NCBI GenBank assembly: GCA_937958265.1
Contig: CALGNX010000009.1
Span: 1-64,000 of the forward strand
Direction: 5' to 3'
Length of the DNA stretch: 64,000 nucleotides
DNA from: an uncultured Algibacter sp.
GTDB taxonomy: Bacteria; Bacteroidota; Bacteroidia; Flavobacteriales; Flavobacteriaceae
In this document: positions 1 to 64,000 of the stretch, piece by piece
How positions within the stretch are numbered: the first letter of the stretch is position 1
How the letters are laid out: the number at the start of each line of letters is the position of its first letter
The notes under the pieces: model-generated
The model's input: only the letters and a program-made list of their open reading frames with translations
Databases searched by the model: none
Told to the model about the DNA's origin: nothing
Made by a program: the position numbers and the translations under genes

Positions 1-110
1 GGTCCGTTTATGTATGCCGATGAATTTAACACTTCTTCTATAGAAGCATTTACAGTATGTTTTATTTGTTGATATTGACTTTGCAAGTCAACCATTTGAA
101 TTTTTTTCAT
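1..110 (-). CDS. DegT/DnrJ/EryC1/StrS family aminotransferase, N-terminal fragment truncated by window edge
   Basis: Minus-strand translation from ATG at 110: MKKIQMVDLQSQYQQIKHTVNASIEEVLNSSAYINGP..., typical N-terminus of sugar aminotransferases. Missed by the ORF track because it is partial. Confidence 0.8.
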   Translation of the reverse strand, partial: MKKIQMVDLQSQYQQIKHTVNASIEEVLNSSAYING

Positions 111-258
111 GTAGAAAATTTTGCTTATCAAAAATACAAACTAAGTTTAATTATATGTGAATAAAAATTGATTTTTATATCAATATAAATTATTATTTGG
201 TATTATTTTTTAGAAATAAACAAAAAATAAGGTATTAAAATTTGGTGAGTATTTGGTG

Positions 259-945
259 TTATTTACAAGCGTTCCAAATGCTATCGTTAGGTGTAGGTGC
301 AGTAAGCTTTATTTCTTCTTTATTTACAGGGTGTGTAAATTGTATTTTTCGTGCATGTAAATGAATACTCCCACCTTTGTTGCTTCTTGGAAAACCATAT
401 TTTAAATCGCCTTTAATAGGATGCCCTATTTCAGATAATTGCGTTCTAATTTGGTGGTGTCTTCCTGTTTCTAAATCAATTTCTAATAAAGAGTAATTGT
501 CTAGTTTTTTTATTGTTTTGTAATGTAAAATAGCTTTTTTACTTCCAGAAATTTCTTTTTTGTATACAAAAGACTTATTCTTTTTAGGATCTTTTTTTAA
601 GAAGTTAATAAGGCTATCTACTTTTTTTTCAGGATGACTTTTTACTACGGCCCAATATGTTTTGTGAATGTTTTTATCTCTTAGCATTTTGTTTAAACGT
701 TCTAAAGATTTAGAGGTTCTTGCAAAAATGATAATACCAGATGTAGGTCTGTCTAATCTATGTACAACACCTAAAAAAACATTACCTGGTTTGTTGTACT
801 TGTCTTTTATATACTCTTTTACAACTTCACTTAAAGGCTTGTCTCCAGTTTTATCTCCCTGAGTAATATCTCCAGCACGCTTGTTTACTACTACAATATG
901 ATTGTCTTCAAATAAAATTTGTAAATTTTCTTTGTTAGATTGCAT
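259..945 (-). CDS. RluA-family pseudouridine synthase
   Basis: VVHRLDRPTSGIIIFAR (HRLD catalytic motif) and ETGRHHQIRTQLSEIGHPIKGD. Confidence 0.93.
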   Translation of the reverse strand: MQSNKENLQILFEDNHIVVVNKRAGDITQGDKTGDKPLSEVVKEYIKDKYNKPGNVFLGVVHRLDRPTSGIIIFARTSKSLERLNKMLRDKNIHKTYWAVVKSHPEKKVDSLINFLKKDPKKNKSFVYKKEISGSKKAILHYKTIKKLDNYSLLEIDLETGRHHQIRTQLSEIGHPIKGDLKYGFPRSNKGGSIHLHARKIQFTHPVNKEEIKLTAPTPNDSIWNACK

Positions 946-987
946 TGGTAAAACGGTTACTATGTTTTTTTGGTGGTATTAACTTTA

Positions 988-1599
988 TTATTTGAAGCTT
1001 TCTGCTACATCTTGGTTAATACTTCCTATAAAATCTAAAAATTCTTTTCTACCTAAACCATTAGAAGATGAAGTAATAAAAGAGTCTGGTAAAGACTCCC
1101 AAGAATTTAGTAATTTCTTTTTGTAAGAGGTAATTTGTTTATTTAATTTAGAGCTGCTTAATTTGTCTGCTTTTGTAAAAACAATACAAAACGGAATTCT
1201 ATTTTCTCCTAAAAATTGCATAAACTCTAAATCTATTTTCTGCGGATCATGTCTAGAGTCTATTAAAACAAATGTACAAACAAGTTGCTCTCTTTCTTTA
1301 AAGTAGTTTTCTATAAAATATTGAAAAATGGTTCTTTTTTTCTTAGAAACTTGCGCATAACCGTATCCTGGTAAATCTACTAAAAACCAACTATCGTTTA
1401 TTTTAAAATGATTAATTAATTGAGTCTTACCTGGTTTTCCAGAGATTTTAGCAAGATCTTTACGCTCCATTAACATATTAATTAATGAAGATTTTCCTAC
1501 ATTAGATCTACCTATAAAAGCATACTCAGGAATTCTGTCTTTAGGAGCTTTAGTAACATTACTATTGCTCATCACAAACTCTGCAGATTTAATTTTCAT
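988..1599 (-). CDS. engB: Ribosome biogenesis GTP-binding protein EngB/YsxC
   Basis: GRSNVGKSSLIN P-loop, DLPGYGYAQVS, TKADK motifs. Confidence 0.95.
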   Translation of the reverse strand: MKIKSAEFVMSNSNVTKAPKDRIPEYAFIGRSNVGKSSLINMLMERKDLAKISGKPGKTQLINHFKINDSWFLVDLPGYGYAQVSKKKRTIFQYFIENYFKEREQLVCTFVLIDSRHDPQKIDLEFMQFLGENRIPFCIVFTKADKLSSSKLNKQITSYKKKLLNSWESLPDSFITSSSNGLGRKEFLDFIGSINQDVAESFK

Positions 1600-1602
1600 A
1601 AC

Positions 1603-2367
1603 TTAAAGTTTTCTAGATATAAACCAGTCTTTAAGAATTTTATTAAATTCTGTAGGTCTTTCCATCATTGCGGCATGTCCACATTTATCAATCCAAAAAA
1701 GATCCGAATTTGGTAATAATTTATGAAAATCTTCTGCAGCTTCAGGAGGTGTAACACTATCTTGTTTTCCCCAAATTAAGCAAGTTGGTTGTTGCATTTC
1801 AGGTAAATCGTTAGCCATATTGTGTCTAATAGCACTTTTGGCAATAGAAAGCGTTTTTAAAGCTTTTACTCTATCATTCACAGTATTATAAACGTCGTCT
1901 ACTAATTCTTTAGTAGCTATAGCTGGATCATAAAAAACATCTCTTGCTTTTTGTTCCATATATGCATAATCTCCTCTTTTAGGAAAACTATCACCCATTG
2001 CATTTTCATACAAACCGCTACTTCCTGTAAGTACCAAGGCATTTACCTTTTCTGGATAATGCTTTGTAAAATATAAACAAATATGACCTCCTAGAGAGTT
2101 ACCTACTAAAATGGCATTTTCAATGTTTTTATGATTCATGAAGTCTTTTAAAAACTTAGCTAAGTTTTTAACATTCGTCTTTATCATAGGTAATGTATAC
2201 AGAGGTAGTTCTGGTATAAGAACATTGTATCCGCTGTTGGAGAATTCGTTAAAAGTGGCTCCAAAATTACTTAAAGCACCCATTAAACCATGTAAAACAA
2301 TGATTGCAGGTCCTTCTCCAGCTTCTGCATATGTAAATTTTCCTTCAGTTTTTAACTTGTCAGTCAT
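1603..2367 (-). CDS. Alpha/beta fold hydrolase
   Basis: VLHGLMGALSNF, VGNSLGGHI nucleophile elbow, DKCGHAAMMERP C-terminal His. Confidence 0.92.
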   Translation of the reverse strand: MTDKLKTEGKFTYAEAGEGPAIIVLHGLMGALSNFGATFNEFSNSGYNVLIPELPLYTLPMIKTNVKNLAKFLKDFMNHKNIENAILVGNSLGGHICLYFTKHYPEKVNALVLTGSSGLYENAMGDSFPKRGDYAYMEQKARDVFYDPAIATKELVDDVYNTVNDRVKALKTLSIAKSAIRHNMANDLPEMQQPTCLIWGKQDSVTPPEAAEDFHKLLPNSDLFWIDKCGHAAMMERPTEFNKILKDWFISRKL

Positions 2368-2499
2368 TGATTTTTCAATTCGCTTAATAGCAAATGTAAT
2401 TCTTTTTTGCGAAATAGATGAGTTTTTAATTTAACGAGGTGTTAAATAATTAAATCAAAGACCACTAAAAGAATTGTTGATAAAACGTTATTTATTAAC

Positions 2500-2526
2500 A
2501 AAGTGGTAAAAAGTGGTAAAAAGTGG
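2500..2526 (+). promoter_or_regulatory. Putative MraZ box: three tandem AAAGTGG repeats at 10-bp period
   Basis: AAAGTGGTAA AAAGTGGTAA AAAGTGG at 2500, 2510 and 2520, immediately upstream of mraZ. Confidence 0.85.
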
Positions 2527-2537
2527 TATAATTTGTA

Positions 2538-2545
2538 TATTTTTG
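2538..2545 (+). promoter_or_regulatory. Candidate Bacteroidota -7 element for the dcw operon
   Basis: TATTTTTG matches TAnnTTTG, between the AAAGTGG repeats and the likely mraZ start. Confidence 0.45.
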
Positions 2546-2568
2546 ATATCGCAAACTATTTTTTGGAA

Positions 2569-3036
2569 TTGATAAACTTAATTGGAACATACGAGTGTAA
2601 AGCAGATGCTAAAGGAAGGATGATGATGCCATCTGCCTTTAAGAAGCAGCTTGCACCTGTGTTACAAGAAGGTTTTGTAATTAAGAGAGCTGTTTTTCAA
2701 TCTTGTTTAGAGTTGTATCCAATGGAGGAATGGAATCTTATGATGCAGAAAATTAATAAGTTAAATAGGTTTAAGAAAAAGAATAACGATTTTATTAGAA
2801 GATTTACTGCAGGGGTAAAAGTTGTTGAGTTAGATGCTTCTGGTAGAATTTTAATACCAAAAGATTTGTTTGAGTTTGCGGGTATTAAAAAACAGCTTGT
2901 AATGTCTTCATCTGTAAATATTATTGAGATTTGGGATAAAGATAAGTACGAGAAAGAGATAAACGAGGCTGCAGAAGATTTTGGAGATTTGGCAGAAGAA
3001 GTAATGGGAAATATAGAGTTTGATGAATTATCATAA
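2569..3036 (+). CDS. mraZ: Transcriptional regulator MraZ (likely TTG start at 2569; ORF track extends it to 2503)
   Basis: LINLIGTYECKADAKGRMMMPSAFKKQL is the usual MraZ N-terminus. Upstream codons fall in the promoter/MraZ-box region. Confidence 0.92.
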   Translation: MINLIGTYECKADAKGRMMMPSAFKKQLAPVLQEGFVIKRAVFQSCLELYPMEEWNLMMQKINKLNRFKKKNNDFIRRFTAGVKVVELDASGRILIPKDLFEFAGIKKQLVMSSSVNIIEIWDKDKYEKEINEAAEDFGDLAEEVMGNIEFDELS

Positions 3037-3922
3037 TCCAGTTTTATTAAAGGAAAGTGTAGACGCTCTTGCTATTAAGCAAGACGGTGTGTATGTAGAT
3101 GTAACTTTTGGTGGAGGTGGGCATTCTAGAGAAATCTTAAGTAGATTAGGTGATAAAGGGAGGTTGTTTGGTTTTGATCAGGATCCTGATGCGCAAGAAA
3201 ATGTAATAGATGACTCGCGTTTTGTTTTAATACCTGAAAATTTTAGATATATAAGTAGGTTTTTAAGATTTCATGGGGTAAGAAAAGTAGATGGAGTTTT
3301 AGCAGATTTAGGAGTTTCTTCTCATCAATTTGATGAGGCGGATAGAGGGTTTTCTACTCGTTTTGATGGTGAGTTGGATATGCGAATGAATCAGAAATCT
3401 AAAATATCAGCAAAAGAAATTATTGCAAACTATTCTGAAGAGAAATTGGCTGAAATATTGTTTTTGTATGGGGAGTTGAGGAATTCTAGGAATATAGCAA
3501 AAACGATAGTAGAGAAAAGGCAAATAGAAAGAATTGATACGAGTTATCAGTTGCGAAAAGCTTTGCAGCGTTATTTGCCAAAAGCAAAAGAGCATAAAAT
3601 TATCGCACAAATATTTCAAGCGATTCGTATTGAAGTAAATGAAGAGTTAGATGTTTTAAAAGAATTTTTGCAGCAAATGCCTGGGTTGTTAAAAGAAGAA
3701 GGGAGATTGAGTGTTATTTCTTATCATTCTTTAGAAGATAGGTTGGTAAAGAGGTTTGTAAGAACAGGTTTGTTTCAGGGAGAACCAGAAAAAGATGTTT
3801 TTGGTAATAGTAATGAGCCGTTGCAAAAAGTAGGGAAATTGATAGTGCCAGATGCTAAAGAGATAAAACTTAATAATAGGGCAAGAAGCGCTAAGTTAAG
3901 AATAGCTACTTTAAAAAAGTAA
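3023..3922 (+). CDS. rsmH: 16S rRNA (cytosine1402-N4)-methyltransferase RsmH/MraW
   Basis: MNYHNPVLLKESVDAL, DVTFGGGGHSREIL, SYHSLEDRLVKRF. Overlaps the mraZ 3' end. Confidence 0.96.
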   Translation: MNYHNPVLLKESVDALAIKQDGVYVDVTFGGGGHSREILSRLGDKGRLFGFDQDPDAQENVIDDSRFVLIPENFRYISRFLRFHGVRKVDGVLADLGVSSHQFDEADRGFSTRFDGELDMRMNQKSKISAKEIIANYSEEKLAEILFLYGELRNSRNIAKTIVEKRQIERIDTSYQLRKALQRYLPKAKEHKIIAQIFQAIRIEVNEELDVLKEFLQQMPGLLKEEGRLSVISYHSLEDRLVKRFVRTGLFQGEPEKDVFGNSNEPLQKVGKLIVPDAKEIKLNNRARSAKLRIATLKK

Positions 3923-3923
3923 G

Positions 3924-4250
3924 ATGGCTGAGGTTAAAAAAGGGTTGTATGATTTTTTAAGGGGGAGTTTTCTTATAGATGGTTCTGCTTTAAAAAATTG
4001 GAAGATAATTTTATTTGTAGTTCTGTTGTTGTTAACCATGATTGCTAGTGGGCATAGAGCAGATAAAAAAGTAATTCAGATATCTGAATTAAATAAAAGG
4101 AAAAGGGAGTTAAGGGCAGAGTATGTAGATACAGGTACTATTTTAATGAGAATGAAAATGGAGTCTAGTATACGGAAGAAAGCAAAAGAAAGAGGTTTAG
4201 AGCCGTTAAAGGCACCTCCAAAAAAAATAAAAGTAATAATTAAAGAATAA
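3924..4250 (+). CDS. ftsL: FtsL-like cell division protein
   Basis: Small single-TM protein between rsmH and ftsI; operon position. Confidence 0.8.
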   Translation: MAEVKKGLYDFLRGSFLIDGSALKNWKIILFVVLLLLTMIASGHRADKKVIQISELNKRKRELRAEYVDTGTILMRMKMESSIRKKAKERGLEPLKAPPKKIKVIIKE

Positions 4251-4257
4251 TAACAAA

Positions 4258-6276
4258 TTGGCAACTCATAAAAAAAGCATATTAACAAGGTTCTATATAG
4301 TAGGGGCTTTTCTTGCGTTTTTTTTAATGGCAATTGTGTTTAGGGTGCTTACAATTCAGTATTCAGAAGGAGATAAGTATCGAAAACTAGCTACAGAGTT
4401 AACAATTAAACAAGATACTATTTACGCAAATAAAGGTAATGTGTATGCTTCAGATGGAAATTTGTTGGCTACTTCTATGTCTAAGTTTACAATTAGAATG
4501 GATCTTGTAACTGTAGATAGCGAAGTGTTTGAAAAAAACATTTCTGAATTATCTGAAAAGCTTTCTGATATGTTGGGTGAAACACCAGAATATTATCAGC
4601 ATAAATTAAGAAATGCTAAGAAAAAGAAAAATAGGTATTTGTTAATAGCTAGAAATATAGGGTATACTGATTATTTAAAAATGAAACAGTTTCCTATTTT
4701 TAATAAAGGTGTGTATAAAGGAGGTTTTATTGCGGAGCATAAAACGGTTAGGGCGCATCCAATAGGTAAAATAGCAGAAAGAACAATTGGGTACGATGAT
4801 AAAAGAGGTGGTGCCGGTATAGAGGGAGCTTTTTCTGATTTTATGCAAGGTGAAAATGGTTTGAGATGGAAGCAAAAGATAGCTAAAAATCAATGGAAAC
4901 CTATAAATGATGTAAATGAAAAAGAGCCAATTGATGGGCATGATATTATTACAACAATAGATGTTAATATACAAGATATTACGCATCATGCATTGTTAAG
5001 AAAGTTAGAGTATTTTGAAGCAGATCATGGTTGTGCGGTAGTTATGGAAACTGCAACGGGTGAAATTAAAGCAATTTCTAATTTAGGGCGTACTTCTAAA
5101 GGGTTGTATTATGAAAAAAGAAACTATGCTGTTTGGGAGAGTCACGAGCCTGGGTCTACTTTTAAACTAGCTAGTTTAATGGCTGCTTTAGACGATAAAG
5201 TAATAGATACATCAACGGTTGTAGATACTGGTAAAGGTAGGTTTTATGTAAATGATAGAAAGGTAGAAGATTCTCATAGAGGTGGTTATGGTAAAATTTC
5301 TGCAGCAAGAGTTTTTGAGGTGTCTTCTAATGTAGGTATTGTTAAAATGATTAGGAAGCATTATGATAAAAATCCACAGAAGTTTTATGATAAAATTGAA
5401 GAATATGGATTTACAAAACCTATTGGTTTTAAGATAAAAGGAGAGGGTATTCCGTACGTGCCAAATCCTAAAGATAAAAAAAGATGGAATGGTATTTCTT
5501 TAGAATGGATGTCTTGGGGGTATGGTATTTCTGTAACGCCAATGCAAACATTAATGTTTTATAATGCTGTAGCTAATAAAGGAGTTATGGTAAAACCAAG
5601 GTTTATTAAGGAGTTAAGACGAAATGAAAAAATAGAAAAAGTTTTTGATACCGAAGTGTTGAATTATCAAATTGCTTCTGAAGAAACGCTTAATAAAATA
5701 ACAAAAGTAATGGAGAATGTTGTAGTTAAAGGAACTGCAAAAAATATTTACTCTCGTAATTTTTCTATGGCAGGTAAAACGGGTACCGCTAAAAAATATA
5801 TCCCAAGAAGAAAAAATGTAGAAGGAAAATATGAGGGAGGGTTTTATTCATCAGATCATTATGTGGCTTCTTTTGCAGGTTTTTTTCCCGCAGAAAATCC
5901 TAAATATTCTTGTATCGTAGTAGTACATGATCCTAAAAAAGAAAAAGGGTACTACGGAGCAATAGTTGCAGCGCCAGTATTTAAAGAAATAGCTCAGAAA
6001 ATATATACAACTACACCTATTGATAAGCAATCGGTAAAAGATGAGGTAACTTTTGATGCTATCGAGAAAGAGTATCAAAATTTTGATAAAAAAATAAATA
6101 AAGAATACCGAACTGTGCCAAGTGTTAAAGGTATGTCTGGAATGGATGCAATTGCATTGCTAGAAAATATAGGGTTAAAAGTAAAACTTACAGGGGTAGG
6201 TACAGTGAGATCTCAATCACTTAAAAGAGGAGAGAAATTAGTAAAAGGTAGAACCATAATTTTAAAACTTTCTTAG
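4258..6276 (+). CDS. ftsI: Penicillin-binding protein 3 / FtsI-like transpeptidase with C-terminal PASTA domain (TTG start)
   Basis: EPGSTFKLAS (SxxK), SSNVG (SxN), AGKTGTAKKY (KTG). PASTA: VPSVKGMSGMDAIALLENIGLKV. Confidence 0.94.
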   Translation: MATHKKSILTRFYIVGAFLAFFLMAIVFRVLTIQYSEGDKYRKLATELTIKQDTIYANKGNVYASDGNLLATSMSKFTIRMDLVTVDSEVFEKNISELSEKLSDMLGETPEYYQHKLRNAKKKKNRYLLIARNIGYTDYLKMKQFPIFNKGVYKGGFIAEHKTVRAHPIGKIAERTIGYDDKRGGAGIEGAFSDFMQGENGLRWKQKIAKNQWKPINDVNEKEPIDGHDIITTIDVNIQDITHHALLRKLEYFEADHGCAVVMETATGEIKAISNLGRTSKGLYYEKRNYAVWESHEPGSTFKLASLMAALDDKVIDTSTVVDTGKGRFYVNDRKVEDSHRGGYGKISAARVFEVSSNVGIVKMIRKHYDKNPQKFYDKIEEYGFTKPIGFKIKGEGIPYVPNPKDKKRWNGISLEWMSWGYGISVTPMQTLMFYNAVANKGVMVKPRFIKELRRNEKIEKVFDTEVLNYQIASEETLNKITKVMENVVVKGTAKNIYSRNFSMAGKTGTAKKYIPRRKNVEGKYEGGFYSSDHYVASFAGFFPAENPKYSCIVVVHDPKKEKGYYGAIVAAPVFKEIAQKIYTTTPIDKQSVKDEVTFDAIEKEYQNFDKKINKEYRTVPSVKGMSGMDAIALLENIGLKVKLTGVGTVRSQSLKRGEKLVKGRTIILKLS

Positions 6277-6277
6277 T

Positions 6278-7741
6278 CTGAAAAAAATAAAAGACATATT
6301 GTATGGGGTTGCTATAGATCAAGTATTTGGAAATGTAAATATTGATGTTAGTAATGTTGTGTTTGATTCTAGGAAAGTAGTATCAAATGCTGTTTTTATT
6401 GCGCAAAAGGGAGTTACTGTAGATGGTTATTTATATGTTAATAAAGCAATAGATTTAGGAGCTATTGCTATTGTTTGTGAAAATGTACCTACTGAAAAAA
6501 AACAAGGGGTTACTTATATTAAAGTTAATGATGCTAATGTAGCATTGGCTATTATGGCTTCTAACTTTTACGATAATCCTTCTAGTAAAATACCTTTAGT
6601 TGGTGTAACGGGTACAAACGGAAAAACAACCATAGCTTCTTTGTTGTATCAATTGTTTAAAAAAGCAGGATATAAAGTAGGATTGTTAAGTACTGTTAAA
6701 ATTATGGTAGATGAAGTAACGTATAACGCGACTCACACTACACCAGATTCGCTTACAATTAATAAATACCTAAGCGAAATGAGTACACAAGGTGTCGAAT
6801 TTTGTTTTATGGAAGTAAGTTCCCATGGTATCCATCAATATAGAACGGAAGGTTTATGTTTTAGTGGAGGAATTTTCACAAACTTAACCCATGATCATTT
6901 AGATTATCATAAAACATTTGCAGAATATAGAGATGTTAAGAAGAAGTTTTTTGACGATTTACCAAACAGTGCTTTTGCATTAGTGAATCAAGATGATAAA
7001 AATGGAAGTGTAATGGTTCAAAACACAAGGGCTAAAAAATATACTTACGGATTAAAAAATTATGCAGATTATAAAACTCAGATTTTAGAAAATCAGTTTG
7101 GAGGCTTATTATTAAAGGTAAATAACAACGAAGTTTGGACCCGACTTATAGGGCGTTTTAATGCATATAATGTCTTAGCTATATACGCTACAGCAGAGTT
7201 GTTAGGAATGGAAAAAGTTGAAACCTTACGTTTAATAAGTGATTTAGAAAGTGTTACTGGTCGGTTTGAACACATAATTTCACCCGAAAAAATAACGGTA
7301 ATTGTAGATTATGCACACACCCCCGACGCTTTAAAAAATGTGTTAGAAACCATTAATAGTATACGAACTAAAAATGAAGAATTAATTACAGTTGTTGGCT
7401 GTGGTGGCGATAGAGATAAAAAGAAGCGTCCTAAAATGGGACATATTGCAACAACATTAAGTACTAAAGTAATTTTTACGAGTGATAATCCTCGTGGCGA
7501 AAATCCAGAATCTATTTTAAACGAGATGGAATCTGGTGTTGAGCCGCAAAATTTTAAAAAAACATTAATTATTGAGGATAGAAGGCAGGCTATAAAAACA
7601 GCTTGCCAAATGGCAAAACGAAACGATATTATATTAATAGCTGGAAAAGGACACGAGACTTATCAAGAAATTAAAGGAGAGCGTTTCGATTTTGATGACC
7701 TTAAAACCGTACAAGAATTTTTAAAACAATTACAGAAATAA
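6278..7741 (+). CDS. murE: UDP-N-acetylmuramyl-tripeptide synthetase MurE (probable CTG start at 6278; ORF track starts at TTG 6299)
   Basis: [39 protein letters not shown]. In-frame upstream LKKIKDIL matches the usual MurE N-terminus. Confidence 0.92.
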
Positions 7742-7742
7742 T

Positions 7743-8984
7743 ATGCTGTATTATCTATTCGATTATTTTGAAAAACAGTTTCAGCTTCCAGGAGCTACAC
7801 TCTTTGGCTATTTGAGCTTTAGGGCAGCTCTAGCTATGATTTTGTCACTGTTAATTTCAACTATATATGGCAAAAGAATCATTGGATTTCTGCAAAAAAA
7901 ACAAATGGGCGAAACCATTAGAGATTTAGGATTGGATGGGCAGAAAGAAAAAGCAGGCACGCCAACTATGGGTGGTCTTATAATTATTTTTGCCACCTTA
8001 ATCCCTGTATTTCTATTAGCTAAACTAGAAAATGTATATATCGTACTTTTAGTAGTTACAACTTTATGGATGGGTGTTATTGGCTTTTTAGATGATTATC
8101 TTAAAAAGTTCAAGAATGATAAACAAGGCTTAAAGGGGCGATTTAAAGTTTTAGGTCAAATAGGTCTAGGTATTATTGTTGGGGCTACATTGTTTTTTCA
8201 TCAAGATGTTACCATGAAAGAAAAGTTGCCAATAGAAAAACAGCGTGTATTGTTAGCTGAAAATCCAGAGGTAGCTGCTTTTAAGTTGTTTAAGAAAGAA
8301 GTTAAATCAACAAAAACTACAATTCCTTTCGTGAAAGGAAATGAATTTGATTATGCTAAAGTTATTACTTGGGTTAGCCCAAGTTTAGAAAAGTACGCAT
8401 GGGTCATATTTATTATTGTTGTAATTTTTATTATAACAGCGGTTTCTAATGGTGCTAATTTAACTGATGGGATTGATGGTTTGGCTGCAGGAACATCGGT
8501 AATTATTGTACTCACATTAGGGATTTTTGCGTGGGTATCTGGAAACATTATCTTTTCAGAATACTTAAATATTATGTATATCCCTAGGGTGGAGGAAATA
8601 ACTATTTACATAGCTGCTTTTGTAGGAGCTATTATTGGTTTTTTATGGTATAACACCTATCCAGCTCAAGTTTTTATGGGGGATACGGGTAGTTTAACTA
8701 TTGGAGGTATTATAGCGGTTATAGCTATAGCAGTTCGTAAAGAGTGGCTTATTCCTATATTATGTGGTATATTTTTAGCTGAAAATTTATCGGTAGTAAT
8801 GCAAGTTAGTTGGTTTAAGTACACTAAGAAAAAGTACGGTGCAGGACGACGCATATTTAAAATGGCGCCATTGCATCATCATTATCAGAAATTAGGGTTT
8901 CACGAAAGTAAAATAGTAACACGATTTTGGATTGTAGGTATTTTATTGGCCATTCTATCTATTGTGACATTAAAAATACGGTAG
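7743..8984 (+). CDS. mraY: Phospho-N-acetylmuramoyl-pentapeptide-transferase
   Basis: [42 protein letters not shown]. Confidence 0.97.
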
Positions 8985-9036
8985 CATATTTGTTATTCTT
9001 GAGTAATCAGGAAGATTACGAAATTAAAAGGAGAGG

Positions 9037-10371
9037 ATGAAACAACGATTAGTCATATTAGGAGGCGGAGAAAGTGGTGTAGGAACAGCACTTTTAGGAA
9101 AAGAAAGCGGATACGATGTTTTTGTTTCTGATAACGGAAAAATAAAAAAAAAGTATAAACAAGTTCTTATACATAACACGATTAACTGGGAAGACGAAAA
9201 GCATACGGAGCAAAAAATTCTAAATGCGAGCATTGTTATGAAGAGTCCGGGAATTCCTGATAGTGTGGATTTAGTAAAACAAATTCGTAAGTGCGGTATT
9301 CCCATTGTTTCTGAAATTGAATTTGCATCAAAATTAACTAAAGCAAAAATAGTAGCAATAACTGGTAGCAATGGAAAAACAACTACTGCAAGTCTAGTAT
9401 ATCATCTTATAAAACAAGATTTAAATGTAGGGTTGGCAGGTAACATAGGGTGTAGTTTTGCAAAACAGGTTTTAGATAATAATTATGAAAATTATGTTTT
9501 AGAAATAAGTAGTTTTCAATTAGATGATATTATTAATTTTAAACCAAATATTGCTGTTTTGCTTAACATTACACCAGATCATTTGGATAGATATGATTAT
9601 AAATTTGATAATTATATTCATTCTAAATTTAGAATTGCAATGAATCAAACAAAAGAAGATTATTTAATTTATGATGCTGATGATGAGGTGATTGTTAATC
9701 ATTTAAAACACCACCCAGTACAAGCTACATTATTGCCGTTTTCATTAGTGAAATGTGTTAAAAATGGAGCGTATTTAGATAATCAAAATATTAGAATAAC
9801 AGTAAATAATAACGATATAGTTATGCCAATAAATACTATTACATTAGAGGGGAAGCACAATATAAAAAATGCATTGGCAGCTTCTACTGTGGCGCATTTA
9901 CTAAAAATTAGAAAACAAACTATTCGCGAAAGTTTAGGGAGTTTTCAAGGTGTAGAGCACCGTTTGGAGCAAGTGCTTAAAATTAACAAAGTACAATATA
10001 TTAACGATTCAAAAGCTACAAATGTTAACGCTACTTACTATGCCTTAGAATGTATGACAGTACCAACAGTTTGGATAGTTGGTGGCGTTGATAAGGGAAA
10101 TAATTATGATGAATTATTTTCTTTTATAAATGAAAAAGTAAAAGCGATAATTTGCTTAGGTATAGATAACAAAAAACTTATGGAGACTTTAGGTAACATG
10201 GTTGATGTTATTTTGGAAACACAGTCTATGAACGAGGCAGTAAAGATGGCTTACGAAATAGCAGAAGCGGGAGATAATGTTTTGCTTTCCCCTGCATGCG
10301 CTAGCTTTGATTTATTTGAGAGTTATGAAGATAGAGGGCGTCAATTTAAAGATGCAGTTAGAAATTTGTAA
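9037..10371 (+). CDS. murD: UDP-N-acetylmuramoyl-L-alanine--D-glutamate ligase
   Basis: ITGSNGKTTTASLVYHL, NITPDHLDRY, LSPACASFDLFESYEDRG. Confidence 0.96.
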   Translation: MKQRLVILGGGESGVGTALLGKESGYDVFVSDNGKIKKKYKQVLIHNTINWEDEKHTEQKILNASIVMKSPGIPDSVDLVKQIRKCGIPIVSEIEFASKLTKAKIVAITGSNGKTTTASLVYHLIKQDLNVGLAGNIGCSFAKQVLDNNYENYVLEISSFQLDDIINFKPNIAVLLNITPDHLDRYDYKFDNYIHSKFRIAMNQTKEDYLIYDADDEVIVNHLKHHPVQATLLPFSLVKCVKNGAYLDNQNIRITVNNNDIVMPINTITLEGKHNIKNALAASTVAHLLKIRKQTIRESLGSFQGVEHRLEQVLKINKVQYINDSKATNVNATYYALECMTVPTVWIVGGVDKGNNYDELFSFINEKVKAIICLGIDNKKLMETLGNMVDVILETQSMNEAVKMAYEIAEAGDNVLLSPACASFDLFESYEDRGRQFKDAVRNL

Positions 10372-10478
10372 GAATTGAAAAGTGTTCTTTATCATACGTA
10401 ATTTTAGAAAATTTAATATCTCAATATAAAAACAGATAATTTAATTCTTGTGAATCAGGAATTAGATTTTAAAACAGA

Positions 10479-11672
10479 ATGACAAAAGTTTTTAAAAATA
10501 TAAAAGGGGACAGGTTAATTTGGGCAATAGTTGCGCTATTGGCTATACTTTCTTTTTTGCCTGTTTATAGCGCAGCAAGTAACCTTGCATACAAAGGTAC
10601 GGGTAGTAATACCTTTGCTTTTTTTGTAAAACATTTTGTACATTTAGTTTTGGGCTGTGCAATTATTTACGGAGTGCATAAAATCCCATATAGGTATTTT
10701 AAGGGCTTATCATTAATAATGATTCCTGTTGTTTTGGTTTTATTAGCTATTACCCTTCTTCAAGGAACCACTATTGAGGGGGCTAATGCAAGTAGATGGA
10801 TTCGAATTCCTTTTGTAGGTATGTCTTTTCAAACTTCCACTTTAGCCTTTGTTGTTTTAATGGTTTATGTAGCAAGGTATATGTCTAACATCAAAAAAGA
10901 AATGGTACGTTTTAAAGCGTCTATTTTACCGCTTTGGGCACCTGTTTTCTTTGTGTTAATTCTTATTTTACCTGCTAATTTTTCCACAGCTGCTATTATG
11001 TTTTTAATGGTTGTGATGCTAGTGTTTTTAGGAGGGTATCCACTGCGCTATTTAGGAGTAATTATAGGTGGTGGAGTTCTAGTGTTAACACTTTTTATTT
11101 TAACAGCTAAGGCATTTCCTAACGCTATGCCAAATAGAGTAGATACATGGATGGGAAGAGTAGAAAGTTTTACAAACTCTGAAGATACCGAAGCAGATTA
11201 CCAAATAGAAAAAGCGAAAATAGCTATTGCAACAGGGCAAATTTGGGGTGTAGGTCCGGGTAAAAGTATGCAGAAAAATTTTTTACCACAATCTTCATCA
11301 GATTTTATATTCGCTATAATTATTGAAGAATACGGGTTATTGGGAGGTTTTTTTATAATGGGACTATATCTTTGGTTGCTTTTTAGAATAGTTATAGTAG
11401 CTCAAAAGGCAGACACCGTATTTGGTAGGCTTTTGGTTTTAGGTGTTGGGCTTCCAATTGTATTTCAAGCCTTAATTAATATGGCTGTAGCAGTAGAGTT
11501 GTTTCCTGTAACCGGACAAACTTTACCATTAATAAGTAGTGGTGGAACCTCAATCTGGATGACATGTTTGGCTATAGGTATTATATTAAGTGTTAGTGCT
11601 AAACGAGAAGAAATAAAGGAAAAAGAAGTAATTGAACAAAATCCATTAGAAATTTTAAGCGAAGCTTTATAA
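10479..11672 (+). CDS. ftsW: Cell division protein FtsW (SEDS glycosyltransferase)
   Basis: Polytopic protein between murD and murG; GASRWIRIPFVG-like motif, FPVTGQTLPLISSGGTS. Confidence 0.95.
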   Translation: MTKVFKNIKGDRLIWAIVALLAILSFLPVYSAASNLAYKGTGSNTFAFFVKHFVHLVLGCAIIYGVHKIPYRYFKGLSLIMIPVVLVLLAITLLQGTTIEGANASRWIRIPFVGMSFQTSTLAFVVLMVYVARYMSNIKKEMVRFKASILPLWAPVFFVLILILPANFSTAAIMFLMVVMLVFLGGYPLRYLGVIIGGGVLVLTLFILTAKAFPNAMPNRVDTWMGRVESFTNSEDTEADYQIEKAKIAIATGQIWGVGPGKSMQKNFLPQSSSDFIFAIIIEEYGLLGGFFIMGLYLWLLFRIVIVAQKADTVFGRLLVLGVGLPIVFQALINMAVAVELFPVTGQTLPLISSGGTSIWMTCLAIGIILSVSAKREEIKEKEVIEQNPLEILSEAL

Positions 11673-11713
11673 GTGTAAAGTAGCTAGTAAATAGTCTAAA
11701 AAGGTAAAATAAA

Positions 11714-12835
11714 GTGAATATTAAAAACGAGGCATACAGAATAATTTTAAGCGGAGGCGGTACAGGAGGTCATATCTATCCTGCAATTGCTATTGCAAAC
11801 GAACTTAAACGTCGTTATCCAAATGCTGAGTTTCTATTCGTAGGTTCTAAGGATAGAATGGAAATGGAAAAAGTGCCTCAGGCAGGTTTTAAAATTGAAG
11901 GTTTATGGATCTCTGGTGTGCAGCGAAAGTTAACTTTAAAAAATTTAAGTTTTCCGTTTAAAGTAAGTAACAGTCTTTGGATATCAAGAAAAATAGTGAA
12001 ATCATTTAGACCCGATATTGCTATTGGCACAGGCGGCTTTGCAAGTGGGCCTTTGTTGTATGTTGCGGCTTCAAAAAATATTCCGACACTAATTCAAGAG
12101 CAAAATTCGTACCCTGGTATAACTAATAAATTATTATCAAAAAAAGCAAAAAAAATATGTGTGGCTTATAGTAATTTAGAACGTTTTTTTCCAAAGCATA
12201 AAATAATAAAAACAGGTAATCCGGTACGCCAAGGATTATTAGATGTAAACAATAAAAGGAATGAAGGTGAAAAATTTTTCAATTTACAGCATGGTAAACC
12301 AACCTTATTAATAATAGGTGGTAGTTTAGGTTCTAGAAGAATTAATGAATTGGTTGAGAAGGAGTTGGATTTTTTTGACACTCAAAATATTCAAATTATA
12401 TGGCAATGCGGAAAATTGTATTATCAGCAATATAAAATTTATAATAACACAAAAAGTATACAGGTTTATGAGTTTTTGAATAATATGGATTTTGCATACG
12501 CAGCAGCAGATATTGTGGTCTCTCGGGCAGGGGCAAGCTCAGTGTCAGAATTATGTATTGTTGGTAAGCCTGTAATTTTTATACCTTCTCCAAATGTTGC
12601 AGAAGATCATCAAACAAAAAATGCGATGTCTATAGTAAATGAGGATGCCGCTTTAATGATAAAAGAGGAAGATTTAGATGCCGATTTTGAAAATAAATTT
12701 TCCTTGTTATTAAACTCAAAAGAAAAACAAACGAGGTTATCTAATAATATTAAAAAATTAGCATTAGTAAATGCTACAAAAGACATCGTAGACGAAGTAG
12801 AAAAACTTTTAAAATCCAGTAGTCCCTCTAAGTAG
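11714..12835 (+). CDS. murG: UDP-N-acetylglucosamine transferase MurG (GTG start)
   Basis: [42 protein letters not shown]. Confidence 0.97.
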
Positions 12836-12858
12836 TTAGGGAGTAGCGGTGATAATTT

Positions 12859-14274
12859 ATGAACAAAGAAACCAAAAACATAGCATTTGCTAAGGGAACT
12901 TTACCTAATCAAGCTTCATTGCGTGCAGGTATAGGCTGGGATAATATTTATTTTATAGGTATTGGAGGCATTGGTATGAGTGCTCTAGCGCGTTACTTTC
13001 GTGCACAAAATAAGCAGGTTGGTGGTTATGATAAAAAACCATCTGAGGTTACAGATAGTTTAGCGCATTTGGGTATAGATATTGATTTCTTGGATGAGGT
13101 AACCAATATAAACTCTGTTTTTAAAAACTTAAAAAAAACCTTAATAGTTTACACGCCTGCCATTTCGAAAGATCATAAAATATTAAATTATTTTAAAGGT
13201 AAAGGCTTTAATGTTTTAAAGCGTTCTCAGGTTTTGGGCTTAGTAACTCAGGATACATTTTGTCTTGCTGTAGCAGGTACTCATGGAAAAACCACAACAA
13301 CCAGTATTTTAGGGCATCTAATGCATGAATGCCATGTTCCTGTAACCGCTTTTTTAGGAGGTATTAGTGAGAATTATAACTCGAATTTGATTTTAAAGGG
13401 TACAGAAGTCTCAGTTGTAGAGGCCGATGAATTTGATCGTTCTTTTTTAAATTTATCTCCAGATTTAGCATGCATTACATCTATGGATGCAGATCATTTG
13501 GATATTTATGGCGATTCAGCTCAACTACAAAAGGCATTTGTAGATTTTGCAAGAAAGATAAAAGCAAACGGTAAATTGTTTGTTAAAAATGGTTTGCCAT
13601 TAGAGGGTATTACCTACGGTATTGAGGATAATGCAGACTATACCATTCATAATATAAAAATAAAAAATGGAAGCTATTTTTTCGATGTTAAAACGCCAAA
13701 GCAAGTATTTAAAAATTTAAAATTTAACTTACCAGGTAGGCATAATTTATTGAACGCTTTAATAGCTTTTGCTATGGCTTTAGAGTATGGTTGCCCTGTT
13801 GAATTGCTTGTGGATGCTTTAGCCTCCTTCAAAGGTGTTAAGCGAAGGTTTACATGCCACATAAAAACAGATGATTTTGTTTTAATTGATGATTATGCAC
13901 ACCATCCTACAGAGATAAATGCCGCACACCAGGCAGTTAGAGAAATGTATCCTAACAAAAAGATTTTAGTGGTTTTTCAACCACACTTATATAGTCGCAC
14001 TAGAGACTTTGCTGAAGATTTTGCAGCTAGTCTGTCCCAATTTGACGCCTTATTAATGTTGGAAATTTATCCGGCTAGAGAGTTGCCAATTCCAGGAGTT
14101 ACCGCATCTTGGTTATTAGATAAGGTGAAAATTGCAAACAAACAGTTGGTTGGGAAAAGCGAATTGTTAGCTAAAATTCAAGGCAGTAAGGCTGAGGTTG
14201 TATTAATGCTTGGTGCAGGTGATATTGGAGCAGAAGTTAAACACATAAAAAAACAATATACTATTGCGGGTTAA
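12859..14274 (+). CDS. murC: UDP-N-acetylmuramate--L-alanine ligase
   Basis: GIGGIGMSALARYF, AGTHGKTTTTS, DDYAHHPTEI, FQPHLYSRTRDF. Confidence 0.97.
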   Translation: MNKETKNIAFAKGTLPNQASLRAGIGWDNIYFIGIGGIGMSALARYFRAQNKQVGGYDKKPSEVTDSLAHLGIDIDFLDEVTNINSVFKNLKKTLIVYTPAISKDHKILNYFKGKGFNVLKRSQVLGLVTQDTFCLAVAGTHGKTTTTSILGHLMHECHVPVTAFLGGISENYNSNLILKGTEVSVVEADEFDRSFLNLSPDLACITSMDADHLDIYGDSAQLQKAFVDFARKIKANGKLFVKNGLPLEGITYGIEDNADYTIHNIKIKNGSYFFDVKTPKQVFKNLKFNLPGRHNLLNALIAFAMALEYGCPVELLVDALASFKGVKRRFTCHIKTDDFVLIDDYAHHPTEINAAHQAVREMYPNKKILVVFQPHLYSRTRDFAEDFAASLSQFDALLMLEIYPARELPIPGVTASWLLDKVKIANKQLVGKSELLAKIQGSKAEVVLMLGAGDIGAEVKHIKKQYTIAG

Positions 14275-14983
14275 TTGGAAATATATAAAAATGCTTGTGC
14301 TACTAGGTTTAGTTATCTTTTTATTTGCTTTTGCTTCTAAAAGAAATGCAAATAGAATAATATCTGAACCTAAGATTGAATTTATGGGCGAAAATAACCT
14401 TTTTATAACAAATGAATCTGTTAGTAGACTGTTACAGCACAACTATAAAGGCGTTAAAAATCGTACTAAAAAAACATTAGTTTTAAGCCAATTGGAATCT
14501 GTGCTTAAAACGAATCCAATGATAAAAACGGCAGAAGTTTATGTAAACGTAAATGGAACACTTAACGCAAAAGTAGTACAAAAAACGCCTGTTGCAAGAG
14601 TTAGTACTAATACGTCTTATTATATAGATGATGAAGGTTCATTTATGCCATTATCTAACAATTATGCAGTAAGAGTACCCTTGGTTACGGGTTATATAGA
14701 AAAAAATAATTTGGAAGGAGTTTATAAAATAGCAAATAAAATTAGAAGTGATGCTTTTTTAATAAAACATGTTTTTGAAATTCATCAAGATGCTAAAGGT
14801 GTTTTCTTTTTAAAACTGAGAAAGTGTAATTTTTTAGTACGCTTGGGTAATGAGAATTTTTTAGATAAAAAAACAAATAATCTTAAGGCATTTTATAAAA
14901 AAAATCAAAAAGATAATACGTTGAATAATTATAGTGAAGTAAATTTGCAGTTTGGAAATCAAGTAATATGTACTAAAATTTAG
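14264..14983 (+). CDS. ftsQ: Cell division protein FtsQ (TTG start, overlaps murC)
   Basis: Single-TM POTRA-type protein between murC and ftsA. Confidence 0.85.
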   Translation: MRVNWKYIKMLVLLGLVIFLFAFASKRNANRIISEPKIEFMGENNLFITNESVSRLLQHNYKGVKNRTKKTLVLSQLESVLKTNPMIKTAEVYVNVNGTLNAKVVQKTPVARVSTNTSYYIDDEGSFMPLSNNYAVRVPLVTGYIEKNNLEGVYKIANKIRSDAFLIKHVFEIHQDAKGVFFLKLRKCNFLVRLGNENFLDKKTNNLKAFYKKNQKDNTLNNYSEVNLQFGNQVICTKI

Positions 14984-14986
14984 ACT

Positions 14987-16318
14987 ATGGAACATAATTT
15001 ATCAGTTGGCTTAGATATAGGAACCACAAAAATAGTGGCTATGATTGGTCGTAAAAATGAATTTAGTAAAGTCGAGATTCTAGGTATAGGGAAATCTAAG
15101 AGTTTAGGCGTGCATCGCGGCGTGGTAAATAACATAACACAAACTATACAATCCATTCAACAGGCTGTACAGGAAGCTGAATCTGCTGCAGATTTGAAGA
15201 TTGACGAAGTTACAGTTGGTATTGCAGGACAACATATACGTAGTTTACAGCACAGCGATTATATCACACGATCAAACTCTGAAACTGTTATTGATGATGA
15301 AGATATTGATAGATTAATTAACCAAGTTCATAAATTAGTAATGCTGCCCGGAGAAGAAATTATACATGTTTTACCACAGGAGTATAAAATTGATGGTCAA
15401 GGCGAGATAAAAGAGCCTAAAGGTATGTATGGGGGGCGCTTGGAGGCCAATTTTCATGTAGTTGTAGGGCAGGTTTCATCCATTAGAAACGTTGGGCGTT
15501 GTATCCAAACTGCGAATTTAGTTTTAGAAGGTATAACGTTAGAGCCTTTAGCTTCGGCAAATGCAGTATTAAGTCAAGAAGAGAAAGAGGCAGGTGTTGC
15601 TTTAATTGACATTGGAGGAGGAACCACAGATTTAGCAATCTTTAGAGACGGTATTATAAGGCATACAGCAGTTATTCCTTTCGGAGGAAACGTAATTACC
15701 GAGGATATTAAAGAAGGTTGCTCCATTATTGAAAAACAAGCAGAGTTATTAAAAATTAAATTTGGTTCGGCTTGGCCAGGTGAAAATAAGGATAATGAAA
15801 TTGTATCTATACCAGGTTTAAGAGGTAGAGAGCCAAAAGAGATAACTTTAAAAAATCTATCGAAAATTATTCATGCACGTGTAGTTGAAATTATAGAGCA
15901 AGTTTTTGTAGAAATTAAAAACTACGGGCATGAAGAACAAAAGAAAAAATTAATTGCAGGAATTGTACTTACTGGAGGAGGCAGTCAATTAAAGCATTTA
16001 AAGCAGTTAGTTGAGTATATTACAGGTATGGATACGCGAATAGGTTATCCTAACGAACATTTGGCTGGTGATAGTGATGAGGATATAACAAGTCCTTTAT
16101 ATGCAACTGCCGTAGGTTTAGTTCTAGACGGTTTAAAACGTCTAGAAAGAAGAAAAGCAGAACAAGAAGAATTAGAAACTATAAAGAAAATTGCTTTAGA
16201 AGCTCAAAATAAAAAAGCAGCTGAAGCAGAAATAAAAGAAAAGCCAATTCAAGATAGGCGATCATTTTTGGATAAGTTAACAGAACGTGTTAAAGATTTT
16301 TTAGATAGCGCAGAATAA
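14987..16318 (+). CDS. ftsA: Cell division protein FtsA
   Basis: VGLDIGTTKIVAMIG, ALIDIGGGTTDLAIF, GIVLTGGGSQL. Confidence 0.97.
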   Translation: MEHNLSVGLDIGTTKIVAMIGRKNEFSKVEILGIGKSKSLGVHRGVVNNITQTIQSIQQAVQEAESAADLKIDEVTVGIAGQHIRSLQHSDYITRSNSETVIDDEDIDRLINQVHKLVMLPGEEIIHVLPQEYKIDGQGEIKEPKGMYGGRLEANFHVVVGQVSSIRNVGRCIQTANLVLEGITLEPLASANAVLSQEEKEAGVALIDIGGGTTDLAIFRDGIIRHTAVIPFGGNVITEDIKEGCSIIEKQAELLKIKFGSAWPGENKDNEIVSIPGLRGREPKEITLKNLSKIIHARVVEIIEQVFVEIKNYGHEEQKKKLIAGIVLTGGGSQLKHLKQLVEYITGMDTRIGYPNEHLAGDSDEDITSPLYATAVGLVLDGLKRLERRKAEQEELETIKKIALEAQNKKAAEAEIKEKPIQDRRSFLDKLTERVKDFLDSAE

Positions 16319-16351
16319 TTAAATCCATTAAATAAATGTACTAAAGAATTT

Positions 16352-16359
16352 TATATTTG
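16352..16359 (+). promoter_or_regulatory. Candidate internal promoter -7 element for ftsZ
   Basis: TATATTTG (exact TAnnTTTG) in the 208-bp ftsA-ftsZ gap. Confidence 0.4.
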
Positions 16360-16526
16360 TAAGTTATTAGTAAATTTAAAGTTATACGTTATTTATCAAA
16401 AAGGCTTATTAATTATATTTAAAAGGCGAGCGTGAAATTTTTAATAAACTAAAGTTAAAGCAAGTAAAATACTTATAAAAAAGTATATTAAAGTAGAAAG
16501 TAGAAAACCCCGAAAAATAGAATTTT

Positions 16527-18536
16527 ATGAGCAGTAAAAATGAATTTGAAACAAATATTTCATTTGATTTACCCAAAAATCAATCGAATGTTATAAAAGT
16601 TATAGGTGTTGGTGGTGGAGGTAGTAATGCTATCAATCATATGTTTCAACAGGGTATTAAAGGCGTCGATTTTTACATTTGTAATACCGATGCGCAAGCT
16701 TTACAAAATAGTGGTGTTCCAAATAAAATTCAATTGGGGTTGGATTTAACTGAAGGATTAGGGGCAGGAGCAAATCCAGATATTGGAGAGCAATCTGCAC
16801 TAGAAAGTTTTGATGATATAACCCAAATGTTAGATACCAATACAAAGATGGTATTCATTACAGCAGGAATGGGGGGAGGAACCGGTACTGGAGCTGCACC
16901 AATTATTGCAAAAATGGCTAAAGATTTAGACATATTAACGGTTGGTATTGTAACTATGCCTTTTCAATTTGAAGGCAAAATGCGTCTTGAGCAATCTCAA
17001 AAAGGCATTGAAAAACTAAGAAACACAGTAGATTCATTAATTGTAATAAATAATAATAAGCTCCGTGAAGTTTACGGAAACCTTGGGTTTAAAGCAGGTT
17101 TCTCAAAGGCCGATGAAGTGCTATCAACTGCTGCTCGTGGTATAGCTGAAGTTATTACACACCACTACACACAGAATATTGATTTACGTGATGCTAAAAC
17201 AGTACTTAGTAATAGTGGTACTGCCATAATGGGATCCTCTTTAGCTTCGGGTCAAGATCGCGCTCAAGATGCAATTCGTAAGGCGTTAGATTCTCCTTTG
17301 TTGAATGACAATAAGATTACCGGTGCAAAAAACGTACTGCTTTTAATTGTTTCAGGTTCCGATGAAATCACTATTGATGAAATAGGAGAAATTAACGATC
17401 ATATCCAAGCAGAAGCAGGCCATGGTGCAAATATTATTATGGGTGTCGGGGAAGATGAAGCTTTGGGTGAGTCGATTGCTGTTACTATAATAGCCACAGG
17501 GTTTGATATTGAGCAACAAGATGAAATTTCAAATACAGAAACTAAAAAAGTTGTACATTCTCTAAGTGAGCATCAAGATGTAAAAGAAAAAGAACCAACG
17601 GTAGTTAAACCCGTGGTAATAGAGAAAAAGAAAGAAGTTAGAGTTGTTAGACATACTTTGGATGTCGAGCAAGAAGAGGAAATGTTTTTTGTAAAAAAAG
17701 AAACTAGTACGGAAACAAAACCTCTAGACGATGATTTTAAGTTAATACCAACTTCAGACAATATTAAAAATATTGCAGTAGTTTACGACGAGATAAGCGA
17801 TACAAATATAAATTGCACAAATTCAAAAGATATACAAGATGAAGCGGATGATTTTGTAATTAATTCGGTATCAAAAAATATAAATAATCTTGAAATTACC
17901 ACCGATACTCAAATACTATCGGATTCTGAAGAAGACGAAAAACAAATTACATTAACTTTTGATTTGCCTTTATCAACATCAAATGAAGATAAATTTGTAG
18001 AAAGTAAATCTGAAGAAACTATAGCGCACCAGTTGACTGATGATGTGAAAAATATTTCGGTTAATGAGTTTGTTGAATTGATAAGTGTAAAGGACACTAA
18101 TAAAGAAGATGAGATTCGCTATACGTTAAAGAGTAACTTAGAAGTAGAAACAACTACAGATAAACCTAAAAGCTCGTCATGTGATGTGTCAGATGAGGTT
18201 GATGAAGATATTGTTTTTGAGAAAAAGGTAGTTAAAGAGTCTACAGAAAGTAGAAGTGTTGGTGAGGTTGATCCCATGGATAGTCCTATATCAGAATTGT
18301 TAAAGGAACGCGCCGAGGAGCGTCGTCGAAAAATGAGAGATTTTAACTATAAGTTTAATAATGCAAAAATAGACGATATAGAAAAAATACCTGCATACAA
18401 GCGTCAAGGTATAAATTTGCAGCATACAAAGCATTCCTCAGAAACGTCTATTTCACGAACTAGTGTAGGTTCAGATGATAATGATGATATTCAGTTAAGA
18501 AACAATAATTCATTTTTACACGACAATGTAGATTAG
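16527..18536 (+). CDS. ftsZ: Cell division protein FtsZ with long acidic C-terminal linker
   Basis: GVGGGGSNAINHM, AGMGGGTGTGAAP. IPAYKRQG near the C-terminus resembles the FtsZ C-terminal peptide. 669 aa in total. Confidence 0.97.
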   Translation: MSSKNEFETNISFDLPKNQSNVIKVIGVGGGGSNAINHMFQQGIKGVDFYICNTDAQALQNSGVPNKIQLGLDLTEGLGAGANPDIGEQSALESFDDITQMLDTNTKMVFITAGMGGGTGTGAAPIIAKMAKDLDILTVGIVTMPFQFEGKMRLEQSQKGIEKLRNTVDSLIVINNNKLREVYGNLGFKAGFSKADEVLSTAARGIAEVITHHYTQNIDLRDAKTVLSNSGTAIMGSSLASGQDRAQDAIRKALDSPLLNDNKITGAKNVLLLIVSGSDEITIDEIGEINDHIQAEAGHGANIIMGVGEDEALGESIAVTIIATGFDIEQQDEISNTETKKVVHSLSEHQDVKEKEPTVVKPVVIEKKKEVRVVRHTLDVEQEEEMFFVKKETSTETKPLDDDFKLIPTSDNIKNIAVVYDEISDTNINCTNSKDIQDEADDFVINSVSKNINNLEITTDTQILSDSEEDEKQITLTFDLPLSTSNEDKFVESKSEETIAHQLTDDVKNISVNEFVELISVKDTNKEDEIRYTLKSNLEVETTTDKPKSSSCDVSDEVDEDIVFEKKVVKESTESRSVGEVDPMDSPISELLKERAEERRRKMRDFNYKFNNAKIDDIEKIPAYKRQGINLQHTKHSSETSISRTSVGSDDNDDIQLRNNNSFLHDNVD

Positions 18537-18561
18537 TTATTGGTTTAACATTTAATTGTTA

Positions 18562-18600
18562 TTAAAGCCTGAGAAATTTCAAGAATTTTTCAGGCTTTAA
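18562..18600. terminator. Hairpin after ftsZ
   Basis: TTAAAGCCTGA...TCAGGCTTTAA inverted repeat. Confidence 0.65.
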
Positions 18601-18894
18601 TAATATTATAGTGTTTAGTAACTATTAAAAAGTTTGTTTTTTTTATAGTATTGTCATAATTTGAATTCCTATTTAAGGAGGTGAAAAATAAAATTGAATG
18701 CTAGTTTTATTTTCCTTTTCCATATAAAATATAGAATAAAATGACAGGTGTTATTAGTTGTTTGGAATAGTATTATTTGTTTTTACTAAGTTGTACAGAA
18801 TAGACCTAATTACGCATTAATGTATGTAATAATGTTTGAAAAAAAAGCTAATTTTTTTTCCTTAAAATTTTGGTTTGTTCTTTAAACTTTTCTC

Positions 18895-18902
18895 TATATT
18901 CG
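18895..18902 (+). promoter_or_regulatory. Candidate promoter of the yqeY-like gene
   Basis: TATATTCG (one mismatch to TAnnTTTG) with TTTG at 18874-18877, 17 bp upstream. Confidence 0.45.
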
Positions 18903-18924
18903 CACGAAGAATAAAAGAGAAACA

Positions 18925-19374
18925 ATGAGTTTACAAAATGCAATAATGATAGCTTTAAAGGCCGCTATGAAATCTAAAAACCAAACGGCTTTAACAGCTT
19001 TGCGTGCCGTAAAGTCAGCGATATTGTTGGCGCAAACTGAAAGTGGTGTTAAGGCAGATTTATCTGAAGAACAAGAACTTAAAATACTTCAAAAATTAGT
19101 TAAACAGCGTAAAGACAGTGCTGCAATTTATCTTGATAAAGATAGAAAGGATTTAGCTTCACCTGAAATTGAAGAAGCAGAGGTAATTAGTCAATTTTTG
19201 CCAGAGGCAATAAGTGATGAAGAAATTGAAATAGTTGTTGTTGCAGCTATCAATGAGGTTGGAGCAAAAGGAATGCAAGATATGGGAAAGGTTATGGGTA
19301 TAGTAAGCAGTAAACTAACTGGACAAGCAGATGGTAAAACCATTTCTAATATTGTAAAGGCTAAATTATTATAA
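18925..19374 (+). CDS. GatB/YqeY domain-containing protein
   Basis: MSLQNAIMIALKAAMKSKNQTALTALRAVKSAILLAQTE; MGKVMGIVSSKLTGQADGKTIS. Confidence 0.92.
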   Translation: MSLQNAIMIALKAAMKSKNQTALTALRAVKSAILLAQTESGVKADLSEEQELKILQKLVKQRKDSAAIYLDKDRKDLASPEIEEAEVISQFLPEAISDEEIEIVVVAAINEVGAKGMQDMGKVMGIVSSKLTGQADGKTISNIVKAKLL

Positions 19375-19382
19375 TCTATAAA

Positions 19383-19410
19383 TATAACTTTTAAAGCTTT
19401 AAAAGTTATA
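19383..19410. repeat. 28-bp perfect palindrome between the yqeY-like gene and tRNA-Arg
   Basis: TATAACTTTTAAAG|CTTTAAAAGTTATA, no loop. Confidence 0.85.
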
Positions 19411-19413
19411 AAT

Positions 19414-19487
19414 GGCCTCGTAGTTCAACTGGATAGAATATCAGATTTCGGCTCTGATGGTTGGAGGTTCGAACCCTCTCGAGGTCA
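19414..19487 (+). tRNA. tRNA-Arg (anticodon TCG)
   Basis: Acceptor GGCCTCG/CGAGGTC, anticodon stem TCAGA-TTTCGGC-TCTGA, T-arm GGAGGTTCGAACCCTC. Confidence 0.95.
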
Positions 19488-19498
19488 CTTTTTTATTT

Positions 19499-19543
19499 AA
19501 AACGCTTTAAGCTAAATGTTTAAAGCGTTTTTTTTTTTTTTTT
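19499..19543 (+). terminator. Rho-independent terminator after tRNA-Arg
   Basis: AAAACGCTTTAA...TTTAAAGCGTTTT followed by a long T-run. Confidence 0.85.
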
Positions 19544-19905
19544 AATAACTTTATTTTAGTTTCTAATTCATAGACATTGGAACTTCCAGCAACAATACAA
19601 AATATTTTAGTAATTTTAGAGTAGATTAACCTAGGTAGGTTTTTAGATTAGTAAATTGAAATTCAATGCGTTAATTTGCTGAAAATCTATGTTTTTTACT
19701 AATAAAATCTAATCAAATATTAATCGAACTCAGGTTAGTATGCCTTTTACATTTAGCTTTATACATAAGAAAATATAAAATTCAAAATGGTTAAAAACAA
19801 TTAACCTGTTGTGTATTAAAATGAACATTGGTTTAAAAGCATATAAGTTTTTTTAGTATTACAATTAATGTTTTTGTAACTCAATAATTTGTATAATTTA
19901 TTTCG

Positions 19906-19925
19906 ATAAAATCTGGAGATTTTAT
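19906..19925. promoter_or_regulatory. Palindrome in the GH9 upstream region (candidate operator)
   Basis: ATAAAATCT-GG-AGATTTTAT, perfect 9-bp arms. Confidence 0.45.
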
Positions 19926-20179
19926 AGCTATTAATTCAAAGCATAAAGCAATTTGGAAGTTTCTAGCAGGTAAAGGGTTTGAAAGCGTACTGTATTTCCT
20001 TCCTTCTTGTACGCATTGTTAAATAAAGTTAAACGATAAAATATGTTTTTTAAAATACGAAAAAACTTATTTAATCGTTTTAAATAACGGATAATCTGAT
20101 ATTTTTCAGTTATAGAAACTTATTGCATAGCTTTATCTAAAAGAATTAAGCTAAAATAACGTCTTAAAATCACACAATT

Positions 20180-23020
20180 ATGAAACTAAAAAAACACTAC
20201 ACATTTTTGCTATTATTATTAGCTTCAATGTTTTCTTTCGCTCAAATAAATTATGGCGAGGCCTTACAGAAATCATTGTTGTTTTACGAAACCCAACAAT
20301 CGGGTAATTTACCAGATTGGAATAGAATAAGTTGGAGAAGCGATGCAGGTGTTAATGATGGTGCAGATGTAGGTCTAGACCTTACAGGTGGTTGGCATGA
20401 TGCAGGAGATCATATTAAATTTGGTTTTCCAATGGCTTTTTCTGTTTCTGCCTTAAATTGGGGTTTTTTAGAATATGAAGAAGGTTACGAACAAGCTAAT
20501 CAAGTTGAAAATTATAAAAGAAATATTAAATGGGTAACCGATTACTTCTTAAAATGTCATCCATCGCCAAATGAGTTATATGTTCAAGTTGCAGATAGTA
20601 AGAGTCAAGATCATAATTTTTGGATGGCTCCAGAAATGGTAGATGTTCACCCAGATTACGGTCAGCGTTTATCTTATAAAATAACACCTTCAAATCCAGG
20701 TACAGAAGTAGCCTGCGAAACGGCAGCAGCTTTAGCCTCGGCTAGTATTGTATTTAAAGATAGCGATCCTTCATACAGTGCTGAATTACTAAGACATGCT
20801 TTAGAGCTTTATAATTTTGGAGACACGTACAGAGGTTTATATACAGACCAAAAAGATGGGGGAGGAAAAATTCCCGCTGACGGTACTTATTCATCAGGTG
20901 GGTATGAAGATGAACTTGCTTGGGGCGCTTTGTGGTTATACAGAGCTACCGGAGAACAAAAATGGTTAGATAAGGCAGAACTAGAATACACTAGTCCAGA
21001 TTTTAAATGGAGCTTTGTTTGGGATGATAAAAGATATGGTAGTATGGTTATGCTTTCTATAATAACCCAAAAGCAAAAATATATAAATGATACGAAACGC
21101 CATTTGGATTTCTGGTTACCTGGTGGTGGCGTAGATTATTCTCCAGGGGGCCAAGCTCACTTAACACAATGGGGGTCTTCGCGTCATGCTATGAATGCAG
21201 CCTTAACTGCCTTAATATTTGTAGATAATGTTACTACGAACAAAAACGAAGCGTATTACAATTTTGCTGTTAGTCAAATAGAATATATAATGGGTAATAA
21301 CCCAATGGATAGAAGTTTGGTTACTGGTTTTGGGAAAAACCCTCCAACAAAACCTCACCACAGAGGTATGCATGCAAGTTGGGCTAGAAGCTCGGAAATT
21401 CCAGAGGAGTCTAGACATACTTTAATAGGGGCTTTAATGGGAGGTCCTATTGCTCCAAACGATACATTTGTAGAAGATAGAGACGATTTTCAAGCAAATG
21501 AAGTTGCCACCGATTATAATGCATGTTATACAGGTGTATTAGCGAGAATGGTAATGGAATTTGGAGGCGAACCTTTAGCAAATTTCCCTGTACCAGAAAC
21601 GCCAGGAGTAGAATATTTAAATGAAGTTAAAATAAACGGAGAAGGTACCAAGTATACAGAAGTTGCTATTTGGTTAAACAATCGTTCTGCATGGCCAGCA
21701 AGAGTACCTGAAACTTTATCAGCGAGGTATTTTGTTGATATTACAGAAGGTGTGGAACAAGGTTTAACGGCAAGCGACTATATCTTAACCGCAAGAGGTG
21801 CAGGTGTATTGAGCGATTCAAATTTGCAAGAATGGGATGCTTTGAATAACATCTATTTTGCTGAGGTAGAAATTGCAGATGCTACTAAAATGCCTTTTCC
21901 AGGTGGTTTAGGAGAACACCGTAAAGAAGTACAATTAAGAATAGGTATACCTACATCTGCAAATGCCTCTGCATGGGATCCTACAAACGACCCATCGTAC
22001 GAAGATTTAAGTGGTACAGTTAAACAAAACGATTTTACTTCTATTTATGAAAACGGCGTACTTGTAAATGGTATAGAACCAGCAAGTGTTGGTGTGTTAA
22101 GAGCTGCTTTTACTACCAATAGAACTTCTGGTGTAGCCCCTGTTGATATTAGTTTTGATGCTTCTAGATCTAGAGAAGCAGACAATGGAATGTTAACTTA
22201 TACTTGGGATTTTGGAGATGGAACAACCGGTACAGGAGTAGCGCCAACAAAAACTTATACAACCATTGGTGAGTACAATGTAACATTAACAATAACTAAT
22301 GCTAATAATGAAACGGATATAGCTACTACAGTTATTAGAGCGACAGGAGCAAAAAGTTGTTCTTTTGGTGCGCCTATGCAAAATGCATTACCAACACTAG
22401 ACAATGCAAAGTATGCTAACATACATATTATTGGAGAAAACGGTCCTGATTTTAGTAATGTAAGGGAGTTTATTATAAATTACGATGCCCCTAACCATGG
22501 CTTATACGGTTTAGCTTTACAAACCACAAATGGAGTACCAGATTACTATGTTAATTTAACAAGTAAAGCAACATTTAAACTTAACAGTGCCGAACCAGAA
22601 ATTTCAATTACAGATAGTGGTTTTGTAAACTTTGATGATGATTACTGGGTAACTATGGATGATGGTAATTTTGTGCTAGTATCTAAAACTAGAGAGCTTA
22701 CTATTTATTTTAGTAAAGACAGTCAAGCTCCAGAATGTGTGTCAGGTTTAGTATTAAGTAATAATGAATTTGAAGCTTTAGGTGTTGAGTTTTATCCTAA
22801 CCCAGCAGACCAATTATTAAACGTGCAATTTAATACTAGTATTATAAGCTTAGACATTGAAGTTTACTCCATAACAGGATTAAAAATTAATAACTTTACT
22901 GTTAGTTCAAATAAGTTTAGTTACGATGTAAGTAGTTTAAATAATGGTATCTATGTTTTAAAATGTAAAACAAATACAGGTAAACAAATCATTAAAAAGA
23001 TAATTGTGAGCCATAAGTAG
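20180..23020 (+). CDS. Glycoside hydrolase family 9 endoglucanase with PKD domain and T9SS C-terminal sorting domain
   Basis: Signal peptide; GGWHDAGDHIKFGFPMA; GNNPMDRSLVTGFG; PKD FTYTWDFGDG-like TYTWDFGDGTTGTG; C-terminus FYPNPADQLLNVQF...GIYVLKCKTNTGKQIIKKIIV. Confidence 0.93.
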   Translation: MKLKKHYTFLLLLLASMFSFAQINYGEALQKSLLFYETQQSGNLPDWNRISWRSDAGVNDGADVGLDLTGGWHDAGDHIKFGFPMAFSVSALNWGFLEYEEGYEQANQVENYKRNIKWVTDYFLKCHPSPNELYVQVADSKSQDHNFWMAPEMVDVHPDYGQRLSYKITPSNPGTEVACETAAALASASIVFKDSDPSYSAELLRHALELYNFGDTYRGLYTDQKDGGGKIPADGTYSSGGYEDELAWGALWLYRATGEQKWLDKAELEYTSPDFKWSFVWDDKRYGSMVMLSIITQKQKYINDTKRHLDFWLPGGGVDYSPGGQAHLTQWGSSRHAMNAALTALIFVDNVTTNKNEAYYNFAVSQIEYIMGNNPMDRSLVTGFGKNPPTKPHHRGMHASWARSSEIPEESRHTLIGALMGGPIAPNDTFVEDRDDFQANEVATDYNACYTGVLARMVMEFGGEPLANFPVPETPGVEYLNEVKINGEGTKYTEVAIWLNNRSAWPARVPETLSARYFVDITEGVEQGLTASDYILTARGAGVLSDSNLQEWDALNNIYFAEVEIADATKMPFPGGLGEHRKEVQLRIGIPTSANASAWDPTNDPSYEDLSGTVKQNDFTSIYENGVLVNGIEPASVGVLRAAFTTNRTSGVAPVDISFDASRSREADNGMLTYTWDFGDGTTGTGVAPTKTYTTIGEYNVTLTITNANNETDIATTVIRATGAKSCSFGAPMQNALPTLDNAKYANIHIIGENGPDFSNVREFIINYDAPNHGLYGLALQTTNGVPDYYVNLTSKATFKLNSAEPEISITDSGFVNFDDDYWVTMDDGNFVLVSKTRELTIYFSKDSQAPECVSGLVLSNNEFEALGVEFYPNPADQLLNVQFNTSIISLDIEVYSITGLKINNFTVSSNKFSYDVSSLNNGIYVLKCKTNTGKQIIKKIIVSHK

Positions 23021-23045
23021 AAGTTTAGTAATTAGTAAAATACCT

Positions 23046-23082
23046 AAGCCTTGGCAACATAATTTGTTGTCAAGGTTTTTTT
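23046..23082 (+). terminator. Rho-independent terminator after GH9 gene
   Basis: CCTTGGCAACA-taattt-TGTTGTCAAGG-TTTTTTT. Confidence 0.85.
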
Positions 23083-23548
23083 GTACAATTAAATGAAGTA
23101 GTTAAAGAATTAATAATACAATTTGTACCTCTAATAGTTATTACTATTTCACTTCTATGTAATGCATAAATATTCACTATAACAAAAATAAAAATATAGT
23201 AACTAATAAGCGTTATGGCTTATAGGGATATGAGATTACAAGTTGTATGAATAGTAGTGTTGCTTTCGTTTATTTATATGTATTAATAATCCAACAAGTG
23301 TTTCTTAGGCTAACCATATCTAAATACATGTAGGGCAGGTGTTATAGTTAAATAGCTTCTGTGCTACTAAAATTTTAAAATTAAAGTGCTCTTGCAATCT
23401 TAAATTTAAAAAATAAAGTTGAGGTCTTTAGCTAAATTTTGTGAAGCCAAAAGGCGTTAATAGTTTTTAGTAAACTAATTGTAAGGTATATTTTTTTTAT
23501 AGGTACAGTTTTCCTAAAATAAACTTTTTTTTCTATTCAATAGTTAAA

Positions 23549-24205
23549 TTATTTGCAGGCATTTAATTCCAATAAATAATTGGAAGCTAATTCTTTTAAA
23601 TTGAGTGTTAGTTTTTTTTGAATATCTTCAATACTCATTTCTTGTAAATCCTCCTTTGGGGAAGAAATATTCTTTACCGTATTTTTGTTACAGTTACATG
23701 CTGTTAAGGCCTCGTTGTAACTTTTAATGTTCGAGGATATTACGGTATTATAAGAGTTTATGAGTTCTTTTTTTGTTGCAATTTTATTTTTGTTTGTCCC
23801 AGTTTCTTTTGTGTGCACAACTTCAATAACCTCTTGGTTAGTGTAACTACACTTATCGCTAGCTATTACACTTTCCTTAGCAACATCTCGGCCTCTTTTC
23901 ACAAAAAACCTCCCGTCCTCAAATGTTTTAGCATGTTTTACTTTAGCAAGTAAATCAATACCTTTTTGTGTTAAATCTATGGCTATTTTACAATCGCAAT
24001 TACGCATGTATCCTTGAGCCAGATTAAACGACTCAACAGAGCGTTTTGCGTAGTATTTTAAATGGCTAATGTTATTAGATTTGTAAGCATCCTTAACGTG
24101 AGAATAGGCAATAACTAAGTAGGAATTTGCATCTTCGCAAGCATCTTGCGCATTAGCGTGCAATAGTGTGAAAATAAAAAGAACAAGCAAGTAATAATTT
24201 TTCAT
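23549..24205 (-). CDS. Secreted hypothetical protein, Cys-containing
   Basis: Signal peptide MKNYYLLVLFIFTLLHANAQ; ORF of 218 aa with no family I can name confidently. Confidence 0.7.
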   Translation of the reverse strand: MKNYYLLVLFIFTLLHANAQDACEDANSYLVIAYSHVKDAYKSNNISHLKYYAKRSVESFNLAQGYMRNCDCKIAIDLTQKGIDLLAKVKHAKTFEDGRFFVKRGRDVAKESVIASDKCSYTNQEVIEVVHTKETGTNKNKIATKKELINSYNTVISSNIKSYNEALTACNCNKNTVKNISSPKEDLQEMSIEDIQKKLTLNLKELASNYLLELNACK

Positions 24206-24475
24206 AAATCTATATTAGGAAATACATTATTTATTATTTTAAAAATAAAGTAAAAAACATAAGGGTATTTGTTAATAACTATAATTTGTATATTGTAACG
24301 GTATTTAATGCTTTTAATCGACAATAGTGGTTTAAAAATGGTTTTTACTGCGATGGTATATAACTCGCGCTTTTATACACAGAACTACACAATCCAAAAT
24401 ACGTTTCAATACCTTAGCTATTAGTAAGTAAATCAGCTAATATCTATGTTATTTACTTAATAAAATCAAATAATT

Positions 24476-25327
24476 ATGAAGGACTATAAAGTGACTACAA
24501 GTATAGCTTTAAAAAAAATAGAAACCAAAGTTGTAATTAACGAATCAAAAAAAGAACTTAAAAACATAAGAAGACAACTCGGAGAGCTTCAAGACAAACT
24601 GTATGCCCATGGTAAATATGCCGTTTTAGTATGCTTGCAAGGTATGGATACCGCAGGAAAAGACAGTTTAATTCGCGAAGTTTTTAAAGACTTTAATGCT
24701 AGAGGGGTTGTAGTACATAGCTTTAAAGTGCCAACAGCGTTAGAGTTAAAGCACGATTATCTATGGCGGCATTACATAGCATTACCCGCACGTGGAAAAT
24801 TTGGTGTTTTTAACAGAACGCATTACGAAAACGTATTAGTAACGCGCGTACACCCCGAATATGTTTTAGGCGAAAACATACCGAATATTAATTCAACAGA
24901 TGATATAGACATCCACTTTTGGAATAAACGATTCGAGCATATAAATAATTTTGAAAAGCACATTGCAGACAGTGGCACACTCATTTTTAAATTCTTCCTA
25001 AACCTTTCTAAATCCGAACAAAAAAATAGGTTGCTACGGCGTTTAAACAAGCCAAACAAAAATTGGAAATTCTCACCTGGCGACCTAAAAGAGCGCCAAC
25101 TATGGGATACTTACCAGGCCTGTTATGAAGAGGCCATAAACAAAACCTCCAAACCTCACGCCCCATGGTACATAATCCCTGCAGACGATAAACCAACAGC
25201 CAGGCTGTTGGTAGCAAAAATTATGTTACAAGCATTAAGTGCCTATCCGGAGATTAAAGAGCCAGAATTAGACGATAAAATAAAAGTCAATATCGAAACC
25301 TATAAAAAGCAATTACATAACGAGTAA
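24476..25327 (+). CDS. PPK2-family polyphosphate kinase / polyphosphate:nucleotide phosphotransferase
   Basis: CLQGMDTAGKDSLIREVF Walker A, FNRTHYENVLVTRVHPE, FFLNLSKSEQKNRLLRR. Confidence 0.93.
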   Translation: MKDYKVTTSIALKKIETKVVINESKKELKNIRRQLGELQDKLYAHGKYAVLVCLQGMDTAGKDSLIREVFKDFNARGVVVHSFKVPTALELKHDYLWRHYIALPARGKFGVFNRTHYENVLVTRVHPEYVLGENIPNINSTDDIDIHFWNKRFEHINNFEKHIADSGTLIFKFFLNLSKSEQKNRLLRRLNKPNKNWKFSPGDLKERQLWDTYQACYEEAINKTSKPHAPWYIIPADDKPTARLLVAKIMLQALSAYPEIKEPELDDKIKVNIETYKKQLHNE

Positions 25328-25329
25328 GT

Positions 25330-25485
25330 TTTGGGCGTTTTAACACGCTTTCACTACTCAATCTTTTTACAAGCCTATGGTGTTTAATTAAAAACACCCT
25401 TTACTAAAACATAAGGTTTAACTTTAAAGTTATTGTGTTTAATCTTGTAAAAAGGATTTCAAACAAACCGTTCAATCGTTAACGC
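25330..25485 (-). repeat. Expanded/degenerate copy (copy 4) of the flavobacterial interspersed intergenic element
   Basis: Reverse complement begins GCGTTAACGATTGAACGG (compare GCGTTAAGGATTGAAGCGG in copy 3) and ends AACGCCCAAAA. Internal AATCTTTTTACAAG/CTTGTAAAAAGGATT inverted repeat. Confidence 0.65.
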
Positions 25486-25566
25486 GCTTTTATATATTGT
25501 ATTAACATAAATTTAGGTAGTGATTTAGTTAACACCATTTAATAAATACGATTTTTTTAAAAAAAT

Positions 25567-26946
25567 ATGACTAAAATAGTACAATGTTTAGTAATTCTAA
25601 TAACTACAATTAGTTTTTCTCAGACCGATGCAGAGGTATTAAAAAACATCTATAAGCAATCCTTAAAAAATGGCAAAAGTTACAATTGGTTAAACCATTT
25701 GTCAAATCAAATAGGCAGTAGGTTATCAGGCTCTTTAGGAGCAGAGCGCGCTGTGGAATATACTAAAAATGAATTAGATAAATTAGGCTTAAATAAAGTT
25801 TGGCTACAACCAGTTATGGTGCCAAAATGGGTTCGTGGCGCAAAGGAGTTTGCTTTTATCGAATCAGAATCTGGCACTACAACCAACGTAAATATTTGCG
25901 CACTTGGCGGCTCTGTAGCCACGCCAGCATTAGGCCTAAAAGCAAGCGTTGTCGAGGTTAATAGTTTTGATGAGCTAGAAGCACTAGGAACAGAAAATAT
26001 AAAAGATAAAATAGTTTTTTATAACCGCCCCATGCAGGCAGACCTCATACAAACGTTCGATGCTTATGGGGGGTGTGTAAACCAGCGTTATCAAGGTGCG
26101 GTAGAAGCGGTTAAATACGGTGCAGTAGGTGTAATTGTACGTTCCATGAATTTACGTATGGATAATTTACCACACACCGGAAGCATGACTTATAACGATT
26201 TGCCAATTAGCCAGCGCATACCATCTGCGGCAATAAGTACTAACGATGCCCAGTTATTAAGTACCATGCTAAAACTAAATAAAGCCGTAAAGTTTTACTT
26301 TAAGCAAAGTTGTAAACAACTTAAAGACGTCCAATCTTATAACGTTATTGGGGAAATTACAGGAAGTCAATTTCCAAGCGAATATATACTTGTTGGAGGC
26401 CATTTAGATTCTTGGGATTTGGGAGATGGCTCGCATGACGATGGCGCTGGCGTGGTGCAATCCATGGATGTATTAAGGCTTTTAAAATTATCTGGAATTA
26501 CACCAAAACGAAGTGTTCGGGTTGTCTTGTTCATGAACGAAGAAAACGGTTTACGCGGAGGTAAGAAATATGCCGAAGTAGCCAAACAAAAAAGTGAAAA
26601 CCACGTATTTGCTTTAGAGAGTGATGCAGGTGGTTTTACGCCACGCGGTTTTAGTTTTGATTGTAGCGATGCTGTTTTTAATAAAGTACTAAGTTGGCAA
26701 ACATTGTTTAAGCCATATCTTATTCATTATTTTGAAAAAGGCGGAAGTGGAGCAGATGTTGGTCCGTTAAAAACCAATGCCAATGTACTAGCTGGTTTGC
26801 GCCCAGATTCCCAACGTTATTTCGATCATCATCACGCTAGTAACGATACCTTCGATGCAATAAATAAACGCGAGTTAGAGTTGGGAGCAGCAACCATGAC
26901 AGCTCTAGTCTATCTTTTCGATAAATATGGTGTAATTTTAAATTAA
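25567..26946 (+). CDS. M28 family peptidase (carboxypeptidase Q-like), secreted
   Basis: Signal peptide; GGHLDSWDLGDGSHDDGAGV, FMNEENGLRGGKKY, DHHHASNDTFD. Confidence 0.93.
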   Translation: MTKIVQCLVILITTISFSQTDAEVLKNIYKQSLKNGKSYNWLNHLSNQIGSRLSGSLGAERAVEYTKNELDKLGLNKVWLQPVMVPKWVRGAKEFAFIESESGTTTNVNICALGGSVATPALGLKASVVEVNSFDELEALGTENIKDKIVFYNRPMQADLIQTFDAYGGCVNQRYQGAVEAVKYGAVGVIVRSMNLRMDNLPHTGSMTYNDLPISQRIPSAAISTNDAQLLSTMLKLNKAVKFYFKQSCKQLKDVQSYNVIGEITGSQFPSEYILVGGHLDSWDLGDGSHDDGAGVVQSMDVLRLLKLSGITPKRSVRVVLFMNEENGLRGGKKYAEVAKQKSENHVFALESDAGGFTPRGFSFDCSDAVFNKVLSWQTLFKPYLIHYFEKGGSGADVGPLKTNANVLAGLRPDSQRYFDHHHASNDTFDAINKRELELGAATMTALVYLFDKYGVILN

Positions 26947-27022
26947 AAAAAGAATTAAACAACAAAAGTAAAAAAAAGGTAAATCAAAAATAAAGGCCAA
27001 AGAGCCTACAGTAATAAAGCTC

Positions 27023-27577
27023 ATGAAGAAATTAAGTGTAGTATTAGTTCTAATTTTAACAAGTATAGTTATGGCGCAAAGCAATAAAAAATTGCCGTAT
27101 TATGAAATCCCTGAAAACCCAGAAACCTATACCGCGGGCACAGTCGCTGCAAGAATGATAGACGGTTTGGGGTTTCGGTACTTTTGGGCAACAGAAAGCT
27201 TAAGGCCTCAGGACTTAAATTATAAGCCTAGTGAATCTGGGCGCAGCTCTGCCGAAATAATAGAACACTTGTATGGGCTTTCAAAATTTATTCGCAATAG
27301 TATTTTGGATAAAAATAAAGACAATAATAAGGACGACTTAAGTTTTGATGATAAGCGTAAGCAAACCTTAGCTAATTTTAAAATAGTATCCGATGTTTTA
27401 AGGAATACTAAAAAACCTTTTAAGCTAGATTCTACAGAAATACCATTTTGGAATATTATAAATGGACCCATTGGCGATGCGCTTTGGCATTGTGGCCAAG
27501 TTGTTATGTTAAGGCGTGCTTCTGGCAATCCTTTTAGCGCTAAGGTTAGTGTGTTTAGTGGCAAAGTTAAAGCGTAA
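27023..27577 (+). CDS. DinB-like protein with signal peptide
   Basis: MKKLSVVLVLILTSIVMAQ signal; SAEIIEHLYGLSKFI and GDALWHCGQVVMLRRASG His-containing DinB-type motifs. Confidence 0.75.
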   Translation: MKKLSVVLVLILTSIVMAQSNKKLPYYEIPENPETYTAGTVAARMIDGLGFRYFWATESLRPQDLNYKPSESGRSSAEIIEHLYGLSKFIRNSILDKNKDNNKDDLSFDDKRKQTLANFKIVSDVLRNTKKPFKLDSTEIPFWNIINGPIGDALWHCGQVVMLRRASGNPFSAKVSVFSGKVKA

Positions 27578-27739
27578 TTTTGTGCTATTGAATATTTTTT
27601 TAGTTTAGAAATAAAAAAAAACGGTATGAGGTAAAATAATATTATAAAACAATTGTTGTGAGAATATTATTATAAATAATTATTAGGTTTGTAACAATTT
27701 GTATAAATTAAGCCATTCTCAAGAAATTACATTATTTAA

Positions 27740-30700
27740 ATGAGCTCAAAAAAAACAAATTTACAAGTAGTTGGTATAGGTGCCTCAGCTGGAGGATTAA
27801 AAGCGCTTCAAGAATTATTTGACAATATACCTGCTGATACAGGTATGGCATTTGTAGTCGTGCAGCACTTATCTCCAGATTTTAAAAGCCTAATGGCCGA
27901 ATTGTTAAGAAAGCATACTAAAATGCAAATTTATACGGCTAAGGACAAGCAAATATTAAAACCCAATACAATATATTTAAATCAGAAAAACAAGAACTTA
28001 CATATTAAAGGTTCTAAATTGTATTTGTTGGATAGAGGGCCTAAACATAATATAAATTTACCTATTGATATTTTTTTTCATACGTTAGGAGAAGAATATA
28101 AAGAAAATGCAATAGGAATAATTTTATCTGGTACAGGCTCGGATGGCTCACGTGGTATACGAACCATAAAGGAAGAGGGAGGGGGTGTTATAGTGCAAGA
28201 TCCAACGGGTGCAGAATTTGACGGTATGCCAAATTCTGCAATTAATACTAATATGGTCCACTATGTTTTGGATATTGAAAGTATAGCACAAGCGTTATCT
28301 AAAAAGCCTACAAATTTATTGTTAGTTGATACTGATTCATCTTACCCTGAAACCGTTGATAGTCATCTAAATGCAGTTTTAATTAACATTTTTAAATTTT
28401 CGGGTATAGATTTTAGAGAATACAAAAAAAACACTTTGCTGCGAAGAATAGAAAAACGTATGAATATTAATAACGTTAACGATCTGGCTGATTATGCGTT
28501 GTTAGTAAGCAAAAGTGATGAAGAAAAGCAAGCATTAAAAGAAGGTTTTTTAATTGGTGTAACACGTTTTTTTAGAGATACGGAAGCCTTTGCAGATATG
28601 AAAAATAATGTTATACCTGCTATTTGTAATGCCAAGGAAAAAGGAGAAACTGTAAGAATATGGGTTGCAGGTAGCTCAACAGGCGAAGAAGTGTATTCCT
28701 TAGCTATATTGTTTAGTCACTATATTAAGAGTGAAAAATTAAATATTGACTTTAAAATTTTTGCAACGGATATTGATCCAAGAGGGCTACATGTTGCAAG
28801 TGCTGGTGTTTATGATATTAATATTATAAACGAATTAGAAAAACAGTATCTAGATAGCTGTTTTTTTAAAACAGGAAATCGAATACAGATAATAAAAAGC
28901 ATTCGCGAGAAAATAATTTTTTCTAGTCATAATTTAATTAACGATCCGCCTTTTATAAAAATGGATCTTATATCCTGTAGAAATTTATTAATCTACCTAG
29001 ATAGTAATATTCAGAAAAAAGTTTTGCAAAACTTTCAGTTTTCATTAAACATGCACGGATATTTATTTTTGGGTAATAGTGAATCTTTAGGTAGCGTGGC
29101 AAAACATTTTAAAGCTATTAATATTAAATGGAAAATTTTTCAGAACACATCCGATTATAGGCGCTATACGCTTCATAATCAGCCGTTTACAGGAGGTAAA
29201 TTACCTTTGCGAGCAGAAACTAATTTTAAAATTCTTAGCGTGCCAAAAGTTATAAATAATGAGGAACATATTTATGATAAATATTTAAGTAGGCGCCACA
29301 GTCCAGATTCCATATTTATCGATTCGAACTTTAATATTTTATTCATTACTGGTAATGTTGGCAAAAAACTATACCACCGCGAGGGCGTATTTAATAATAA
29401 TTTATTAAAAATTGTAAGTCAAGATGTTTCTATAATTTTAAGAAATGGCATTAGGCGCTTAGAGCAAGATAAAAAAGATATATCCATTAAAAATGTTATT
29501 CATGAAACAGACTATAGTACTTATAGTTTTGATTTAAGGTTTCATAAACCAAGACAGAATAAGGTTTTAAAGGATTTTTATTTAATAGAATTTAGCGAGG
29601 ATAAAATTATAGAAGCGGTAGCTGAAAAGGATACTATAGTTTTAAAAAATATCGATGTAGATGAAAGTGCTAGGCAACGTATTGAAGATTTAGAGTACGA
29701 GCTAAAAATAGCAAAGTCAGACCTACAAAATGCTATAGAGAAGTTAGAAACTACAAACGAAGAATTACAGTCCTCCAACGAGGAGCTCATGGCATCTAAC
29801 GAAGAATTGCAAAGTACAAATGAAGAATTGCAATCTGTTAATGAGGAGCTTTATACTGTAAACTCCGAGATGCAAGAAAAAAATAAAGAACTTACCGTTT
29901 TAAGCAACGATGTAACAAACTTGTTGGATAATACAGAAATTGCCACTATTTTTTTAGATACAGATTTACGCATAAGAAAGTTTACACCCGCCTTAAAAAA
30001 TCTATTTAATTTAAACGACGATGATCTTGGCAGAGCCTTATCTAGTTTTACTTCTATTTTTGATGATAAAACGAGAAACAAATTGTACTCTGATTCAAAA
30101 ATAGTTTTGAAAAAACTAATACCTGTAGAAGATCAATTAAAAGACATCGATGGTAATTTTTATTTTCAAAGGATAAGTCCTTTTGTAGGTGCTAATAAAA
30201 CTATTGAGGGCGTTGTTATAACAATCGATAATATTAATAAAATAAAAGAAATAGAAAATGAGCTTTTTGAAGTAGATTTAAAATATCATAACCTTTTTAA
30301 AAGTTTAACAGCCGGTTTTATACATGCTAAAATAATTACCGATGAAAACGGGAAAGGGATAGATTGGGAGTACTTAACAGTTAATACGGCTTACGCTAAA
30401 ATGCTAGGGACTACACCAAAAAATTTAATAGGTAAACGTATATTAGAAATTTTACCAAATTTAAAGGACGACCCTAATAATTGGGTAGAGTCTTACGCGA
30501 TAACAGCACTAACTGGTAAAAATCAAATAATAGAAGGTTATGTTAAATCTATTAATAAGTATATTCGTGTTAATACATTTTCTCCTAAAAAAGGAGAATT
30601 TGCAGGTACGGTTTCAGATTTTACAGAACTTAAACAAAAAGAACAGGCGCTCATTAAAAACCAAAAAGAGCTTAATGAAGCCCAAAGTATATCTAAAATT

Positions 30701-32185
30701 GGAAGCTGGACTTATGATATTAAATCAGGCAACGTAACATGGTCCAAACAACTATTTGATATTTATCTATTTGACAAGAACCGTAAAGTCCCACCTAATT
30801 ATGATGAGCATAAAGCCTTATACCCGCCAGAAAGTTGGGATAGGCTTTCCAAAGCGGTAGAGTTAGCTCAAACTAAAGGCTTGCCTTATGAGTTAGAAAT
30901 AAATATGATAAGAGCTAATGGGCAATTAGGCTGGTTACTAGCTATAGGGGAGTCTGTAAAAGATGAAAATGGTGAAATAGTAGGGTTACGCGGTTCGGCA
31001 CAAGATATTACAAAACAAAAAGAGAAGCAAAACCGTTTACAGAACGCTATAAAACAGGCTGAAAAGTCTGAATTAGCAAATAGGCATAAAAATCTATTCT
31101 TAGCTAATATGAGTCATGAAATTAGAACTCCAATGACGGGGGTTTTAGGCTTTGCGCAACTATTAAAAAATGATAATCTAGATAAAAAAAAGCAATTAAA
31201 ATACATTGAAATTATCGATAACAATTCCAAGCAATTACTAAATTTAATTGATGATATTATTGATGTTTCTAAAATTGAAACTAACGATATTAAATTGGTT
31301 TACAGAGGTTGCCACGTAGCTAGTTTAATGCGAAATTTAGAGCTAACATACAATCAAATAAAATTAATAAGAAATAAACCTCAGCTCAACTTTGTACCCA
31401 AAATACCCAAAAAATTAGAAAATCTAGAAATCCTTACAGATCCGTTAAGACTAGAGCAGGTTATTTGTAACCTACTTAATAATGCGCTTAAGTTTTCAGA
31501 AAAAGGTGACATTGTTTTTGGCTTCGTAAAAGATGAAGACTATTTAAGGTTTCATGTGAAAGATAATGGTATTGGTATAGCGAAAAATAAACAAAAGGAA
31601 ATTTTTGAGCGTTTTAAGCAGCTTAATTATAGGGAAACCGCTAAATATGGCGGTACAGGTTTAGGCTTGTCTATTTGCAAGGGTATTGTTACTGTTTTAG
31701 GAGGAGGCATATCGGTAAAATCAAAAGTGCATGAAGGAACAACTTTTGAGTTTACAATACCTTTAAAGAAAATACAGCAGGAAAATAAAAAAGTAGGGTT
31801 GGAGGTAAGTAAAGATTTTTTAGTAAACAAGACTGTCTTGGTTGCCGAAGATGATGCTATTATACGAATGCTTTTGGCTGCTGTTTTAAAAAAGACAGGC
31901 GCACAGGTTACATTTGCTAATAATGGTAAAATAGCAGTTAATAATTTTAAAAACAACCCCAATGTTGATATTGTTTTGTTAGATATAAGGATGCCCGAAA
32001 TGGATGGGATTGAGGCTATGGAGCATATGTTGAAAATTAATCCAAATGCTAAAATTATAATGCAAACAGCACACGCTATGGACGAGGAGAAGGCTATTTG
32101 CTTTAAAAAAGGATGCGTTGATTTTTTATCAAAACCTATTATAAAGGATGAATTGTTTTATACAATGAATAAATGGCTTAATTAA
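27740..32185 (+). CDS. Hybrid CheB-CheR-PAS-histidine kinase-receiver protein
   Basis: Che[35 protein letters not shown]. Che[23 protein letters not shown]-helix repeat [12 protein letters not shown]. His[12 protein letters not shown]. HATPase: [28 protein letters not shown]. Confidence 0.96.
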
Positions 32186-32225
32186 ATGTTTATGCTTGCA
32201 GTAGTATTTTCATTTTAAAATATAC

Positions 32226-32233
32226 TATATTTG
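32226..32233 (+). promoter_or_regulatory. Candidate rpsO promoter -7 element
   Basis: TATATTTG, about 55 nt upstream of the rpsO ATG. Confidence 0.5.
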
Positions 32234-32287
32234 CCAATCGAAAGAAACACTTTCGTGTACATAAAAATAATTTACAATAATATTAGC

Positions 32288-32557
32288 ATGTATTTATCAA
32301 AAGAAGAGAAAGAACAAATGTTCGCAAAACACGGTAAAGGAACAAAAGATACCGGATCTGCAGAAGGACAAATAGCATTGTTTACCCAAAGAATTAATCA
32401 CCTAACAGAGCACTTAAAAAAGAATCGTAAAGATTTTAATACAGAACGCTCTTTGGTAAAATTAGTAGGTAAAAGAAGAAGCTTATTAGATTACTTAACT
32501 AAGAAAGATGTACTAAGATATCGTGCTATAGTAAAAGAATTAGGTTTAAGAAAATAA
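32288..32557 (+). CDS. rpsO: 30S ribosomal protein S15 (start corrected to internal ATG)
   Basis: MYLSKEEKEQMFAKHGKGTKDTGSAEGQIALFTQRINHLTEHLKKNRKDF. Confidence 0.97.
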   Translation: MYLSKEEKEQMFAKHGKGTKDTGSAEGQIALFTQRINHLTEHLKKNRKDFNTERSLVKLVGKRRSLLDYLTKKDVLRYRAIVKELGLRK

Positions 32558-32571
32558 TTTTTATTCCATAA

Positions 32572-32602
32572 GAAAACCGCGCTTATAGCGTGGTTTTTTT
32601 TT
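32572..32602 (+). terminator. Terminator after rpsO
   Basis: AAAACCGCGCT-tat-AGCGTGGTTTTTTTTT. Confidence 0.8.
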
Positions 32603-32814
32603 ACTTTTTTATAAAGAAAGTAGGTCTTAATGCAAATGTTTTAGTATTAAAAAATAACTAGTTTATATACTTTATTTTTAAAGTATGATTAAGCTATTAA
32701 ATTTTGTAGCATAAGAGAAATTTAGGTGTTGAATAGGGAAAGTTATTTATAACCTTATATTTTTAAAAATAACTCTAGCGTACGAGTTTAAAAAACGTAA
32801 TAGAAGAAGCTAAT

Positions 32815-32924
32815 ACCCAAAAAGAGTTTGGGTTACAGGGTTTTTCATTGGTCACACACAACAACTACACACAACAACACAACGACCATTGTTTAACAAA
32901 ACTTAAATATTAAGTATTTAAGTT
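32815..32924 (+). promoter_or_regulatory. Structured leader upstream of pnp (three hairpins, CA-rich loop)
   Basis: ACCCAAA/TTTGGGT (32815-32833); CATTGGTC...GACCATTG around an ACACACAACAAC-repeat loop (32846-32891); AACTTAAATA/TATTTAAGTT (32900-32924). Confidence 0.55.
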
Positions 32925-32938
32925 ACAAGAAAAAAAAT

Positions 32939-35194
32939 ATGATTCCAAAAGTTTTTAAAGAGGTTATTGACCTTGGGGACGGTAGAGAAATTACTATCGA
33001 AACTGGAAAATTAGCAAAACAGGCGCATGGTTCTGTGGTTGTTACATCTGGAAAATGTATGTTATTATGTACGGTTGTTTCCAATTATGAACAAAAAAAT
33101 CTTGGTTTTTTACCATTAACGGTAGATTATAGAGAGAAATTTGCCGCTGCCGGACGCTACCCGGGTGGTTTCTTTAAAAGAGAAGCAAGACCTAGTGATG
33201 GTGAAGTATTAACAATGCGTTTGGTAGATCGTGTTTTACGTCCGTTGTTTCCAAAAGATTATCAAGCAGAAACGCAAGTTATGATACAGTTAATGTCTCA
33301 TGACGAGAATGTTATGCCAGATGCAATGGCAGGTTTAGCAGCATCAGCAGCTATTCAATTATCAGATTTTCCTTTTGAATGTGCTATTTCAGAAGCTAGA
33401 GTTGGTCGTATTAATGGTGAATTTATAATAAACCCGACAAGAGCACAGCTAGAAGAATCTGATATTGATATGATGATTGGAGCTTCTGCAGATTCAGTAA
33501 TGATGGTGGAAGGTGAAATGGATGAGATTTCTGAAGCAGAAATGGCAGATGCTATTAAGTTTGCACATGAAGCTATTAAGGTACAATGTGCTGCACAGTT
33601 AAAATTAGCTGAGGCTTTTGGAAAGAAAGATGTTCGGGAATATGAAACAGAACGTGTTGAGGCAGATTTAGCTAAGAAAATTCATGATATGGCATACGAT
33701 AAAGTGTATGCTATAGCAAAAGCAGGATCATCTAAACATGAAAGAAGTACTGCGTTTCAAAAAATAAAAGAGGATGTTAAAGCATCATTTTCTGAAGAAG
33801 AAACAGAAGATTTTGGTGGTTTAATTTCAGATTATTATCGTAAAGCGGAAAAAGCTGCGGTTAGAGATTTAACCTTAAATGAAGGGTTACGTTTAGATGG
33901 CAGAAAAACAGATGAGATAAGGCCAATATGGTGTGAGGTAGATTATTTGCCATCTACACATGGTTCTTCAATTTTTACACGTGGGGAAACTCAAGCTTTG
34001 GCTACGGTTACTTTAGGAACATCTAGAGAAGCTAATAAAATTGATATGCCATCTTATGAAGGCGAAGAGAACTTTTATTTGCATTATAACTTTCCTCCTT
34101 TTTGTACGGGCGAAGCTAGACCAATTCGTGGCACTTCTAGAAGAGAAGTTGGACATGGTAATTTAGCGCAACGTGGCTTAAAAGGTATGATTCCTGCAGA
34201 TTGCCCTTACACGGTACGTGTGGTTTCTGAGGTGTTAGAATCTAACGGTTCATCTTCTATGGCTACGGTTTGTGCAGGAACTATGGCGCTTATGGATGCT
34301 GGTGTACAAATGACGAGACCTGTTTCTGGTATTGCCATGGGATTAATTTCAGATCCTGAATCTGGTAAATATGCTGTATTGTCTGATATTCTAGGTGATG
34401 AGGATCACTTAGGCGATATGGATTTTAAAGTAACTGGCACATCTAAAGGTATTACAGCTTGCCAAATGGATATTAAAGTTAAAGGTTTAAGCTATGAAAT
34501 TTTAGAGAACGCATTAACGCAAGCTCGCGAAGGCCGTTTACATATTTTAGGTAAGTTAACCGATACTATTGAGACACCTAATGCTGAGGTTAAGCAACAC
34601 GCTCCTACTATGGTTACGAGACGTGTACCTAATGAGTTTATTGGTGCTTTAATAGGACCAGGCGGTAAGGTTATTCAAGAAATGCAAAAAGAAACGGATA
34701 CAACTATTGTTATTAATGAGGACCCTGTTACAGAAGAGGGTATTGTTGAGATTTTAGGTGTAGGTAGTGCAGGTATTAATGCTGTTATGGCAAAAATAGA
34801 TGCTTTATTATTTAAGCCTAAAGTTGGTAATACTTATGAGGTTAAGGTAATTAAAATGTTGGATTTTGGTGCTGTTGTAGAGTATATGGATGCGCCAGGA
34901 AACGAAGTTTTATTACACGTAAGTGAACTAGCTTGGGAACGTACTGAAAATGTGAGCGATGTAGTTAATATGGGCGATGTTTTTAATGTGAAGTATTTTG
35001 GGCAAGATCCAAGAACGCGTAAGGAAAAAGTGTCTCGTAAAGCGTTGTTAGACAAGCCGGAAGGTTATGTTGCTAGACCACCAAGAGATGATAAACGTTC
35101 TGGTGGGCGTGATAACCGAGGTTCTCGAGATAATCGCGGACGAGATAATCGTAGAGACGACAGAAAGCCTAGAGAAGATAAAAAAGAAGATTAA
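32939..35194 (+). CDS. pnp: Polyribonucleotide nucleotidyltransferase (PNPase)
   Basis: RNase PH domains, [15 protein letters not shown]1 [19 protein letters not shown], Arg/Gly/Asp-rich C-terminal tail. Confidence 0.97.
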
Positions 35195-35221
35195 TTTTTT
35201 ACTAGATCCTTTATTTTTATT

Positions 35222-35255
35222 AAACCCTAAATAGAAGAAATTCTATTTAGGGTTT
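35222..35255. terminator. Hairpin terminator after pnp
   Basis: AAACCCTAAATAGAA-gaaa-TTCTATTTAGGGTTT. Confidence 0.8.
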
Positions 35256-35439
35256 CTTTTTATGTTTATTTGTCTAATTATTTTATTCTAATTTCTTGCA
35301 TTATATTTTGTGAATATAGTTGTACTAAAGTTGAAAAAATATATGCTATTTCTTTAGATGTGCTAACAGTTTAAATGCTTTGTTTAAAGTTTTTAATGCT
35401 TACCGTTTGTAAAACATTTTGAATTGTTATAGCCTACCA

Positions 35440-36576
35440 TTATTGTAAATCACGACTTAAAAATATTAACTCTTTATCTAGAAACTCATTAAAATCATTT
35501 TCTGCCGGATGCCCGAGAAACGGTACATGGAAAAATGTAGTCATGTCATTACGCCAAACCATGGTGTAGGTTATGCTACTACTTCTAATGGCTTTATATA
35601 AACGTTGTGTGTACCAATTAGTTTCTGTTACATTCTCTAAGCCTGTTTCTGTAAGTGCGAAAAGCTTATTTTTTTCATTAGCAATAGATTCTACAATTTG
35701 TAAATTACGTATTACACTATTTATATAGTTGTTGTTTTTAAAATCATAAACATCAACGCCAAGCATATCTACAAACTGATCTCCAGGATAGTTTTTTAAA
35801 TACTCGCTTTTGTTTGAAACTAAGTTTGGGGCGTATACATAAATGAGGTTGTGTACCTTAAAATCTTCTGAGAGAATTTTAACTGTATCTTGCCAGAGTT
35901 GAATAAAGTCTTTTGTTGTTCTAAAACCTTCTCCCCAAAAAAAGAAATCGCCATTCATTTCGTGCCAAGGTCTAAATAGTACGGGAATAGGGTTGCCTTT
36001 GCTGTCCACTAATTTATTAAATAATCGGGCAGCTCTTGATAATCGGTTTATGTAGTTTTCTCGAAACTCTCCGCCCTCTAAAAACTTTGCTATTACACCG
36101 TTAAAATTGGCATTAAAGCCTTCGGGATGTACATGGTGCCAACTCATAGTTATAATACTGCCATTTTCGTGAGCTTCTATTACTGCCGTTGTAAACCGAT
36201 TAATATATTCATCTAGAAAAGACATGGGGTTATTTGAATCTGGCTGAAGGCTTATAAGTTCTAAATCGAAACCAGCTATAGCAGGATAATCGCCGGTAAC
36301 CTTAAAAAAATCTTGTTGTAACTCTTGTGGTACTGGGAAATTGTTTCCTGTCCCAAAGGGTTGCTGTTGGCCAAAAGCTATGCCGTTTTGTGTACTTTCT
36401 ATTAATTTACTGTACAAGTCTTTGGCTTGTGGGTTTAAATTTGGGTCGGCAAATTGTGGTGGTGCGGTAATAGGTTGTGGCGTTCTTACTGCGTTTATAT
36501 CAAATAAATCTTCTTCTTTTGCACAGCTTGCAAAAACTAAAATAATGCATAGAATAGGTAAGATTAGGTTTCTCAT
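35440..36576 (-). CDS. Glycoside hydrolase family 26 (beta-mannanase-like) lipoprotein
   Basis: Lipobox LVFASCAKEED; RPWHEMNGDFFFWGEG; ALTETGLENV catalytic Glu region. Confidence 0.9.
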   Translation of the reverse strand: MRNLILPILCIILVFASCAKEEDLFDINAVRTPQPITAPPQFADPNLNPQAKDLYSKLIESTQNGIAFGQQQPFGTGNNFPVPQELQQDFFKVTGDYPAIAGFDLELISLQPDSNNPMSFLDEYINRFTTAVIEAHENGSIITMSWHHVHPEGFNANFNGVIAKFLEGGEFRENYINRLSRAARLFNKLVDSKGNPIPVLFRPWHEMNGDFFFWGEGFRTTKDFIQLWQDTVKILSEDFKVHNLIYVYAPNLVSNKSEYLKNYPGDQFVDMLGVDVYDFKNNNYINSVIRNLQIVESIANEKNKLFALTETGLENVTETNWYTQRLYKAIRSSSITYTMVWRNDMTTFFHVPFLGHPAENDFNEFLDKELIFLSRDLQ

Positions 36577-36693
36577 TGAATTCTAGTCGGTTAAAATAAT
36601 ATTTTATTACACATGAATATAGTATTAATTATACATGCTACATAATGACTTGCTTGAAATGGCTTGGTTTTTTAGAGTGTACCAGAATGTTGA

Positions 36694-36787
36694 GTGCATT
36701 AGGGATTGCAGTGTAAAGCCCACAGCCCGACGCAGGAGGTGCGCGGACTTGAAACGTAAAGCCCGACCCTTGGGTAATGCCCAAATT
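36694..36787 (+). repeat. Interspersed intergenic element, copy 1
   Basis: GCATTAGGGATTGCAGTGTAAAGCCCACAGCCCGACGCAGGAGGTGCGCGGACTTGAAACGTAAAGCCCGACCCTTGGGTAATGCCCAAATT; about 95 bp. Confidence 0.9.
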
Positions 36788-37048
36788 GTTTAGTAATTTT
36801 TTGGTGTTATTTAAGATATGTTAATTTTTCACAGTTTTTGTTTTAATATTATGTGGTAACTTTTGGTGTATCTTTTTTTGTTTTATAAAATTTAAATAAA
36901 CTATGGACGTCGTAAATAGTGCTTATAGCTACGCTATTAATTAAAGTATTATAATATAGTTGGTATTTTTTGTAACAAAAAGAATAGTTTTTGCGTATAA
37001 CTATTTGAAGGGTTTATTTATTCACTATAAAACTTAAGGAGAGATACG

Positions 37049-37912
37049 ATGAGACAGCTTAAAATTACGAAGCAAGTTACCAATAGGGAAACAGCTTCTT
37101 TAGATAAATATCTACAGGAAATAGGAAAAGTGGATTTAATTACAGCCGATGAAGAGGTTGAATTAGCACAACGTATTAAGGCGGGCGACCAAATTGCCCT
37201 AGAAAAGCTAACAAAAGCTAATTTACGTTTCGTAGTATCTGTTGCTAAGCAATACCAGAATCAAGGTTTGACTTTGCCTGATTTAATTAATGAGGGTAAT
37301 TTGGGTTTAATTAAAGCAGCTCAACGTTTTGATGAGACGCGTGGTTTTAAGTTTATATCTTATGCTGTTTGGTGGATTCGTCAATCAATTCTTCAGGCTT
37401 TAGCAGAGCAATCCCGTATTGTGCGTTTGCCGTTAAATAAAATTGGTTCGATTAATAAAATTAATAAAACATTTGCTTTCTTGGAGCAGAGCCATGAGCG
37501 TCCACCTTCAGCAGAAGAAATTGCTAAGGAGTTGGACATGACTATTAACGATGTTAAAGAGTCTATGAAAAACTCAGGTCGCCATGTAAGTATGGATGCA
37601 CCTTTAGTAGAAGGAGAAGATTCCAACTTATATGATGTATTGAATTCTGGTGAATCGCCTAATCCAGATCGTGAATTGTTACATGAATCTTTACGTACGG
37701 AAATTGAGCGCGCTTTAGAAACATTAACACCGCGAGAAGCAGATGTTATTCGCTTGTATTTTGGTTTAGGAAACCAACACCCAATGACGCTTGAAGAAAT
37801 AGGTGAAACTTTTGATTTAACGCGCGAACGTGTAAGACAGATTAAAGAGAAAGCGATTAGAAGATTAAAGCATACCTCTAGAAGTAAAATATTAAAAACT
37901 TACTTAGGATAA
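37049..37912 (+). CDS. rpoD: RNA polymerase primary sigma factor (RpoD/SigA type, short)
   Basis: [66 protein letters not shown]. Confidence 0.96.
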
Positions 37913-37974
37913 GTTCTTGTTTGTATTATAATTTGCAAAAAAAAATATATCCATTTGTTTTTTTATGGATTATA

Positions 37975-38000
37975 CAACCCTCGGCTAATAACCGAGGGTT
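37975..38000 (+). terminator. Terminator after rpoD
   Basis: AACCCTCGG-ctaata-ACCGAGGGTTT. Confidence 0.8.
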
Positions 38001-38074
38001 TACTTTTTATTATGTAATTCTAATAATTTTTTTTTGTTAATTTTGTTTTGTTCTGAGTTGGATATTAGACTAGC

Positions 38075-38482
38075 ATGATTAAAACTATTTGTTATATAAG
38101 CGACGCACTAGAGTATGATTCTAGAGATAAGCTAAACGTACTTTATAGAGAAACTGAGGTTAATAATATTAAAAATAATATTACAGGTATTCTTATTTGT
38201 ATTAATTAAAATTTTTTACAAGTTTTCGAAGGGGAGTCTGGAATAGTTGACAAACTTTTTGATAAAATTAAGCATGATGAACGGCATAAAAATGTGTTTG
38301 AAGTAATTAATACCTCTTTAGAAGGGCGTATTTTTGAAGATTACAATTTTGGTTTTACTATTATTAACAACAAGCAAGGTGCTGCAAATCTTAACGCGTA
38401 TTTGGAATGGCTTAAAAATGTTGAAAATATAATGGTTAACAGAATAATTACCATGGTTAAAGGTTTTATAGGAAATAAATAA
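38075..38482 (+). pseudogene. BLUF-domain blue-light sensor ORF interrupted by one in-frame TAA (38207-38209)
   Basis: Continuous frame: MIKTICYISDALEYDSRDKLNVLYRETEVNNIKNNITGILICIN*NFLQVFEGESGIVDKLFDKIKHDERHKNVFEVINTSLEGRIFEDYNFGF... The stop replaces the usual residue before NFLQ. Confidence 0.85.
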
Positions 38483-38509
38483 AAGCGTTTTACTTTAAAT
38501 AAATAATAA

Positions 38510-39172
38510 ATGAATTCTAAATTAATTGCCCCTTCTGTTTTAGCTGCAGATTTTGCAAACTTACAGCGGGATATTGAAATGGTTAACAATAGTGATGCAG
38601 ATTGGTTTCATATTGATGTTATGGATGGTGTTTTTGTGCCTAATATTTCGTTTGGAATGCCAGTATTACAAGCTATTAATAAACATGCTAAGAAAACATT
38701 AGATGTCCATTTAATGATTGTAAACCCCGATAAATATATAGCAACGTTTGCAGATTTAGGTAGCGATATTTTAACAGTGCATTTTGAGGCGTGTACCCAT
38801 TTACATCGCACTTTGCAAGCCATAAAAAGTCATGGTATGCAGGCAGGTGTCGCTCTAAACCCACATACAAGCGTTAGCGTTTTGGAAGATGTTATAACTG
38901 ATATTGACGTTGTTTGTATAATGAGCGTAAACCCAGGCTTTGGTGGCCAGAGTTTTATTGAAAACACTTATAAAAAAATAAAACAACTAAAAGATTTAAT
39001 AATACGAAATAATGCGCTAACTAAAATTGAAATCGATGGCGGTGTAAACGATAAAAATGCAAAACAACTTATTGATGCTGGTGCAGATGTGCTTGTAGCC
39101 GGTAGTTATGTGTTTAAAAGCAGTAGCCCATTGAATACTATAAAAACTTTAAAAAATCTTGCTAATTCTTAG
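38510..39172 (+). CDS. rpe: Ribulose-phosphate 3-epimerase
   Basis: IAPSVLAADFANL, FHIDVMDGVFVPNISFG, MSVNPGFGGQSFI, EIDGGV. Confidence 0.97.
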   Translation: MNSKLIAPSVLAADFANLQRDIEMVNNSDADWFHIDVMDGVFVPNISFGMPVLQAINKHAKKTLDVHLMIVNPDKYIATFADLGSDILTVHFEACTHLHRTLQAIKSHGMQAGVALNPHTSVSVLEDVITDIDVVCIMSVNPGFGGQSFIENTYKKIKQLKDLIIRNNALTKIEIDGGVNDKNAKQLIDAGADVLVAGSYVFKSSSPLNTIKTLKNLANS

Positions 39173-39238
39173 GTTGCAAGAACTGCGTGTTGTTTAAGGT
39201 TAAAATCTCTTTTTTTGCTCTACAGTATTTTAAAATGC

Positions 39239-39300
39239 ATTTATAAATCGAATAAAATAAACCAGTTCTATTATTTTACTTTTTTATTCGATTTATAAAT
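39239..39300. terminator. Bidirectional hairpin between rpe and GSIII
   Basis: 19-bp perfect arms ATTTATAAATCGAATAAAA ... TTTTATTCGATTTATAAAT. Confidence 0.7.
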
Positions 39301-39315
39301 TTATTAGTTTACATA

Positions 39316-41502
39316 CTATCTGGTAAATAATATTTCTCGGTATTTAGTTAAAGGCCATATTTCATCGTCCACTAATAATTCTAATTTATCACAATGGTAG
39401 CGAATAGCGTTAAATAAAGGTTTTACCTTGCCGCAATAACTGCTTGCTTTTTTTTCAATATTAGTTATATTATTAGCTGTTTTTCGGGCATTAATCATTT
39501 CTGTTACTTTAGCATTTATACCTTCTATGTGGCTAGAAATATCTTCGATTAAAAGTATTTGTTCTTTTGCTACATTGTTATAATTGTTACCAAAAATATC
39601 CTTTAAGCCTTTAACATTGGTAACTAGAATGTTTTGATATTTAACAGCGGTTGGTATAATGTGATTACGCGCTATATCTCCTAGAACCCGACTTTCAATT
39701 TGAATATGTTTAATGTAGGCTTCAACTTCAATTTCGTAACGGGCTTTGGTTTCTATTTCGCTCATTACATTCATTTCTTCAAATAGCGAAATAGAGGCTT
39801 TTGAAATTTTTGATTTTAAAGCCTCGGGTGTAGATTTATTATTGCTTAAGCCTCGCTTTTTTGCTTCTTGCTCCCAGGTATTCCCATAATTGTTACCTTC
39901 AAATAAAATTGGTTTTAGCGATTTGATGTACTCTCGTAATACGTTAAATACCGCTTCGTCTTTTTTTAAGTCCTTTTTATTAATTAAGGAATCTACAGCT
40001 ATTTTAAAGTCTTTTAGCTGTTTAGCTACTATGGTGTTTAAAACCATCATGGGGTTGCCGCAGTTGGCAAGTGAGCCTACAGTTCTAAATTCAAATTTAT
40101 TACCGGTAAAAGCAAAAGGAGAGGTTCTGTTTCTATCGGTATTATCTAAAAGTACGTCTGGAATTTTGCCAATAACATTTAGTTTTAATTCTGTTTTTTC
40201 TTTTGGTGATAATTTTCCTTTTGTAACACCCTCTAGTTCTTCTAAAACTTTAGTTAGTTGTTCGCCAATAAATACCGATATTATTGATGTTGGCGCTTCG
40301 TTTGCTCCTAATCTATGGTCGTTACTAGCAGATGCTACAGCAGCTCTTAAGAGTGCTTCATGGGTGTGTACGGCTTTTATAGTGTTTATAAAAAAAGTTA
40401 AAAATTGAAGGTTGCTCATCGGGGTTTTTCCCGGCGCTAATAAATTAATCCCCGTATCGGTAGCAAGGGACCAATTATTGTGTTTTCCCGAGCCGTTTAT
40501 GCCAGCAAAAGGTTTTTCATGCAGTAGTACTTTAAAATTATGTCGTGATGCAACACGGCCCATTATATCCATAAGTAGTGCATTATGATCTACGGATAGA
40601 TTTGCTTCTTCGTAAATTGAGGCTAATTCAAATTGATTAGGGGCAACTTCGTTGTGTCTTGTTTTTATAGGAATACCTAACAGTATGCATTCATGTTCTA
40701 ATTCTCGCATAAAATTAAGCGCCCTATTAGGGATGGATCCAAAATAGTGGTCGTCCAATTGTTGACCTTTGGCAGCAGAGTGACCTAAAAGTGTTCGCCC
40801 TGTAAGAACTATATCGGGGCGGCTTACTGCAATTAATTTATCTATTAAAAAATATTCTTGTTCCCACCCTAAAGATGAGGTTACTTTTTTTACATTTTTA
40901 TCAAAATATTTACAGATGGCTGTCGCATTATAGTCAACAGCTTGAAGTGCTCTTAATAGTGGTGTTTTGTAATCTAAGGCTTCACCTGTATATGATACAA
41001 ATATGGTAGGGATGCAAAGTGTTGTGCCATAAATAAATGCTGGCGATGTGGGGTCCCAGGCCGTGTAACCTCTGGCTTCAAAAGTATTTCTAATACCGCC
41101 ATTAGGGAAGCTAGAAGCGTCTGGTTCTTGTTGTATTAATTGGTTACCTCCAAACTTTTCTATAGCCATGCCGCCATCTACAACCTCAAAAAAAGCATCG
41201 TGTTTTTCAGCTGTAGTACCTGTTAGGGGTTGAAACCAATGCGTGTAATGTGTTACGCCTTTTGATAGTGACCAATCTCTCATGGAGGATGCTACTTGGT
41301 CTGCTATGTTCCTATCTATCTTCTTGCCAAACTGTATCGCATTCATAACGCCATTAAAAGCATTTTTAGTTAAATACTGGCGCATGGTTTTTTCGTTAAA
41401 AACGTTTTCACCAAATAAGTCCGAAAGGCGCTTTTTTTGCTTAAATAAAATAGGTTTGTATTTAAGAGATTTTTTAACAGCATGAAATCGTAGTGTGGAC
41501 AT
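39316..41502 (-). CDS. glnN: Glutamine synthetase type III
   Basis: 728 aa; TGTTAEKHDAFFE, GWEQEYFLID, HNEVAPNQFELA, NRTSPFAFTGNKFEFR. Confidence 0.95.
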   Translation of the reverse strand: MSTLRFHAVKKSLKYKPILFKQKKRLSDLFGENVFNEKTMRQYLTKNAFNGVMNAIQFGKKIDRNIADQVASSMRDWSLSKGVTHYTHWFQPLTGTTAEKHDAFFEVVDGGMAIEKFGGNQLIQQEPDASSFPNGGIRNTFEARGYTAWDPTSPAFIYGTTLCIPTIFVSYTGEALDYKTPLLRALQAVDYNATAICKYFDKNVKKVTSSLGWEQEYFLIDKLIAVSRPDIVLTGRTLLGHSAAKGQQLDDHYFGSIPNRALNFMRELEHECILLGIPIKTRHNEVAPNQFELASIYEEANLSVDHNALLMDIMGRVASRHNFKVLLHEKPFAGINGSGKHNNWSLATDTGINLLAPGKTPMSNLQFLTFFINTIKAVHTHEALLRAAVASASNDHRLGANEAPTSIISVFIGEQLTKVLEELEGVTKGKLSPKEKTELKLNVIGKIPDVLLDNTDRNRTSPFAFTGNKFEFRTVGSLANCGNPMMVLNTIVAKQLKDFKIAVDSLINKKDLKKDEAVFNVLREYIKSLKPILFEGNNYGNTWEQEAKKRGLSNNKSTPEALKSKISKASISLFEEMNVMSEIETKARYEIEVEAYIKHIQIESRVLGDIARNHIIPTAVKYQNILVTNVKGLKDIFGNNYNNVAKEQILLIEDISSHIEGINAKVTEMINARKTANNITNIEKKASSYCGKVKPLFNAIRYHCDKLELLVDDEIWPLTKYREILFTR

Positions 41503-41724
41503 TTTTTAAAATATTAAAATAATTGTTTAATGTGCTAAGCAACAAAATTATGAAGGATTGTCAAAAATAACATAGCAGAAAAAATATTTTAAGCTTTTTG
41601 CAGTATTTCGGGTGAAATAATCTATTTTTTTTAATAGGTCCCCATTTTTATAGGGTATAAATAAAAACAACTTGCTATTTAATAGAAACCACCCTAATTT
41701 ATTTAAAGTAAAAAGATAAAAATT

Positions 41725-41732
41725 TATATTTG
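41725..41732 (+). promoter_or_regulatory. Candidate GSII promoter -7 element
   Basis: TATATTTG, 40 bp upstream of the GSII ATG. Confidence 0.55.
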
Positions 41733-41771
41733 TGTTATTAACAATCAACATTTTATCACAAACTATTCATT

Positions 41772-42791
41772 ATGGCTAAAATTAAATTAGAATACATTTG
41801 GTTAGACGGTTACTTTCCAACCCAAAACTTAAGGAGTAAAACTAAAGTTGAAGAGCATGAAAATTTTAAAGGAACACTTGAGGAATTGGACTTATGGTCT
41901 TTTGATGGTTCTTCTACAAAGCAAGCTTCTGGTGGGGCTTCAGATTGTATTTTAAAACCAGTTGCTATTTACCCAGATCCGTCTCGTATTAACGGTTGGT
42001 TAGTGATGACGGAAGTAATGAATGCAGACGGAACACCACACGTTTCAAATGCGAGAGCTACTATTGAAGATGATGATAACGATTTCTGGTTCGGGTTTGA
42101 GCAAGAATATTTTATTATGGATACAGATACCGATTTGCCATTAGGCTTCCCTAGAGGCGGGTATCCAGCACCACAAGGTATGTACTATTGCTCAGTTGGA
42201 GGAAAAAATACACACGGCCGCCATTTTGTTGAAGAGCATGCTAATTTATGTATTGAGGCAGGGCTAAACTTTGAAGGTATTAACCAAGAGGTTGCATCTG
42301 GCCAATGGGAATACCAATTGTTTGCAAAAGGCGCTAAAAAGGCTGGAGACGAAATTTGGATATCTAGATATTTATTAGATCGTTTAACAGAGGGACGTGG
42401 TATGTATATTGAATATCACCCAAAACCTTTAGGTAAAGATATGGATTGGAATGGCTCAGGAATGCATGCCAATTTCTCTAATAGTATATTAAGAACATGC
42501 GGATCAAAAGAAAAGTATGCCGAGATTTGTGAAGCTTTCCGTCCGGTAGTAAAAGAGCACATCGAAGTTTATGGTGAGTTTAACGATCAGCGTTTAACGG
42601 GAGATCATGAAACAGCTGCAATAACCGATTTTTCTTGGGGTGTTTCAGATAGAGGAGCCTCTATTCGTATTCCAATTATTGCTGTAGAAAAGGGGTATAA
42701 AGGTTGGTTAGAAGATCGCCGCCCATCTTCAAACGCAGATCCATATAAAATTGCTTCTAGGATTATTAAAACAGTAAAGCCGATAAAGTAA
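41772..42791 (+). CDS. Glutamine synthetase, type II-like (beta-grasp domain)
   Basis: 339 aa; LWSFDGSSTKQASGGASDCILKPVAIYPDP, FGFEQEYFIMD, GRGMYIEYHPKPLGKDMDWNGSGMHANFS. Confidence 0.94.
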   Translation: MAKIKLEYIWLDGYFPTQNLRSKTKVEEHENFKGTLEELDLWSFDGSSTKQASGGASDCILKPVAIYPDPSRINGWLVMTEVMNADGTPHVSNARATIEDDDNDFWFGFEQEYFIMDTDTDLPLGFPRGGYPAPQGMYYCSVGGKNTHGRHFVEEHANLCIEAGLNFEGINQEVASGQWEYQLFAKGAKKAGDEIWISRYLLDRLTEGRGMYIEYHPKPLGKDMDWNGSGMHANFSNSILRTCGSKEKYAEICEAFRPVVKEHIEVYGEFNDQRLTGDHETAAITDFSWGVSDRGASIRIPIIAVEKGYKGWLEDRRPSSNADPYKIASRIIKTVKPIK

Positions 42792-42816
42792 TAACGTAGT
42801 TTATATTTTGAAAAAA

Positions 42817-42848
42817 AACATCAACATTTATATGTTGGTGTTTTTTTG
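42817..42848 (+). terminator. Terminator after GSII
   Basis: ACATCAACA-tttata-TGTTGGTGTTTTTTT. Confidence 0.8.
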
Positions 42849-43061
42849 TTTTATAAAGGTAGTTTTATTTAACCTAATATTAAAATATTCTATTTTTATA
42901 CACAGACTTAATCGTATGCTGTTAGCAGGCCTTTAAATTAGTATTGAATATTTTAATTTGTAGTTTTAAAACATAAGTTGGGTCTTGTATTGTTTGGTGT
43001 AGATTTTAAGCACCATAAACAAATAATAATGTTGTAGTATTTTAAAATATTGTGTTTAGAA

Positions 43062-43099
43062 ATAAAAGACCCCTTGCGTATAAGCAAGGGGTCTTTTAT
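43062..43099 (-). terminator. Terminator after the YceI-family gene
   Basis: 16-bp perfect arms ATAAAAGACCCCTTGC ... GCAAGGGGTCTTTTAT. Confidence 0.85.
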
Positions 43100-43121
43100 A
43101 ACTGTGTTTACTTACGTATAG

Positions 43122-43775
43122 TTAAGATTTAATAGCTCGAACGTATATTTTTAACTCCATGTCGTCGTTAATAAATTTATCACCTAAATTTTTGAAAATA
43201 GACTTTGAGCCATATTGTACGTTCCATTTAGTTCTGTCTATTGTAAAGACTTCGCTAGTAAGGGTTAGTGAATTACCTTCCTCACTTAGCATTACAGGGA
43301 ATGTTACATTGTTTTCAATGCCCTTAAGTTTTAAGTTTCCAGAAAGCATTATTTTATCTTTTTTCGTTTCTAAACCAGTAATGGTAAAGCTAGCAGTAGG
43401 GTATTGTTCAACATCAAAAAAGTCGGCACCTTTTAGGTGTCCTGTAAGTTTAGCATTACCTTCGTCACTTCCAGGAATATCTAAAACAGTAATAGTACCC
43501 ATTTCAATATTAAAAGAGCCACCAACAATATCCCCATCGTTAACTTCTAATGTTCCGTTTTCAAAAGCAAGAACTCCATTATGAGCTCCAGTAGGCTTAA
43601 AGCCTTTCCATCTAATTACAGATGATGCCCTATCCAAAGTATAGCTAATTGTATTTGTAGTTTCTTCAACGTTTACAGCTTTTGTTGTTTCAGCCTCTTT
43701 TGCCTTGTCTTTACATCCTGTTACAGATATGGATAAAGCAGTTATAAATAATAAGCTTGCAAGTTTTGTTTTCAT
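43122..43775 (-). CDS. YceI-family lipoprotein
   Basis: SVTGCKDKAKE lipobox; SVIRWKGFKPTGAHNGVLAFENGTLEV; YPTASFTITG. Confidence 0.93.
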   Translation of the reverse strand: MKTKLASLLFITALSISVTGCKDKAKEAETTKAVNVEETTNTISYTLDRASSVIRWKGFKPTGAHNGVLAFENGTLEVNDGDIVGGSFNIEMGTITVLDIPGSDEGNAKLTGHLKGADFFDVEQYPTASFTITGLETKKDKIMLSGNLKLKGIENNVTFPVMLSEEGNSLTLTSEVFTIDRTKWNVQYGSKSIFKNLGDKFINDDMELKIYVRAIKS

Positions 43776-43848
43776 GATAAATTATTTTAGTTCATTTAGT
43801 CGTAAAATTACAAATAAGCTATCAAAAAAAAAATTAAATTAATTTTAT

Positions 43849-43859
43849 GACATTATGTC
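43849..43859. promoter_or_regulatory. Palindrome GACAT-T-ATGTC at the grpE promoter
   Basis: GACATTATGTC, 19 bp upstream of the TACTTTTG -7 element at 43879-43886. Confidence 0.5.
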
Positions 43860-43878
43860 GTTTTTACAATAATGGCAG

Positions 43879-43886
43879 TACTTTTG
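43879..43886 (+). promoter_or_regulatory. Candidate grpE promoter -7 element
   Basis: TACTTTTG (exact TAnnTTTG). Confidence 0.55.
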
Positions 43887-43918
43887 TCTTTAGTAAAAGA
43901 CAATAAATTAAGTTTATA

Positions 43919-44467
43919 ATGAGTAATAAAGATAAAAGCGACATAGAAAACGAGCAGGTAGAGAGCGTGCAACCAGAGGCAATGGATGTTGAAGAACAAC
44001 AGGCTGAGGTCTTATCAACAGAAGAAAAATTAGAGGTTGAGTTAAAACAGGAAAAAGACAAGTTTTTACGTTTATTTGCTGAGTTTGAGAATTATAAAAG
44101 ACGCACAGCAAAGGAGCGTATTGAGTTGTTTTCAACAGCAAGTGAAGGTGTTATGAAAACATTATTACCTGTTTTAGATGATTTTGAGCGTGCATTAACT
44201 CATATTGAAGATGATAAGGAAGCTGAGGAATTACGTAAAGGTGTTTTATTAATTTATAATAAATTAGTAAGTACTCTAGAGCAAAAAGGATTAAAGGTCA
44301 TGGAAGTAAATAAGGGAGATACTTTTAATGCGGACAGTCATGAAGCCATTACCCAAATTCCAGCACCTACCGATGATATGAAAGGGAAAATTATAGATAT
44401 TGTTGAAAAGGGCTATCTTTTAGGTGAAAAAGTAATTCGTTTTCCAAAGGTAGTAATAGGGCAATAA
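43919..44467 (+). CDS. grpE: Nucleotide exchange factor GrpE
   Basis: FAEFENYKRRTAKERIE; VLDDFERAL; HEAITQIPAP; GYLLGEKVIRFPKVVIG. Confidence 0.97.
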   Translation: MSNKDKSDIENEQVESVQPEAMDVEEQQAEVLSTEEKLEVELKQEKDKFLRLFAEFENYKRRTAKERIELFSTASEGVMKTLLPVLDDFERALTHIEDDKEAEELRKGVLLIYNKLVSTLEQKGLKVMEVNKGDTFNADSHEAITQIPAPTDDMKGKIIDIVEKGYLLGEKVIRFPKVVIGQ

Positions 44468-44522
44468 GTAGTATTATTAATTTTTAAAAAAGCCTTTCTA
44501 TTAAGTGAGAGGGTAAAACGCG

Positions 44523-45647
44523 ATGGCTAAAAGAGATTATTACGATATATTAGGAATTAGTAAAGGCGCATCTGCCGCAGAGATTAAGAAAGCATATAGA
44601 AAAAAAGCTATTGAATTTCATCCGGATAAGAATCCAGACGATAAAACAGCAGAAGCGAAGTTTAAAGAAGCTGCAGAAGCTTATGAAATATTAAGCGATG
44701 ATAATAAAAAGGCGAGGTATGACCAGTATGGACATCAGGCCTTTGAGAATGGCGGCGGTGGCGGCGGCGGCTTTGGTGGTGGCGGAATGAATATGGATGA
44801 CATATTCAGTCAGTTTGGTGATATTTTCGGCGGCGGCGGCGGTGGCTTTTCAGGATTTGGCGGTGGCGGAGGTCAGCGTCGCGTTAAGGGAAGTAATCTA
44901 AGAATTCGTGTTAAATTAACCTTAGAGGAAATAGCTAATGGCGTAGAGAAAAAGGTAAAAGTTAAGCGTAAGGTGCAAGCACCTGGAACTACTTATAAAA
45001 CTTGCTCTACATGTAACGGAAGCGGCCAAGTAACCCGTATTGCAAATACCATCTTAGGTAGGATGCAGACCTCTGCACCTTGTAACGTTTGTGGTGGTGC
45101 AGGCCAAACTATTGATAAAAAACCAGCCGATGCAGATGCGCAAGGACTAAAAGTAACAGAAGAAACGGTATCTATAAAAATACCAGCAGGTGTTGTTGAT
45201 GGTATGCAGCTTAAGGTTTCTGGAAAAGGTAATGGGGCACCCGGTAATGGTATTTCTGGAGATTTAATTGTGGTGATTGAAGAGGAAGATCATGAGGAAT
45301 TACAACGTGAGGGCGATAATTTACATTATGATTTGTACATAAGTTTTCCAGATGCCATTTTAGGAACTTCAAAAGAGATTAATACTGTTACGGGTAAAGT
45401 ACGTATTAAAGTAGAAGCTGGTGTACAGTCGGGGAAAATTTTGCGTCTGCGCGGAAAGGGTATCCCAAATATAAACGGTTACGCAAAAGGCGATTTACTT
45501 GTTCATGTAAATGTATGGACGCCTAAAACGTTAAATAAGCAGCAAAAGGACTTTTTTGAATCTATGCAGGAAAATGAGCATTTTTCTCCTAAGCCAGAAA
45601 GTTCAGATAAATCTTTTTTTGAAAAAGTTAAAGATATGTTTTCGTAA
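44523..45647 (+). CDS. dnaJ: Molecular chaperone DnaJ
   Basis: [35 protein letters not shown]; Gly-rich region; CSTCNGSG and CNVCGGAG zinc motifs (only two CxxCxGxG motifs seen). Confidence 0.96.
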
Positions 45648-45723
45648 AGTGTAAATGATGCACATACTGTTGTATTTAATATGGCATTTAGTAATTTTAC
45701 TACTTTCTTTGCAACTATTAAGA

Positions 45724-45763
45724 AAAAAGAAAAAACCACTTTTTAAAAGTGGTTTTTTCTTTT
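45724..45763. terminator. Terminator after dnaJ
   Basis: AAAAGAAAAAACCACTTTT-TAAAAGTGGTTTTTTCTTTT. Confidence 0.8.
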
Positions 45764-46109
45764 TAAATAAGCTGGTGTAACTTTAAATTATATCTAAGGA
45801 TACTTGCTTTATAATTAAGTTCCATTTATTTAAAAATTGAGGTTTCTTATAGTTGTACATAATTTGCTGTTATTCAAAAGTTTTGACGCGCTTTATTTTC
45901 ATTAAAAATAAATTAAATAATGTTCTAGGCGTTGTTATGGTAAGGTTGGAGTTGTTGTAATGTTACAGGGCTTTTTCTTGTTACTTCATATTCTAGCCTT
46001 AGTTATATAAAAATAGTATATACCTATTGTAATTATGCTATTATACCGCATACGTGAACCCTTTAACATATGTTTTAAGCTACTAACAAATAAGGGCATT
46101 AAAATACAG

Positions 46110-46154
46110 AAAAAAAAAGACTGAACCATGATAACATGGTTCAGTCTTTTTTTT
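46110..46154 (-). terminator. Terminator downstream of the OmpA-like gene
   Basis: AAAAAAAAGACTGAACCATG-ataa-CATGGTTCAGTCTTTTTTTT. Confidence 0.8.
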
Positions 46155-46238
46155 GTTTAACTAAATTATTAAATAATAAATAGCGATTATTTAATAAATT
46201 CCACTAATTACTATAATAGTGTTTAGAGTATTATAAAA

Positions 46239-47336
46239 TTAGTTGTTAATAACTCTAAACTCAGTTCTTCTATTTCTTTGGTGTTGGTCAGCAGAGCAAT
46301 TAACACCATTAGAACAACGGTTAACTAGTCTTGTTTCTCCAAAACCTCTTGCAGTTAAACGGCTTCTTGAAATACCTTTTGATACTAAGTAGTTCACAAC
46401 AGAGTTAGCACGTTGCTGAGATAAAGACATATTAAAATCATCATTACCTCTTGAATCTGTATGAGACATGATTTCAACATTTACAGGCTTGCTGTTAAGT
46501 AAAGTAAAAAGATTCTCGTCGATAGTTCTTTTAGATGCCGCTGTTATACGCGCACTACCAGTTTCGTAAAAAATAGGTAAAGCATTAGCTTCAAATAATC
46601 CACAATCAACTTCTTCCCACGTAGTAATACCTCCTTTTTTAGCTAAAACAGTTCTTGTAACAGTTTGTGTTTTTGCAGGAATAGTATTAGATCTAGTAGT
46701 AGCAGAAGTTGCTAAAACTTGACGTTTTACTACAGAATACTGTGCTGGGATATCAATTTGATCCATACGAGCAGGAGTTTTAACAACTTGCTTTCTATAA
46801 GTTCCCGAAACTAAATTAACAGGTGTGTTAGACACGGTAGCATCCTGAGCTAAAGTAGTGAAAGAAACTTCTCTGTATTGCGCTGGATAACCAACAAAAC
46901 AAGCAACCATACAATCTTCCTTGTTTGGAGAGTCACAAGCTGTCTCCTTGTATTCCCATCCTGAGGTTGCAGGGTAAGTCTCGAAAGTTCTTGCATTGGT
47001 TCCAAAAGTAGCAGGAATAATTTTAAGGTCACTTCTTCCTTCTTTTTTAGTGTACGGCACATCAACAGTTTCGTATACTGCAGGAACGTAAACTAATTTT
47101 TTAGAAGCTTCCTTAATAAGAACGCGATCCTCTACTGTTTTGTAAGTTGCAGGCACAACCTGTAAAGTTGTGTAAGCAGGGTAAACTTCAATAGTTTCTT
47201 GCACGTCTTTAAATTCATCCTTTGTAATACATTTTACGTAGCATTTTCCTGGTTCTGGGCTTGCAGGTAAATTTTGGGCTTTAGCAACGCCTAAACCAAA
47301 TAAGACTGTTAAGCCTAATAATAAATTTGTTTTCAT
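46239..47336 (-). CDS. OmpA-family protein with N-terminal PAxY-type repeats
   Basis: Signal peptide; C-terminal OmpA: NVEIMSHTDSRGNDDFNMSLSQQRANSVVNYLVSKGISRSRLTARGFGE. Multiple VPAxYxTV units in the N-terminal half. Confidence 0.92.
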   Translation of the reverse strand: MKTNLLLGLTVLFGLGVAKAQNLPASPEPGKCYVKCITKDEFKDVQETIEVYPAYTTLQVVPATYKTVEDRVLIKEASKKLVYVPAVYETVDVPYTKKEGRSDLKIIPATFGTNARTFETYPATSGWEYKETACDSPNKEDCMVACFVGYPAQYREVSFTTLAQDATVSNTPVNLVSGTYRKQVVKTPARMDQIDIPAQYSVVKRQVLATSATTRSNTIPAKTQTVTRTVLAKKGGITTWEEVDCGLFEANALPIFYETGSARITAASKRTIDENLFTLLNSKPVNVEIMSHTDSRGNDDFNMSLSQQRANSVVNYLVSKGISRSRLTARGFGETRLVNRCSNGVNCSADQHQRNRRTEFRVINN

Positions 47337-47466
47337 AAAAAATTAAGTTAATGGTTAATTTATATCTGTTTAGACACACAAAAAAAGAATAGGTCACAAA
47401 AAATGTGAATTTTAACACGTATTAATTTCAATTGATTGTTGTTATTCTAAAATTTTAAAATTTGCC

Positions 47467-48321
47467 TTAAGAAAACACAACTGTTTTGTTGTTGAAAACC
47501 AGAACCTTACGTTCGGAATGTAATTTTACAGCGTTGGCAAGTACAATTTTTTCTAAATCTCGACCTTTAGTAATCAAGTCTGAAATAGCATGGGTATGTG
47601 TTACCCTGGTAACATCTTGTTCAATAATGGGGCCGGCATCTAGCTCTTCTGTAACATAATGGCTTGTTGCTCCAATAATTTTAACCCCACGCTTATAAGC
47701 GGAGTGGTATGGTTTTGCACCCACAAACGCGGGTAAAAAAGAGTGGTGAATATTAATTATTTTATTTGGATACTCGTTAATCAGTGTTTTAGATATTATT
47801 TGCATGTATCTAGCAAGTACAATAAAATCTATTTTATTAGCTTTTAGTAGCGCTAGTTGTTGCGCTTCAGCATCTTGTTTAGTGCTCTTGGTTACAGGAA
47901 TGTGATAAAAAGGAATTTTAAAATTATCAGCAATTGTTTTTAAATCTAAGTGATTACTAATAATAAAAGGAATTTCCAGATTAAGTTCACCGGAGTTATA
48001 GCGCCCAAGTAAATCATATAAACAGTGGTCGTATTTCGATATAAAAAGGGCCATTTTCGGCTTTTTTTCCGAGGAGTAAACACGCCACTTCATTTCAAAT
48101 TTATCGGCAAGGCCCTCTTTAAAAATAGTTTTGAAATTATCTGTACAAAAATCTTTGTCATTAAATTCGCTTTCTAAGCGCATAAAAAAAATATCTTGTT
48201 CTCTATCAACATGCTGGTCTATGTATACAATATTACCGCCTTTTTTAGCAATAAAGTTTGTAACCGAAGCTATAATGTTAGCTCTATCTTTACAATAAAT
48301 TAAAATCGTAATCTTATTCAT
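47467..48321 (-). CDS. purU: Formyltetrahydrofolate deformylase
   Basis: N-terminal ACT domain; NIHHSFLPAFVGAKPYHSAYKRGVKIIGATSHYVTEELDAGPIIEQDV. Confidence 0.95.
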   Translation of the reverse strand: MNKITILIYCKDRANIIASVTNFIAKKGGNIVYIDQHVDREQDIFFMRLESEFNDKDFCTDNFKTIFKEGLADKFEMKWRVYSSEKKPKMALFISKYDHCLYDLLGRYNSGELNLEIPFIISNHLDLKTIADNFKIPFYHIPVTKSTKQDAEAQQLALLKANKIDFIVLARYMQIISKTLINEYPNKIINIHHSFLPAFVGAKPYHSAYKRGVKIIGATSHYVTEELDAGPIIEQDVTRVTHTHAISDLITKGRDLEKIVLANAVKLHSERKVLVFNNKTVVFS

Positions 48322-48679
48322 AAGGTGTATTTAATTGCTTATAAAATTAATTTAAAATCGCTATATAATGTAAGATTATGAATATATTATCTAAAATATT
48401 TTATAGATAACACTTCCCGGATAAATTTTTTGTGAAACTGTATGCCCTGTGTTTTTTGTTAATTTTTATACGTAAAGGAAAGTTATAGCTTAAAATTTAC
48501 GAATGTTTTAGGATACAAAAGAAAGATGTATTTAAAAGTAAAAGCACTTTAAGTATCTTATCAAGACTAATAATGTGGTCACCTTAATAATTCCTTAATT
48601 ATAAGGTGTATGTATCGTCTATTTAAACGACAATTATTAGTAATGAATAAACATAGAGCGCATTAAAGCGTCTATTGTA

Positions 48680-49075
48680 TTACAGGGTAAGGAGCCAGGA
48701 ATTTTGTAACTTTTTAAACTTTTTTAATTCACTACGTAAAATAGGTAGAAAATCCTTGCCGTTACTATTAGCGCGCTCTAATCTAGAAGCATTCTTGTAT
48801 AATTTGTTCGTAATACGTTTAAGTGTTGCAACATGTTTATATTTCTTATCTGAAGCACGCTCTAATTCTGCATTCATAATTTCAGGAGCTAAAGCTACAG
48901 ATTGTTGTATAATATCACCTGTAAAATAAATGTCAATATCTTCAGATCCATCTGGTTTTAAGTGAGATAAATTATAGTTTAGATATAAAGATATGCTTTG
49001 AGATAAAGTGAAAATTTCCAATGCTTTTTTATAAACAGGTAAGTCCGATAGATTTGATGGGCTATTGTATAACAT
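48680..49075 (-). CDS. Putative four-helix-bundle-type small protein
   Basis: 131-aa ORF, helical; DLPVYKKALEIFTLSQSISLYLN start resembles four-helix-bundle (23S IVS-like) proteins. Confidence 0.5.
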   Translation of the reverse strand: MLYNSPSNLSDLPVYKKALEIFTLSQSISLYLNYNLSHLKPDGSEDIDIYFTGDIIQQSVALAPEIMNAELERASDKKYKHVATLKRITNKLYKNASRLERANSNGKDFLPILRSELKKFKKLQNSWLLTL

Positions 49076-49152
49076 AATCTCTAGCTAATAACATTTTTAT
49101 CAAAATTACTCACAAGGAAACAATATTTGCTTTCGATTTTAATGTGAAATTG

Positions 49153-49160
49153 TATATTTG
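49153..49160 (+). promoter_or_regulatory. Candidate promoter of the Lrp/AsnC gene
   Basis: TATATTTG, with TTTG at 49126-49129. Confidence 0.5.
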
Positions 49161-49198
49161 CTTTAATAATTAATTATTTTTAGTAACATTCCCTTTAA

Positions 49199-49642
49199 AT
49201 GTATATCGACTCAACCAACAGTAAAATTTTAAAATGTTTACAGCATAATGCGAGACTTTCCAATGCGGAAATAGGAAGGCAGGTAGGTATTAGTTCGCCT
49301 GCTGTTTCAGAACGGATTAAAAAAATGGAAGATTTTGGGGTAATAGAAGGTTATAAAACAATTGTATCCCCTTACGAAGTAGGCTATCAATTTAAAGCAA
49401 TAATAACCTTAAGAGCCTTTATGGGTAAATTAAAACCATTTTTAGATAAGGTGCAGACTTACAATGAGGTTATTAACTGTTATCGTATTACAGGAGACGA
49501 GAATATCGTTATGGAAGTTGTTCTTAAAAATCAAAAACACCTAGAAGCCTTTATAGACCAGCTTATAAGTTATGGTGAATCTAAAACTCAAATTGTATTA
49601 TCTAGAGTAGTAAAGCATAAAGAACTCATACCAACCCAGTAG
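49199..49642 (+). CDS. Lrp/AsnC family transcriptional regulator
   Basis: NSKILKCLQHNARLSNAEIGRQVGISSPAVSERIKKMEDFGVIEGYK. Confidence 0.96.
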   Translation: MYIDSTNSKILKCLQHNARLSNAEIGRQVGISSPAVSERIKKMEDFGVIEGYKTIVSPYEVGYQFKAIITLRAFMGKLKPFLDKVQTYNEVINCYRITGDENIVMEVVLKNQKHLEAFIDQLISYGESKTQIVLSRVVKHKELIPTQ

Positions 49643-49757
49643 CCTTAAAGTAAAGCGACCTTGTTTTTTATTATTTTATAGGTTAGTACTTGGTAAGCTA
49701 AAAATTAAAATTATTAATTACTAGTTTTTAATATTATAAACACTATAAAACGTCTAA

Positions 49758-49852
49758 AATTTGGGCGTTACCCGAAAAGGGTCAGGCTTTTCGTTACAAG
49801 TCCTCGCACCTCCTGCGTCGGGCTGTGGGCTTTACTCTACAATCCTTAACGC
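49758..49852 (-). repeat. Interspersed intergenic element, copy 2
   Basis: Reverse complement GCGTTAAGGATTGTAGAGTAAAGCCCACAGCCCGACGCAGGAGGTGCGAGGACTTGTAACGAAAAGCCTGACCCTTTTCGGGTAACGCCCAAATT. Confidence 0.92.
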
Positions 49853-50071
49853 AAAAAAAAAGCAGATAAAATAAAAGTAAGTAAAGCAAATAACGTTTAA
49901 AACGGAAACCGATTTAAATAAACCTGTAATAGTATTATTTTACCGGCGTTTTAGCTAAGCTTTATAAAAGCACATTTTAAGGGCTTACTAATAATTACAA
50001 ATACTACATGCTAAAAGGTACATTACATTTATTTTTTGTAAGTTGCTCCAGCATTTTAAGACTAATTTTTT

Positions 50072-50794
50072 ATGTGTACAGTAACCATAACGCCAATTGG
50101 GGAAAACGACTTTGTTCTTACCTCAAATAGAGATGAATCGCCAGAGCGTATACCAATGCCCCCGGCATTTTATACTATTAATAACACAAAATTACTTTTT
50201 CCTAAGGATAAAAAAGGAGGTACTTGGGTTGGTATTAGTCAAAAAAAGAGAATAATCTGTTTGCTAAATGGTGGTTTTGTTAAGCATAAACGCCAACCTA
50301 GTTACAAAAAAAGTAGAGGTATTGTGGTAAACGATTTTATGTTAGCAGATACCATTGTGTCAACCATTGAAAATTACGATTTTGAAAATATAGAACCCTT
50401 TACAATAGTTATTGCAGATTGGAATTCAAATTTAAAATTTTACGAGCTCGTTTGGGATGGTAAATGTAAGCACTTTACAGAATTGACTTCCAATTCCCGA
50501 ATTTGGTCCTCTTCCACATTATATAATGAACGTATGCAAAGCGAGCGGCAAAATTGGTTTGATGATTTTAATGCTACCTCTACCGTAAATGCAGAATCTT
50601 TATTGGATTTTCATACAAAAAAAGATAATAAAAATATGGATTACGGCGTAATTATGGATCGTGGTAATGTAAAAACAACTAGTATTACGCAAATTGTAAA
50701 AACAGGTAATGCTGTTACAATGCATTATAAAAATAGGATAAGTGGACTGGATTCTTATGAAACTTTTAATTTTTCTGAAATAATAAATGGATAA
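50072..50794 (+). CDS. NRDE (TANGO2) family protein
   Basis: MCTVTITPIGENDFVLTSNRDESPERIP; GGTWVGISQKKRIICLLNGG. Confidence 0.9.
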   Translation: MCTVTITPIGENDFVLTSNRDESPERIPMPPAFYTINNTKLLFPKDKKGGTWVGISQKKRIICLLNGGFVKHKRQPSYKKSRGIVVNDFMLADTIVSTIENYDFENIEPFTIVIADWNSNLKFYELVWDGKCKHFTELTSNSRIWSSSTLYNERMQSERQNWFDDFNATSTVNAESLLDFHTKKDNKNMDYGVIMDRGNVKTTSITQIVKTGNAVTMHYKNRISGLDSYETFNFSEIING

Positions 50795-51779
50795 TACAGG
50801 TGTTATTTTAACATTAGCATACCCTGACACTGTCGTTATGCTATCCAACGAATGGTATTCGCCATTTTTAAGATTTATAGGTATTGGTAAAAAAAACTAT
50901 TTACGAGCAGGCCATGCAGCATTAGTACTTATAAATAAAAACACAGGTGTGTTAGAGTATCATGATTTCGGACGCTATATTTCACCCGCCCCAAACGGGC
51001 GTGTACGTGGTAGTGAAACAGATAACGAATTACATTTTCCTATAAAGGCGATAATTAAAAATAATGCTATTACTAATTTAGAGGCTATTCTTAGCTTTTT
51101 GGCAACTCACCCAAAACTTACACATGGCGAGGGTAAGCTGGTAGCTTCTGTTTGTAAAGCAGTTAATTATAAAAAGGCAAAACAATATATCGCAGATATG
51201 CAAAATAGGTGTTTTATACCCTATTTGGCTTTTGGTAAAAACGCCTACAATTGTGCCCATTTTGTAACAGATACTTTAATTACTTCTGTAACAAATGCGA
51301 AAATAAAAAAAGCGCTTATACACTCCAAGTGGTTTACACCAAGTACCGTTGGAAATGTATTGTTTGCCGATACCGAAAATAACCCGTACGAAGTTTTAGC
51401 AACCGGGGAAGTTTTTAAGTTTAAAGGCTCGCAAAAAAGTGAAAATTTAAGATGCTTTTTAGATCGGTTAAAAGACCATAACGCGAATTTAGTTGGTACG
51501 TTAAAAGAAAAACCTGTTGCAGGTCTGGATAAAAAAGCACAGTGGCTTTCTGGAATTGGTTCTGGTGCCTGGTTTGAGTTGCATGATTTAGGTAGTAAAA
51601 TAGAGTATAGGTTTAGGCGTATTTCAGCATATGGTACTGTAGATTGCGATGCTGTTTTTAAAATAAACAAAACCACATTTAATTATAATTCGGATTTTGA
51701 ATTTCTACACAATTCAAATTGTAAGTTTTTAAACATAAAACAAGGTAATGCCGTTTTTAGTTTTAAACGCCTAAGTTAA
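50787..51779 (+). CDS. Uncharacterised protein with candidate permuted papain-like (NlpC/P60/YiiX-type) motifs
   Basis: RAGHAALVLINKNTGVLEYHDFGRY and YNCAHFVTDTLI (His before Cys). Overlaps the NRDE ORF by 8 nt. Confidence 0.7.
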   Translation: MDNTGVILTLAYPDTVVMLSNEWYSPFLRFIGIGKKNYLRAGHAALVLINKNTGVLEYHDFGRYISPAPNGRVRGSETDNELHFPIKAIIKNNAITNLEAILSFLATHPKLTHGEGKLVASVCKAVNYKKAKQYIADMQNRCFIPYLAFGKNAYNCAHFVTDTLITSVTNAKIKKALIHSKWFTPSTVGNVLFADTENNPYEVLATGEVFKFKGSQKSENLRCFLDRLKDHNANLVGTLKEKPVAGLDKKAQWLSGIGSGAWFELHDLGSKIEYRFRRISAYGTVDCDAVFKINKTTFNYNSDFEFLHNSNCKFLNIKQGNAVFSFKRLS

Positions 51780-51960
51780 TTTAAGAAACTTAGCATTGGT
51801 GTTACTTTTTACTACTTCTTAAATAACATATTTATACTTTTACTTATCATATAAAAAAAACTAGTATTTAAAGCAATTAAATATATTTGGCTATACTATT
51901 TAAATAAAAACTTAGCGCGTTACCTTTAAATATGTGGTATAATTTTATTTTGGTCACATT

Positions 51961-52001
51961 AAAAAAAGCGAGTACAGATTAAGTTGTACTCGCTTTTTTT
52001 T
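51961..52001. terminator. Terminator hairpin between the papain-like gene and CDGSH gene
   Basis: AAAAAAGCGAGTACA-gattaagt-TGTACTCGCTTTTTTTT. Confidence 0.8.
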
Positions 52002-52097
52002 GGTATTTAAAAAGAATGTGCAAAAAATACGATAATATTAAAATCTAAATTTGTGTTATGTATGCTGTATAACTAAACACGTAAAAACAAAAGTTTT

Positions 52098-52334
52098 TTA
52101 ATTGTGTGACCCATCGCAGTACGGTGGGTTTTTAGTTTGTTTACAAGTGCAAAGGTGTGCTGTTTTATCTTCCTCTACACTAAACACCAATGATGGTGTT
52201 GCTTTTGCAGCTCTGTGAGAACCATTACAAAATGGTTGGTTGTCGCTATGGCCACAAGTACACCATGCATAATTTTTATTAGCCTCTAATTCACATTTGA
52301 TAGGCGTATCGCCCCCTCGAACATTATTTTCCAT
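52098..52334 (-). CDS. CDGSH iron-sulfur domain protein (two motifs)
   Basis: CTCGHSDNQPFCNGSH and CTCKQTKNPPYCDGSH. Confidence 0.95.
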   Translation of the reverse strand: MENNVRGGDTPIKCELEANKNYAWCTCGHSDNQPFCNGSHRAAKATPSLVFSVEEDKTAHLCTCKQTKNPPYCDGSHN

Positions 52335-52369
52335 AAAACTGTTTTTAATTTATTGTAATATACTACTTA

Positions 52370-53188
52370 TTAAAAATGGTTAATGGTTTTTCGTATGGAA
52401 ACTAGGTTAGTTAATAACGATTCTAAATTATTTAGGTGTAGCATATTTGCGCCGTCGCTTTTTGCATTTGCAGGATCAAAATGTGTTTCTATAAATAAGC
52501 CATCTATGTGGTTTACAACACCAGCTCTAGCTATAGTTTCTATCATGTCTGGTCTGCCTCCTGTAACACCTTCTGTTTGGTTAGGTTGTTGTAAGGAGTG
52601 GGTAACATCTAAAACGGTTGGCGCTATTTTACGCATGGTAGGAATACCTCGAAAATCGACAATCATATCTTGGTAGCCAAACATCGTACCTCTGTCTGTA
52701 AGCCAAACGTTTTCGTTTCCAGCATCTTTTACTTTTTGTGCTGCATGTTTCATGGCCTCAGGACTCATAAATTGTCCTTTCTTTAGGTTTACAACTTTTC
52801 CTGTTTTAGCTGCAGCAACCACTAAATCGGTTTGGCGTACTAAAAAGGCAGGTATTTGTAGCACATCTACATATTGAGCAGCTTTTTCAGCGTCTGATAC
52901 TTCATGAATATCGGTTACTGTTGGTATATCAAAAGTTTCAGATACTTTACGAAGTATTTTTAAAGCTTTTTCGTCGCCAATACCTGTAAAACTATCTATT
53001 CTGCTACGGTTTGCTTTTTTAAAACTACCTTTAAATACATAAGGAATTTCTAGTTTATTAGTAATTGTAAGTACTTTTTCTGCAATGCGTAATGCCATGT
53101 CTTCGCCCTCTATAGCGCACGGGCCACATAATAAGAAAAAGCTATTAGCTTGTGTGTGTTTTAATTTGGGAATATTAATTAGGCTCAT
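52370..53188 (-). CDS. kdsA: 3-deoxy-8-phosphooctulonate synthase
   Basis: LLCGPCAIEGEDMALRIAE, FKGSFKKANRSRIDSFTGIGDEKAL, DVTHSLQQPNQTEGVTGGRPDMIETIARAG. Confidence 0.96.
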   Translation of the reverse strand: MSLINIPKLKHTQANSFFLLCGPCAIEGEDMALRIAEKVLTITNKLEIPYVFKGSFKKANRSRIDSFTGIGDEKALKILRKVSETFDIPTVTDIHEVSDAEKAAQYVDVLQIPAFLVRQTDLVVAAAKTGKVVNLKKGQFMSPEAMKHAAQKVKDAGNENVWLTDRGTMFGYQDMIVDFRGIPTMRKIAPTVLDVTHSLQQPNQTEGVTGGRPDMIETIARAGVVNHIDGLFIETHFDPANAKSDGANMLHLNNLESLLTNLVSIRKTINHF

Positions 53189-53360
53189 TGGTTTAAATTT
53201 TAGCCGTAAAGTTACAAAAAGGAGCTATAAAGTTGTGGTTTATTTGGTTATAACAACATATGTTATGATTAAAGTGATAAAATTATTTTAAAGTGGTTAC
53301 ACGGTTTTTGTTTGGAAAAAATAAACAATGGAAGTTGGTATTCGAAATTTATAGATAGTT

Positions 53361-53457
53361 GCGTTAAGGATTGAAGCGGATAGCCCACAGCCCGACCTTA
53401 GGAGGTGCGAGGACTTGTAGCAAAAAGCCTGACCCTTTTTGGGGTAACGCCCAAATT
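53361..53457 (+). repeat. Interspersed intergenic element, copy 3
   Basis: GCGTTAAGGATTGAAGCGGATAGCCCACAGCCCGACCTTAGGAGGTGCGAGGACTTGTAGCAAAAAGCCTGACCCTTTTTGGGGTAACGCCCAAATT. Confidence 0.92.
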
Positions 53458-53839
53458 ATGTTTAATATGTATGCTTTACATTTTTTGAAATACCACTGCG
53501 TAGTGGTGTAAGTTGTTCTTTTTAATTTATTAATCCTATTACGGCACCTTTATATATGCTAAGAAATAGTGTGCTAAGAGATAATTTCTTGTTTTAATTG
53601 GTTTTGCTATTAGTGAGAATAAAAATTTTTGAAGTAGTAAACAGGAAGCTGTGTTTTAATTTTTTTATAAAAATAGAGTGTATAGTAGAGCTTAATTATA
53701 GCTACCAAACACAATTTTGTTTTTTTTGTTTGTCATTATTTTATATAGTTTTAACGCGCAATTCTCTTAAATTGTCGAAAACCAGGGTGAAAAAAATCAT
53801 TCCCTGTTAATTATAATATATTTTTAGGGAAATAACATG

Positions 53840-53847
53840 TACATTTG
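53840..53847 (+). promoter_or_regulatory. Candidate typA promoter -7 element
   Basis: TACATTTG (exact TAnnTTTG), 27 nt upstream of the ATG. Confidence 0.45.
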
Positions 53848-53873
53848 CATGCTTAAAATAAGGCACACACACT

Positions 53874-55673
53874 ATGGCTAATATTAAAAATGTCGCAATT
53901 ATTGCGCACGTAGATCACGGGAAAACTACATTGGTAGACAAGATAATGTATCACTGTCAATTATTTCGTGAGAATGAAAACACTGGAGATTTAATTCTTG
54001 ATAACAACGATTTAGAGCGTGAACGTGGAATTACGATTACATCTAAAAACGTTTCTGTTGTTTATAAGGATACTAAAATTAACATTATTGATACCCCTGG
54101 TCACGCCGATTTTGGTGGTGAGGTTGAGCGTGTTTTAAACATGGCCGATGGTGTTGTTTTATTGGTAGATGCTTTTGAAGGGCCTATGCCACAAACACGT
54201 TTTGTACTACAAAAAGCGATCGACTTAGGTTTAAAGCCTTGTGTGGTTGTTAATAAAGTGGATAAGGAAAACTGTACGCCTGAGGAAGTACATGAAAAAG
54301 TGTTTGATTTAATGTTTGAACTTGGTGCAGAGGAGTGGCAGTTGGATTTTCCAACGGTTTATGGTTCGGCTAAGAACAACTGGATGAGTGAAGATTGGAA
54401 AAAAGAAACTGATAATATTGAACCATTATTAGATATGATTGTGGAGCATGTTCCTACTCCAGTTTTTGCAGAGGGTACAACACAAATGCTTATAACATCT
54501 TTAGATTTTTCGAACTTTACAGGGCGTATTGCAATTGGTCGTGTACAGCGTGGAACTATTGTGGAAGGGCAGCAGGTTTCGCTTGTTAAGAGAGACGGTA
54601 CTGTTACAAAAAGTAGAATAAAAGAAGTCTTTATTTTTGAAGGTTTAGGCCGTAAAAAAGTAAGTGAAGTACAAACAGGAGATATCTGTGCTCTTGTTGG
54701 TGTTGAAGGTTTTGAAATTGGAGATACGGTTTCCGATTTAGAAAATCCAGAAGGTTTAAAATCTATCGCGATTGATGAGCCTACTATGAGTATGTTGTTT
54801 ACTATTAACGATTCACCTTTCTTTGGTAAGGATGGTAAATTTGTAACTTCACGCCATATTAAAGACCGTTTAGAAAAAGAGCTAGAAAAGAATTTAGCTT
54901 TACGTTTAGGAGAAACGGGTAGTGCTGATAAATTTATGGTTTTTGGCCGTGGTGTATTACACTTGTCGGTTTTAATTGAAACGATGCGCCGTGAGGGGTA
55001 TGAATTGCAAATTGGTCAGCCTCAGGTAATAATTAAGGAAATTGACGGTGTTAAATGCGAACCTATAGAGGAGCTAACAATCGATCTTCCTGAAACTGTT
55101 TCTGGTCGTGCGGTAGAGTTTGTTACACTTCGTAAAGGTGAGATGACGAGTATGGTAGCTAAAGGCGAGCGTATGGTTTGTGAGTTTTTAATACCATCGC
55201 GTGGTATTATTGGGTTGCGTAACCAACTATTAACTGCCACTGCTGGTGAAGCTATTATGGCACACCGCTTTAAAGAATACCAACCTTTTAAGGGTGAAAT
55301 TCCTGGTCGTATTTCAGGATCTTTAGTGTCTATGGAAAACGGTACAGCGATACCTTATTCTATTGATAAATTACAAGATAGAGGTAAGTTTTTTGTTGAG
55401 CCTGGAGAAAATATTTATGAAGGACAGGTAATTGGTGAAAACTCGCGTCAAGATGATATGAACATTAATATTACAAAAGCTAAAAAGCAAAGTAATGTTC
55501 GTAGCTCTGGTGCAGATGATAAAGCGAAGATTGTACCTGCTATTAAATTCTCGTTAGAAGAGGCTTTAGAGTACATACAAAAAGATGAGTATGTTGAGGT
55601 AACACCAAACCACTTACGATTACGTAAAATTTGGTTGAGCGAAGCAGACCGAAAACGTAATAAAATTGCATAA
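53874..55673 (+). CDS. typA: GTP-binding translational regulator TypA/BipA
   Basis: AIIAHVDHGKTTLVDKI, RERGITI, IDTPGHADFGGEVER; full-length EF-G-like protein. Confidence 0.97.
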   Translation: MANIKNVAIIAHVDHGKTTLVDKIMYHCQLFRENENTGDLILDNNDLERERGITITSKNVSVVYKDTKINIIDTPGHADFGGEVERVLNMADGVVLLVDAFEGPMPQTRFVLQKAIDLGLKPCVVVNKVDKENCTPEEVHEKVFDLMFELGAEEWQLDFPTVYGSAKNNWMSEDWKKETDNIEPLLDMIVEHVPTPVFAEGTTQMLITSLDFSNFTGRIAIGRVQRGTIVEGQQVSLVKRDGTVTKSRIKEVFIFEGLGRKKVSEVQTGDICALVGVEGFEIGDTVSDLENPEGLKSIAIDEPTMSMLFTINDSPFFGKDGKFVTSRHIKDRLEKELEKNLALRLGETGSADKFMVFGRGVLHLSVLIETMRREGYELQIGQPQVIIKEIDGVKCEPIEELTIDLPETVSGRAVEFVTLRKGEMTSMVAKGERMVCEFLIPSRGIIGLRNQLLTATAGEAIMAHRFKEYQPFKGEIPGRISGSLVSMENGTAIPYSIDKLQDRGKFFVEPGENIYEGQVIGENSRQDDMNINITKAKKQSNVRSSGADDKAKIVPAIKFSLEEALEYIQKDEYVEVTPNHLRLRKIWLSEADRKRNKIA

Positions 55674-55698
55674 TAACAATTTTAGTTTATAACTTTTT

Positions 55699-55736
55699 AA
55701 AAAAGGGAAATACTGAAAAGTATTTCTCTTTTTTTA
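55699..55736 (+). terminator. Terminator after typA
   Basis: AAAAAAGGGAAATACT-gaaa-AGTATTTCTCTTTTTTT. Confidence 0.8.
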
Positions 55737-55793
55737 TTTTAATAGCTTTATTTATTTTAAAGTTTAACAATTATTACAAGCAAGATTTTTAAA

Positions 55794-56027
55794 ATGGAAA
55801 TATTTGGAATTACAATTACAGAGTATGTAGGCTATTTGGCCTCTATTATGGTTTTAGTATCGTTTACAATGAAAGATGTAAAGAAGCTTAGGGCTTTAAA
55901 TATTATGGGCTGCCTATTGTTTGTTGCTTATGGGTTTTTAATGCCAACCTTGCGTATTGGTTTGCCAATAATTATTACCAATATTTCTATTTTTGGAATA
56001 AACTTGTATTATATTTTTAAAAAATAG
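55794..56027 (+). CDS. Small YgjV/SemiSWEET-like membrane protein
   Basis: 77 aa, three predicted TM segments: YVGYLASIMVLVSFTMKDVKKLRALNIMGCLLFVAYGFLM. Confidence 0.7.
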   Translation: MEIFGITITEYVGYLASIMVLVSFTMKDVKKLRALNIMGCLLFVAYGFLMPTLRIGLPIIITNISIFGINLYYIFKK

Positions 56028-56057
56028 GGGTCTTTAAATGTTCCTCTTTTAAATACT

Positions 56058-56795
56058 TTAGTGTGTATTTGTTTTTGTTACAATACAATAAGTGCTAACA
56101 CCAAAGGGGAATTTAATAAATTTTAATAGCCAATTTTCAAAATTAAGTAGCTTTAATAAACTGTTATTTATTGGGACTATTTTTAGTTGTTTATTGTTAG
56201 CGTTTTTATTAGGTTTTATTTTTTCAATTAAGCGTACAAATACGATTGGGAGAAATAGGAAAAAATTCCAATAACTAGATTTTTCAATATTAAAAGCACT
56301 GTTTGTTAGTTTTTGTTCTAGTTCCGTTTTAGTATATCTTCTGTAATGCATGTTTACTTCATCGTGTGTACTCCATAAAAAATTAAAGGCAGGAACAAAA
56401 ACAATGAGTTTCCCGTTTTTCTTTAATAATGTAAACCAATTTTGGAGTGCCTCTTTGTCATTTTTTAAATGTTCAAGACAATCGGAGGCTATAATAAAAT
56501 CGAATTTTTTGTCAAGTTTTATGTCTTGAGCATCCATGACATAAACATTGTTTATGCCTCTGTTTTTACAAAGCTTTATGGCTTTTTCGCTAATGTCTAT
56601 ACCGTATAAATTATCGGCTTTAAAACCTGTTTTAATTAATTCTGAAAGAAGAATGCCAGAGGAGCACCCTATATCTAGAATCTGAGATGTTTTGTCTGCA
56701 CTGGATAACCAATTGGTAATAAAATTACGCCTCGATTTAAACCAAAAATGGTTTTTTTCAAATTGATGATATGTTTTTTCAAATCCTTTTTGCAT
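56058..56795 (-). CDS. Class I SAM-dependent methyltransferase
   Basis: ILDIGCSSGILLSELIKTG; FDFIIASDCLEHLKND. Confidence 0.9.
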   Translation of the reverse strand: MQKGFEKTYHQFEKNHFWFKSRRNFITNWLSSADKTSQILDIGCSSGILLSELIKTGFKADNLYGIDISEKAIKLCKNRGINNVYVMDAQDIKLDKKFDFIIASDCLEHLKNDKEALQNWFTLLKKNGKLIVFVPAFNFLWSTHDEVNMHYRRYTKTELEQKLTNSAFNIEKSSYWNFFLFLPIVFVRLIEKIKPNKNANNKQLKIVPINNSLLKLLNFENWLLKFIKFPFGVSTYCIVTKTNTH

Positions 56796-56851
56796 TCTTT
56801 TATCAAAGGTAAAGTTATTTTTTTACAGAAAGCTCTAAATGATTAATTACT

Positions 56852-56859
56852 TATATTTG
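56852..56859 (+). promoter_or_regulatory. Candidate promoter -7 element of the polytopic membrane protein gene
   Basis: TATATTTG, inside the ORF-track N-terminus, 18 nt before ATG 56878. Confidence 0.5.
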
Positions 56860-56877
56860 CTTCAATCCTCACAAAAA

Positions 56878-58623
56878 ATGATGCCTAATAAAAAGCAGTA
56901 TTATACATGTATTTTAGTAATTATTGCGCTCCAAATGCTTTTAATATTTCAAGGCTTTGATGTTTGTGACGAGGGCTTTTCACTAACTTTTTACCAGCAA
57001 ATTTTTAATAATCCAAACAGTGTAGAATATAATTTTTCGTATTGGTTGTCGGGTATTGTTGGTGGTTTTTGGTATAAGCTATTTGAGGGTGGTGGTATTT
57101 TATGGTTCAGGTTTTTGGCTATATTGGTTAATACATCAACTTTTATGTTAAGTTACAAGTTACTCGCTAAATATATGCGAAGTAGGGATGTGTTAATTGG
57201 TTTATCTATGGTGCTTTTTGTAAATAACTTTGGGCATATAGCTTTTTATCATAACCATTTAAGCGCGCTTTTAGCGGTTTTAAGTATTTACTTTTTATAT
57301 AGAGGTCTTACAAAACAGAAAATTTGGTTTATTGCATTATCGGGTTTAATAATAGGTGTAAATGTTTTTACGCGAATACCCAATGTTACACTTTTAATAG
57401 TGGTGGTTTCAATTCCTATTTTTGCATATTGGAAATCTATTAAACCTGTAAAAGCTGTAAAACAAATTTGTTTTTTTAGTTTTGGTTTTCTAGTAGGTTT
57501 GCTAATGGTATTTGGGGTTATGTATTCTCTTGGACATCTTGGTATCATGCAAAAATCATTACTTTCAATAATAGATTTAGGAAAGAATGAAGGCAGTACC
57601 CATAATGTTTTTTATTTATTACACTCCTACATAAGTAATTATAAAAAAATATTCCTATTTTTTAGTGCATTTGTAGTTACTAGTATTGTTTTTTTGTACA
57701 ATAAAAGTGTTTTTAAAACATACAAGTATCTAAGGTTTTTTAAAGGTTTTTTGTGCTTTTGTGTTTTTGCAATATTATTTCAAAAAGGCGCGATTTATAT
57801 TGTTTATGCACTAGGTTATGCAGGTGTTTTAGGTTTTTTAGCTGTTAAGAATACCAAAAATTCTTTTAAGTTATTGGCCTTATTTGGTTTTTTAATGATG
57901 TTTGCCCTACCATTAGGTAGCTCAGGTGGTGTTTATGATAGTGGTTACATGTGGATTTGGTTATCTGTACCTTTTTTTGTGTATTTTTTATCTTTAGAAA
58001 ATACTTTGCAAATTTCTTTAAAGTTAAATGGTTTTATAACTTCCACCACGATTCCAGAAAAAGTATTTAAAGGTTTAATGCTTGTTGTATTGGTTTCATA
58101 TTTTTCAGTTAAGGCCTACAGTATTTCCCAGGAAGCTTATTTCGATAGAGGAAGTAGAGTTAATAAAACATATAAAATTAATAGCACATTAGCACAGGGT
58201 GTTTATACAACTAAAAAACGCTCTGAAATAATTAATGCATTTCTGCCAGTTTTGAATCGTTTTGTTTTAAAGGGCGATTATTTATTTGTTTATGATAATA
58301 TGCCAATGCTCCATTTTTTAACCGAAACAAAGCCGTATATGTACAACCCTTGGGTTTGGGTTTACGATGCGACTTCTTTTAAAAACAAACTTTTAAAAGC
58401 GGAAGCGGAAATTCCAGTTTTGCCTATTGTAGTGCAACAGAAGTTTAATACTATTGGAGAGTTTTCAAAGCCAATTACAAATTATTTGGACAACAGTGGT
58501 TCGGATAGTTATTTGTTTAATAGACAAAGAATAACAGAAATGAATTCTTTTCTTAAACGAAACAACTATAAAGTGGTTTGGAGTAATGCTCATTTTAATA
58601 TTTATAATGTTGCCAAAAACTAA
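56878..58623 (+). CDS. Polytopic membrane protein, GT-C/GT39-like glycosyltransferase candidate (start corrected from 56839)
   Basis: Many TM helices; early acidic GFDVCDEGFSL loop typical of GT-C enzymes; genomic context. Confidence 0.65.
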   Translation: MMPNKKQYYTCILVIIALQMLLIFQGFDVCDEGFSLTFYQQIFNNPNSVEYNFSYWLSGIVGGFWYKLFEGGGILWFRFLAILVNTSTFMLSYKLLAKYMRSRDVLIGLSMVLFVNNFGHIAFYHNHLSALLAVLSIYFLYRGLTKQKIWFIALSGLIIGVNVFTRIPNVTLLIVVVSIPIFAYWKSIKPVKAVKQICFFSFGFLVGLLMVFGVMYSLGHLGIMQKSLLSIIDLGKNEGSTHNVFYLLHSYISNYKKIFLFFSAFVVTSIVFLYNKSVFKTYKYLRFFKGFLCFCVFAILFQKGAIYIVYALGYAGVLGFLAVKNTKNSFKLLALFGFLMMFALPLGSSGGVYDSGYMWIWLSVPFFVYFLSLENTLQISLKLNGFITSTTIPEKVFKGLMLVVLVSYFSVKAYSISQEAYFDRGSRVNKTYKINSTLAQGVYTTKKRSEIINAFLPVLNRFVLKGDYLFVYDNMPMLHFLTETKPYMYNPWVWVYDATSFKNKLLKAEAEIPVLPIVVQQKFNTIGEFSKPITNYLDNSGSDSYLFNRQRITEMNSFLKRNNYKVVWSNAHFNIYNVAKN

Positions 58624-58641
58624 TAAAATCGTATAATTATA

Positions 58642-59622
58642 ATGCCTGCTTTTATGAAACATAATAAAGATATTTCTGTTATAATTCCGGTTTATAATGA
58701 GCATGATAATATTGAAGAGCTTTACAGGCGCTTATTGGAATCCGTAAAAAAAATCACAAATAAAATTGAATTTATCTTTGTGAATGATGGTAGCACAGAT
58801 AATACGACTTTGGAGCTTATTAAACTTGCGGCACAAGATGACAATGTGTTTTACATAAATTTTAGTAGAAACTTTGGACATCAAATTGCTGTATCTGCTG
58901 GTTTGGAGTCCTGTACCGGAGATTGTGTCGTTATAATTGATGGTGATTTGCAGGATCCTCCAGAACTTATACCAGCACTTTACAAAAAATATAAACAAGG
59001 ATTTGATGTGGTTTACGCTAAAAGAAACCAAAGAGAAGGGGAAACCGTATTAAAAATAGCAACCTCTAAGTTGTTTTACAGAATATTAAAGCGACTTACA
59101 AAAGTTGATATTCCTTTAGATACAGGAGATTATAGGCTTTTAGATAAAAAAGTTGTTAAGATTTTAAATGCTATGCCAGAGCAAAATAAGTTTTTAAGGG
59201 GGCAAATATCTTGGGTAGGCTTAAAACAAACTTTCGTTCTTTTTGATAGAGCTAGTAGAAAAAACGGAAAATCTGGATACTCTTACGGTAAAATGTTTAA
59301 ATTAGCTGTAGATGCTGTTACAAGTTTGTCCGATAAACCTTTGGTACTGGTTAGTAGGATGGGGTTTGTAGTTTCTTTTATTTCCTTCATAGTTATCCTG
59401 TATACCCTTTTTTCGCATTTTATTTTAAAAGTAACCATTACAGGTTGGTCTTCTTTAATAATTAGTTCTATGTTTATTGGAGGTATTCAGCTTTTTTCTG
59501 TGGGCATTATAGGTGAGTATATTAGTAGAATTAATAATAATACCATGGGTAGACCTTTGTATGTTATTGATAATACAAATATTGATAATTCTAAGACGGT
59601 GGAAGATTCTAGTAAATTGTAG
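58642..59622 (+). CDS. Glycosyltransferase family 2 (polyprenyl-phosphate glycosyltransferase, DPM1/GtrB-like)
   Basis: SVIIPVYNEHDNIEELYRRL, VNDGSTDNT, VIIDGDLQDPPELIP; two C-terminal TM segments. Confidence 0.93.
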   Translation: MPAFMKHNKDISVIIPVYNEHDNIEELYRRLLESVKKITNKIEFIFVNDGSTDNTTLELIKLAAQDDNVFYINFSRNFGHQIAVSAGLESCTGDCVVIIDGDLQDPPELIPALYKKYKQGFDVVYAKRNQREGETVLKIATSKLFYRILKRLTKVDIPLDTGDYRLLDKKVVKILNAMPEQNKFLRGQISWVGLKQTFVLFDRASRKNGKSGYSYGKMFKLAVDAVTSLSDKPLVLVSRMGFVVSFISFIVILYTLFSHFILKVTITGWSSLIISSMFIGGIQLFSVGIIGEYISRINNNTMGRPLYVIDNTNIDNSKTVEDSSKL

Positions 59623-59712
59623 TAAGGTGAAATTAGTACCTTTTAAAAAGAAACATATTAATTTTAAATTAATACTTAACAAGCAATTACAACAAACTTA
59701 AAAGTAATTTAA

Positions 59713-60690
59713 ATGGTAAATTATAAAGTTATTAAATATACAGCATCCAAGTTTGAAGCGTGGAATAACTTTGTTTTGAAATCGAAAAATGGCACCTTTC
59801 TATTTAATAGAGATTTTATGGAGTATCACCAAGATAGGTTTCAAGATTACTCTTTAATGATATATAGGAATGAGAAGTTAATAGGGGTTCTACCTGGTAA
59901 TATTTTAGATAGTGGTGTGTATTCCCATCAAGGATTAACTTATGGTGGCTTAGTTTTACCTACAGATGTTAAATTTGAAATCGTTATCGAAGTCTTTAGG
60001 GCGCTACTCGAATTTTTGAGTGTAAACGGTATTCAGGACTTAGTTTTAAAACAAGTGCCCAAAATATATCATACCCGTTTTACAGAGGAAACCCAATATT
60101 TAATGTTTCTTTTAAAAGCCGAACTTATAAAAAGAGAAACATTATCAGTTATTAGTTTAGATGCTAAAATAAAAATCTCTAATAATAGACTAGAAGGTTT
60201 TAAACGTGGTGTAAAGCACGGTTTAGTGATTAAGGAAGAGGATAATTTTGAGTTATTTTGGGATGTTATTTTAATTAAAAACCTGAAGAAAAAGCATAAT
60301 GCGGCGCCGGTACATAGTTTGGAGGAAATAACATTGTTAAAAACCCGATTCCCAAAAAATATAAGGCAGTTTAATGTGTACCATCATGGTGTTATTGTGG
60401 CAGGAACTACAATTTTTGAATCGGACTTAGTGGCACATTCGCAATATATTTCGGGTAGTGAAAATAATAATGCATTGGGCAGTCTAGACTTTTTGCATGT
60501 ACATCTTATAAACGAGGTTTTTAAAAATAAAAAGTATTTCGATTTTGGAACTTCAAATGAAAATAATGGTATGCACATTAATAAAGGGCTTCAGTTTTGG
60601 AAAGAAGGTTTTGGCGCAAGAACAGTAACTCAAGATTTTTATAAAATACAAACAGCGCATTATGATATATTAAATACTGTTTTTATATGA
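59713..60690 (+). CDS. FemAB/GNAT-like acyltransferase
   Basis: GTFLFNRDFMEYHQDRFQDYSLMIYRNEKLIGVLPGN; SLDFLHVHLINEVFKNKKYFDFGTSNENNG. Confidence 0.75.
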   Translation: MVNYKVIKYTASKFEAWNNFVLKSKNGTFLFNRDFMEYHQDRFQDYSLMIYRNEKLIGVLPGNILDSGVYSHQGLTYGGLVLPTDVKFEIVIEVFRALLEFLSVNGIQDLVLKQVPKIYHTRFTEETQYLMFLLKAELIKRETLSVISLDAKIKISNNRLEGFKRGVKHGLVIKEEDNFELFWDVILIKNLKKKHNAAPVHSLEEITLLKTRFPKNIRQFNVYHHGVIVAGTTIFESDLVAHSQYISGSENNNALGSLDFLHVHLINEVFKNKKYFDFGTSNENNGMHINKGLQFWKEGFGARTVTQDFYKIQTAHYDILNTVFI

Positions 60691-61787
60691 TTAAATTTCT
60701 AGATTTAAAATTATTAAATAAACCTTATGAAAATGAATTTAAAGCAAAATTTGAAGCATTTTTAAATTCGGGTCAATATATTTTAGGTAACGAGGTCTTA
60801 AATTTTGAAGCAGAATTTGCGGCGTATTGTGGTACTAAGTATTGTATAGGTACTAGCAATGGACTAGATGCGCTTCATATAATTTTTGAAGCTTATAAGG
60901 TTTTAGGAAAACTTAGCGTTGGCGATGAAGTTATTGTGCCAGCTAACACCTATATAGCATCAATTTTGGCAATAAGTAATACAGGGTTAAAACCAGTATT
61001 AGTAGAGCCTGATATAAATACTTGTAATATTGACGTTTCTTCTGTCGAGCGTGCTATAACGCCATTAACTAAAGCCGTATTGGGCGTTCATTTATATGGG
61101 CAATTGTACCAAGTAAATGCCTTAGAAAAGCTGTGTGACGCTAATAATTTATTATTAATTGAAGATGCAGCGCAGGCACATGGTGCAGTTAATTTAGAAG
61201 GAAATAAAGCCGGAAACATGTCTAATGTCGCAGCGTTTAGCTTTTACCCAACAAAAAACTTAGGGGCTTTAGGCGATGCAGGGGCAATAACTACAAATAA
61301 TACGGCGCTAGCAGAAACTATCCGGAAATTAAGAAATTATGGCCGATCATCTACTTATAAATATGATTTAAAAGGTTATAACTGTAGGATGGATGAGTTG
61401 CAAGCTACTTTTTTACGTGTTAAATTGAAACACTTAGATGTAGATAATGCCAAGCGTAAAGCTAATGGACAGTTATACATAAGAAATATTAATAATTTAA
61501 AAATTAAATTACCGTTTTATTCTACAAATGAAGATCATGTGTTTCATCAATTTGTTATTCGTGTTGATGATAGAAAGGCGTTTATGGATTATATGATTAA
61601 GAATAATATTGAAACATCAATCCATTACCCGTTAGCGCCTCACGAACAAAAGGCATTTGCTAACTTTAGTCATTGTAATTTACCGCTCACAAAAAAAATA
61701 CATAAAGAGGTTGTAAGTTTACCTATTAATTCCGCTTTAACTTCAAATGAAATCAATGAGATTATAAAAGTGATAAATAAATATTAA
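60687..61787 (+). CDS. DegT/DnrJ/EryC1/StrS family sugar aminotransferase
   Basis: GTSNGLDALHII, VGDEVIVPANTYIASILAI, LIEDAAQAHGA, AFSFYPTKNLGALGDAGAI. Confidence 0.95.
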   Translation: MIKFLDLKLLNKPYENEFKAKFEAFLNSGQYILGNEVLNFEAEFAAYCGTKYCIGTSNGLDALHIIFEAYKVLGKLSVGDEVIVPANTYIASILAISNTGLKPVLVEPDINTCNIDVSSVERAITPLTKAVLGVHLYGQLYQVNALEKLCDANNLLLIEDAAQAHGAVNLEGNKAGNMSNVAAFSFYPTKNLGALGDAGAITTNNTALAETIRKLRNYGRSSTYKYDLKGYNCRMDELQATFLRVKLKHLDVDNAKRKANGQLYIRNINNLKIKLPFYSTNEDHVFHQFVIRVDDRKAFMDYMIKNNIETSIHYPLAPHEQKAFANFSHCNLPLTKKIHKEVVSLPINSALTSNEINEIIKVINKY

Positions 61788-61907
61788 GCAAGTTTTTTTT
61801 GTATAAGTGGCGTAATATTATTTTTTTAGATCTGAGTTTAGGTGAATTTTAAAAAATGAAAATCAACAAAAAGTAATACAAAGCAATAAAAATGGCAATT
61901 ATAAATT

Positions 61908-63353
61908 TTGAGTAATTTTTATAAAATAATTTTTAAAAATACAGGCTTATTTGCTGTTTCCCAAATTATTGGCATATTAGCAAGGTTGGTTTGTAACAAA
62001 GTGGCAGCTGTTTTTATTGGTCCTACAGGTATTGGTGTTATTGGGTTGATAGATAATATTTTAAGGTTAGTACGTGGTGTTACAAATTTTGGAATAGCTG
62101 TAAGTAGTGTTAGAGAAATAGCGGTACTTGAGGAAGAAGCAGGTCATTCTAATTTAAAATCGCAAAGACTCATTAAGGTTATTTATAAATGGGCTTTAGC
62201 TACCGGTTTTTTAGGCCTTTTTGTGGTTGTGTTTTTTTCAAAATATATAAGTCAAATTATTTTTGAAACAGACTCAAAATATTTGTGGATTATCGGGTTA
62301 AGTTCTTTTTTTCTTTTTAATTCTATAAGTTCCATGCGTCTTGCTGTTTTACAAGCAAAGAAAAAGGTGAATAAAATTGTATTATACAATATATTTTCTT
62401 CTATTATATCTTCGGCAATAGCTATAATAGGATATTATATTTATGGTATAAGCAGTATTATACCCGTAATTATTTTAACCGCAGTGGTTAACTTTTTATT
62501 AAGTATTTATTTTACAAAATCCATTGCTGTTAGTAAAGATAAAATAGCATTAAAACAGCTGTTTAATGAAGGTTTACCAATTGCTAAACTTGGTTTATTA
62601 TTATCGGTAAGTGCGATATTTGGAGAGCTTTGCTTTTATATTATAAGATGGTTCTTAAAGGCGAATTATTCTTTTGAAGTGTTAGGTGTTTATCAGGTAG
62701 GAAATACCTTTTTAGTAAGTTATATAGGTTTGGTTTTTGCTGCTATGTCCAATGATTATTACCCGCGATTGTGTAATTTAGATAGTGATAAAACGCAATT
62801 TGATAATTTAGTAAACGACCAAACAGAGCTAGCATTACTTATAATTGTTCCGGCTGTTTTAATTTTATATGTTATGGCACCGTATTTAGTTCCTTTACTT
62901 TATACAGAGGCGTTTTTAGACGTTTTATTAATTTTGAAAGTAGGCTTGTTAAGTATTATATTAAAAGCAATTGTTTGGCCAATTGGTTTCATAGCGCTTA
63001 CAAAGGGAAATAAAAAATTATTCCTTAAACAAAATGTACTTGGCAATATTATAAATTTGATATTTTCGGTTTTTGGCTTTTATTATTTTGGATTATTAGG
63101 GCTGGGTATTGCAATGGTTATAATGTTTTCCGTGTCTGGTATTTATAATTATATTACCGTGGTTAAATATTATAATTTTAAATACAGAAGGAATACCTTA
63201 AAGGTTATGTTTACATCTTTAATTATTTGCGTTTTGGTATTGCTTGTGTTTGTGTTTTATAGTTTTGACGGCTTTAATGTCTTATTATTTGTAATTGCAC
63301 TCTTATCTGCAATATACTCGGTACTACAATTAAAAAGCAGATTAATGAAGTAG
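61908..63353 (+). CDS. O-antigen/polysaccharide flippase (Wzx-like, MOP superfamily; TTG start)
   Basis: Polytopic; NTGLFAVSQIIGILARLVCNKVAAVFIGPTGIGVIGL. Confidence 0.88.
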   Translation: MSNFYKIIFKNTGLFAVSQIIGILARLVCNKVAAVFIGPTGIGVIGLIDNILRLVRGVTNFGIAVSSVREIAVLEEEAGHSNLKSQRLIKVIYKWALATGFLGLFVVVFFSKYISQIIFETDSKYLWIIGLSSFFLFNSISSMRLAVLQAKKKVNKIVLYNIFSSIISSAIAIIGYYIYGISSIIPVIILTAVVNFLLSIYFTKSIAVSKDKIALKQLFNEGLPIAKLGLLLSVSAIFGELCFYIIRWFLKANYSFEVLGVYQVGNTFLVSYIGLVFAAMSNDYYPRLCNLDSDKTQFDNLVNDQTELALLIIVPAVLILYVMAPYLVPLLYTEAFLDVLLILKVGLLSIILKAIVWPIGFIALTKGNKKLFLKQNVLGNIINLIFSVFGFYYFGLLGLGIAMVIMFSVSGIYNYITVVKYYNFKYRRNTLKVMFTSLIICVLVLLVFVFYSFDGFNVLLFVIALLSAIYSVLQLKSRLMK

Positions 63354-63452
63354 GTAAAACGCATTATGTAATAACAAAAATAAAAGCGAGTTTCATTTAT
63401 GGGTTATGCTGTAAAATTAATATTTAAAAGTTTTTTAAAAGTAGCTGTATGG

Positions 63453-64000
63453 CTATGAAATCGTTTTAAATGTTCTGGTTTTAAATTTTACGATTAAAAT
63501 GATGTATTTAAAAAATAGAAGAAAATTTAAAGCTTTAAGGTTACCTTTTAATTCAAAAAAAATCTTCTTGATAGAAGCTTCGTCCTCTAATTTGTTTTTA
63601 TTCATTTTAAAGGTCTTTTGTACAATAAGATAGGTGGCATGTTTAAAAAGTCGCGTTCTCTTATTTAGTTTTAAGGTGTTTGTATGCCCTAGGGAGCTAC
63701 TAAGTTTCCTTTTTTCTACAATAATATCGTCCACGTAAAGAATAGAATATTCACGAGCCATTCTCAGCCAAAAATCATAATCTTCGTAAATTAAATTTTC
63801 GTCGTAACCGTTTAATTCTTTAAATATTTTTTTATTAATTAAGGCACTTACCGAACAAATTATGTTAGAGTGGTTTAGAAGTTCTTTATAAATAAAACCA
63901 TCTTCTGGTTTAGTTGTTTTTTTCTTTTGTGAAAATTTTTCGTAGTACGTGTAAAGGTAATTGTTAGCTTTATCAATAACCCTTGTGTTTCCGTAAACAA
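63453..64000 (-). CDS. Glycosyltransferase family 2, C-terminal part truncated by window edge
   Basis: Minus frame open to 64000: NTRVIDKANNYLYTYYEKF...LLNHSNIICSVSALINKKIFKELNGYDENLIYEDYDFWLRMAREYSILYVDD. Confidence 0.85.
   Translation of the reverse strand, partial: VYGNTRVIDKANNYLYTYYEKFSQKKKTTKPEDGFIYKELLNHSNIICSVSALINKKIFKELNGYDENLIYEDYDFWLRMAREYSILYVDDIIVEKRKLSSSLGHTNTLKLNKRTRLFKHATYLIVQKTFKMNKNKLEDEASIKKIFFELKGNLKALNFLLFFKYIILIVKFKTRTFKTIS

Follow-up and report, generated by a model that had tools for sequence, protein, structure and literature searches.

Organization of the mraZ locus

The window, by which we mean the whole stretch of 64,000 nucleotides analyzed, contains an array of short repeats followed by division genes in the order mraZ, rsmH, an ftsL-like gene and a penicillin-binding protein gene (Table 1). 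The start of mraZ is most likely the TTG codon at 2569, because the conserved N-terminus LINLIGTYECK begins there in the translation, whereas the GTG start at 2503 proposed by the ORF tool lies within the array and is not credible. Solved structures of homologues of the mraZ product are available (1n0e, 9qlg, 9qlr). Judged by the identity of RsmH and MraZ, the nearest named relatives among the matches listed belong to Polaribacter, which suggests that the window comes from a member of the Flavobacteriaceae.

The initial annotation had described three AAAGTGG units with an exact 10-bp period and TATTTTTG at 2538, and had placed the repeats where the -33 region would be relative to the latter. 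These descriptions agreed with our data: AAAGTGGTAAAAAGTGGTAAAAAGTGG was found exactly at 2500-2526, TATTTTTG begins at the position given, and the array overlaps the position expected for the -33 element.

Table 1. Features identified at the mraZ locus (positions refer to the window)
Feature	Position	Strand	Remarks
TTATCAACA, inverted partner of 2492-2500	2475-2483	-	Not conserved
TTATTAACA, conserved element TTATNMACA, interpreted as a DnaA box in the local dialect	2492-2500	+	Shares one base with box 1
MraZ box 1	2500-2506	+	AAAGTGG; pattern scan and alignment of 56 relatives
MraZ box 2	2510-2516	+	AAAGTGG; little or no variation of GTGG in 56 genomes
MraZ box 3	2520-2526	+	AAAGTGG; alignment of 56 genomes
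TATTTTTG, Bacteroidota-type -7 promoter element (TAnnTTTG)	2538-2545	+	Spacing conserved in relatives
mraZ	2569-3036	+	Probable TTG start; PF02381, two stretches, E = 8.6e-27
rsmH (mraW), second dcw operon gene	3023-3922	+	PF01795, E = 1.3e-91
ftsL-like gene	3924-4250	+	PF19579, E = 7.6e-38
Division penicillin-binding protein gene, with PASTA domain	4258-6276	+	PF00905, PF03793

The repeat array is retained together with mraZ

The single AAAGTGG unit was not enriched in the window (15 observed, 11.6 expected), and it is thus the periodic array that matters. The three-unit pattern, with up to 3 mismatches allowed, gave 2 overlapping matches in the window, both at the array, compared with 0.02 expected from dinucleotide shuffling. 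In the whole 2.89-Mb genome, the two-unit pattern with at most one mismatch had one further, imperfect match on contig C3, and the only clean array is the one ahead of mraZ.

To assess conservation we compared 60 relatives from many families of the Flavobacteriales, 56 of which carry mraZ. GTGG units with a 10-bp period were present upstream of mraZ in all 56, some units being degenerate in a few genomes, and the GTGG of the middle unit was nearly invariant. A TAnnTTT[G/A] element begins 10 to 12 nt past box 3 in 51 of them. The remaining four relatives (G032, G047, G048, and G051; loci L061-L064) lack mraZ and have kept rsmH, and neither the array nor the TTATYAACA element described below was found upstream of rsmH in any of these. 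The initial annotation had named lack of conservation upstream of mraZ in related genomes as an argument against its MraZ-box interpretation. The retention of the array with mraZ and its loss without it instead support that interpretation at the level of sequence comparison. The locus thus shows what is expected of an MraZ operator, namely, tandem GTG-containing units with a period of about 10 bp upstream of mraZ, an adjacent gene encoding two SpoVT/AbrB-like halves (PF02381 matches both), and retention in relatives along with absence where mraZ is missing. These data support the prediction that 2500-2526 is an array of MraZ boxes, a candidate MraZ binding site.

The accounts of Fisunov et al. 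(2016) given in PMC8475190 and PMC5138195 describe the MraZ boxes of Mollicutes as AAAGTG[T/G] direct repeats upstream of mraZ that form a single genomic site. Their unit and 3-nt spacer are the same as in the array described here (PMC8475190), but in the present locus the three boxes lie upstream of and over the -33 region of a Bacteroidota-type promoter, and a DnaA-type box adjoins them. MraZ is reported to act as a repressor in Escherichia coli, and its loss raises dcw transcripts in Mycoplasma genitalium (PMC8475190). In Burkholderia cenocepacia, 7-nt repeats with 3-nt spacers are found in the MraZ-bound fragment (PMC7761207). The operators of E. coli and B. cenocepacia share the GTG-containing repeats with ours (Eraso et al., 2014; PMC7761207), but their boxes lie downstream of -10, in B. 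cenocepacia over the transcription start, whereas those studied here are upstream of -7 (PMC7761207). GTGG arrays are found ahead of mraZ in other orders of the phylum as well; on visual inspection, however, these are located at or after -7, over the start region, which resembles the placement in E. coli and Burkholderia (PMC7761207).

A conserved element adjoins the array

The alignment of the relatives revealed a further element, TTAT[CT]AACAA, directly 5' of box 1, which the initial annotation had overlooked. Its base conservation amounts to 1.1 to 1.7 bits at most positions. Strict TTATNMACA adjoined the array in 48 of the 56 mraZ upstream regions, which had not been selected for the element; on the plus strand its offset was -8 in 42 and -9 in 4 regions, and the 9-mer was rare elsewhere within the same regions. 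A minus-strand match at the offset of the inverted partner occurred once in the 56 genomes, in the own genome only.

An order-wide scan that selected only for three GTGG units showed that most arrays have the element, with C, T, A or G at position 5 and A or C at position 6. Scanning one genome per GTDB species with the composite pattern returned at least 118 stretches; the titles among the matches listed are from Bacteroidota, mostly Flavobacteriaceae, and include Pontibacter, a Chitinophaga metagenome-assembled genome (MAG) and Bacteroidales MAGs. Among these listed matches, an MraZ start followed downstream in 112 of 118 loci, TAnnTTT[G/A] was located 10 to 12 nt past the third unit in 108 of 118 named loci, and 113 had A and 5 had C at position 6 of the element.

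Since the element occupies the slot just before box 1 and was lost along with mraZ in four of four genomes, TTATYAACA may be a variant fourth MraZ half-site in the next 10-bp slot of a plain autoregulatory MraZ operator. Furthermore, an extra GTGG is often present beyond the element, 21 nt before the GTGG of box 1 (8 of the 56 relatives; 36 of 118 loci among the matches listed), so that in those loci the element is flanked by MraZ units. However, TTATYAACA contains no GTG, its variants resemble TTATNCACA and not AAAGTGG, and it keeps its strict sequence even where slot 1 of the array is degenerate (G040 and G053). In addition, it follows the DnaA-box dialect in Psychroflexus, as detailed below. 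We therefore consider a fourth half-site unlikely.

Occurrence of the element at the presumptive replication origin

In two complete genomes, the sampled GC skew changes sign at about 0.89 Mb (G023) and about 1.2 Mb (G030), close to the rnr-rpiB intergenic region, as rpiB is located at 0.911 Mb and 1.187 Mb, respectively. On the basis of the skew in these two genomes and of box content, this AT-rich region is likely the chromosome origin in the family. Examples are L263 (G000:C5, upstream of rpiB at 144838), L240, and L259. In 14 genomes with the DnaA helix DHATV, the region contained 38 TTATNAACA and 6 TTATNCACA, for which shuffled sequences predict about 3 and about 0.7, respectively. In the two Psychroflexus genomes, which have DHSTV, 0 TTATNAACA and 11 TTATNCACA were found. 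The own genome had 4 TTATNAACA in this region (0.22 expected), whereas the 9-mer was absent from that of two Ala-type genomes, G001 and G018. As would be expected of a DnaA box, the 9-mer is thus enriched at the presumptive origin of the clade.

No box clusters were found in the dnaA flanks, and the origin therefore does not appear to lie beside dnaA. A search of the family f5 genome G053 by skew and box clusters gave no clear cluster near the skew minimum. Inverted TTATNCACA pairs were almost absent from 50 genomes, and double boxes 2 to 4 bp apart (G000 C18, G023, and G025) had no neighboring genes in common. Some 80 to 90 bp before the dnaA start there is a DnaA-box-like site, TT[AG]T[TC]CACA, which overlaps the dnaA promoter element TATTTG in most relatives (in the own genome, L131); its sequence and position suggest dnaA autoregulation.

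Nearly all relatives searched also retain two TTATYAACA, exactly 20 bp apart, in the stretch separating fmt from the HU gene. The pair has the sequence TTATTAACA-N11-TTATCAACA (L150 1501-1529, which is G000:C1:365452-365480; also L149, L159, and L170) and is probably an HU regulatory site. This locus was ruled out as the origin, since the sampled GC-skew switch lies elsewhere in G023 and G030.

Resemblance of the element to DnaA boxes

TTATTAACA agrees with the E. coli consensus TTWTNCACA at 8 of 9 positions; the exception is A at position 6, and we therefore refer to it as a DnaA-type or DnaA-like box and not as a canonical one. At position 5, where the consensus is degenerate, the element can likewise have any base (C, T, G or A). 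Psychroflexus, Pontibacter (with TTATCCACA), and genus g144 have perfect matches at this location. TTATCCACA, TTATTCACA, and TTATGCACA are perfect DnaA boxes beside the mraZ array in separate genera. The element thus shares with the E. coli box the 9-mer pattern, the degenerate position 5 and the enrichment at the presumptive origin, but position 6 is usually A and it lies beside MraZ boxes. It is also a single box, whereas E. coli DnaA prefers pairs 2 to 3 bp apart (PMC11317965). The text of that E. coli DnaA chromatin immunoprecipitation study does not mention mraZ.

DnaA residues 399, 423, 432 to 435 and 438 to 439 contact bases, and residue 435 varies between groups (PMC5043019). Inspection of the DnaA loci (L112-L141) showed that the recognition helix reads DHATV in most of the order, with Ala435 where E. 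coli has Thr. The exceptions with DHSTV (Ser435) among the listed genomes of the same family are G111 and G353. The MraZ and RsmH proteins of G111 are 91 to 92% identical to those of Psychroflexus sediminis, which identifies it as Psychroflexus. The site adjacent to mraZ is TTATYAACA in the 34 Ala-type genomes of the family that could be paired with DnaA data. In the family outside Psychroflexus it is mostly TTATNAACA, as are the origin boxes. In Psychroflexus, TTATNCACA makes up the origin boxes as well as the site beside mraZ, the latter being TTATCCACA in G111, G353, and P. sediminis. DnaA residue 435, the origin boxes and the mraZ-adjacent site thus differ together from the rest of family f1, although this covariation concerns one genus and is in effect one evolutionary switch. 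A MAG titled Psychroflexus (L325) has TTATCAACA; with the RsmH of G111, its own shares only 65% identity (P. sediminis, 91%), and it was therefore not counted as Psychroflexus and is probably mislabelled.

Family f5 has Ser435 and Tyr439, yet TTATCAACA or TTATAAACA near mraZ, and does not fit a rule based on residue 435. Genus g144 of family f7 has an Ala-type DnaA, yet TTATNCACA or TTATCAACT near mraZ, and agrees with such a rule only on the condition that Ala accepts both bases at position 6. Since the A:C ratio of 38:6 at Ala-type origins does not differ greatly from the roughly 3:1 of the genome background, Ala may merely relax this position. The safer reading of these sequences is that Ala435 relaxes position 6 and that Ser435, in Psychroflexus, accompanies C. 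There is a parallel in the Epsilonproteobacteria, for which variation at DnaA residue 435 was proposed to alter box recognition (PMC5043019); in that dialect, however, position 5 is fixed as T, whereas here position 6 shifts from C to A.

These data also bear on the idea that a different transcription factor works together with MraZ through TTATYAACA and might, for instance, regulate the HU gene as well. The pair between fmt and the HU gene, present in nearly all relatives and away from the skew switches of G023 and G030, is consistent with such a factor, but the origin enrichment and the switch in Psychroflexus agree with DnaA, and HU itself is a plausible DnaA target, so that we regard this explanation as distinctly unlikely. 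It is very improbable that TTATYAACAA is an A/T-rich UP-like promoter extension with no dedicated regulator: its distance of about 52 to 60 bp from the predicted start of transcription, on the upstream side, and the A run in front of it would fit such an extension, but the conserved C and the tight per-base conservation are atypical of UP elements, and the element is absent where mraZ is absent.

A putative composite operator

The origin enrichment and the Psychroflexus switch favor, as far as sequence comparison can tell, a DnaA box in fixed phase with the MraZ operator. We propose, with a probability of about 0.6, that 2492-2526 is a composite dcw operator that combines an MraZ array with a DnaA box and through which MraZ autorepression would be tied to replication by DnaA. 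The binding of both proteins, the repression by MraZ and the direction in which DnaA acts are all inferred. The three boxes, on one helix face, would cover approximately -52 to -26 of the TATTTTTG promoter. MraZ, the first product of the operon, would bind the array as a multimer and block RNA polymerase at -33, resulting in negative feedback on mraZ-rsmH-ftsL-pbp. If TTATTAACA represents the clade's own version of a DnaA box, DnaA bound there would overlap box 1 and might help or hinder MraZ loading, by cooperation or competition, which would couple the transcription of division genes to the replication-initiation cycle.

The wider claim, which we hold to be slightly better than an even bet, is that the Flavobacteriales as a whole have a DnaA box joined to the MraZ array at a constant helical phase, the two proteins thereby jointly setting division-gene transcription. 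It further holds that the DnaA-box dialect of the clade, with A allowed at position 6, is linked to Ala435, and that Psychroflexus departs from the others in all three respects, namely, its origin boxes, the box beside mraZ and its DnaA.

A search of the literature, largely confined to papers available without subscription, retrieved no description of a DnaA box at mraZ or of MraZ boxes in Bacteroidota. As a type of element, MraZ boxes are known, and the composite operator appears to be undescribed in the searchable literature. The altered DnaA-box dialect, if true, would matter when the usual consensus, TTATCCACA, is used to locate origins in genomes of this group. The link between division-operon expression and replication is poorly understood beyond a few model bacteria. 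The element beside the array raises the possibility that the Flavobacteriales couple the expression of division genes to replication, and an order-wide DnaA-type box locked to the MraZ array makes this link testable, for example in Flavobacterium johnsoniae.
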